Source: Chloroflexota bacterium
Lineage (GTDB): Bacteria; Chloroflexota; Chloroflexia; Thermobaculales; Thermobaculaceae
Length of the DNA: 33,380 nt
Assembly (NCBI GenBank): GCA_902810765.1
Contig: CADDYR010000010.1
Span: forward strand, 1-33,380
Direction: 5' to 3'
The notes under the pieces are model-generated. The model made no database searches, had not been told where the DNA came from, and was given only the letters and a program-made list of their open reading frames with translations. This document shows, one piece after another, positions 1 through 33,380 of the stretch; within the stretch, counting starts at the first letter, position 1; the number at the start of each line of letters is the position of its first letter. The position numbers were made by a program, and so were the translations under genes.

Positions 1-296
1 CCTCCTTCCGGGACGGCCAGCTGCTGGTGCTCGACGAGCCGACCGCCGCCCTCGACGTACGCACCGAGTACGAGGTGTACACTCGGTTCCGCGAGCTGGC
101 CGGGGGCAAGATGACGCTGCTGATCAGTCACAGGCTCTCGATCGTGCGCATCGCCGACCGGATCCTGTATCTGGATGGGGGGCGGATCCGTGAGGAGGGC
201 AGCCACGAGTCCCTGATGGCGAGGGGAGGGGTGTACGCGAGGCTGTACACCCTGCAGGCCGCCCAGTACCTGAGAGACGAGGAGGCAGGAGAGTGA
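1..296 (+). CDS. ABC exporter half-transporter, C-terminal end (partial)
   Basis: Only the end of the nucleotide-binding domain is present; the gene begins before the window and reads in frame from base 3. Visible are Walker B with D-loop (LLVLDEPTAALD) and the switch histidine (LLISHRLS), followed by the usual exporter tail. The next gene starts inside its stop codon (GTGA overlap at 293-296), so the two half-transporters are probably translated together and may form a heterodimer. The style resembles exporters found near peptide natural-product genes, but no precursor or modification enzyme is visible here, so the substrate is unknown. Confidence 0.9.
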   Translation, partial: SFRDGQLLVLDEPTAALDVRTEYEVYTRFRELAGGKMTLLISHRLSIVRIADRILYLDGGRIREEGSHESLMARGGVYARLYTLQAAQYLRDEEAGE

Positions 297-2104
297 TCCG
301 GCTTGCCGGGAAGCTTCCCGGGCTTCGCGTGCGGCCTCCTGCAGGATCGAGGTTGGTGCTCAGGAGCGTCCGGCTCGTCCTGAGCGCATCCCCCTGGATG
401 TTCGCGGCCTACGTGGTCCTGGTCGCGGCGGGCAACGCCATGCCCGTGGCGGGCGTGTGGCTCGTCCGGCGGCTCGTGGACTCACTCACGGTGCACGCGA
501 GCGCCTCGATACCCCTCGGGGTCCTGTACGCTCTGACGCTGCTGCTGCCGGCCGCCATGCGACCGGCTCAGGCGGTGCTGATGTCCTCCCTGATGGACTG
601 GGTGGTAGCGGTTGTGGATCGAGCCCTCATGGCTGCGGGGCGGAGCATGCCCGACCTCTACCGCGTGGAGCGTCCCGAGTTTGCGGATGCCCTCCAGCTC
701 TCGCGGGAGGCGGCGCTGCGTGCCCCCAGCCTGCTCCAGGGTGTCCAGTGGGCGCTGGGTGAGACCATCACCCTTGGAGGGCTGCTCATCCTGTTGGGCA
801 CCCTCAACCCCCTGTTGCCGGTAGCCCTGGCCGTGCTGAGCCTGCCCCGATTGATGGTGGAGCGGCGGCTCAACAGAGCGCGGTGGCAGGTGATGGTGGA
901 CCACTCGCGGTCCGCACGCGAGATGGACTACTGCGTGGAGATGACCACGGACCCGGTGGCGGCGAAGGAGGTCCGGGTGTTCGGCATCGGCGGGTTCTTC
1001 CTCGGACGCTTCGAGGAGCACCACGGCGCCGCGCTCGCGGAGATACGCCGTCTGCGGATGTCGCAGCTCCGTTTGTTCACCGTCTTCGGCGGCTTACACG
1101 CGATAGCCCTCGCCGGTGGCCTGTGGTACGTGGCGACCGAGAGCGGGGCCGGACGGATGACCCTGGGGGATGTGGCGCTGTATCTGAACGCGGTGGTGCA
1201 GGCGGAGAACCGCCTGCTGGCGCTCACCAACTGGCTCGGGATCATCGGCGAGATCCTGCTGAGGCTGAGCGGCACATTCCGTCTGCTGGACGACGCGCGG
1301 CCTCGGATCAGCCTCCCGTCGCACGAACCGCAGCCAAGCGAGTCCGGCTGGCGCGCTCCGACTGTGGAGTTTCGACACGTTCGCTTCCGGTACCCGGAGA
1401 GCACCCAGGACGTGCTGGAGGACGTGAGCTTCCGGGTCGAGGCGGGCGAGGTGACCGCGATCGTCGGCGTGAACGGCGCGGGGAAGAGCACGATCGTCAA
1501 GCTGCTCACGCGCATGTACGATCCCTCGTCCGGCCTCGTGCTGTTCGATGGCGTGCCGATCCAAGAGTACGACCTCGAAGAGCTGCGCCGACGAATATCG
1601 GTGACATATCAGGACTTCGCGCGCCTCGCGCTGACACTTGGAGAGAACATCGCGATCGGCCGCCTCGGAGCTGCGAACGCAGCGATGGTACAGCGCGCGG
1701 CACGTCTGGTTGGTGCGGACGAGGTGGCGGCCGGGCTGTCCCAAGGCTACGACACCGGGCTCACCCGGCGGTTCGAGGGGGGCGTCGACCTCTCGGGAGG
1801 AGAGTGGCAGAAGGTAGCGCTGGCGAGGGCGGCGATCAGGGAGGCTGATCTGGTCGTGCTCGACGAGCCCACGGCCGCTCTGGACGCGGACGCGGAGTAC
1901 CGACTCTTCCAGCGGTTCCGAGAGTTGATGGCCGGCAGGACGACGCTGATGATCAGCCACCGGTTCTCGACGGCGCGGATGGCGGACCAGATCGTCGTGC
2001 TCGACGAGGGGAGTATCGTGGAGGCTGGGACGCATGCGGGGCTGCTCGCGCGGGGAGGGCACTATGCGACGCTCTACGAGATGCAGGCCGGGCGCTACAG
2101 GTAG
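293..2104 (+). CDS. ABC exporter, fused membrane and ATPase domains
   Basis: A 603-residue half-transporter: membrane segments lie in roughly residues 30-330 and a nucleotide-binding domain from about 355 to the end. The domain has Walker A (VGVNGAGKST, near 392), Q-loop (TYQDF), signature LSGGEWQKVALARA (near 500), Walker B LVVLDEPTAALD and the switch histidine in MISHRFS. The ATP site looks complete. The GTG start overlaps the stop of the preceding ABC gene, which suggests a heterodimeric exporter. The SGGEWQK signature variant is common among peptide or lipid exporters of high-GC bacteria. The substrate cannot be told from the sequence. Confidence 0.9.
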   Translation: MIRLAGKLPGLRVRPPAGSRLVLRSVRLVLSASPWMFAAYVVLVAAGNAMPVAGVWLVRRLVDSLTVHASASIPLGVLYALTLLLPAAMRPAQAVLMSSLMDWVVAVVDRALMAAGRSMPDLYRVERPEFADALQLSREAALRAPSLLQGVQWALGETITLGGLLILLGTLNPLLPVALAVLSLPRLMVERRLNRARWQVMVDHSRSAREMDYCVEMTTDPVAAKEVRVFGIGGFFLGRFEEHHGAALAEIRRLRMSQLRLFTVFGGLHAIALAGGLWYVATESGAGRMTLGDVALYLNAVVQAENRLLALTNWLGIIGEILLRLSGTFRLLDDARPRISLPSHEPQPSESGWRAPTVEFRHVRFRYPESTQDVLEDVSFRVEAGEVTAIVGVNGAGKSTIVKLLTRMYDPSSGLVLFDGVPIQEYDLEELRRRISVTYQDFARLALTLGENIAIGRLGAANAAMVQRAARLVGADEVAAGLSQGYDTGLTRRFEGGVDLSGGEWQKVALARAAIREADLVVLDEPTAALDADAEYRLFQRFRELMAGRTTLMISHRFSTARMADQIVVLDEGSIVEAGTHAGLLARGGHYATLYEMQAGRYR

Positions 2105-2239
2105 CGGCTTGACCGGTGGATATCCTGAGTGCGGGCTGCACGAGCACGCGAGCACGAGTGGAGAATGTGGGCGGTAGCGCGGGGCGGCGATAATCCGTGA
2201 GGTGACGAGCCGGTGTGCCTGGCGCCTCTCGTAACGAGC

Positions 2240-2764
2240 TTAGCGGGAGACGAGCCTGTAGAGGGGGATGGTGTCTCTGATGGAGCGGCGCAGATGCGGA
2301 CGCCAGTCCGCCTCTTCCCTGCGCCACCACAGCGAGCGGTCGCGCAGCCTGAAGACCTCCTCCGAGGGCGTATCGGAGGGCTGCGGCAGCCCGAGCGCGT
2401 CGCGCACCCGGGGCACCAGCTCGTCGCAGATGTAGTTCCGGTTCACGACCTGAGCCACTCTGTAGCGGCTGCGCTCGGAGAACAGCCACGGCTCGAGGCT
2501 GAGCAGCACGATCGGGATGCGGGCGGTGGCGGGATCGAGGGCGAGCAGGTCGGCCAGCTCGCTGCCGCTCATCTCGAGGAGGGTCCAGGAGAGCAGGATC
2601 GCGTTCGGCGAGTGCATTCGCGCGAGCTCGAGCGCGGCGTGCGCGCTCGTGGCCCACAGGAGCCTGATCGGCTCGTCGCGGAGCAGCCCGACGATCAGCC
2701 GCACGGAATCGGGATCGTCGTCAACTATGAGCAGCCTGCGGACTCCGTCGAGCTCCCGGTGCAT
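2240..2764 (-). CDS. Receiver-domain protein lacking the phospho-acceptor Asp
   Basis: A stand-alone response-regulator receiver fold of 174 residues. Strand 1 ends in the acidic cluster LLIVDDDP (Asp15-17) as in CheY-like proteins. At the phosphorylation position the sequence is NAILLSWTLLEMSG, placing Ser59 where Asp is expected. The KP motif near the end of the fold is also absent (NYICDELVPRVRDAL). No output domain follows; the last 45 or so residues are Arg- and Trp-rich. It is probably a pseudo-receiver working by protein contact rather than phosphotransfer. The ATG has a good Shine-Dalgarno (GAAGGGAA) and lies 21 bp after the upstream small gene, so they form an operon. No kinase is nearby. 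Confidence 0.8.
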   Translation of the reverse strand: MHRELDGVRRLLIVDDDPDSVRLIVGLLRDEPIRLLWATSAHAALELARMHSPNAILLSWTLLEMSGSELADLLALDPATARIPIVLLSLEPWLFSERSRYRVAQVVNRNYICDELVPRVRDALGLPQPSDTPSEEVFRLRDRSLWWRREEADWRPHLRRSIRDTIPLYRLVSR

Positions 2765-2785
2765 GTGCCGATTCCCTTCGCGGTG

Positions 2786-3031
2786 CTAGGCCGCGTGCTG
2801 GTCCTGCTCTTCGTCCTGCTCGCCGGCGGCCAGGGCTGCCGCCTCTCGCAGCACCCTCTCGCGGGCGAGCCTGCCGGCGGCGCCCGCCAGCTCGCTCCAG
2901 TACACCAGGCGAGCTCTGTCGCCCGCGTGGCCGGGCTCGTACACCCTGCTGTACTCCTCGCAGTACGCCGCGCGAAACGCTCGCTCGGCCTCTGCCTCTA
3001 CGTCCGTCAGATACGTGTAGATCGTGTCCAT
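2786..3031 (-). CDS. Small hypothetical protein
   Basis: An 81-residue protein beginning MDTIYTYLTDVEAEAERAF and ending in an acidic tail (GEQDEEQDQHAA). It looks mainly helical, with no membrane segment and no family I recognise. The ATG at 3031 was chosen because sequence further upstream is AT-richer, not coding-like, and carries a possible -10 (TATACT, minus strand, 3065-3070). It precedes the pseudo-receiver gene by 21 bp, so a joint function is likely but undefined. Confidence 0.6.
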   Translation of the reverse strand: MDTIYTYLTDVEAEAERAFRAAYCEEYSRVYEPGHAGDRARLVYWSELAGAAGRLARERVLREAAALAAGEQDEEQDQHAA

Positions 3032-3225
3032 GGCCCACACCCTCGCCTTCGCTGTATGTGCCCCAGTATATGCACTGATGCTGAACGCCGAATGAATTCG
3101 TAAACCCGGTTTTATGACGCTTCCGTCAGTATGGACGAATGCCTCTACTCTGTTTAACCACATTCCGGGTGCCGATGTTCCAGCCGGCTGAGGGGGGAGC
3201 GAGCACAGGGAATTCCATACAGAAA

Positions 3226-3265
3226 TGGTGGCGGGGAGAGCCACGCGTGGCTCTCCCCGCCACCA
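3226..3265 (-). terminator. Perfect 40-bp palindrome, likely terminator
   Basis: Two perfectly complementary 20-bp arms meet without a spacer at 3245/3246 (centre CCACG|CGTGG). It lies 20 bp beyond the stop of the minus-strand gene at 3285. Read on the minus strand the stem is followed by TTTCTG, a short U-rich stretch, so intrinsic termination is plausible. It would also end the whole leftward transporter region. Confidence 0.7.
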
Positions 3266-3284
3266 GTGGGGCGTCGGGAAGGGG

Positions 3285-3893
3285 CTACGAGGACTTCTGC
3301 TTCTCCTCGGCCTCGAGCTTGGCGATCTGCTCCTTGCGGTAGTCCTCGAGCTCGCGGTCGGTCGCGAACCACAGCGCCTCGGGCAGATTGAACGTGGCGA
3401 AGGAGTAGTTCGCCATCGCGAGCCAGTACTTGTACTCCTCCTCGGTCGACCCCTGCCACGTGAGCACCATCTGCCAGACGTCCACGTACAGTATCCAGGT
3501 CTTGCGCTTGGCCGTCCGGCCGTCGTGCGTGAAGGTGAACACGCGCTCGAACTTCACGATGTTCGAGATCGTCTCCTCCTCCGCCGACTCGACGTGGCAG
3601 TCCGGCAGGCTCGCGAGCCCCTCGTCCACGCCCTCCTTCAGGGCCTCGAGGTCCTCGGCCACCACGCCCTCCTCGAGCTCGGTGAGCCAGACCGAGAAGT
3701 TGGTTTCGAGGTCCCGCGTGTCGGGGACCCACATCACGCCGTCGCGTCCGTCCTCGAGCTCGAACTGCTCCCAGTCGGTCGGGTGACGGATGGTGAAGCG
3801 GCCCAGCGGGTCGTTGTAGGTGCGTATGCCGGTGAAACGCGCGGGTTTGCGGTCTATCACTATGTCCTCGATTCGACTCAGGTTTTCGGTCAA
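3285..3893 (-). CDS. PsbP/DUF1795-like soluble protein
   Basis: A 202-residue protein with no signal peptide. The segment YNDPLGRFTIRHPTDWEQF resembles the opening strand of PsbP or DUF1795-type folds (a short-chain fold seen in many stress or lipoprotein families). An alternating strand/helix pattern continues to about residue 180, and the tail is a Lys/Glu-rich helix. The TTG start at 3893 has no clear Shine-Dalgarno; an internal GTG start is possible. It lies 22 bp after the deacetylase-like gene and is probably cotranscribed with it. The family assignment is tentative and the function unknown. Confidence 0.6.
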   Translation of the reverse strand: MTENLSRIEDIVIDRKPARFTGIRTYNDPLGRFTIRHPTDWEQFELEDGRDGVMWVPDTRDLETNFSVWLTELEEGVVAEDLEALKEGVDEGLASLPDCHVESAEEETISNIVKFERVFTFTHDGRTAKRKTWILYVDVWQMVLTWQGSTEEEYKYWLAMANYSFATFNLPEALWFATDRELEDYRKEQIAKLEAEEKQKSS

Positions 3894-3915
3894 TTGTATA
3901 CCACGACGCCCCGCC

Positions 3916-4818
3916 CTACGCTCCGCTCGGCGCGTCGTCTCGTCTGCGCATGTAGTGCTGATGGGCGTCGAAGAGTGTGACGGGCGCGATCTCGTAGCTC
4001 TCGCGCAGGCTTTCCAGGTGGTCGAGGATGCGTGCCAGGTTCTCGGCGGGCTGGGCCGACCTCTGATGGTACGCCGAGCCGTTGCGCGTGAACAGGCACA
4101 GCAGCTTGAAGGCGGTGTCCTGCGCTTCGAGGCTCTCCAGGTGGCGCTCGATGATCTGCCTGTGCCACGTCTCGAACTTGCCCGTATCCACGCACAGCTC
4201 CGCGGAGACGCCGCCGACCACCCGATCCGGGTCGGTCGTCACGGGCACCTCCAGGAACGGCAGGTCGCCCTCCTGGAGCCGGTCGTCGCGCGAGGGGTAG
4301 TGGGGGGTAGTAGGGGCCCCCACCCACACCGCCTGGTACTTCGCCACCTGTCTGCCCGGTGCGGAGACCGAGCCCTGCTGAAAGCCCAGGCTGTACAGCA
4401 CCCCGAAGGTATCGTCGCTCGCCGAGAACTCGGCGGACCTGAAGGACTGTGGGCGGCGCTCCATCGCGTCCATGAACCGGTCCATCGCTATCTTGACGAT
4501 CTCGCGCTGCTCCTCCTCGCCGTAAGCCCCCAGGTAGCGCTTGTACTGCCCGTCGGTGGCGAGCTTCGGGCTGACGTACAGGCCGAGCTCGGCGTCGAGC
4601 GCGTCGGTGAGCTCCTCGAGCAGCGGCGAGTGCTCCTCGGCGCAGTCGGGCGAGGCGAAGAGGGTCACCGGATAGCCTGCGGCGTGGAGCTGGGTGCAGA
4701 AGCTCTCGATGGACCTGGCGCTGATCTCCCAGGTCTTCGGGCCGCCCTCTGTGGCCTTGCGGACGGCCGGAAGGCAGTCCATGGTGAACAGCACGTACAG
4801 GGTGTCCCTGTCGTTCAT
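3916..4818 (-). CDS. Polysaccharide deacetylase-like protein, metal ligands missing
   Basis: A 300-residue protein with the outline of a NodB-type carbohydrate esterase barrel. It starts with a strand ending in LFTMD, then GYPVTLFASPD, then RSAEFSASDDTFGVLYSLGF, which matches the R-x-G-x-x-S motif with its following helix. Where active enzymes carry the H-x-x-x-H metal ligands the sequence reads AELGLYVSP, without histidine. It is therefore probably inactive as a metal-dependent deacetylase or acts differently. There is no signal peptide. A Shine-Dalgarno (GGAGGT) lies upstream of the ATG. It follows the transporter operon after a hairpin and may be expressed by readthrough. Confidence 0.65.
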   Translation of the reverse strand: MNDRDTLYVLFTMDCLPAVRKATEGGPKTWEISARSIESFCTQLHAAGYPVTLFASPDCAEEHSPLLEELTDALDAELGLYVSPKLATDGQYKRYLGAYGEEEQREIVKIAMDRFMDAMERRPQSFRSAEFSASDDTFGVLYSLGFQQGSVSAPGRQVAKYQAVWVGAPTTPHYPSRDDRLQEGDLPFLEVPVTTDPDRVVGGVSAELCVDTGKFETWHRQIIERHLESLEAQDTAFKLLCLFTRNGSAYHQRSAQPAENLARILDHLESLRESYEIAPVTLFDAHQHYMRRRDDAPSGA

Positions 4819-4855
4819 CGCCTTAGCTACCTCCGAGGGTCTCGTGGGGCTGTGC

Positions 4856-4883
4856 AGTGTGGGAGAGCGCGCTCTCCCACACT
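4856..4883 (-). terminator. Perfect 28-bp palindrome after oppF-like gene
   Basis: Two 14-bp arms (AGTGTGGGAGAGCG and its complement) form an unbroken stem starting two bases after the TAG of the minus-strand ATPase gene. No U-tract follows, so it may act as a 3' stabilising or attenuating hairpin rather than a classical terminator. Its AGTG...CACT ends match those of the hairpin at 9477-9506 in the same operon. Confidence 0.6.
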
Positions 4884-4885
4884 AC

Positions 4886-6082
4886 CTACTGCTGCGGCGG
4901 CCGTGGCGGTTGCTGCGGCTGCTCCGTCCGGGCCTCTCCGTCGCCGGTCTGCTCGGAGGTCACCCGCCTCCCGCGGACCTGTATGGTGCTCGCGGCGCTC
5001 GGCGTGCGCAGCACGGCGCTCTCGCCCAGGCGAGGCACGCCCTTCAGGTTCAGCTCGTCCGCGAAGTGGCACGCCGCCCAGTGGTCGGGCCCGACGAGCC
5101 GGAGCGGTGGTCGCTCCACCTTGCAGATGTCCTGCGCATACTGGCACCTCGGGTGGAAGTAGCAGCCGGACGGCGGGTTCGCCGGGCTCGGCACGTCGCC
5201 CGGCAGCCTCACGGGCCTGGCCCGGTTCCGGGGGTCGGGCTTCGGGATGGAGGCGAGCAGCGCCTCGGTGTACGGCATCTTCGGGTTGTAGTACAGCCGC
5301 TCGACCGGGGCCATCTCCACGAGGTAGCCCACGTACATCACCGCGACGCGGTCGGAGATGTGCTCCACCACGCTCAGGTCGTGGGCGATGAACAGGTAGG
5401 TCAGGTCGAACTGCGTCTGCAGGTCCTCGAGCAGGTTCAGCACCTGTGCCTGCACGGAGACGTCGAGCGCCGACACCGGCTCGTCACAGATCAGGAACTT
5501 GGGGTTGAGGGCGAGCGCGCGGGCGATGCCGATGCGCTGCCTCTGGCCACCCGAGAAGGCGTGCGGGTACCGGCTGGCGTGGTCGGGCCGCAGCCCCACG
5601 ACCGTCAGCAGCTCCGCCACCCGCTCCCTGAGCCTGCGCCCCTTCGCCACCCCGTTGATGAGCAGCGGCTCCCCGATGATCCGTCCGACGGTCATGCGGG
5701 GGTCCAGGGAGGAGAACGGGTCCTGGAAGATCATCTGCATGTTCTGGCGGACCTTGCGCAGCCCCTTCGAGTCGAGTTCCTCGATGTGCACCTGTCCCAT
5801 GTCCGGGTCGTTGAAGATGACCTCGCCCTCGGTGGGGTCGTAGAGACGGATGATCGTGCGTCCCGTCGTGCTCTTGCCGCACCCGCTCTCGCCCACCAGG
5901 CCGAGCGTCTCGCCCTTCTTCACGTAGAAGTCTATGCCGTCAACCGCCTTGACCTGGCCGACGACCCGCCGCAGGAAGCCGCCGCGGATCGGAAAGTGCT
6001 TCTTCAGCCCTTTGACCTCGAGGAGCACATCTTCGGGGTTGACCTGGCTCTCCATCATGGTCTCTGTCTGTTCTCTGCTCAT
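4886..6082 (-). CDS. Opp/Dpp-type importer ATPase, OppF subfamily
   Basis: A 398-residue nucleotide-binding subunit of a peptide/nickel/oligosaccharide-type importer. It has Walker [10 protein letters not shown], signature [13 protein letters not shown], Walker [13 protein letters not shown] and the switch histidine in LFIAHDLS. The OppF-type C-terminal extension carries the conserved cysteine patch [14 protein letters not shown], which in this family can hold an Fe-S centre. A poly-Gln/Pro tail follows. The ATG has an AAGGAAGAG Shine-Dalgarno. It is the fifth gene of the leftward importer operon and pairs with the OppD-type ATPase 53 bp upstream. Confidence 0.93.
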
Positions 6083-6099
6083 AGCTCTTCCTTACGACC

Positions 6100-6113
6100 G
6101 CTGTTGCAACAGC
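6100..6113. repeat. 14-bp perfect palindrome between the two ATPase genes
   Basis: GCTGTTGCAACAGC lies in the 53-bp gap between the importer ATPase genes, just upstream of the Shine-Dalgarno of the downstream gene. It could form a small stem in the mRNA or be a protein site. No function is known. Confidence 0.35.
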
Positions 6114-6135
6114 AGCTCTCCGCCGTGGCGCGACA

Positions 6136-7251
6136 TCAGCTCGCGGCCGGCGCGGTGCCCGGCGCGAGCCCGCTGGTCTCGACCTCCGCTTCCGCGGCGC
6201 TGCCGGGGTACAGGTGGCACCGCACGGTGTGGTGCGGGTTGCCCTCTATCGGCGTCTCTGCGGGCATCACCTTGTCACATATGCCCGGCATGAAGTTCGG
6301 GCAGCGCGGGTGGAACGGGCAGCCGGTGACCGTCGAGTACGAGTCGGGCACGCCGCCCTTGATCACCTCGAGCTTCTCGCCCTTGCTCAGCCCGATGCGC
6401 GGGATGGAGCGCAGCAGCGCGACCGTGTACGGGTGCTTCGGGTCGTAGAAGATCTCCTCGACCGATGCCCGCTCGACGATCCTCCCCAGGTACATCACCA
6501 CGACCTCGTCGCACATCTGTGCCACCACGCCCATGTTGTGCGTGATGAACATGATGGACATGCCTATGTCCTTCTGCAGCTCACGCATCAGGTCGAGGAT
6601 CTGCGCCTCGGTCGTCACGTCGAGCGCCGTCGTCGGCTCGTCGGCGATCAGCAGGCTGGGGGTGCACGAGAGCGCCATCGCGATCATCGCGCGCTGGCGC
6701 ATGCCGCCCGAGAGCTCGTGCGGGTAGCTCCGCGCGATGCGCTCCGGGTTGGGCATGCCGACCCTTCGGAGGATGTCCACCGTGCGGCGCCAAGCCTCGT
6801 CCTTGTCGGGCGTCTGGTGCAGGAGGATCGCCTCCTGGATCTGGTTGCCGACCGTGTAGCTGGGGTTGAGCGAGGTCATCGGCTCCTGGAAGATCATGCC
6901 GACCTCGTTGCCGCGGATGTTGCGCATCTGCTGGCTGTGCCGGTCGTACTTGAGTATGTTTATGGGCTGATCGTCCTTGCGCGCCTTCAGCAGGATCTGT
7001 CCCTTGACGATCTTGCCCGGGTGCTGCACGAGCTGCATGATCGAGAAGCCGGTGACGCTCTTGCCGCTGCCGCTCTCTCCCACCACGCCGAGCACCCGCC
7101 CGCGCGGGATCTTGAAGGTCACGCCGTTCAGGGCGCGCACGACCCCCAGCGTGGTGAAGAAGTGCACGTGCAGGTCCAGGACCTCGATGACGTTGTCCTC
7201 GCCGGTGGGTCTGATCTCGGTGCTCTGGGCGCTCGGAATCGTCTCTGCCAT
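6136..7251 (-). CDS. Opp/Dpp-type importer ATPase, OppD subfamily
   Basis: A 371-residue ATPase with Walker [12 protein letters not shown], signature [16 protein letters not shown], Walker [13 protein letters not shown], switch histidine MFITHNMG and the C-terminal cysteine patch [15 protein letters not shown]. The open frame extends further upstream, but that part overlaps the permease gene. The ATG at 7251 has a strong Shine-Dalgarno (AAGGAGAG) and lies 20 bp after the permease stop, so it is the chosen start. It powers the importer with the OppF-type partner. Confidence 0.93.
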
Positions 7252-7271
7252 TCGACTCTCTCCTTCCCGAC

Positions 7272-8387
7272 CTAGCTGTACGGGTCCACGGCGTCGCGGA
7301 GCCCGTCGCCGAGGAACATGTAGAGCGTCACCGTGATGATCACGAACGCGGCGGGCACCAGCAGCCAGACGTGCTGCTCGACCACCTGCACCTGCTGGGC
7401 GGCCGCGAGCAGGACTCCCCAGCTCACCGCGGGCGGCAGCATTCCCAGGCCGATGAAGCTCAGTGAGGTCTCGGCCAGGATCTGCGCGGGCACCGCCAGG
7501 ATCGCCACGACGATGATGTGGCTCAGGGAGTTCGGCACCAGGTGCGTCAGGATGATCCTCATGTGCCCGGCGCCGGCGAGCTTCGCGGCCGCGGTGTAGT
7601 CCTGCTGGCTGTAGGACAGCACCTTGCCGCGCACCTGTCTTGCGAGCCCGGTCCACCCGATGATCGAGATGATTATCGAGATCAGGAAGTACCGCTTGAT
7701 CACGGACATGTCCTGGGGCAGCGCGGCGGCGATCGCCATGAAGAGCGAGAGCGTCGGGATCGAGAGCAGCAGCTCGATCACGCGCTGCATCACGTTGTCT
7801 ATCGCGCCCCCGAAGTAGCCCGAGGTCGTGCCGAGCACGGCGCCCATCACCGTCGAGATCGTCACCCCCACGAGGCCGATCGTCATCGAGACGCGCCCAC
7901 CGTACAGGATGCGGGAGAGCACGTCACGTCCGAGGTCGTCCGCGCCGAAGATGTAGATCTTCGTCGGGGGCTTCACCTGGAAGAGGTGGATGTTGCTGTG
8001 CAGGATTCCGAGGATCGAGTAGCTGAATCCGGGCGCGAAGAACTGGATCGGCTCGCTCTTGTTGCAGTCCGGCTTGTAGGTCCAGGTGAAGTTGCTCGTG
8101 TTGAGCTTCTGCACCATCGGGCACACGGCGAAGTGCCCGTTCGCGAGCTTGATCGAGGTCGGCGCCTGGAACTGGTTGTTCGAGTCCTGGTCGTCCGGCG
8201 CGTACGGCGCGAAGAACGGCGCGAACAGCACCAGGAAGTACATTATCGCAAGCCCGATCACGCCGGTCACCGACAGCTTGTTCTGCATGAAGCGCCGGCG
8301 CATCAGGGTCCATTGCGACGTCTGGCCTATGTCCTTCTTCTTGGCCCTCTTGACGTCTTCCGCGGCCACACCTCTTGCGGCTGCCAT
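7272..8387 (-). CDS. Opp/Dpp-type importer permease, OppC-like
   Basis: A 371-residue inner-membrane permease with a cytoplasmic N-terminus, a first membrane segment (VTGVIGLAIMYFLVLFAPF) and the binding-protein-dependent transport domain from about residue 165. The region FGADDLGRDVLSRILYGGRVS is the characteristic OppC entry to that domain. Between TM1 and this motif lies a loop of about 85 residues with two cysteines (FAVCPMVQ and KPDCNKSEP). Such loops vary in the family, but a possible periplasmic-side disulfide is unusual. The ATG has an excellent GGGAGGAGTGAG Shine-Dalgarno. It follows the OppB gene by 49 bp. Confidence 0.92.
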   Translation of the reverse strand: MAAARGVAAEDVKRAKKKDIGQTSQWTLMRRRFMQNKLSVTGVIGLAIMYFLVLFAPFFAPYAPDDQDSNNQFQAPTSIKLANGHFAVCPMVQKLNTSNFTWTYKPDCNKSEPIQFFAPGFSYSILGILHSNIHLFQVKPPTKIYIFGADDLGRDVLSRILYGGRVSMTIGLVGVTISTVMGAVLGTTSGYFGGAIDNVMQRVIELLLSIPTLSLFMAIAAALPQDMSVIKRYFLISIIISIIGWTGLARQVRGKVLSYSQQDYTAAAKLAGAGHMRIILTHLVPNSLSHIIVVAILAVPAQILAETSLSFIGLGMLPPAVSWGVLLAAAQQVQVVEQHVWLLVPAAFVIITVTLYMFLGDGLRDAVDPYS

Positions 8388-8436
8388 CTCTCACTCCTCC
8401 CGAGTCTAACTCCGACGTGCCTCTGCCACCCCGCGC

Positions 8437-9420
8437 CTACTCGAGACGTACTCTCGGGTCGGCCCAGGCCAGCAGGAAGTCCGCCAGCAGGTTGCCCACG
8501 ACCAGCAGCACCGACTGCAGCAGCACGAACGTGATCGCCAGGTACATGTCCTTCGTCTGCAGCGAGGCGAGGAACAGCGGACCGTCCGACGGGATGTTCA
8601 GCACGATCGAGACGATCACCTCGCCGGAGATCAGCGTCGGAAGCGCGGTGCCGAGGGACATGATCAGCGGGTGCAGTGCGTTGCGGACGGCGTGCTTCCA
8701 GATGACCACGTTCTCCTTCAGTCCCTTTGCGCGCGCGGTCTGCACGTACTGGTAGTTCAGCACGTCCAGCAGGTTCGCGCGCATGACCCGCGTGAGCCAG
8801 GCTGTGCTGCCGGCGCCGATCACGATCACGGGTATCCAGATGTGTTTGATCGTGTCCATCAGCTTCGCCCAGCTCCAGGGCGCGTTCTGGAACTGCTGCG
8901 AGTTGAGGCCGCCGGCGTCCATGTGCAGCACGGTCGCGGCGAAGACCAATAACAGCAGCGCCAAGAGGAACTCGGGGATCGCGATCCCTACGAACTGGAT
9001 CACGGTGACGATGTAGTCCGGGACGGTGTATCGGTGTGTCGCGGAGTAGACGCCGACGGGTATGGCCACCACCCACGCGAAGATCAGGGCGAAGAGCGAC
9101 AGGATCACGGAGACCGCGATCCGGCTCCAGATCAGCTCGCCCACCGGCGCGTTGTACGTGAACGACTGGCCGAAGTCGCCGTGTATCGCGCCTCCTATCC
9201 ATTTCAGATACTGCACGTAGACCGGGTCGTTCAGACCGTACCGTTCCTTCAGGTCGTTGATCTGCTGCATCGAGATGTCACCGCCCTGCTGACGCAGCCT
9301 CTGGATCTGCGCGTCGAGCGCCGATCCGGGTGGGAGGTTGATCAGGATGAAGGCGATGATCGAGATGAAGAACACAGTGACGATCATGTACAGCACACGG
9401 CGGATGATGTAGTTGACCAT
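8437..9420 (-). CDS. Opp/Dpp-type importer permease, OppB-like
   Basis: A 327-residue permease. It opens with MVNYIIRRVLYMIVTVFFIS, the usual OppB first helix, then LNDPVYVQYLKWIGGAIHGD FGQS-type sequence typical of the family, and about six membrane segments. The conserved ATPase-contact region lies in TARAKGLKENVVIWKHAVRN (the EAA loop). It is the second gene of the importer operon, 99 bp downstream of the binding protein; that gap contains a strong hairpin. Confidence 0.93.
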   Translation of the reverse strand: MVNYIIRRVLYMIVTVFFISIIAFILINLPPGSALDAQIQRLRQQGGDISMQQINDLKERYGLNDPVYVQYLKWIGGAIHGDFGQSFTYNAPVGELIWSRIAVSVILSLFALIFAWVVAIPVGVYSATHRYTVPDYIVTVIQFVGIAIPEFLLALLLLVFAATVLHMDAGGLNSQQFQNAPWSWAKLMDTIKHIWIPVIVIGAGSTAWLTRVMRANLLDVLNYQYVQTARAKGLKENVVIWKHAVRNALHPLIMSLGTALPTLISGEVIVSIVLNIPSDGPLFLASLQTKDMYLAITFVLLQSVLLVVGNLLADFLLAWADPRVRLE

Positions 9421-9476
9421 CTCACTTGCCCCCTGCTGGATGGCCGCGGCTCACGTCACGGCCGCTTCGTTACCGG

Positions 9477-9506
9477 AGTGGGGGCGTTCGGCCGGACGCC
9501 CCCACT
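9477..9506 (-). other. Intercistronic hairpin after the binding-protein gene
   Basis: A 15-bp stem (AGTGGGGGCGT... with one G:U position) begins 13 bases after the binding-protein stop. No U-run follows it. Such stems often lie between a highly expressed binding-protein gene and its permeases and protect the upstream mRNA or partially terminate transcription. That role is inferred from position. Confidence 0.65.
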
Positions 9507-9519
9507 GCTTATTGTAACC

Positions 9520-11763
9520 CTAAGTGTGCTGATCCGGGTTCTCATAGTAGAAGGTCTCCGGATCGTATACCGCTGGCGTCGGGTGGATCCACGGGTTCGT
9601 GAAGCCGCCCTGCGCGTACTTCAGCAGGTCCTGACGCGTCGGCACGTTCTTCAGGTCCTGCTTCGGCATGATGAGTTGCGGGTAGTTGGCGACCGTGCCG
9701 CAGAAGAACGGCCCGTCCGTGTAGTGCACCTTCTGGATCTGGTACACCAGCTGGTTGCGCTTCAGGAGGTCCTTCTCGGTACGCGTCTTGGCGTACAGGT
9801 TCCATATCCTGTCGACCGGGTCTCCCTTCTCGGGCGGCATCCGCGGCGGGTTCCGCTTCCACGGGCTGACGTTCAGCTGCTGCTTGATCGTCTTCGTCTC
9901 CTTGAGGACGTACCACTGTCCCTCGAGCGGAGCCCAGCGGTCGAAGTCCATCGGGACCTCCCAGTTGGGGTACACCAGGCAGTTCGGCCCGTCGCCCACC
10001 TCCCAGTCGGTCTTCATCATGAGCTTGCCGCCGTGCCACCTGTCGTCGAACCCCGTCGGGGTCACCGGGTTGGCCTTCGCGTTGATGCCCACGTTCTGCC
10101 AGTCCTTCGCGAGCAGCTCGTCCTTGCGGACGTGCTCCTGGCTGGTGTCGGAGTGGTAGTCGAGGGTGATCTGGAGCTTCGAGCCGTCCGGGAACTCCCT
10201 CCAGCCGTCGCCGTTCACGTCCTTGAGCCCCAGCTCGTCGAGCATCTTCTTCGCCGTCGCGGGGTCGTACTTGACGAAGCTGTCGCGCCACGCCTTGTAC
10301 TTCTGCGGGCCCTCGCCGATGCGGTACTCAATGGCCTTCGGGCTCATCGTGCCCGTCGTGAGCTCACCCTGGTTGTAGTAGATGACCTTGCGGGCGTTGG
10401 GCCGGTTGTAGGCCAGGGAGAGGGCCTGCAGGAACTTGGGCTCGCGGAACAGCTTGCGGTACTTGTCGTCGAAGTAGTCGCGGTTGAAGAAGTACATCGA
10501 GGCCGTGCCGGAGCCGGCGTCCCACAGGTAGACCTGCAGGGTGCTCTTCGACTGCGTCGACTTGAAGGTAGCCACGTCGGAGAGGTTCAGCCCGATGTGG
10601 GGGCCGAACACGAAGTCGAACTTCCCCTGCTGGACCTGCACCCGCATGACCTGGGCGTCGGGGATGTTCGTGACCTGTAGGTTGTCTATGTACGGCAGCT
10701 GGTTGCCCCACCTGTCGACCGCGTAGTAGTAGGGGTTGCGGGTCCAGGAGGAGCGGTTGCTCCCCGCCTTGCCGCTGACGAACATCCAGCCGTTCATCGT
10801 CGGCAGGTCCGGGTTCCTGTAGTTCAGCTTGTTATTGAAGCCATCAACCCACTTCTTCCCCTGGCTCTTGAGCTTCGGGTTGTACTTCGGATGGAACTGC
10901 TGCATGTAGTGCTTGCACTCCATCCAGCGCGGCCCGATCCAGCGCTTGACCCACATCGCGCTGTAGTCCGCGGTGAGCGGGCTGGTGGCGCCGAAGTGGA
11001 GCTCGAGGGTGTAGTCGTCCACCTTCTTCATCTTGGCGGGCTTGCCGTCGCCTCCCGTCAGCTCCTGCGGCACCGCCCCGGTCGGGTTGTAGTCCTCGTT
11101 CAGGGTCATGTCCTCCCACCAGAAGAGGACGTCGTCCACCGTCCACGGCTTGCCGTCGGACCACTTCAGCCCCTTGCGGAAGTGGAACGTCCACACCGTC
11201 AGGTCATCGTTCGCCTCCCACGACTCGGCGAGACCGGGGCCGATCTCCAGGCCGTCCCGCAGGAAGCGCAGGGGCGAGTGGCCGTACTGCCACTCGTAGA
11301 TGTTGTTCACCGTGGCGTTGTCGGCCGTGTCCGACATGACCGTCTGCATGGTGCCGCCGTACTTGCCCGGCTTGAGCCACTCGTGGGGCACGACATAAGG
11401 GTTCTCCGGAAGCCGCTTCTCGATCGGCGGCAGCTTGCCCGCCTTTACCTGCTGGGCGAGCATCGGTGACTCCTTGAGCTTGCCGTTGAACTGCAGCCCC
11501 TTGGCGTACTTGATGTCGGTCACGACGGTCTTCGTCGGCGATGCCTGAGGTGCCTTGGTCGCCATGCCGGTAGTGCCGCCGGTAGTCGGGGTTGGCCCGC
11601 CGCCCTTGCTGGGCGGCTGGGTCGCCTGATTGCCGCCGGCGCCAGGCGTGTTGTTCGCGGTGGTTCCGCCGCCACCGCCGCACGCCACGACCGCCGTGCT
11701 CGCGGCTGCAAGCGCCGAGACCCTGAGGAACTCACGCCTGCCTAGCCTAGTGTCCTTCACCAT
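9520..11763 (-). CDS. Solute-binding lipoprotein of Opp/Dpp-type importer
   Basis: A 747-residue extracellular substrate-binding protein of the peptide/nickel/oligosaccharide family (SBP_bac_5 type). The N-terminus has a twin-arginine motif (GRREFLRVSAL, Arg9-Arg10) and a lipobox ending at Cys28 (STAVVAC), so it is probably Tat-exported and lipid-anchored. A Gly/Thr/Pro linker follows to about residue 70. The core has family hallmarks such as LAESWEANDDLTVWTFHFRK followed by GLKWSDGKPWTVDDV. It is longer than the usual 500-600 residues and has many Trp and Tyr residues, which would also suit an oligosaccharide ligand. A near-consensus promoter lies about 140 bp upstream. Confidence 0.92.
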   Translation of the reverse strand: MVKDTRLGRREFLRVSALAAASTAVVACGGGGGTTANNTPGAGGNQATQPPSKGGGPTPTTGGTTGMATKAPQASPTKTVVTDIKYAKGLQFNGKLKESPMLAQQVKAGKLPPIEKRLPENPYVVPHEWLKPGKYGGTMQTVMSDTADNATVNNIYEWQYGHSPLRFLRDGLEIGPGLAESWEANDDLTVWTFHFRKGLKWSDGKPWTVDDVLFWWEDMTLNEDYNPTGAVPQELTGGDGKPAKMKKVDDYTLELHFGATSPLTADYSAMWVKRWIGPRWMECKHYMQQFHPKYNPKLKSQGKKWVDGFNNKLNYRNPDLPTMNGWMFVSGKAGSNRSSWTRNPYYYAVDRWGNQLPYIDNLQVTNIPDAQVMRVQVQQGKFDFVFGPHIGLNLSDVATFKSTQSKSTLQVYLWDAGSGTASMYFFNRDYFDDKYRKLFREPKFLQALSLAYNRPNARKVIYYNQGELTTGTMSPKAIEYRIGEGPQKYKAWRDSFVKYDPATAKKMLDELGLKDVNGDGWREFPDGSKLQITLDYHSDTSQEHVRKDELLAKDWQNVGINAKANPVTPTGFDDRWHGGKLMMKTDWEVGDGPNCLVYPNWEVPMDFDRWAPLEGQWYVLKETKTIKQQLNVSPWKRNPPRMPPEKGDPVDRIWNLYAKTRTEKDLLKRNQLVYQIQKVHYTDGPFFCGTVANYPQLIMPKQDLKNVPTRQDLLKYAQGGFTNPWIHPTPAVYDPETFYYENPDQHT

Positions 11764-11894
11764 TTAGTGACTCCTCGCGTAATGATTTGTTGGATCGTCG
11801 CCGAATGGGAAAGGGCCAGCGCCTAAGGGCTATATCTTCACCCCCTTCACGTCCAGGGTAGAGTGCAGGTACGAGAAATGCTCGTAATGGCCGA

Positions 11895-11941
11895 TAGTGA
11901 CTGGATAATACACCCTTTTACCTGTCATGTCAAATAGTGAC
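11895..11941 (-). promoter_or_regulatory. Paired TAGTGAC repeats flanking the importer promoter
   Basis: The heptamer TAGTGAC occurs at 11895-11901, just past the -10, and at 11935-11941, just upstream of the -35. The shared octamer is ATAGTGAC, and the copies are 40 bp apart, close to four helical turns. A third TAGTGAC lies at 11765-11771 at the start codon. This arrangement fits operator sites for a repressor, but that is inference. Confidence 0.4.
11905..11933 (-). promoter_or_regulatory. Near-consensus sigma-70 type promoter of importer operon
   Basis: On the minus strand, TTGACA (11933-11928) and TATTAT (11910-11905) are separated by exactly 17 bases, 11 of 12 consensus matches. Transcription would start near 11898 and give a leader of about 135 nt before the binding-protein ATG. 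The rest of the 365-bp gap between this operon and the divergent oxidoreductase holds no convincing gene. Confidence 0.75.
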
Positions 11942-12128
11942 ACTCCCCCGTGTGCCGTGCGTTTCCGGCGCCATTTTCTGCGAGCACCCCGCGCCGGTCA
12001 AGCCCCTCCAGCGCCGCTTCCGAGCCGGCATAGAACCGGGACGTCGCGCCAGCACACCCGCTGGACCGGCGCCCGCCCGAGCCGCTACCATAGGCTCCAG
12101 GACACACCGCGTTCAGAAAGGCTTGGCA

Positions 12129-13253
12129 ATGGAGAAGCTGCGCGTAGGGATCATAGGGGTGGGCTGGCCGGGCCAGCGGCACATCGAGGCTTACCAGAAG
12201 CGCCCGGACGTCGAGATCTCGGCGCTGGCGGACGTCAACACCGAGGCCGCCCGGAAGGTGCAGTCCGACTACAGTGTCGAGGGCGCCCGCATCTTCGGCG
12301 ACTACGAGCAGATGCTCGAGGGCGACTTCGTGGACGCCGTGAGCATCTGCACCCCCAACTTCCTCCACGCGCCGATGGCGATCCGCGCCCTCGGGTGCGG
12401 CAAGCACGTGCTGCTCGAGAAGCCGCTGGCGAACACCCTCGCCGAGGGGCTGCGGATAGCCCAGGAGGTCGCCGAGTCCGACCGCGTGTTCATGATGGCG
12501 TTCAACAACCGCTACCGGCGGGACGCTCGCATCCTCAAGGAGCAGATCGAGCGCGGGGAGCTCGGCGAGATCTACCACGCGAAGACCGGCTGGCTGCGCG
12601 CGGCGAACGACTTCTTCCTGCGGGGCTGGTTCACGCAGAAGGAGAAGTCGGGCGGAGGGCCGCTCATAGACCTCGGCGTGCACGTGCTCGACCTCGCCCT
12701 CTGGTTCATGGGCAACCCCAGGCCGGTGAGCGTCTCGGGGGTGGCCTACCACAAGTTCACCGACGTGATGCGCCAGAAGGAGCCCGCGGCGGACGTCGAG
12801 GACATGGCGAGCGCGTTCGTGCGGCTCGACAACGGCGGCACGGTAGTGCTCGAGACGAGCTGGATATCCCACCTCGAGCGGCCGTACGAGCTGTACACGC
12901 AGCTCTTCGGCACCCGGGGCGGCGCGACGATCAACCGCTCGGTGGGGCAGGAGGCGCTCAGCATCTACACCGTCGAGGACGGCGAGATCAGGGTCTCGCG
13001 CCCGCAGCTAGTCCCTTCGGACGTCACCGAGCGGGGCTTCCTGCTGTACGACTCGTTCGCGTCGGAGATCTCGGACTTCGTCGACAGCATCAGGGCAGGG
13101 GTGCAGCCCGGAGCCACGATCACCCACGGCCTGGATGTGCTGCGGATCCTGGACGCCATCTACCGCTCCGCGGAGAGCGGTCACGAGGTGGTGCTGACCG
13201 AGGGCACGGACGTCGGGGGCACGACCCCGCCGGGCGGCAGGGTGAGGGCCTGA
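12129..13253 (+). CDS. Gfo/Idh/MocA family oxidoreductase
   Basis: A 374-residue NAD(P)-dependent sugar or cyclitol dehydrogenase-like protein. The Rossmann domain starts RVGIIGVGWPGQRHIEAY. The catalytic lysine motif is EKPLANTL (Lys98), and the second-domain motif GGGPLIDLGVHVLDLALW supplies the conserved Asp and His. The open frame extends upstream, but the ATG at 12129 directly precedes the Rossmann strand and has AAAGG upstream. It is divergent from the importer, so the importer could bring in a carbohydrate oxidised by this enzyme. The substrate is not determinable. Confidence 0.9.
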   Translation: MEKLRVGIIGVGWPGQRHIEAYQKRPDVEISALADVNTEAARKVQSDYSVEGARIFGDYEQMLEGDFVDAVSICTPNFLHAPMAIRALGCGKHVLLEKPLANTLAEGLRIAQEVAESDRVFMMAFNNRYRRDARILKEQIERGELGEIYHAKTGWLRAANDFFLRGWFTQKEKSGGGPLIDLGVHVLDLALWFMGNPRPVSVSGVAYHKFTDVMRQKEPAADVEDMASAFVRLDNGGTVVLETSWISHLERPYELYTQLFGTRGGATINRSVGQEALSIYTVEDGEIRVSRPQLVPSDVTERGFLLYDSFASEISDFVDSIRAGVQPGATITHGLDVLRILDAIYRSAESGHEVVLTEGTDVGGTTPPGGRVRA

Positions 13254-13369
13254 TGGCGGGTTTCTTGCTATAAGAGGGGCGAAAGGCACCGGGGCGGGCG
13301 GAGGCCCTCGCAGGCATCCGTCCGCCGGCCATATACCCCGCGCAACCACATCAGCCAACGGAGAAGACG

Positions 13370-13972
13370 ATGAACATCCTGGACTCACTCAGGCAGAGCG
13401 CGACCGACGCGGCGACCGAGGCCCAGAGGCTCGTGCGGGCCCAGCGGCAGCAGCTCCACGTCACCGCCCTCAAAAGGGATCGGGACCGCGCGGCGCTCGC
13501 GCTCGGCAACCGCGCGGTCGAGAAGCTGAAGGCTGGCACGCTGCAGGACCCCGAGCTGATGAGCCTGCTCCAGCCCGTGCTCGACCTCGAGGCGCGCGTC
13601 GGGGAAGCCGAGCGCGAGCTCGAGAGCCTCAAGCAGAAGGAGCGCACGGAGGCCGGGACTCCGTCGGGCGCCGGGGCGCAGACGGCTCAGCCCGAGGCGG
13701 AGCCCTCTGCCGAGGAGGCGGCTGCCTCGGAGCAGGCCGCCCCGAGCGCCGGCGGCACCACGACCCCGGAGGAGGACGTGGCGCAGTTCTCGGGCTCGCA
13801 GCAGGCCACGACCGGCGCTGCCGAGGAGACGGTCGAGACCGAGGAGCCGCCGACCCGGGAGGAGGCGCGCGCCTACGCCGGCACGAAGACCTGCCCGAAC
13901 TGCGGAGCGAGCATCCCGCAGGAGGCCGAGTACTGCATCTCCTGCGGAGCGCGAGTGAGCGAGCAGGCGTGA
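13370..13972 (+). CDS. Coiled-coil protein with C-terminal zinc ribbon
   Basis: A 200-residue protein. Residues 1-95 are strongly helical and charged (likely coiled coil), residues 95-170 are a low-complexity Ala/Glu/Thr/Gly linker, and the end is a zinc ribbon with CPNC (175, 178) and CISC (189, 192), followed by GARVSEQA. Two-CxxC ribbons of this type serve as protein or nucleic-acid contact modules. The ATG has a GGAGAAG Shine-Dalgarno. The next small gene overlaps its stop (GTGA). Function unknown. Confidence 0.75.
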   Translation: MNILDSLRQSATDAATEAQRLVRAQRQQLHVTALKRDRDRAALALGNRAVEKLKAGTLQDPELMSLLQPVLDLEARVGEAERELESLKQKERTEAGTPSGAGAQTAQPEAEPSAEEAAASEQAAPSAGGTTTPEEDVAQFSGSQQATTGAAEETVETEEPPTREEARAYAGTKTCPNCGASIPQEAEYCISCGARVSEQA

Positions 13973-14115
13973 CACCCCAGGCCCGGGAGCACGGGCTTCA
14001 CGCCGAGGAGCAATCCATCCCCCGGGAAGAGATGGGCGGCGAGGCCGCGTGCTGGGCGCACCTGCTCGACAAGGAGGGGCGGCTCGAGACGCCCGAGGAC
14101 GAGGAGGAGGACTAG
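13969..14115 (+). CDS. 48-residue acidic hypothetical protein
   Basis: It starts GTG at 13969 inside the stop of the zinc-ribbon gene and ends with TAG at 14113. The protein contains GGEAACWAHLLDKEGRLE and an acidic C-terminus (TPEDEEED). Its only Cys sits in a GGEAxCW context that I associate with small uncharacterised proteins of high-GC bacteria, but I cannot name a family. The GAGGAGGAGGA encoding its tail doubles as the Shine-Dalgarno of the next gene, so the three genes look translationally linked. Confidence 0.5.
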   Translation: MTPQAREHGLHAEEQSIPREEMGGEAACWAHLLDKEGRLETPEDEEED

Positions 14116-14117
14116 CG

Positions 14118-14486
14118 TTGCCCGGAAAGGTGGAGGTCAGGCGGATCTACGAGGATCGGAAGGGCTCGGGCGGCTACCGCGTGCTCGTGGACCGCATCTG
14201 GCCTCGCGGGATCAGGAAGGCCGACGCGCACCTCGACGAGTGGATGCGGGACGTCGCGCCGAGCACGGAGCTCCGCAAGTGGTACGGCCACGATCCGGAG
14301 AAGTGGCCGGAGTTCCGGGAGCGCTACCGCAGGGAGCTGGAGGACCCCGAGCGCGCGCGGAGGCTCGACGAGCTGGTGGAGCGGGCGCGCTCGGGCGATC
14401 TCGTGCTCCTGTGCGGGGCGAAGGACGCCGGAAACAGCCAGGCGGAGGTGCTCCGCGAGGTCATCGAGGAGCGCCTGAGACGGTAG
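14118..14486 (+). CDS. DUF488 family protein
   Basis: A 122-residue protein with the DUF488 signature: an early RIYEDRKGSGGYRVLVDRIW, then PRGIRK, then WYGHDPEKWPEFRERY, and near the end LLCGAKDAGNSQAEVLREV. The biochemical role of the family is not settled. TTG at 14118 was chosen because GAGGAGGAGGA lies about eight bases upstream; a GTG at 14130 is an alternative. It converges on queF with a 43-bp gap. Confidence 0.85.
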   Translation: MPGKVEVRRIYEDRKGSGGYRVLVDRIWPRGIRKADAHLDEWMRDVAPSTELRKWYGHDPEKWPEFRERYRRELEDPERARRLDELVERARSGDLVLLCGAKDAGNSQAEVLREVIEERLRR

Positions 14487-14529
14487 CGAGAGCCTCGCCT
14501 CCTGCGGCTCTCTCCGAACCGGGCGCGCG

Positions 14530-14925
14530 TCAGCTCAATGCGGGCTCGGGCTCCGGCATCCGGTTCGCGGTCTCGCGGTCGTAGTGGACCTCGACGTGCG
14601 TCGTGATCCCCCCGCGCACGTTGAACTCGCCCCGCACCGTCATCCTCCGGGGGCGCACGGCGCTCACGAGGTCGTTCAGGATGCGGTTCGTGACGTCCTC
14701 GTGGAAGTGTCCCTCCTCCCGGAAGCTCCAGAGGTACAGCTTCAGGCTCTTGAGCTCCACGCACAGCTCGTCCGGCACGTAGCTGACGTGGATCGTCGCG
14801 AAGTCGGGCTGGCCGGTCATCGGGCACAGGCAGGTGAACTCCGGCGCCGCGATGTTCACCGTGTAGTCCCTGTAGGGGTGCTTGTTCCGGAAGGTCTCGA
14901 TCTGCTTGCTCGGTCTGGTTGGCAT
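14530..14925 (-). CDS. queF: NADPH-dependent preQ0 reductase (QueF, short form)
   Basis: A 131-residue unimodular QueF (YkvM type), which reduces 7-cyano-7-deazaguanine to preQ1 in queuosine synthesis. It has the nucleophile motif [12 protein letters not shown] (Cys34, Asp41) and the NADPH/substrate motif [20 protein letters not shown]. The ATG at 14925 lies 11 bp after the ispG stop, so the two are cotranscribed. The other queuosine genes (queC, queD, queE) are not in the window. Confidence 0.95.
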
Positions 14926-14936
14926 AACTCTTCGGT

Positions 14937-16991
14937 CTACTCCTCGGGCGGCGGGTCTATCCAGCGGTTGTGCTCCTTGATGAGCTCCACGAGCCGCTCG
15001 TCCGCCACGTCCTGCGGCAGGTTCTTCTCGACGCACGTCTTGCCGACGAACAGGTTGACCTTGTTCTCCCCGCTGCCCATGTACCCGAAGTCGGCATCGG
15101 CCAGCTCTCCGAGGCCGTTGACGATGCAGCCCATCACGGCTATCTTCACACCCTTGAGGTGGCCCGTGCGCTGCTTGATGCGCTCGGTCGTCGTCTGCAG
15201 ATCGAAGAGCGTACGCCCGCAGCTGGGGCAGGCGATGAACTCGGTCTTGCTCAGGCGGGCACCCGCCGCCTGCAGGATGTTGAACACCGTCCGCAGCCTG
15301 TCGGGGTGCGGTGACTCCCCCTCGAGCGCCACCGACGAGCCGATGCCATCGCACAGCAGCGAGCCCAGGCTGATCGAGGCATCGTACAGGTTCTCGTCGT
15401 TCGCGGGCACGATCAGGTGGAGGTTCCAGCGCCTACCCTCCTGCCTGAGCAGCGAGTCGAGCAGGCGATACGCCCTGATCCGGTACGAGCGGTCGGACAC
15501 TCTGAGCGCGAGCGCGAGCTTGCAGGCCCCCGCGGCCTCGGCCTCGCGCGCGGTCTCCATCAGGCGCTCCACCATCGGAAACTCGTGGCGGCGCTCCAGC
15601 TCTCGGAGCTCCTCTGCCGGACGCGCATCCTCCATCTCGACGAGCAGGGGCGCGTCCCGCTCCGCCGCGGCGCGGGCGACGGGCGACACGTCAAGGTCCT
15701 CGTCCACACGCAGCCTGACCATGTAGGCGTCCGCCTCCGGCACGTTCGCCAGCCCCGGCGGCACGACGGCGCCGATCGCGGGCCTGACGGTCATGAGCTC
15801 GGCGTTCTCCCGGATGTTCCGGAACACGGACGCGTCCCGGTCGGTCCTCACCCGCACGAATATCGTGTCGGGCCGGAGGGCGTCGCGCCCCACCGGGCGG
15901 TTCAGGCCGAGCGCTCCGCTCAGGCTGGGCTCTCCCGGCACCTCGCAGACGACGAGCGCGGGGTTTCCGCCTCCCAGGACGTGCGAGCCGAGCTCGAGCG
16001 CGTCGGTCTCGCGCGGCGAGTACTCGAACGGGCTGCGGAGGTCGGGCAGCGGGCCGGCGAAGAAGGTCTGCGTGCCGAAGTCGCGCACCTCGTCGTAGCG
16101 CCCGGCGAGCGCGTACGCGACGGGGATCTCGTTCTCGGCGTCCTCGGTGAGCGAGACGCGGATCGTGTCGCCGATGCCGTCCTCGAGCAGCGAGCCTATG
16201 CCGATCGCGGACTTGATCCGCCCGTCCTCTCCGTTCCCCGCCTCGGTCACGCCCAGGTGGAACGGGTAGGTCATCCCCAGCTCCTCCATCCGGGCGGCGA
16301 GCAGCCTGTACGCCGCGATCATCACCTTCGGGTTCGACGCCTTCATCGAGAGGACGATGTCGCGGTAGCCCCAGCTCTCGGCCATCCGCACGAACTCGAG
16401 CGCGGACTCCACCATCCCGAGTGGGGTGTCGCCGTATCGGGTCATGATCCGGTCGGAGAGGGAGCCGTGGTTGGTGCCGATGCGCATCGCTATGCCGCGC
16501 TCCTTGCACCGCTCGACGAGCGGCCGGAACTTCTGGGCGATCCTCTCGAGCTCTAGCGCGTACTGCTCGTCCGTGTACTCCTTCACCTGAAAGAGCTTCG
16601 TGTCCGCGAAGTTGCCGGGGTTGATGCGCACCTTGTCGGCGTACAGCGCGGCCTCCATCGCGGCGTTCGGGGAGAAGTGGATGTCGGCCACGAGCGGCAC
16701 CCTGATGCCCCTGGCCTCCAGCCCGGCGCGGATGTCCTTCAGGGCGCGCGCGTCGGCTGGGGTCGGCGTGGTGATCCTGACGATCTCGCACCCCGCCCTG
16801 GCGAGCCGAGCCGCCTCCTCGACGGTCGCCTCGACGTCACGGGTGCGGGTGGTGGTCATGGACTGGACGCGGATCGGGTTGGAGCCGCCCACGCCCACGT
16901 CGCCCACCATCACCTCGTGCGTCCTGCGGCGGTGATACGAGTAGGGGTCGGCGCAGTAGCGCGCTCCCGTCGCCTGGTTCTCTATCGTCAT
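14937..16991 (-). CDS. ispG: 4-hydroxy-3-methylbut-2-enyl diphosphate synthase, long form
   Basis: A 684-residue IspG/GcpE, the penultimate enzyme of the MEP isoprenoid pathway. The N-terminal TIM barrel has the hallmarks [23 protein letters not shown] and [10 protein letters not shown]. The C-terminal [4Fe-4S] domain has CPSC (Cys588, Cys591), GCIVNGLGE (Cys622, Glu629). Between them, from about 290 to 560, is the extra domain found in plant, chlamydial, Bacteroidetes and some other bacterial enzymes; typical E. coli-type IspG has about 370 residues. The ATG is followed by TIENQATG. Cotranscribed with queF. Confidence 0.95.
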
Positions 16992-17139
16992 TATTCGGCC
17001 ACTCCCGAGTGCTGGGACTCCATCTCACGTCCATTTTACCCAATCAAGTCGTGACTCTCTCCGCGACGGCAACCGGATTGCTCGTAACGGCGCGATGCGC
17101 GACGCAGGGGTTTGGAGCCACGAGGTCAGGGCAGCGGGC

Positions 17140-17442
17140 TCAGCGCTCGGGTCGGGCTGTGGGATCGGCGTCGGATGGCGCGGGCAGGGAGCCCGGTCCA
17201 CCATCGGCGCGCGGGGCCATCAGCCTGAGATGCCACTCGACCTGCTGCTCGAGCTGGCGGTTGATCCGCTCCAGCTCCTGCACCCTCGACTCCCGCAGGC
17301 TGAGCTTCTCCCGCAGCATTCGCAGCTCGTGGTCGGCCGCACGGCGTCGGGCCTCGAAGACCTTGTCCGTGACGAAGATCACCACGCCGGTCAGGCAGCC
17401 GATGAACACGATCAGCACCGGGATCATCCAGGGCTCGAACAT
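17140..17442 (-). CDS. Membrane-anchored coiled-coil protein
   Basis: A 100-residue protein with one N-terminal membrane segment (WMIPVLIVFIGCLTGVVIFV) followed by a charged coiled coil (LREKLSLRESRVQELERINR) and a Pro/Ala-rich tail. The topology suggests a cytoplasmic coil anchored to the membrane, but I do not recognise a family. The ATG at 17442 puts the membrane helix at the start and has GGCGGGAG upstream. It lies between ispG and the MFS gene on the same strand. Confidence 0.65.
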   Translation of the reverse strand: MFEPWMIPVLIVFIGCLTGVVIFVTDKVFEARRRAADHELRMLREKLSLRESRVQELERINRQLEQQVEWHLRLMAPRADGGPGSLPAPSDADPTARPER

Positions 17443-17517
17443 GGCTCCCGCCTCCGCCTCGTATCGCGTCAATGGAGAATATAGCACACTCGGCGCACGA
17501 GCCCGCCCTCCATCGCC

Positions 17518-18945
17518 TCATCCGGAGTGGTGCCGGGCCGGTGTCTTCCCGAAGCCGAGGCTCGCCACGACGAGCAGCGCGCTGATCACCGAGATGACGA
17601 CGGCGATCTGGTGCAGGCCGGAGGTGTCGACGCGCTGGCCGAACAGCACCCCCAGCAGGCTCGTCGAGAGGATGGCGCCGACGTAGCGGAACGTCTGGAA
17701 CAGCCCGCTCGCCGCTCCCATCGCCTCACCCGGCGCGGCCTCGTACAGGGCCGTCTGGAGCCCCAGGTTGTTGAATCCGTTCGGCACCCCCAGCACGGCG
17801 CCCACGGCCAGGATGGCGGGCACGGGAGTGGACGGCCGGAACACGAGCAGGAGCAGCGAGCCCGCGAGCAGCGCCGTCGCCCCTACCACCAGCGCCGGTC
17901 GCGACCCGAACCTGCCCGCGATCCTCGCGGCGAGGGGCGTGACGAACACCCCTATGCCCGCCATCGGCAGCATCATCAGCCCGGCCTGCTCCGAGCCGAA
18001 GCCGTGGGCGCGCTCCAGCCACAGGGGCAGGCTGAAGAACACCGAGTAGAACACGACGTTCACGGCCGCGAACTGCGCGTACACCCAGTCGAGGCGCCGG
18101 TTCGAGGCGAGCATCCGCACGTCGAGGAAGGGGGCCTCCGTCCTCCACTCCCGCACGATCAGCAGGGCTCCCGCAGCGACCGCGACCGGCACGAGCGCGT
18201 AGGCGGGACTCCCTGACAGGGAGAGCAGGAACCCCAGCAGGCCGACGAGCGCTATCGCGAACAGCGCCACTCCCGCCGGGTCCAGGTCGCGGAGCACGGT
18301 TTTCGCGCCCCCTTCCATCCGGTCATCCCAGGGTGCGTCAGGAGGGATCCACCGGAGGGCGAGGGCGAGGCCCGCCGCGGTCACCGGCACGTTCACGACG
18401 AAGATCGCGGGCCATCCTGCGGCGGCGACGAGGAAGCCGCCTATCACCGGCCCGAGCGCGGCGCTGGCGGACGACGCCACGCTCACCGCCCCCAGGGCCG
18501 CGGCCGGAGCGTGTCCCCTCGGGTCGCTCGTGCTCGCGCGGATCAGTGCGAGTCCGGCCGGGAATGCGGCGGAGGTGCCCGCGGCCTGCGCCGCCCGAAG
18601 GACCACGAGCCATCCGAAGCCGGGCACGAACGGAGCGAGCAGCCCCGTGAGCCCCACGATCACCAGCCCCGCGGAGAACACGCGGCGCGCGCCGAATCGG
18701 TCGGCGAGCCTGCCCATCAGAGGCTGCGCTATCGCCGCCGCGATGTAGAAGCCGGAGATCAGCCAGGAGGCGTCCGAGACCCCTATGCCGAACTCGCGGG
18801 TGATCAGGGCGAGCGCGACGGCGATCATCGAGGAGTTGAGAGGGTTGAGCAATGTGCCCGCGGCGACCGCCGCCACCAGCCGGCGCGGAGGGCTGAGGGT
18901 GCGCCGCGGCTCCGTGGTACGCCCTGTCCTGGTCAACGACGGCAC
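17518..18945 (-). CDS. MFS exporter, DHA2 (EmrB/QacA) type
   Basis: A 475-residue membrane protein with about 14 helices, the number for the DHA2 drug:H+ antiporter family. The first helix carries LLNPLNSSMIAVALALI, a DHA2-type motif (usual LDxTIVNVALP). Motif A is present as LMGRLADRFGARRVF in the loop after TM2, and motif C-like GxxxGPxxGG appears as ALGPVIGGFLV. The GTG start follows no strong Shine-Dalgarno. It is divergent from panD with a 94-bp gap. The exported compound is unknown. Confidence 0.88.
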   Translation of the reverse strand: MPSLTRTGRTTEPRRTLSPPRRLVAAVAAGTLLNPLNSSMIAVALALITREFGIGVSDASWLISGFYIAAAIAQPLMGRLADRFGARRVFSAGLVIVGLTGLLAPFVPGFGWLVVLRAAQAAGTSAAFPAGLALIRASTSDPRGHAPAAALGAVSVASSASAALGPVIGGFLVAAAGWPAIFVVNVPVTAAGLALALRWIPPDAPWDDRMEGGAKTVLRDLDPAGVALFAIALVGLLGFLLSLSGSPAYALVPVAVAAGALLIVREWRTEAPFLDVRMLASNRRLDWVYAQFAAVNVVFYSVFFSLPLWLERAHGFGSEQAGLMMLPMAGIGVFVTPLAARIAGRFGSRPALVVGATALLAGSLLLLVFRPSTPVPAILAVGAVLGVPNGFNNLGLQTALYEAAPGEAMGAASGLFQTFRYVGAILSTSLLGVLFGQRVDTSGLHQIAVVISVISALLVVASLGFGKTPARHHSG

Positions 18946-18977
18946 CCCGTTCCTGAGATCGGCTCGCGCTCACACGG

Positions 18978-18983
18978 TATACT
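18978..18983 (+). promoter_or_regulatory. Possible panD -10 element
   Basis: TATACT in the context CGGTATACTGGTTCGG lies 56 bp before the panD start. No clear -35 is visible. Nearly the same context (CGGTATACTTGGATCGG) occurs upstream of the Erm-like gene at 30441-30446 on the other strand, which supports both being used. Confidence 0.4.
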
Positions 18984-19039
18984 GGTTCGGCACACCGCCA
19001 GCATATCAGACGCCATCCCACAGGAGGTATCCGTCGCCC

Positions 19040-19444
19040 GTGTTCACGCAGGTCCTGCGCGCGAAGCTCCACCACGCCCGCGTCACGGGCGCGGACAGGG
19101 AGTACGTCGGAAGCATCACGATAGATTCCGAGCTGCTCGATCAGGTCGGTATCCTGCCGTACGAGCGCGTGCAGGTCGTGGACATCGAGAACGGCAACCG
19201 GCTCGAGACCTACGTGATCGCGGGGGAGCGAGGCTCCGGCACGGTCCAGCTCAACGGCGCCGCCGCGCACCTCGTGAGCGTGGGCGACCGCGTGATCGTG
19301 CTCGCGTACGCCTACGTGCCGCTGCCGCTCGAGGAGCCGGTCACGCCGAGCGTCGCGGTGCTCGACGAGCACAACCGCGTCTCGGGGTGGATCTCCGGCG
19401 GTCCCGAGAACGTCCGCAAGCTCGCCCAGCCCGCCTCCGCATAA
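19040..19444 (+). CDS. panD: Aspartate 1-decarboxylase
   Basis: A 134-residue pyruvoyl-dependent enzyme making beta-alanine for pantothenate and CoA. The autocleavage site YVGSITID places Gly24-Ser25 exactly where the E. coli enzyme is processed, and Lys9 is conserved (RAKLHHARVT). The GTG at 19040 was chosen by this register; AGGAGG lies about ten bases upstream. No panB or panC is nearby. Confidence 0.95.
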   Translation: MFTQVLRAKLHHARVTGADREYVGSITIDSELLDQVGILPYERVQVVDIENGNRLETYVIAGERGSGTVQLNGAAAHLVSVGDRVIVLAYAYVPLPLEEPVTPSVAVLDEHNRVSGWISGGPENVRKLAQPASA

Positions 19445-19525
19445 CGATCTCGGGAGAGTGTCACCTTGTCTAATCACCTATGAAGAGCCATCCCTGTGCA
19501 TGAACATGAATATGTACCGGAGTAA

Positions 19526-19554
19526 TTGACTAGGACCACGATCGGGCATACAGT
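19526..19554 (+). promoter_or_regulatory. Candidate promoter of small secreted-protein locus
   Basis: TTGACT (19526-19531) and TACAGT (19549-19554) are 17 bases apart. Transcription would start near 19561, ahead of the signal-peptide ORF at 19651. The 80 bases before it (19445-19525) are comparatively AT-rich and hold no gene I can support. Confidence 0.4.
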
Positions 19555-19650
19555 ACCGATAGACCTTGGATAGCATGACAAGGTCTTCGGTACCCCTGTC
19601 GGCGACCTCTAATGTGCAGGTAGATTACAGTCTTCCCCGGAGGTCCTTCG

Positions 19651-19919
19651 ATGGTGCGGCATGACCTGATCCCTCGGCCCGTACTGATACTCTTCCTCGT
19701 ATCCACCCTCCTAGTCCCGATAATCTTACGCTCGCACACAGCACACGCCAGCTATTGTGGCGATCCTCCTCAAGGTCGTGAGGGGTCCAGGTGATATAAA
19801 CCACGCTGCGATCCAGCGTCACCTTCGCCAAGAACGTGGCCAAGTACTCAGGCGAAAACGATAACGCGTACACGTACACGCCTGGACCCAGAGCGGTAAG
19901 CTCCGGGGAGGTGTCGTGA
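19651..19919 (+). pseudogene. Possible small secreted protein, probably broken
   Basis: An ATG at 19651 with an ideal Shine-Dalgarno (GGAGGT, six bases away) encodes a signal peptide: charged start, core VLILFLVSTLLVPIIL, and a likely cleavage site AHA|S. It stops after 47 residues (19792). Another frame opens at 19800 and runs to TGA at 19917 with good GC third-position bias, encoding TLRSSVTFAKNVAKYSGEN... and ending in a TGATG overlap with the next gene. Joining the parts needs more than one lesion, so this could be a decayed gene, or a genuine 47-residue secreted peptide plus chance coding. The antisense frame is also open here, so this is uncertain. Confidence 0.3.
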
Positions 19920-20428
19920 TGAGAACACGAAGGCTTGGCGTCTACCCCTTCCTGCTGGCCGCCCTGATCTGCGTGTTCGCGGCCCTGCTGATCGTCGGCA
20001 ACAGCGCGCGACGCACCGGTGTGGGCAACGCGGCTGACGGCCAGGTGCCGATACCCACCTGGACGCCGGGAGAGCCGGACTACGACATGATCTACGACAA
20101 GCCGACCAAGCCCCCGCTCATTACGAAGGCCGAGGCGATAGCGGCCGCGGACGAGGCGGACTATTCCGCGCCCGGCGCTCCCTACGTGAGCGCCCGCTAC
20201 GAGCTGCTGACCGAGGTGCCTGCGAACGCTTACGAGTGGCAGCTCGAGCAGGCGGGGCTGGACAAGCTCCACCCGGACGGTTTCGTGAAGATACCGGTGT
20301 GGGTGGTGTCCTGCGAGGGCCTGCACATGCCCTCCATGGGCGACAACCCTCCTACCTACAACAGTGAGCTGAACGTCGTGGTCAGCGCGGAGAACGGCAA
20401 GGTGCTGTTCTCCTACACGTTCCGATAG
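19919..20428 (+). CDS. Membrane-anchored or secreted hypothetical protein
   Basis: A 169-residue protein with an N-terminal hydrophobic segment (PFLLAALICVFAALLIVGNS) serving as uncleaved anchor or signal peptide, then an extracellular domain. The domain has TKAEAIAAADEADYS, a PepSY-like helix start, and ends in strands VKIPVWVVSCEG and ELNVVVSAENGKVLFSYTF, consistent with a small PepSY or propeptide-like fold. That comparison is tentative. The ATG at 19919 follows GGGGAGG and overlaps an upstream stop as TGATG. Confidence 0.65.
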   Translation: MRTRRLGVYPFLLAALICVFAALLIVGNSARRTGVGNAADGQVPIPTWTPGEPDYDMIYDKPTKPPLITKAEAIAAADEADYSAPGAPYVSARYELLTEVPANAYEWQLEQAGLDKLHPDGFVKIPVWVVSCEGLHMPSMGDNPPTYNSELNVVVSAENGKVLFSYTFR

Positions 20429-20439
20429 CTCCCTCCCCG

Positions 20440-20463
20440 CCGACGCGCTCGTTCGACACGCCC
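20440..20463 (+). repeat. 24-bp direct repeat, left copy
   Basis: The sequence CCGACGCGCTCGTT followed by CGACACGCCC matches 28233-28256 at 23 of 24 positions. The copies bracket the gas vesicle cluster. Each contains a -35-like (T)TCGACA/TTGACA, and each has a TATA-type hexamer downstream (TATACC near 20479 here), although the spacing here, 20 bases, is poor for a promoter. Confidence 0.6.
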
Positions 20464-20786
20464 AGAGAGAATCGCGCCTATACCTCCTCGGCAGGCAGAA
20501 GAGCCACGGCGCGTGCTCGCAGGTCCTGTTGATGCATGAATGCAACAAGCATGACACTCCACTGTAACGCCGTGGCACAGTGCTTGCACGACTGGATAGA
20601 ACCCGTGGACGTTGTCAGCGGGACGGCGGTCGGTGACCCTCCGGCCTTCGACCGAACGCGTATCGGCTCGGATGGGCTGACACGACGGGTCCGGACGACT
20701 GATGGGCCGTTACTCTACTCGGCCTCGGGCTGTCTAACTAGGTTGTAGTCGCAGATGCCGAGAGGGCTCGACTTAAGGAGGGGGAA
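20464..20786. other. Non-coding stretch before the gas vesicle cluster
   Basis: No gene with plausible coding bias is visible in these 320 bases. There is a short repeat-rich patch near 20530-20555 (GCATGAATGCAACAAGCATG). The end has a strong Shine-Dalgarno (AAGGAGGGGGAAG) for the next gene. It may be a long leader or control region for the cluster. Confidence 0.4.
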
Positions 20787-21053
20787 GTGATAGCGACCAT
20801 CATCATCTGGATCATCGTGGGCCTGATCGCAGGCGCCCTCGCCAAGCTGATAATGCCGGGGGATGATCCTGGAGGGATCATCGTGACGATCATCATCGGG
20901 CTGATAGGCGCGGTGATAGGGGGCTGGATAATGTCGCTGTTCGGCAAGGCTGGGGCGAACGGTCTGAACGTGTACTCGATCATCGTCTCGATCATCGGGG
21001 CGATAATCCTGCTCGCGCTGTACCGACTGTTCGTCAGCCGCACCGCCCACTGA
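20787..21053 (+). CDS. GlsB/YeaQ/YmgE family membrane protein
   Basis: An 88-residue protein with three predicted membrane helices: MIATIIIWIIVGLIAGALAK, a Gly-rich GIIVTIIIGLIGAVIGGWIM and a C-terminal VYSIIVSIIGAIILLALY. This is the pattern of the transglycosylase-associated (GlsB/YeaQ) stress-related family; its biochemical role is unproven. GTG start with AAGGAGGGGG upstream. It is the first gene in the rightward run that leads into the gas vesicle genes, 60 bp before the first Gln-rich gene. Confidence 0.8.
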   Translation: MIATIIIWIIVGLIAGALAKLIMPGDDPGGIIVTIIIGLIGAVIGGWIMSLFGKAGANGLNVYSIIVSIIGAIILLALYRLFVSRTAH

Positions 21054-21113
21054 GGCGAACCGGACCTCAGCCCGGCCTAGGCAACCGGTGTGATGGTGAA
21101 ATGGAGGAGGAAG

Positions 21114-21662
21114 ATGAGCAACGAGCAGCAAGCTCAGAGCCAGACAGAGGGCTCGCAGCCGACAGGACAGGAGTCCTCCGGCAACGGCCAGGTGCTCGGT
21201 CCCGAGTTCCGGCAGCAGATCGCCCAGGCGGTGCATCCCATCGTCGAGGACATCAGCCGCCAGGTAGCCGACACCGTCCGGCAGCAGATGCAGGAGGCGC
21301 TGTCCCAAACCCAGGAGGACGTGCGCAAGCAGGTTGACCAGGCCATGGGCTCCCAGCGACGGCAGGGAGAGGACTCCCAGGCCGGAGCATCGGGGCAGGC
21401 AGAGGGACAGCAGGGTCCGCTCCAGAGCTCTGTCCTCGAGACCGTCAATCAGCTGAGGCAGACGTTCCAGTCGCTCGTCAGGACGCTGCGCGACCTCCTT
21501 CAGACGGTGCAGTCGCTGTTGCGGGCGGTGGTCTCGCTGCTTCAGGCGCTGCTGACCGCCCTCAGACAGGCTCTGTCGACCGCGGCGGTGGGCCAGAGCC
21601 TAGGGTCCGCGCTGTCAAAGGTGCTGCCGAAGTTGGGGCAGACGGTAGCGCAGGCGCAGTAG
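21114..21662 (+). CDS. Gln-rich accessory protein of gas vesicle cluster, paralogue 1
   Basis: A 182-residue protein starting MSNEQQAQSQTEGSQPTG (disordered, Gln/Ser/Gly-rich). Then comes a helical segment with the motif FRQQIAQAVHPIVEDI and a continuing amphipathic helix. After a second low-complexity linker, a long Leu/Gln/Val-rich helix (SLVRTLRDLLQTVQSLLRAV) could bind a membrane or the hydrophobic vesicle surface. The motif (L/F)xQQ(I/V)AxA(V/M)xP is shared with the genes at 21682 and 22877. ATG 21114 was chosen for its GGAGGAGGA Shine-Dalgarno. No known family recognised; a GvpC-like role is speculative. Confidence 0.7.
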   Translation: MSNEQQAQSQTEGSQPTGQESSGNGQVLGPEFRQQIAQAVHPIVEDISRQVADTVRQQMQEALSQTQEDVRKQVDQAMGSQRRQGEDSQAGASGQAEGQQGPLQSSVLETVNQLRQTFQSLVRTLRDLLQTVQSLLRAVVSLLQALLTALRQALSTAAVGQSLGSALSKVLPKLGQTVAQAQ

Positions 21663-21681
21663 GCACAGGGGAGAGGGCTCG

Positions 21682-22764
21682 ATGACGCGGGGAGAGGGAC
21701 GCTCGGCCCCTCAGACTCAGGGGCGCGATTCGGAGGCAGCCGGCCCGTCCGACCGCCGGATCGGGCCCCAGGAACCCCAGCTCGGCACCGCCCTGCAGCA
21801 GCAGGTCGCGGAGGCAATGGAGCCCGTGCTGTCGGACTTCCGGAGGGAGACGCAGCAAAGGGTTCGGGAGGAGCTGGAGCAGGCGCGCGAGCGCCCTGCG
21901 CAGGGCGTCCAGGACCGGAGACAGGCCGCCCAACCACCCGAGGAGGGTGCGGGCGAGACTGAAGGCGGCCTTGGCGTAGCTCAGACTGCCTTGGCGAAGT
22001 CCAGGGACGTGCTGAGTGGGGGCGAAGGGGTCCTTCAGTCGGTGGTGAGCGGGGGCGTCGAGGCGCTCTTCTCGGATCCCGTGCGCTCCCTGGTCGAGCA
22101 ACAGCTGAGCCTGACGCTCAGAGGGGCTCTACAGGCAGCCATAGACTCCCTCCCCGGCGACTCGGTGGCCCCGGACGTTCGCCGACGGGCCGACGACGCG
22201 CTACGCTCCATCCTGGAGGACACGACCCGCGACCTGTTCGAGGGCCCCGCCCGGGCTGAGGTGCAGGCGCACGCGGAGGCGGCCGCCGGGAGCCTCGCCC
22301 AGGGGGATACCTCGGCGTCACAGCAAGCGGCCGAGCAAGCCATCCAGGCGCTGCTGAAGAGCGTCCTCAGCGCGCTGCGCCGCCATTGGGAGGAGGCGCT
22401 TCGAGTGCTGTTCCGGCTCCTGCTCGAGGGGCTGGAGGGTACGGTCAGGTCCGAGGCCCAGCAGCAGGTGAGCAGGTCGCAGCAGGAGGCGAGGGAGATG
22501 ACAGCCGGCGTCCAGGAGCGTGTGAGGGACAAGGCTGAGGAAGGGCGCCGCAGGATGGAAGACTTCGCGGAGAACCTGAGGGGCAGGGCGGAAGAAGGGC
22601 GTCAACGAGTGGAGGAAGCGACCGGCAAGCTGCGGGACCGCGTCCAGGAGGGCGAGCACTCCGGTACGCGCCCTCTTGGGCGCCCGCCGTCGGGGCGCCC
22701 TCCTTCGGGCAGGCCGCCGAGCGGCCGTCCTCCTGGCAGGCCACCATCGGCGCACAGAAGATAG
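21682..22764 (+). CDS. Gln-rich accessory protein of gas vesicle cluster, paralogue 2
   Basis: A 360-residue protein: disordered N-terminus, then LGTALQQQVAEAMEPVLSDF (the motif shared with its neighbours), a long helical middle with LVEQQLSLTLRGALQAAIDS and ALRRHWEEALRVLFRLLLEG, and near 280-330 apolipoprotein- or LEA-like amphipathic repeats (RDKAEEGRRRMEDFAENLRG, then RAEEGRQRVEEATGKLRD). The last 28 residues are GRPPS repeats ending in SAHRR, basic and proline-rich. The shape suggests a surface-binding or linker protein. Its own Shine-Dalgarno is GGGGAGAGGG. Confidence 0.7.
   Translation: MTRGEGRSAPQTQGRDSEAAGPSDRRIGPQEPQLGTALQQQVAEAMEPVLSDFRRETQQRVREELEQARERPAQGVQDRRQAAQPPEEGAGETEGGLGVAQTALAKSRDVLSGGEGVLQSVVSGGVEALFSDPVRSLVEQQLSLTLRGALQAAIDSLPGDSVAPDVRRRADDALRSILEDTTRDLFEGPARAEVQAHAEAAAGSLAQGDTSASQQAAEQAIQALLKSVLSALRRHWEEALRVLFRLLLEGLEGTVRSEAQQQVSRSQQEAREMTAGVQERVRDKAEEGRRRMEDFAENLRGRAEEGRQRVEEATGKLRDRVQEGEHSGTRPLGRPPSGRPPSGRPPSGRPPGRPPSAHRR
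22678..22761 (+). repeat. GRPPS pentapeptide repeat coding region
   Basis: Three full GRPPS units plus GRPP and GRPPS encode the C-terminal tail of the preceding CDS. The DNA uses varied synonymous codons, so the peptide repeat, not the DNA repeat, seems to be conserved. Confidence 0.7.
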
Positions 22765-22768
22765 CTTC

Positions 22769-22787
22769 CTGGCACAGAAGGTGCCAG
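22769..22787 (+). other. Intercistronic hairpin
   Basis: CTGGCAC-AGAAG-GTGCCAG gives a 7-bp stem and a 5-base loop, just after the stop at 22764. It has no U-run. It may be a weak terminator or processing site separating the second and third accessory genes; the 112-bp gap also holds TATACA near 22851. Confidence 0.5.
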
Positions 22788-22876
22788 TACAGGCGAGAGC
22801 CGGATCGCGCTGATCCCGGATCGGGAGTATGACCGATCAGTGCGTTGGGCTATACACAAACTAGGAGGATCATACC

Positions 22877-23317
22877 GTGAGCGACGAACAGGAACAGCAG
22901 AGCCAATCCGGTGAGGAGCAGCCCCAACCCCAGGAGCAGAGTGGGGAGCAGGGCCAGGCGGAGCAGGCCCAGGGAGGCGAGGGCGAGCAGCCTCAGCAGA
23001 CCCAGGAGCTGAGCAACGCGCTCCAGCAGCAGATCGCGCAGGCGGTCCAGCCGATAATGTCGCAGGTCCAGCAGCAGGTCATCGAGGCAGTGCAGCAGCA
23101 GGTGGATCAGGCGCTCGAGCCGCTGCGAGAGCAGCTCCAGCAGCAGGCGGATCAGGTCCTGGAACCGGTACGTCAGCAGCTCCACCAGCAAGTGGACGAA
23201 TCGCTGGAGCCGCTGCGGGAGCAGTTCCGCAAGGATGTGGACCAGGCAATGGAGCCGGTACGCCAGCAGCTCCATCACGAAGTGGAATCCGCCGTCAAGT
23301 CCTCTTTCCAGCAGTAG
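22877..23317 (+). CDS. Gln-rich 15-residue-repeat protein of gas vesicle cluster, paralogue 3
   Basis: A 146-residue protein. Residues 1-45 are almost entirely Gln, Glu, Ser, Gly and Pro. [20 protein letters not shown] carries the motif common to its paralogues. From about residue 57 the rest is built of 15-residue units such as [15 protein letters not shown] and [16 protein letters not shown] 15-residue, four-turn period is the signature of a right-handed coiled coil. The protein directly precedes gvpA and, like GvpC in other organisms, is a helical repeat protein; it has no GvpC 33-residue repeat. Structural role on the vesicle is inference. GTG start, AGGAGG upstream. Confidence 0.75.
23114..23293 (+). 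repeat. Four tandem 45-bp repeats
   Basis: Units start at 23114, 23159, 23204 and 23249. Units 1 and 3 resemble each other (LEPLREQ) and units 2 and 4 resemble each other (EPVRQQLH), so the array looks like a duplicated 90-bp pair. A diverged unit ([15 protein letters not shown]) lies at 23045-23089. Confidence 0.8.
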
Positions 23318-23323
23318 AGTGCG

Positions 23324-23392
23324 ATGAGCGCTGGTCGGCGGTTCCGAGTCCAGATCGAGAACTACAAGCTTTGGGGAGAGATGCTGCCATGA
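23324..23392 (+). CDS. Candidate 22-residue leader peptide upstream of gvpA
   Basis: ATG at 23324 begins [19 protein letters not shown], then MLP and TGA at 23390, overlapping the gvpA ATG as ATGA. The Shine-Dalgarno is weak. The geometry is that of translational coupling, which could set GvpA synthesis. It may equally be a chance frame in a 71-bp gap. Confidence 0.35.
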
Positions 23393-23859
23393 CTATGTCT
23401 TACAGCAGGGCTCCGGCGCGTGGCGCGCAGGTACAGCGGATGGGAGGCTCCTCGAGCCTCGCGGACGTGCTGAACATAATTTTGGACAAGGGCATCGTAA
23501 TTGATGCCTGGGCGAGGATCTCCGTGATCGGCATCGAGCTGATCACGATCGAGGCGCGGGTGGTCGTGGCCTCGGTCGAGACTTACCTCCAGTACGCCGA
23601 GGCGATCGGCCTCACTGCGCTGGCGGCCCCTCCGCAGGGCGATCAGGGGGGGCAGCAGAGGAAGATGCAACCGTCCGAGGATCGGGTGCTGGCGTACATC
23701 TCTGATCGCTCGGAGGGCGCGCGGCTGGGTGAGCTGGAAGCCTACTTCGACGCATCGCGGGAGGACCTCTCGAACATCCTGAATCAGCTGGCAGACCAGG
23801 GCAAGGTGCGTCGGGACGAGGAGCACAAGCTCTACCTCCCGGCGGGCCAGAAGCAGTAA
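23389..23859 (+). CDS. gvpA: Gas vesicle structural protein GvpA with winged-helix-like extension
   Basis: A 156-residue protein. Residues 21-78 are the canonical GvpA shell fold: [20 protein letters not shown], then [20 protein letters not shown] and [14 protein letters not shown]. GvpA usually ends soon after. Here a linker rich in Gln/Gly leads to residues 97-151, EDRVLAYIS..., with helices [12 protein letters not shown] and [17 protein letters not shown], and a two-strand wing [11 protein letters not shown]. This looks like a winged helix of the DprA-C/MarR sort. ATG 23389 follows GGGGAGAG by eight bases. As the only shell-type GvpA here it should form the ribs, with the extra domain probably facing outward if retained. 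Confidence 0.9.
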
Positions 23860-23904
23860 TCAGCGCGGCCGGACCCATCCCGGCAGTGCTTCGAGTGTGA
23901 GACT

Positions 23905-24687
23905 ATGAGTGGAGCTCAGGCGTCCGGGGGCGTGTACATCTACGGTGTCGTGCACCGCGAGCCCTTTCAGGACGGCGACAACTCGCTCGATGTCGCGGCG
24001 GTAGGTGATGGCGGCTCCGCCGTCCGCACGGTGGAGTATCGCGACCTCGCCGCGATAGTCAGCGACTTCCCGGCAGACCGCTGCGACGTCACGCGGGAGA
24101 ACGTCCTGGCGCATCAGCGTGTGCTCGAGCGGGCGATGGAGCGGTCGGACGTGCTCCCCGCGGCCTTCGGTCTTGTGGCCGAGAACGATGCGGACGTGCG
24201 CGAGAAGCTGCTGAGGCCGGAGTTCGAGGACCTGCATCGGGCTCTCGACTCCCTCCGAGGTCGGGTCGAGCTGGAGCTGAAGGTGTTGTGGAACCGCGAG
24301 GCACTCTTCTCGGAGATAGTGGAGGAGAGCGACGAGATCGCGACGTTGCGCGACAGCATCGCTGGGCTCTCCCCCGAGGCGACCTATTACGAGCGGATCA
24401 ACCTCGGCGAGATGGTCGCGGCGGAGATCGACCGCAGGAGCGATCAGGTCGCCGAGGAGGTGCTGGACGCACTCCAGCCGCTCTCGGTTGAGACCAGGCT
24501 CAACGAGAACCTGACCGACATGACGGTCTTGAACGCGTCTTTCCTGGTGGAGAAGAAGGACGTGCCGGACTTCGACGCGCGTGTCCAGGAGCTGGGTGCG
24601 AGGTCTTTGGGCCGTCTCAACTTCCATTACGTAGGCCCACTGCCCCCGTACAGCTTCGTGGACGTGAGCCTTTCTTTGGAGGAATAG
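23905..24687 (+). CDS. gvpF: Gas vesicle protein GvpF/GvpL family, copy 1
   Basis: A 260-residue GvpL_GvpF protein. It begins VYIYGVV, has a central AFGLVAENDADVREKLL and ELKVLWNREALF, and ends in the family signature YVGPLPPYSFVDV. Members nucleate or chaperone GvpA assembly. It follows gvpA by 45 bp with only a weak Shine-Dalgarno. The position after gvpA and before gvpG matches gvpF in actinobacterial clusters. Confidence 0.92.
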   Translation: MSGAQASGGVYIYGVVHREPFQDGDNSLDVAAVGDGGSAVRTVEYRDLAAIVSDFPADRCDVTRENVLAHQRVLERAMERSDVLPAAFGLVAENDADVREKLLRPEFEDLHRALDSLRGRVELELKVLWNREALFSEIVEESDEIATLRDSIAGLSPEATYYERINLGEMVAAEIDRRSDQVAEEVLDALQPLSVETRLNENLTDMTVLNASFLVEKKDVPDFDARVQELGARSLGRLNFHYVGPLPPYSFVDVSLSLEE

Positions 24688-24690
24688 CTC

Positions 24691-24993
24691 TTGGCGTCGC
24701 TGTTGGGGCTGCTGCTATTTCCCGTTACCGGTCCCGCGCACGGGCTCCGGTTCGTGCTGGAGCAGCTTCGCGAGGAGGCCGAGACGGCCCTGTACGACGA
24801 GGGGAGGATTCACTCGGAGCTGGCTCAGCTCAGCACGCTTCGCGACGCGGGGGAGCTGGACGACGAGGAGTATGCCGAGCAGGAAGAGGCCCTCCTGGCA
24901 CGCCTGAACGAGGCGCATGCCGTCCGCGAGTCGCTGTCGGCAGCCGAGGAGTATGACCCTTTGGAAGAGAGTGAGCAGGAGATGGACAGGTGA
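24691..24993 (+). CDS. gvpG: Gas vesicle protein GvpG
   Basis: A 100-residue GvpG. The start LLGLLLFPVTGPAHGLRFVL is the family hallmark, followed by EQLREEAETALYDEGRIHSE and a Glu-rich coiled coil. It is needed for vesicle assembly in organisms tested. TTG start three bases after gvpF, with GGAGG upstream inside gvpF; its stop overlaps the next start (GTGA). Confidence 0.9.
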   Translation: MASLLGLLLFPVTGPAHGLRFVLEQLREEAETALYDEGRIHSELAQLSTLRDAGELDDEEYAEQEEALLARLNEAHAVRESLSAAEEYDPLEESEQEMDR

Positions 24994-25862
24994 CGGACGC
25001 CGATCGCCACGCCCTGCCCGTATCGCACCCGAGCTCCCGCGCCCCTGCGGACACGAGCGAGGCGGGGTGGTACCTGTACGGCGTCACCACCCGTGCCGTC
25101 GCCGAGGCCGTCCCGCCCGCCTCACTGGAGTCATGGGGTGCGGGGCCGGGAGCGCGTCGTGGTGGCCCTCCCGAGTTTCTGGAGTGCGGCGAGCTGGTCG
25201 CCGTGGTCAGGCGGACTGCTACCGACGAGTTCCCCAAGGAGCCGGGAGAGGACGAGGCGCTGGCGGCGCTGGTGAGCGACCACAACTCGGTCGTGGCCGC
25301 AGTCCATAGGGAAGGACCGATCCTGCCCGCGAAGTTCGGGTTGGTGTATGCGGACAGGCGTGATCTCGAGATGGCTCTGGAGCAGATGGAGGACCTGCTC
25401 AGGGACAGGCTCCGGTGGTTGGAGGGGCGCGACGAGTGGGCTGTGCATGTGTACGCTGACCGCCCGGCCGTGCGCGAGAGCCTCGCCGCCACGGACCCTG
25501 ACCTCCGAAGGCTCGGGCAGCAGGTCTCGGCCGCGACGCCGGGCCGTGCCTATCTCCTTGAGCGGAGGCTCTCGGATCGGCTTGACTCGGCCACGCGACA
25601 ACTGCTGGACGAGCTCGCCCAGGCCGCCTACGACCATCTCTCCGAGATCGCGGTGGAGGGCCGGCTGAGCCCGTACCGTCAGGAGACGGAGGAGGCGGAG
25701 GAGATCCTCCGGGCCGCCTTCCTGGTCGACCGCGAGAGCTCGGATCGTTTCCTTCGGGAGCTCGGGACCTTTGCCGACGGCCACGAGCACGTCAGCTGCG
25801 AGTACAGCGGGCCCTGGCCCCCGTACAGCTTCGCACTCGTGAGGGAGGAGGACCTCTCGTGA
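24990..25862 (+). CDS. gvpL: Gas vesicle protein GvpF/GvpL family, copy 2
   Basis: A 290-residue family member with a 25-residue extra N-terminus before WYLYGVTT. Typical blocks are VVAAVHREGPILPAKFGLVY and the final YSGPWPPYSFALV. Linked by GTGA overlaps to gvpG upstream and to the small GvpA-family gene downstream, so it is translated in a fixed ratio with them. F versus L cannot be separated by sequence alone; the symbol is by position. Confidence 0.88.
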   Translation: MTDADRHALPVSHPSSRAPADTSEAGWYLYGVTTRAVAEAVPPASLESWGAGPGARRGGPPEFLECGELVAVVRRTATDEFPKEPGEDEALAALVSDHNSVVAAVHREGPILPAKFGLVYADRRDLEMALEQMEDLLRDRLRWLEGRDEWAVHVYADRPAVRESLAATDPDLRRLGQQVSAATPGRAYLLERRLSDRLDSATRQLLDELAQAAYDHLSEIAVEGRLSPYRQETEEAEEILRAAFLVDRESSDRFLRELGTFADGHEHVSCEYSGPWPPYSFALVREEDLS

Positions 25863-26080
25863 GGACGGCGACGGCAGAGACGACGGACGTGACGCTCCTG
25901 GACCTGTTGGACCGGGTCGTGGACCACGGGGTCGTCCTGGCGGGAGACATCACCATATCGGTCGCCGACGTAGACCTGATATACCTCGGGCTCCGCGCCG
26001 TGCTGACCTCGGTCGAGCGGGCGCGCGAGCTCGACCTGGTGGCGCTCCCGGGGAGCACCGAAGGTGCGCTCGATGCCTGA
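25859..26080 (+). CDS. gvpS: Small GvpA-family protein (GvpS/GvpJ-like)
   Basis: A 73-residue GvpA-superfamily protein: TLLDLLDRVVDHGVVLAGDI, then TISVADVDLIYLGLRAVLTS. The G-D-I/V substitution at the GvpA DAW position is typical of minor homologues GvpJ, GvpM or GvpS, which help initiate or shape the vesicle. Its position between gvpL and gvpF/L-gvpK suits GvpS of actinobacterial clusters. GTG start overlapping the previous stop. The exact symbol is uncertain. Confidence 0.75.
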   Translation: MRTATAETTDVTLLDLLDRVVDHGVVLAGDITISVADVDLIYLGLRAVLTSVERARELDLVALPGSTEGALDA

Positions 26081-26828
26081 GTATCGCTACGTGTACTCCA
26101 TAATGACTCGAGATGCGCCCTTGCTGGAAGGGCTCAAGGGCATAGGCGGTGGGCCTGTGGAGGCGATATGGTGCGGCGCCCTGGCAGCTGCCGTAAGCGC
26201 AGTGGCGCAGCCCGAGATACCTCCGAGCGCGGACAACGTGCTCCGCCACGAGGCAGTCGTGGAGGCGCTGCACCACGGAGGCCCCTCCGTTCCGGTGCGG
26301 TTCGGCACCGTGCTGCCTGACGCGGACGCCGTCAGGAGATCGGTCACGCTACGCCGCGAGCAGCTGATGGAAGATCTCGCGCGGGTGGGTGACAAGCAGG
26401 AGCTGGGCGTTACCGCGCTCTGGGCCGAGCGAGATGAGGGCGACGCTGGCCCGGAGGGCGCTGAGGAGCTGCAGGGACTTGCGTCCGGGACCCGCTACAT
26501 GCTCGCGAGGTTCCGAGAGCACAGGCGCGAGGCCGAGCTACGCGAGAGGGCGGCGGGCATACGGCGCGATATGGACCGCGCTCTCCTGCCGCACGCGCTC
26601 GACGTCAGGAGTCTGGTCCTGCCCTCGCCCGGTATAGCGGTGAGAGCGACCTATCTGATCGAGCCGGGCCGGATCGGGCGCTTCGAGCGAGCCTTCGAGG
26701 AGCTTCGGCTCGGATGCCCGGAGCTGCGCATGCTGCTGACCGGCCCCTGGCCGCCGTACAGCTTCGTGACTCCGTTCCGCGGGCCAGCGCGGGAGGCGGC
26801 TCGACCGGCGGTGTGCGGCTCCGGTTAG
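26073..26828 (+). CDS. Gas vesicle protein GvpF/GvpL family, copy 3
   Basis: A 251-residue GvpL_GvpF protein starting MPEYRYVYSIMTRDAP, with VRFGTVLPDADAVRRSV in the middle and TGPWPPYSFVTPF at the end. ATG 26073 has GAAGG nine bases upstream and overlaps the previous stop by eight bases. Its short N-terminal region and GTRYMLARFREHRREAE segment are diverged from the other two copies, so it is an old paralogue rather than a recent duplicate. Confidence 0.88.
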   Translation: MPEYRYVYSIMTRDAPLLEGLKGIGGGPVEAIWCGALAAAVSAVAQPEIPPSADNVLRHEAVVEALHHGGPSVPVRFGTVLPDADAVRRSVTLRREQLMEDLARVGDKQELGVTALWAERDEGDAGPEGAEELQGLASGTRYMLARFREHRREAELRERAAGIRRDMDRALLPHALDVRSLVLPSPGIAVRATYLIEPGRIGRFERAFEELRLGCPELRMLLTGPWPPYSFVTPFRGPAREAARPAVCGSG

Positions 26829-26855
26829 GAATGACAATGACAGAAGGGGGAGAAG

Positions 26856-27278
26856 ATGACGAACAAGGATAAGGACACGCGAGCAAACAAGGCCGATCAG
26901 GAGAACCAGAAGCAGGAGGAGCAGAGCGTCCAGCAGAGCGAGCAGGCCGGACAGCCGCAATCGCAGGCACAGCAGGGCCAGCAGCGCGATTCCGGCGAGG
27001 GTCCGAACGGCCAGGAGCGGCCGCTGTGGCCCGAGGCTATATTCGACGCCGGCGCCGCGACCCGTGTCGCGCTGTTGCGGCTTGCCCGGAACTGGCGAGC
27101 CGCCGGCTCGACCTACCAGGCGTTGCGAGCGTATGAGCGGGTCTTGATCCAGTATCAGGGCACCGGGGCGGCGAACGCCGCAGCGGAAGAGCTCATCACC
27201 ATGGCCGACGAACTGGAGAAGGAGGGAAGGTTCTACACGGCCCTGAACATCCTCACCAAGCTGGAGCAGCTCGCGTGA
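26856..27278 (+). CDS. TPR-like protein with Gln-rich N-terminus, gas vesicle cluster
   Basis: A 140-residue protein. Residues 1-60 are charged and Gln-rich (NQKQEEQSVQQSEQAGQPQS), like the heads of the three accessory proteins upstream. Residues 65-140 form paired helices, LLRLARNWRAAGSTYQALRA, then YERVLIQYQGTG, and DELEKEGRFYTALNILTKLE, consistent with about two TPR repeats. It is not GvpO or another Gvp family I know. ATG preceded by GAAGGGGGAG; its stop overlaps gvpK (GTGA), so a role in vesicle assembly is likely. Confidence 0.7.
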   Translation: MTNKDKDTRANKADQENQKQEEQSVQQSEQAGQPQSQAQQGQQRDSGEGPNGQERPLWPEAIFDAGAATRVALLRLARNWRAAGSTYQALRAYERVLIQYQGTGAANAAAEELITMADELEKEGRFYTALNILTKLEQLA

Positions 27279-27724
27279 CGACCGACGGACGGCGGGACAG
27301 GCGGTCTCGAGGTGCGCCGTCGCCGCTGGAGGATCGCGCCAGGGGAGACCTGAGCGCGCTGAGCGACTTCGCCAGGGAGCTCTCGCAGCTCGGATCGCAC
27401 CCCGCCGACAGGCCCCCGCTCGGTTCTATCGAGGGCGGAGGATCTTCAGCGGGAGGTCTCCCCGAGCGACTGAACGCTCGGGAGGACACGGTCGAGCAGG
27501 ACCTGGCGAGGCTCGTGCTGTCCTTGATCGAGCTCGTCCGAAGGCTGCTCGAGAAGCAGGCGATGCGGAGGATGGAGTCCGGGACGCTCAGCGACGACGA
27601 GATCGAGCGGCTGGGTGAGACCTTCCTGAAGCTCGACGCGAGGATGGAAGAGCTCAAGGCCGCGTTCGGCCTCGATGGCGACGACCTCAACCTGAACCTC
27701 GGGCCGCTGGGGGATTTGATGTAG
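27275..27724 (+). CDS. gvpK: Gas vesicle protein GvpK
   Basis: A 149-residue GvpK. The family core is at residues 65-145: VEQDLARLVLSLIELVRRLL, EKQAMRRMESGTLSDDEIER and LGETFLKLDARMEELKAAFG, ending in DLNLNLGPLGDLM. The N-terminal 60 residues are variable and Ser/Gly-rich. GvpK is required for vesicle formation where tested. It is coupled to the TPR-like gene by a GTGA overlap. Confidence 0.93.
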   Translation: MTTDGRRDRRSRGAPSPLEDRARGDLSALSDFARELSQLGSHPADRPPLGSIEGGGSSAGGLPERLNAREDTVEQDLARLVLSLIELVRRLLEKQAMRRMESGTLSDDEIERLGETFLKLDARMEELKAAFGLDGDDLNLNLGPLGDLM

Positions 27725-27756
27725 ACGTCCCGGCTGCCGGGTTCGAAGGGACAATC

Positions 27757-28224
27757 ATGGATATCGAGAGGAGAGATATGAGCGAAGCCGGGGACCGGCA
27801 GATCGCGAGGGCTCCCGAGCGATCCCCGCTATATGGCCGGCGCGTGGCGAGCGCTACCCAGCCCACGAACCTGGCGGACTTGCTCGAGAGGGTGCTGGAC
27901 AAGGGGATCGTCATCGCGGGCGACATCACCCTCTCCTTGGGCACGGTCGATATCCTGACCCTCAAGATACGCCTCCTGATAGCCTCGGTGGACAAGGCTC
28001 AGGAGATCGGGATCAACTGGTGGCAGTCCGACCCGTCGCTCTCGTCGCGTGCCAGGCAGCTGCAAGCCGAGCGCGACGAGCTGAGGGAGCGCGTGGAGAG
28101 CCTCGAGGCCCGGCAGAGGGACGAGCTGGCGGAGCGCATCGAGAGCCTCGAGGCCAGGCTCGCGTCCGGGGATCAGGAGCAGGAGGCCAAGGAGGAGCCG
28201 AAGAGCCGCCGCAGGCGAAGGTGA
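27757..28224 (+). CDS. gvpJ: Gas vesicle protein GvpJ with repeated coiled-coil tail
   Basis: A 155-residue GvpA-superfamily protein. Its core at about 38-90, TNLADLLERVLDKGIVIAGD and then ITLSLGTVDILTLKIRLLIA, is typical GvpJ. The tail contains two 15-residue units, DELRERVESLEARQR and DELAERIESLEARLA, and ends in SRRRRR. The start may instead be ATG 27778, which has AGAGGAGAG just upstream. Last gene of the cluster. Confidence 0.88.
   Translation: MDIERRDMSEAGDRQIARAPERSPLYGRRVASATQPTNLADLLERVLDKGIVIAGDITLSLGTVDILTLKIRLLIASVDKAQEIGINWWQSDPSLSSRARQLQAERDELRERVESLEARQRDELAERIESLEARLASGDQEQEAKEEPKSRRRRR
28075..28164 (+). repeat. Two tandem 45-bp repeats in gvpJ
   Basis: Units at 28075-28119 and 28120-28164 encode 15-residue coiled-coil units. 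The same unit length occurs in the Gln-rich gene at 22877. Confidence 0.7.
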
Positions 28225-28232
28225 GGTGTGCA

Positions 28233-28256
28233 CCGACGCGCTCGTTTGACACGCCC
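28233..28256 (+). repeat. 24-bp direct repeat, right copy
   Basis: It differs from 20440-20463 at one base (CTCGTTTGACA here, CTCGTTCGACA there). It contains the -35 of the promoter at 28246-28275. It begins nine bases after the gvpJ stop. Confidence 0.65.
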
Positions 28257-28275
28257 GATCGGGCGCGGATATAGT
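28246..28275 (+). promoter_or_regulatory. Promoter of the aminotransferase gene
   Basis: TTGACA (28246-28251) and TATAGT (28270-28275) are 18 bases apart. The predicted start near 28282 leaves a 20-nt leader with GGGAGGT placed eight bases before GTG 28302, and excludes the earlier TTG at 28275 as start codon. Confidence 0.7.
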
Positions 28276-28301
28276 TGGCCGAGCGAGGGAGGTGCGAGGA
28301 A

Positions 28302-29489
28302 GTGGCGAGCATCCAGAGGGTCGGGGCGGCCAGGTTTCTGAACGACAGGGTCCGCCGCATCCCGCCCTCCGGCATCCGCCGCTTCTTCGACATGATCTCG
28401 GGGCTCGAGGGCGTGATCTCCCTCGGCGTCGGAGAGCCCGACTTCTCGACTCCCGAGCCGCTGCGCCGGGCCGGGATAGAGGACATCCGGGCCGGGCACA
28501 CTTCCTACACCTCCAACTACGGCACGCCCGAGCTGAGAAAGGCCCTCTCCGAGCACCTCGAGCGGCTGTACGGCGTGAGCTACGATCCCCACTCGGAGAT
28601 CCTCATCACCGTCGGCGTGTCGGAGGCTCTCGATATAACCTGCCGCTCGGTGCTGGGGCCCGGAGACGAGCTGATCGTCCCCGACCCCTCCTACGTCGCT
28701 TACGTGCCCGCCGTGGTGCTCGCAGACGCCACGCCCGTGCTCGTGCCCACGAGCGTCGCGACCGGCTTCGCGGTGACCGCGGCCGATATCGAGGCCCGCG
28801 TGAGCCCCTCGACGAAGGCGATCCTGCTCGGCTACCCGAACAACCCCACGGGCGCGGTGCTCGAGCGGAACGAGCTCGAGCGCATCGCGGCCGTCGCCGA
28901 GAGGCACGACCTGCTCGTGATCTCGGACGAGATCTACGACCGCCTCACCTACGGCATCCGGCACACCTGCTTCGCCTCGCTGCCCGGCATGCGCGAGCGC
29001 ACGGTGCTCCTGGGCGGCTTCTCGAAGGACTACGCGATGACCGGCTGGAGGGTCGGCTATGCCTGCGCGCCCGCCGAGCTGATCGAGGCGATGATGAAGG
29101 TGCACCAGTACACGATCATGTGTGCGCCGACCGCAGCCCAGGCGGTCGCGCTCGAGGCTCTGAGGTCGGGCGAGGAGTACGTCGAGGCGATGCGGGCGGA
29201 GTACGACCGCCGGCGCAGGGTGATGGTCGGAGGCCTCGACTCGATCGGGCTGCCCACCTTCGAGCCCCGCGGCGCGTTCTACGTGTTCTCGGACGTGCGG
29301 CCGACCGGGCTCAGCTCCGAGGAGTTCGTCGAGGAGCTCCTCAGGGAGGAGAAGGTCGTCGCGGTGCCGGGGGACGTGTTTGGGCCGTCGGGAGAGGGCT
29401 ACTCGCGGATGTGCTACGCGACCTCGATGGAGAACGTCGAGGCGGCGCTCGAGCGCATCGGCCGGTTCGTGCGCAGGCGCATCGGCTAG
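28302..29489 (+). CDS. PLP-dependent class I/II aminotransferase
   Basis: A 395-residue fold-type I aminotransferase, AspC/alanine- or aromatic-transaminase-like. Motifs are YTSNYGTPELRKALSEHLE, the Asn in YPNNPTGAVL, the Asp/Tyr in VISDEIYDRLTYG, and the PLP lysine in GGFSKDYAMTGWRVGYA (Lys242). The conserved arginine near the end lies in YSRMCYATSMEN. The GTG start was chosen from the promoter and Shine-Dalgarno position. The amino acid handled cannot be told. It lies outside the gas vesicle cluster but shares the flanking repeat. Confidence 0.92.
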   Translation: MASIQRVGAARFLNDRVRRIPPSGIRRFFDMISGLEGVISLGVGEPDFSTPEPLRRAGIEDIRAGHTSYTSNYGTPELRKALSEHLERLYGVSYDPHSEILITVGVSEALDITCRSVLGPGDELIVPDPSYVAYVPAVVLADATPVLVPTSVATGFAVTAADIEARVSPSTKAILLGYPNNPTGAVLERNELERIAAVAERHDLLVISDEIYDRLTYGIRHTCFASLPGMRERTVLLGGFSKDYAMTGWRVGYACAPAELIEAMMKVHQYTIMCAPTAAQAVALEALRSGEEYVEAMRAEYDRRRRVMVGGLDSIGLPTFEPRGAFYVFSDVRPTGLSSEEFVEELLREEKVVAVPGDVFGPSGEGYSRMCYATSMENVEAALERIGRFVRRRIG

Positions 29490-29495
29490 CCGTCC

Positions 29496-30401
29496 CTACC
29501 TCCGCGCCGACGTGCGGGACCTGTGCACCTTCTCGATGCGGGCCTGCTGCCTTCGGAGCTTCCGCTCCGAGCCCTCGACCCTCGCCCTCGCGGCAGGGCC
29601 CGCGTGCGCGCTGAACGACTCGAAGATCTCCAGCCACTCGGGGAAGGACACCTCCGAGGGCCGGCGCCCCAGGGCGATCCCGAGCCGTTGCTGGATCACG
29701 CGCAGCTGCCGGGTCGTGAACAGCGGCCTGAGGGCGTCGCCGAGCGAGGGCTTCCACGCCGTGAACGCGTACACCACGAAGTCGCGGTACGGCTGCGCTC
29801 GATCCTCTCGGATGAGGGGCTCGGAGCGCCTTGCGAACCGCGCGAGCACGACGTCCACCGCGGGCACGGGCCAGAAGTCGGTACGGCGGAAGCGATGGAC
29901 GATCGAGACCTCGAACCAGGGCGCGAGGAGGAGCGCGGCGAGCGTCTGCGAGGGCTCGCCCGCGAACTTCTCCGCCGCCTCGCGCTGGAGCACGAGCCAC
30001 GCGGCCTCGGGCGGCGCGCGGCTCGAGGTGAGCTTCGAGACGATCTGGGAGGTGGCGCGAAACGGCACGTTCGCGAAGACCTTGTAGGGCGCCTGGGGGA
30101 GCCGGTACTCGAGGAAGTCGGCCTCCTGAACCGTCACGCTGGGGAGGTCCCGGAACCTGCGGGCAAGCCTCTCGGCGAGCTCGGGGTCCTTCTCGACCGC
30201 GATCACCTCGCGGCAGCGCTCGGCGAGCTCCCGCGTGATGATCCCCTCTCCGGGGCCGATCTCCACGACGAGGTCGTCCGGACCCAGGCTGGTGAGCCCG
30301 ACCAGCTCGCGCACGAGTCCGCGGCTGCGCAGAAAGTTCTGGGAGTACGCGACGCTGGGCCTCTGCTCCTTCGGTCTGTCGTTCCTGTACTGGCTCACCA
30401 C
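29496..30401 (-). CDS. Erm-like 23S rRNA adenine N6-methyltransferase
   Basis: A 301-residue member of the KsgA/Erm family. It starts with SVAYSQNFLRSRGLVRELV, has SAM motif I VVEIGPGEGII (residues 46-56), the acidic motif VIAVEKDPELAERL, and the catalytic NVPF at 111-114 (VFANVPFRATSQI). KsgA has NLPYN here, while Erm enzymes have N(I/V)P(F/Y) without the second Asn, so Erm is favoured. The Erm-like C-terminus and an Arg-rich tail add support. If so, it would dimethylate A2058 of 23S rRNA and give macrolide resistance; this is family knowledge. GTG start; no leader-peptide attenuator is obvious. Confidence 0.8.
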   Translation of the reverse strand: MVSQYRNDRPKEQRPSVAYSQNFLRSRGLVRELVGLTSLGPDDLVVEIGPGEGIITRELAERCREVIAVEKDPELAERLARRFRDLPSVTVQEADFLEYRLPQAPYKVFANVPFRATSQIVSKLTSSRAPPEAAWLVLQREAAEKFAGEPSQTLAALLLAPWFEVSIVHRFRRTDFWPVPAVDVVLARFARRSEPLIREDRAQPYRDFVVYAFTAWKPSLGDALRPLFTTRQLRVIQQRLGIALGRRPSEVSFPEWLEIFESFSAHAGPAARARVEGSERKLRRQQARIEKVHRSRTSARR

Positions 30402-30440
30402 AGCGCTCCATCCCGCCTTACGCCCAACTCAGCCGATCCA

Positions 30441-30446
30441 AGTATA
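30441..30446 (-). promoter_or_regulatory. Possible -10 element of the Erm-like gene
   Basis: TATACT on the minus strand (context CGGTATACTTGGATCGG) lies 40 bases before the GTG. The leader would be about 33 nt. No good -35 is seen. Confidence 0.4.
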
Positions 30447-30550
30447 CCGATTCGGCGTCCACGGTCTCGGCCTAAAGCGCCGCAGCGATTATTGTAAGCC
30501 GCGAGGCTGCGGCGGGCCACCTGCATTGCCTCAGTTCGAGTCCTGCCGAC

Positions 30551-32596
30551 CTACTCGCGCAGGTGATACGGGACGTCGGTCACCACGGTGTTGGGCCGGA
30601 ACAGAAGCGCCGCCTTCAGGCGAAGTGCGGTCTGGTTGTGCAGCAGCCCCTCCCACCAGTGCCTGGGCACGAACTCGGGCAGGACCACGGTGACCATCGC
30701 GTCGGGGTCCTTCTCGCGCACCGCGTCCACGTACGCGAGTATGGGACCGACGACGAAGCGGTAGGGCGAGTCTATGATCACGAGGTCGCCCAGGTGCTGG
30801 TACCTCCCCTCCCACTCCTTCCTGAAGGACACCCCTTCCTCGGGCGTCTCGGCGACGTGCAGCGCCGTGACGTTCGGGCTCAGCGACCGGGCGTAGGTCA
30901 GGCTCCGCACCGCGGCGCGGTTCAGCGCTGCGACCGGCACCACGATCCTGTGCCTGATCTCGCCCGGTTCGGGGACTCGCTCCACCCTCAGCTCCTCGGT
31001 CGCCCTCGTGTAGTGCTTACGGATGGCGAGCATCACTGCTATCACGAGGGGCACCAGCACGAGCACCATCCAGGAACCCGCGCGCACGTTCAGCCCCGCG
31101 ATGGAGAACAAGCTCTCGCCACTCTGGAACTTGGTGACGGCGACTATCACCGCGACCACTCCCGTTACCGTCGCCCCGACCCCGTTGATCGCGGCCTTCC
31201 AGCGCCATCCGCTCCCCCTGTTCCGCTTCCAGTGCGCTACCATCCCGGTCTGGGACAGGGTGAACGCGAAGAACACTCCGATCGTGTACAGGGGGATCAG
31301 CGCGTTGACGCTGCCTCCGAACAGGATCAGCAGGACGGACGCGACCGCGGCGAGCGTGACGATCCCCGCCGAGAAGGCCAGCCTGTCACCGCGGTGAGAG
31401 AACTGGTGGGGCATGAAGCCGTCGCGCGCAAGGAAGTAGCTCAGGCGCGGGAAGTCCGAGAAGGCGGTGTTCGCCGCGAGCGTCAGCACGAGCGCGGTCG
31501 CGAACTGGACCAGCACGAAGTACCAACCCGTGCCCACGAGCGCTCGTGCTACCAGGCTGGGCACGGTCTGCTGCTCGCTGGGGTCGGGCACGACGCCCAG
31601 ATGGCCCGAGAGGAAGCTCACCCCCAGGAAGAGCACAGCGAAGGTCGAGGCCATCCAGACCAGCGTTATACGCGCGTTCTTCCACTCCGGGGGCTTGAAC
31701 GCGGGCACACCGTCCGATATCGCCTCCGTGCCCGTCAGGCCGACCGCTCCGGAGGCGAACGCGCGCAGGATGAGGAACAAGCCTATCGCCCCGCCGCCCT
31801 GCTCGCTCCAGTGAGCCGTCCAGGCTGGGGGAGGCGAGTAGTGGGGAAGCGTGCCGGTCAGCGCCCGCAGCGCTCCATAGGCCAGCAAGCCGAACATGCT
31901 CAGCACGTACACATAAGTAGGTATCGCGAAGATCGTGCCCGATTCCCGAACCCCGCGCAGGTTACCGATCGTCATCAGGGCTATGAGGGCCACCGAGACC
32001 AGCACGCGATGATCGTAGAAGAACGGCTCCCACGATCCCAGGGCCGCCACCCCCGAGGCGATCGACACGGACACAGTGAGGATGTAGTCCGTGAGGAGCG
32101 AGGCGGCCGCGATCAGCCCCGGCCTGCGGCCCAGCTCACCCGACGCCACCAGGTATGCGCTCGCGCCCTTCGGGTACGCGCGTATGGTCTGCTGGTAGGA
32201 GATCACCACCACGGCGAGCATGAGGATCACGGCGAGGGTGAGCGGAAGGGTGAGTGCCAGCGCCCCCGCACCCGCCAGCACGAGCACCCTCATGATCTCC
32301 TCCGTAGCGTACGCGGACGAGGAGATGTTGTCCGAGCCGAAGATGGCGAGCGCCTTGAGCTTGGTCAGCCGCTCGTGGATCTCCTGGGCTGTGGCGATCG
32401 GGGGGCCGATCAAGAGGTATCTGAGCTTCCCCATCGCCGATCTGGGCTCGGCGGCGCGGGACGTCACCGAGAGGTGCCCGGGCCCCAGCCTCTCGAGGTG
32501 CACGTTCGGGACGACCCTCGCGTACCTGTCGCCCGGGTGGCGCCCCTGCCTCAGCTCGCGTCTCTCCAGATCTGTATCGCTACTTGGCTGCATCAC
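30551..32596 (-). CDS. KimA-like APC-superfamily K+/amino-acid permease
   Basis: A 681-residue permease with 12 predicted helices between about 75 and 520. The first unwound helix is IFGSDNISSSAYATEEIM, where KimA/YdaO-type transporters carry SSVAY-like sequence. A cytoplasmic domain follows from 540, HRIVVPVAALNRAAVRSLTY, with a USP-like alternating fold, and ends RPNTVVTDVPYHLRE. This domain plan matches Bacillus KimA, a high-affinity potassium importer, so potassium is likely but amino acids remain possible. ATG overlaps the stop of the upstream gene (ATGA). Confidence 0.85.
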   Translation of the reverse strand: MMQPSSDTDLERRELRQGRHPGDRYARVVPNVHLERLGPGHLSVTSRAAEPRSAMGKLRYLLIGPPIATAQEIHERLTKLKALAIFGSDNISSSAYATEEIMRVLVLAGAGALALTLPLTLAVILMLAVVVISYQQTIRAYPKGASAYLVASGELGRRPGLIAAASLLTDYILTVSVSIASGVAALGSWEPFFYDHRVLVSVALIALMTIGNLRGVRESGTIFAIPTYVYVLSMFGLLAYGALRALTGTLPHYSPPPAWTAHWSEQGGGAIGLFLILRAFASGAVGLTGTEAISDGVPAFKPPEWKNARITLVWMASTFAVLFLGVSFLSGHLGVVPDPSEQQTVPSLVARALVGTGWYFVLVQFATALVLTLAANTAFSDFPRLSYFLARDGFMPHQFSHRGDRLAFSAGIVTLAAVASVLLILFGGSVNALIPLYTIGVFFAFTLSQTGMVAHWKRNRGSGWRWKAAINGVGATVTGVVAVIVAVTKFQSGESLFSIAGLNVRAGSWMVLVLVPLVIAVMLAIRKHYTRATEELRVERVPEPGEIRHRIVVPVAALNRAAVRSLTYARSLSPNVTALHVAETPEEGVSFRKEWEGRYQHLGDLVIIDSPYRFVVGPILAYVDAVREKDPDAMVTVVLPEFVPRHWWEGLLHNQTALRLKAALLFRPNTVVTDVPYHLRE

Positions 32597-32991
32597 TCCC
32601 CCGGCTTCCGGTCAGAGCAGACCTTGCTGATCAGGAACTCGTAGATCCGGCGAACGTACGACCTGTCCTCATTCAGCGGCTCGGAGGTGCGCCGATAGAA
32701 GCGCACGGTATACGCCAGATCCCCTGAGCTCACCATCACCGTCTGGTCGAGCCCGTATTCCTCCGCTAGGGACTCGGCGAGCTCGAGCACGGGACCGAGG
32801 CTGCCGAGCGTGTCGTACACGTCGAGGACCACGCTGGCCGACGTCAGGAGCTCGTCCGAGGAGACCGTCTCACAAGCGACCCGCATCCGCCTTTCCCAGT
32901 CGGCCGATCCCTGCTCCTGCACCGTTACTCTGCTCGTGAGCACCTCCAGCACCCTCACGCGATGAGCGATCGTCGTCGTTCGAACCATCAC
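32593..32991 (-). CDS. Hypothetical protein coupled to the KimA-like permease
   Basis: A 132-residue soluble protein with alternating strands and helices (SASVVLDVYDTLGSLGPVLE, VMVSSGDLAYTVRFYRRT). No family recognised. GTG at 32991 or ATG at 32988 starts it; there is no Shine-Dalgarno, and a possible -10 (TACGAT, 33003-32998) is close enough for a leaderless mRNA. It is translationally coupled to the permease and could regulate it. Confidence 0.65.
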   Translation of the reverse strand: MMVRTTTIAHRVRVLEVLTSRVTVQEQGSADWERRMRVACETVSSDELLTSASVVLDVYDTLGSLGPVLELAESLAEEYGLDQTVMVSSGDLAYTVRFYRRTSEPLNEDRSYVRRIYEFLISKVCSDRKPGE

Positions 32992-33014
32992 ACGGACATC
33001 GTAGGGCGTGGCAG

Positions 33015-33064
33015 CTTAACAAGTCCTGAACGCCGCCCGCAAAGGGGCTCAACGTTCTCTTAAC
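33015..33064. promoter_or_regulatory. Array of CTNAAC hexamers on 11-bp spacing
   Basis: CTTAAC (33015), CTGAAC (33026), CTCAAC (33048) and CTTAAC (33059) all fall on one 11-bp lattice; the missing site at 33037 reads CCGCAA. This is the geometry of tandem sites bound by PhoB/PhoP-type response regulators. It lies in the space between the permease operon (minus strand) and the rightward cupin. Confidence 0.55.
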
Positions 33065-33168
33065 GTCCTCGGGAGACGCAGGTCGGGAGAGCATCCGGGA
33101 GGCACCCATCGCTGGATGACCGTGGTACTGTAAGGATCTGGGAAGGTGGGCTTTTCGAGGAAGGAGTT

Positions 33169-33200
33169 GGGGCAGGAGCCGGGCGGGAGACTCCTGCCCC
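33169..33200 (+). other. 10-bp-stem hairpin upstream of the cupin
   Basis: GGGGCAGGAG (33169-33178) pairs perfectly with CTCCTGCCCC (33191-33200) across a 12-base loop. It has no U-run. It precedes the cupin coding region by about 30 bases and may be a leader structure. Confidence 0.5.
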
Positions 33201-33227
33201 GCAGGCGGAAGGGGTGGCGGGCTAGGA

Positions 33228-33380
33228 CTGGCCGCAGGTGCAGCCGGTGCCCTCGGCGCGGCCCTCATCGAGTACGTCACCAGGAAGGGCGAGGAGCCCG
33301 AGGACCATACCCACCCTACGGAGGACGAGATGTTCTACGTACTCGAGGGCATCCTCACCTTCAGGTGCGGGGATCGGACC
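33228..33380 (+). CDS. Cupin-domain protein (partial, start unresolved)
   Basis: The open frame to the window edge encodes a cupin motif 1: EYVTRKGEEPEDHTHPTEDE followed by MFYVLEGILTFRCGD. The spacing HxHx(3-4)E...G fits the metal-binding motif. No ATG, GTG or TTG occurs in this frame between the in-frame stop at 33117 and the ATG at 33330, which lies inside the motif. CTG at 33228 is the only nearby alternative after a purine-rich GGAAGGGG. A non-standard start, a frameshift or an N-terminal truncation are all possible. The gene continues past the window. Confidence 0.6.
   Translation, partial: MAAGAAGALGAALIEYVTRKGEEPEDHTHPTEDEMFYVLEGILTFRCGDRT

Follow-up and report, generated by a model that had tools for sequence, protein, structure and literature searches.

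Three related proteins encoded directly before gvpA in a Chloroflexota gas-vesicle cluster are candidates for an outer coat or linker

Among the proteins of gas vesicles, only GvpA and GvpC have clearly defined roles (PMC11445434). GvpC binds the outer side of the vesicle shell (PMC9994262), its binding relies on arginine, leucine and phenylalanine (PMC10903477), and through it the stiffness of vesicles and their acoustic response can be adjusted. Each GvpA takes up 12.1-12.7 Å of the shell and two subunits 24.2-25.4 Å; for a GvpC repeat the compared values are 49.5 and 50.8 Å (PMC9994262). GvpC is a single protein encoded between gvpA and gvpN, and its long amphipathic helix has a repeat period of 33 residues in cyanobacteria and 32-38 in haloarchaea. 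A second described system is that of GvpU and GvpT of Bacillus megaterium. Both lie outside the core set of proteins; they are reported to work together with a lengthened GvpA C-terminus and, according to the same review, are exclusive to Bacillota (PMC10903477). In Bacillus vesicles an additional surface density may be the C-terminus of GvpA (PMC10185304).

We analyzed a stretch of 33,380 nucleotides from a Chloroflexota bacterium (GCA_902810765.1, contig CADDYR010000010.1), hereafter the window, which carries a gvp cluster on the plus strand. Its gvpA (23389-23859; PF00741, 5.1e-15; PDB matches 8gbs and 7r1c) encodes a long C-terminal extension. It is followed by gvpF (23905-24687; PF06386, 5.4e-74), gvpG (24691-24993; PF05120), a second gvpF/L family copy (24990-25862; PF06386), a gvpS-like GvpA homologue (25859-26080; PF00741), a third gvpF/L family copy (26064-26828; PF06386), an uncharacterized gene, gvpK (27275-27724; PF05121, 2.4e-32) and a gvpJ-like GvpA homologue (27757-28224; PF00741) whose top NCBIfam match, GvpJ, fell below cut-off. 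The uncharacterized gene (26856-27278) encodes a small helical protein that has a Gln-rich head, lacks a Pfam match and is conserved in this type of cluster; its orthologues in genomes G028, G172, G427, G230, G307 and G433 cover most such clusters and their nearest relatives. By eye the protein, whose gene follows the third gvpF/L copy and precedes gvpK, recalls TPR repeats.

Directly before gvpA, three open reading frames follow one another on the same strand: P1 (21114-21662, 182 residues), P2 (21682-22764, 360 residues) and P3 (22877-23317, 146 residues, GTG start). The gaps are 19 nt between P1 and P2, 112 nt between P2 and P3, and 71 nt between P3 and gvpA. A preliminary description of this DNA had named three Gln-rich paralogues in a row here, and the reading frames are present where it placed them. 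The GC content at codon positions 1/2/3 supports coding (P3, at 0.85/0.27/0.83, resembles the gvp genes), a Shine-Dalgarno-like sequence precedes P1, with its ribosome-binding site, and P3, and orthologues are conserved. With these results, we conclude that P1-P3 are real genes. The description as Gln-rich suits P3 (30% glutamine) and P1 (20%), but P2 (9%) scarcely fits it. Just 5' of P1, a gene (20787-21053) encodes a small membrane protein that belongs to the transglycosylase-associated family; G028 had no such protein in the vicinity of its P genes.

The preliminary description had also quoted a motif of the type (L/F)xQQ(I/V)AxA(V/M)xP(I/V) in all three proteins and, separately, 15-residue repeats in P3. 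The motif occurs once each in P1, P2 and P3 and the repeats are present too, but the two are not distinct features, because the repeat array of P3 opens with the motif. The shared unit is a 15-residue module of the form LxQQVxxALxPVRxx, found in about six copies in P3, in one to three clear copies in P1 depending on the orthologue, and in one copy in P2. Motif scans and HMM cross-matches against shuffles placed it at residues 32-47 of P1 (21207-21254, plus strand; FRQQIAQAVHPIVEDI) and residues 38-53 of P2 (21793-21840, plus strand; LQQQVAEAMEPVLSDF). Outside P1-P3, the strict motif was absent from 1.39 million residues of six-frame ORFs drawn from about 57 loci, nearly all of them gvp loci. 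In G172, a further copy (LKEELTAAMEPVAQEF) was seen at L058:5112-6272, in the same frame as the small conserved protein before gvpK, and at L058:7172-7837, on the minus strand, a module behind a disordered head is fused to an ABM-like domain (PF03992; the match, E 0.012, misses the cut-off).

When HMMs of the three families were scored against one another, almost every member exceeded each of the 200 composition shuffles, the exceptions being G172a_P2 and G172c_P2 (the latter without the motif), and the cross-family alignments fell on the motif. Composition shuffles are a generous control, because helical periodicity is lost on shuffling. Stronger evidence of kinship came from the family profiles, which retrieved the same proteins from 12,908 ORFs, and from the profile comparison of P3 with P1 (probability 98.7%, E 1.6e-16). 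P1-P3 could be assigned to no Pfam, NCBIfam or PHROGs family. Weak matches to apolipoprotein, FANCI, phasin and arcadin models were below cut-off and were dismissed, since such matches are typical of amphipathic or low-complexity helices. We read P1, P2 and P3 as a new accessory-protein family of gas-vesicle clusters, a known kind of system.

Beyond the module, the three proteins differ. P1 has a disordered Gln-rich head, one clear module with degenerate copies, and then a Leu-rich hydrophobic Leu/Gln helix (about residues 103-160; 21420-21593, plus strand). The Kyte-Doolittle maximum of this helix over 19 residues is 1.62 in the window; in two orthologues it reaches 2.84 and 2.54, which is strongly hydrophobic. 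P2 has a head with one module, a helical domain, an amphipathic helix and a tail of GRPPS repeats. Its helical region (residues 95-326; 21964-22659, plus strand) was modeled by AlphaFold2 with a pLDDT of about 70-88 from residue 121 and lower before it, and a fold search of the model against the PDB gave non-significant matches alone (helical bundles and BAR domains) and no recognized fold. The GRPPS tail (22672-22764, plus strand), which the preliminary description had pointed out, is indeed present and is kept in the G028 orthologue; similar tails occur in G172b and in an additional G331 protein.

P3 has a disordered Gln-rich head and then a rod of 15-residue repeats (residues 49-141; 23021-23299, plus strand) that starts with the shared module. 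The period of 15 had a z of 10.7 and stood 9-11 SD over shuffles in all four orthologues tested. Hydrophobic residues recur at a regular spacing of 3.75-3.77 residues per turn, arginine is found in most repeats, and phenylalanine is absent from the pattern. AlphaFold2 predicted a single helix of 107 residues (39-145) after the disordered head, and a fold search with this model gave zero matches. A periodicity of 15/4 fits right-handed coiled coils.

Orthologues of all three proteins were found in four other genomes (G028, G172, G331 and G427). P1 and P2 lie within gvp clusters in all five genomes, which represent four families, and P3 does so in four of the five; in G427, P3 sits on a short contig that carries no gvp genes and ends at the P3 side. 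Linkage to gvp genes is nearly exclusive. Co-occurrence with gvp genes had been set beforehand as a test, and it was borne out: a P2 profile made from two sequences and searched against 400 genomes of the phylum yielded new strong matches in G172, G331 and G427, all three of them inside gvp clusters. The positions of the P genes relative to the gvp genes differ between genomes. In G028, P1-P3 keep the order that they have in the window but are placed after gvpJ, and G172 has extra copies of P2.

Because 54 of the 400 genomes carry gvpK, most gvp clusters do without the P family; absences in the phylum searches are soft, since few candidates per genome (the best five or the best seven) were first scored. 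Two other P2-profile matches were rejected as low complexity, one in G053 (E 1.9e-4), a 1213-residue frame apart from the gvp contigs, and one in G281 (E 7.9e-4), a genome without a gvpA-family match in which the tail alone was covered. Scans of genome contigs with P3, both as a single sequence and as an alignment, gave no matches, Gln-rich repeats being ill-suited to the method. Plasmid records held no relatives of P2 or P3, and among open-licence papers none combined gas vesicles with Sphaerobacter or Thermomicrobia.

The gvpF tree, built from 54 loci, grouped all five clusters with P genes in one clade (95/90) and placed G230 as its sister (99/99). A gvpK tree, which was short and had a bootstrap that was not settled, did not recover the P-bearing clade. 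The gene order in G230 is a gvpA with a short tail, a gene for a protein with 33-residue periodicity, and gvpN, whereas the retrieved stretches of the five P-bearing clusters had neither gvpN nor a protein of this period beside gvpA. A PF01304 search of 55 gvp-bearing genomes found nothing. This result does not equal the absence of GvpC, because GvpC-like proteins with a period of 33 were found later, by position and periodicity, directly 3' of gvpA at eight loci (L145:5413-6552, L031:14532-16073, L043:12095-13447, L040:15142-17124, L109:16561-17667, L110:14252-15673, L113:8430-9224 and L035:6371-7168). The G230 protein, the only one tested, was missed by the Pfam GvpC model and had no Pfam match. 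The clusters at L081, L083 and L089-L096 have neither a recognizable GvpC-like protein nor P proteins, and from these other clusters of the phylum it follows that the absence of GvpC needs no replacement. Further, because the P set is one clade, the associations described here may reflect a single evolutionary event.

The C-terminal extension of GvpA in the window bears a winged-helix domain (23668-23844, plus strand), which matched EutK_C (3.2e-5) and MarR_2 (8.8e-5), both below cut-off, and weakly matched PDB entries 4hob and 4wcg. Of the five genomes with P genes, four (the window, G028, G172 and, in one copy, G331) have the winged helix at the C-terminus of one GvpA; the GvpA of G427 and the second G331 copy have Gln-rich tails in its place. 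The two gvpA genes of G331 (L059:11368-11889 and 17472-18083) thus encode one winged-helix tail and one Gln/Pro-rich tail. In G230, G395, G016, G008 and G446, the winged helix caps the C-terminus of the GvpC-like proteins, so that the domain is on GvpA in P-bearing clusters and on the GvpC-like protein in their sister. The GvpA tail and the GvpC-like C-terminus matched each other by hhalign (96.3%, E 1.7e-9), and the winged-helix loci are L026, L058, L059, L145, L109, L043, L031 and L110. GvpA tails of at least 70 residues were present in all five P-bearing genomes and at one of the 25 other loci where gvpA was in view, an association with a p-value of about 4e-5 when calculated by hand with the loci taken as independent, although the P set is one clade.

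Since GvpC binds the shell exterior and the Bacillus surface density may be a GvpA C-terminus, the winged helix probably faces outward whether it is carried by GvpA or by the GvpC-like proteins. The microcompartment shell protein EutK likewise has a C-terminal winged helix on an organelle shell protein. The organelle and the shell fold are different, however, and the Pfam and PDB matches are weak and below curated cut-off. Among open-licence papers, none clearly dealt with a winged helix in either GvpA or GvpC, and it is a puzzle why a gas vesicle would display a domain whose fold commonly serves nucleic-acid binding.

By sequence, P1-P3 lie outside the GvpC family. PF01304 and PF05465 did not match them (for P1 and P3, among the best 25 families listed), whereas real GvpCs, used as positive controls, matched their Pfam families at 7.5e-48 and 7e-41. 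P3 has a period of 15 and Nostoc GvpC one of 33 (z 14.7), and hhalign comparisons of P3 and P2 with GvpC or GvpC-like proteins gave a probability of about 0.1%. The place of the genes is different as well, upstream of gvpA in the window and after gvpJ in G028, with three paralogues and no gvpN. The likeness to GvpC is one of kind: P3 is an amphipathic helical repeat protein beside gvpA, its predicted helix at residues 39-145 is long with a strong hydrophobic periodicity, and both P3 and haloarchaeal GvpC weakly match the apolipoprotein model. The GvpC-like proteins of the phylum are also accessory proteins beside gvpA and carry the winged helix found here on GvpA, but they differ from P3 and P2 in their 33-residue period, in having gvpN next and in the 0.1% comparison. 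We also considered GvpQ (NF041670), for which the scores of the three proteins were 22.5, 16.7 and 11.3 bits, with a cut-off of 100 bits. The match at 22.5 bits, to P2 residues 258-328, did not involve the motif, and P2 was rejected as a GvpQ because the score is far below cut-off and likely reflects a generic amphipathic helix.

Taken together, the best-supported role of P1-P3 is that of an external coat or linker in place of GvpC, a role that we hold to be about evenly balanced between right and wrong. Each P protein carries the 15-residue amphipathic helical module at least once, after a disordered head; P3 strings together about six of them into a rod, and P1 and P2 combine one or a few with other domains. 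The proteins would lie on the vesicle exterior, probably touching the extended GvpA tails and one another through the shared units, and the resulting helical outer layer would stiffen the shell or link vesicles. This layer would occupy the place that GvpC has in the sister clusters. The outside location, the binding partners and the coat or linker function are all inferred. In favor are the linkage to gvp clusters over four families, the P3-P1 profile match with the shuffle control, the single gvpF clade, the lack of GvpN and GvpC-like proteins in the P set, the placement of the winged helix, the long GvpA tails in five of five genomes and the predicted 107-residue helix of P3. Bacillus also offers a precedent for accessory proteins that act on a long GvpA C-terminus (PMC10903477). 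Against it stand the descent of the P set as one clade, the clusters that lack GvpC without having P proteins, the disagreement of the gvpK tree, the G427 P3 contig, the softness of the phylum-search absences, and the hydrophobic segments of some P1 proteins, which could mean membrane or assembly roles. Somewhat less probable, and tentative, is a specific history in which the coat arose independently of GvpC, with the module single on P1 and P2 and serial on P3, then replaced the GvpC coat while the winged helix moved to GvpA.

A serious rival, although on balance doubtful, is that the P proteins cluster or organize vesicles, or tether them elsewhere, through the elongated GvpA tail in the manner reported for GvpU and GvpT (PMC10903477; PMC11445434). 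The association with long GvpA tails, including the Gln-rich ones of G427 and one G331 copy, would suit such a role, as would the Gln-rich disordered heads and the hydrophobic P1 segments. The tail association could, however, be a single inheritance, no GvpU or GvpT model was among the NCBIfam or Pfam matches of P1-P3, and both proteins are restricted to Bacillota in the review cited above.

The preliminary description had regarded the three proteins as possible GvpC replacements. Replacement in the broad sense agrees with P-bearing clusters that lack GvpC-like proteins and GvpN, a sister that has both, and a winged helix found here on GvpA; the literal role of GvpC fares worse. In that role, which we consider unlikely, P3 would follow the ribs formed by GvpA, its hydrophobic face resting against helix alpha-2, and would increase the collapse pressure. 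P3 does have a long amphipathic repeat helix with regular hydrophobic spacing and usually an arginine in each repeat, and P clusters have no GvpC-like genes. But one repeat rises 15 x 1.5 = 22.5 Å, which is 7-11% under the 24.2-25.4 Å of two GvpA subunits (PMC9994262), and the hydrophobic stripe twists by 60 degrees per 15 residues in P3 and per 33 in GvpC. This misfit to whole subunits and the steep twist weaken rib-wrapping. The periodicity of 3.75-3.77 residues per turn favors right-handed coiled-coil self-association instead, phenylalanine is absent from the repeats (compare PMC10903477), and there is no homology to GvpC.

It is similarly improbable that the P proteins are assembly factors that the finished vesicle lacks, for example chaperones or proteins for nucleation or the tip. 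The operon-like placement with gvpF, G, L, S, K and J, the hydrophobic P1 helix and the weak P2 similarity to the Bacillus GvpQ model could be read in this way. Yet gvpF/L, G, K, S and J are already in the clusters, the GvpQ match resembles chance matches of amphipathic helices, and P genes vary in number and position and are absent from most clusters, unlike core assembly factors. That P1-P3 are chance neighbors unrelated to gas vesicles is very improbable, for the contig of the G427 P3 is set against P1 and P2 linked to gvp genes at differing positions in five genomes of four families.

If P1-P3 do form an external coat or linker, they would represent a second way of building or linking the outer layer of a gas vesicle, in a lineage without a recognizable GvpC gene. 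They would then also provide a new engineering part and a natural test of the purposes for which GvpC is required.
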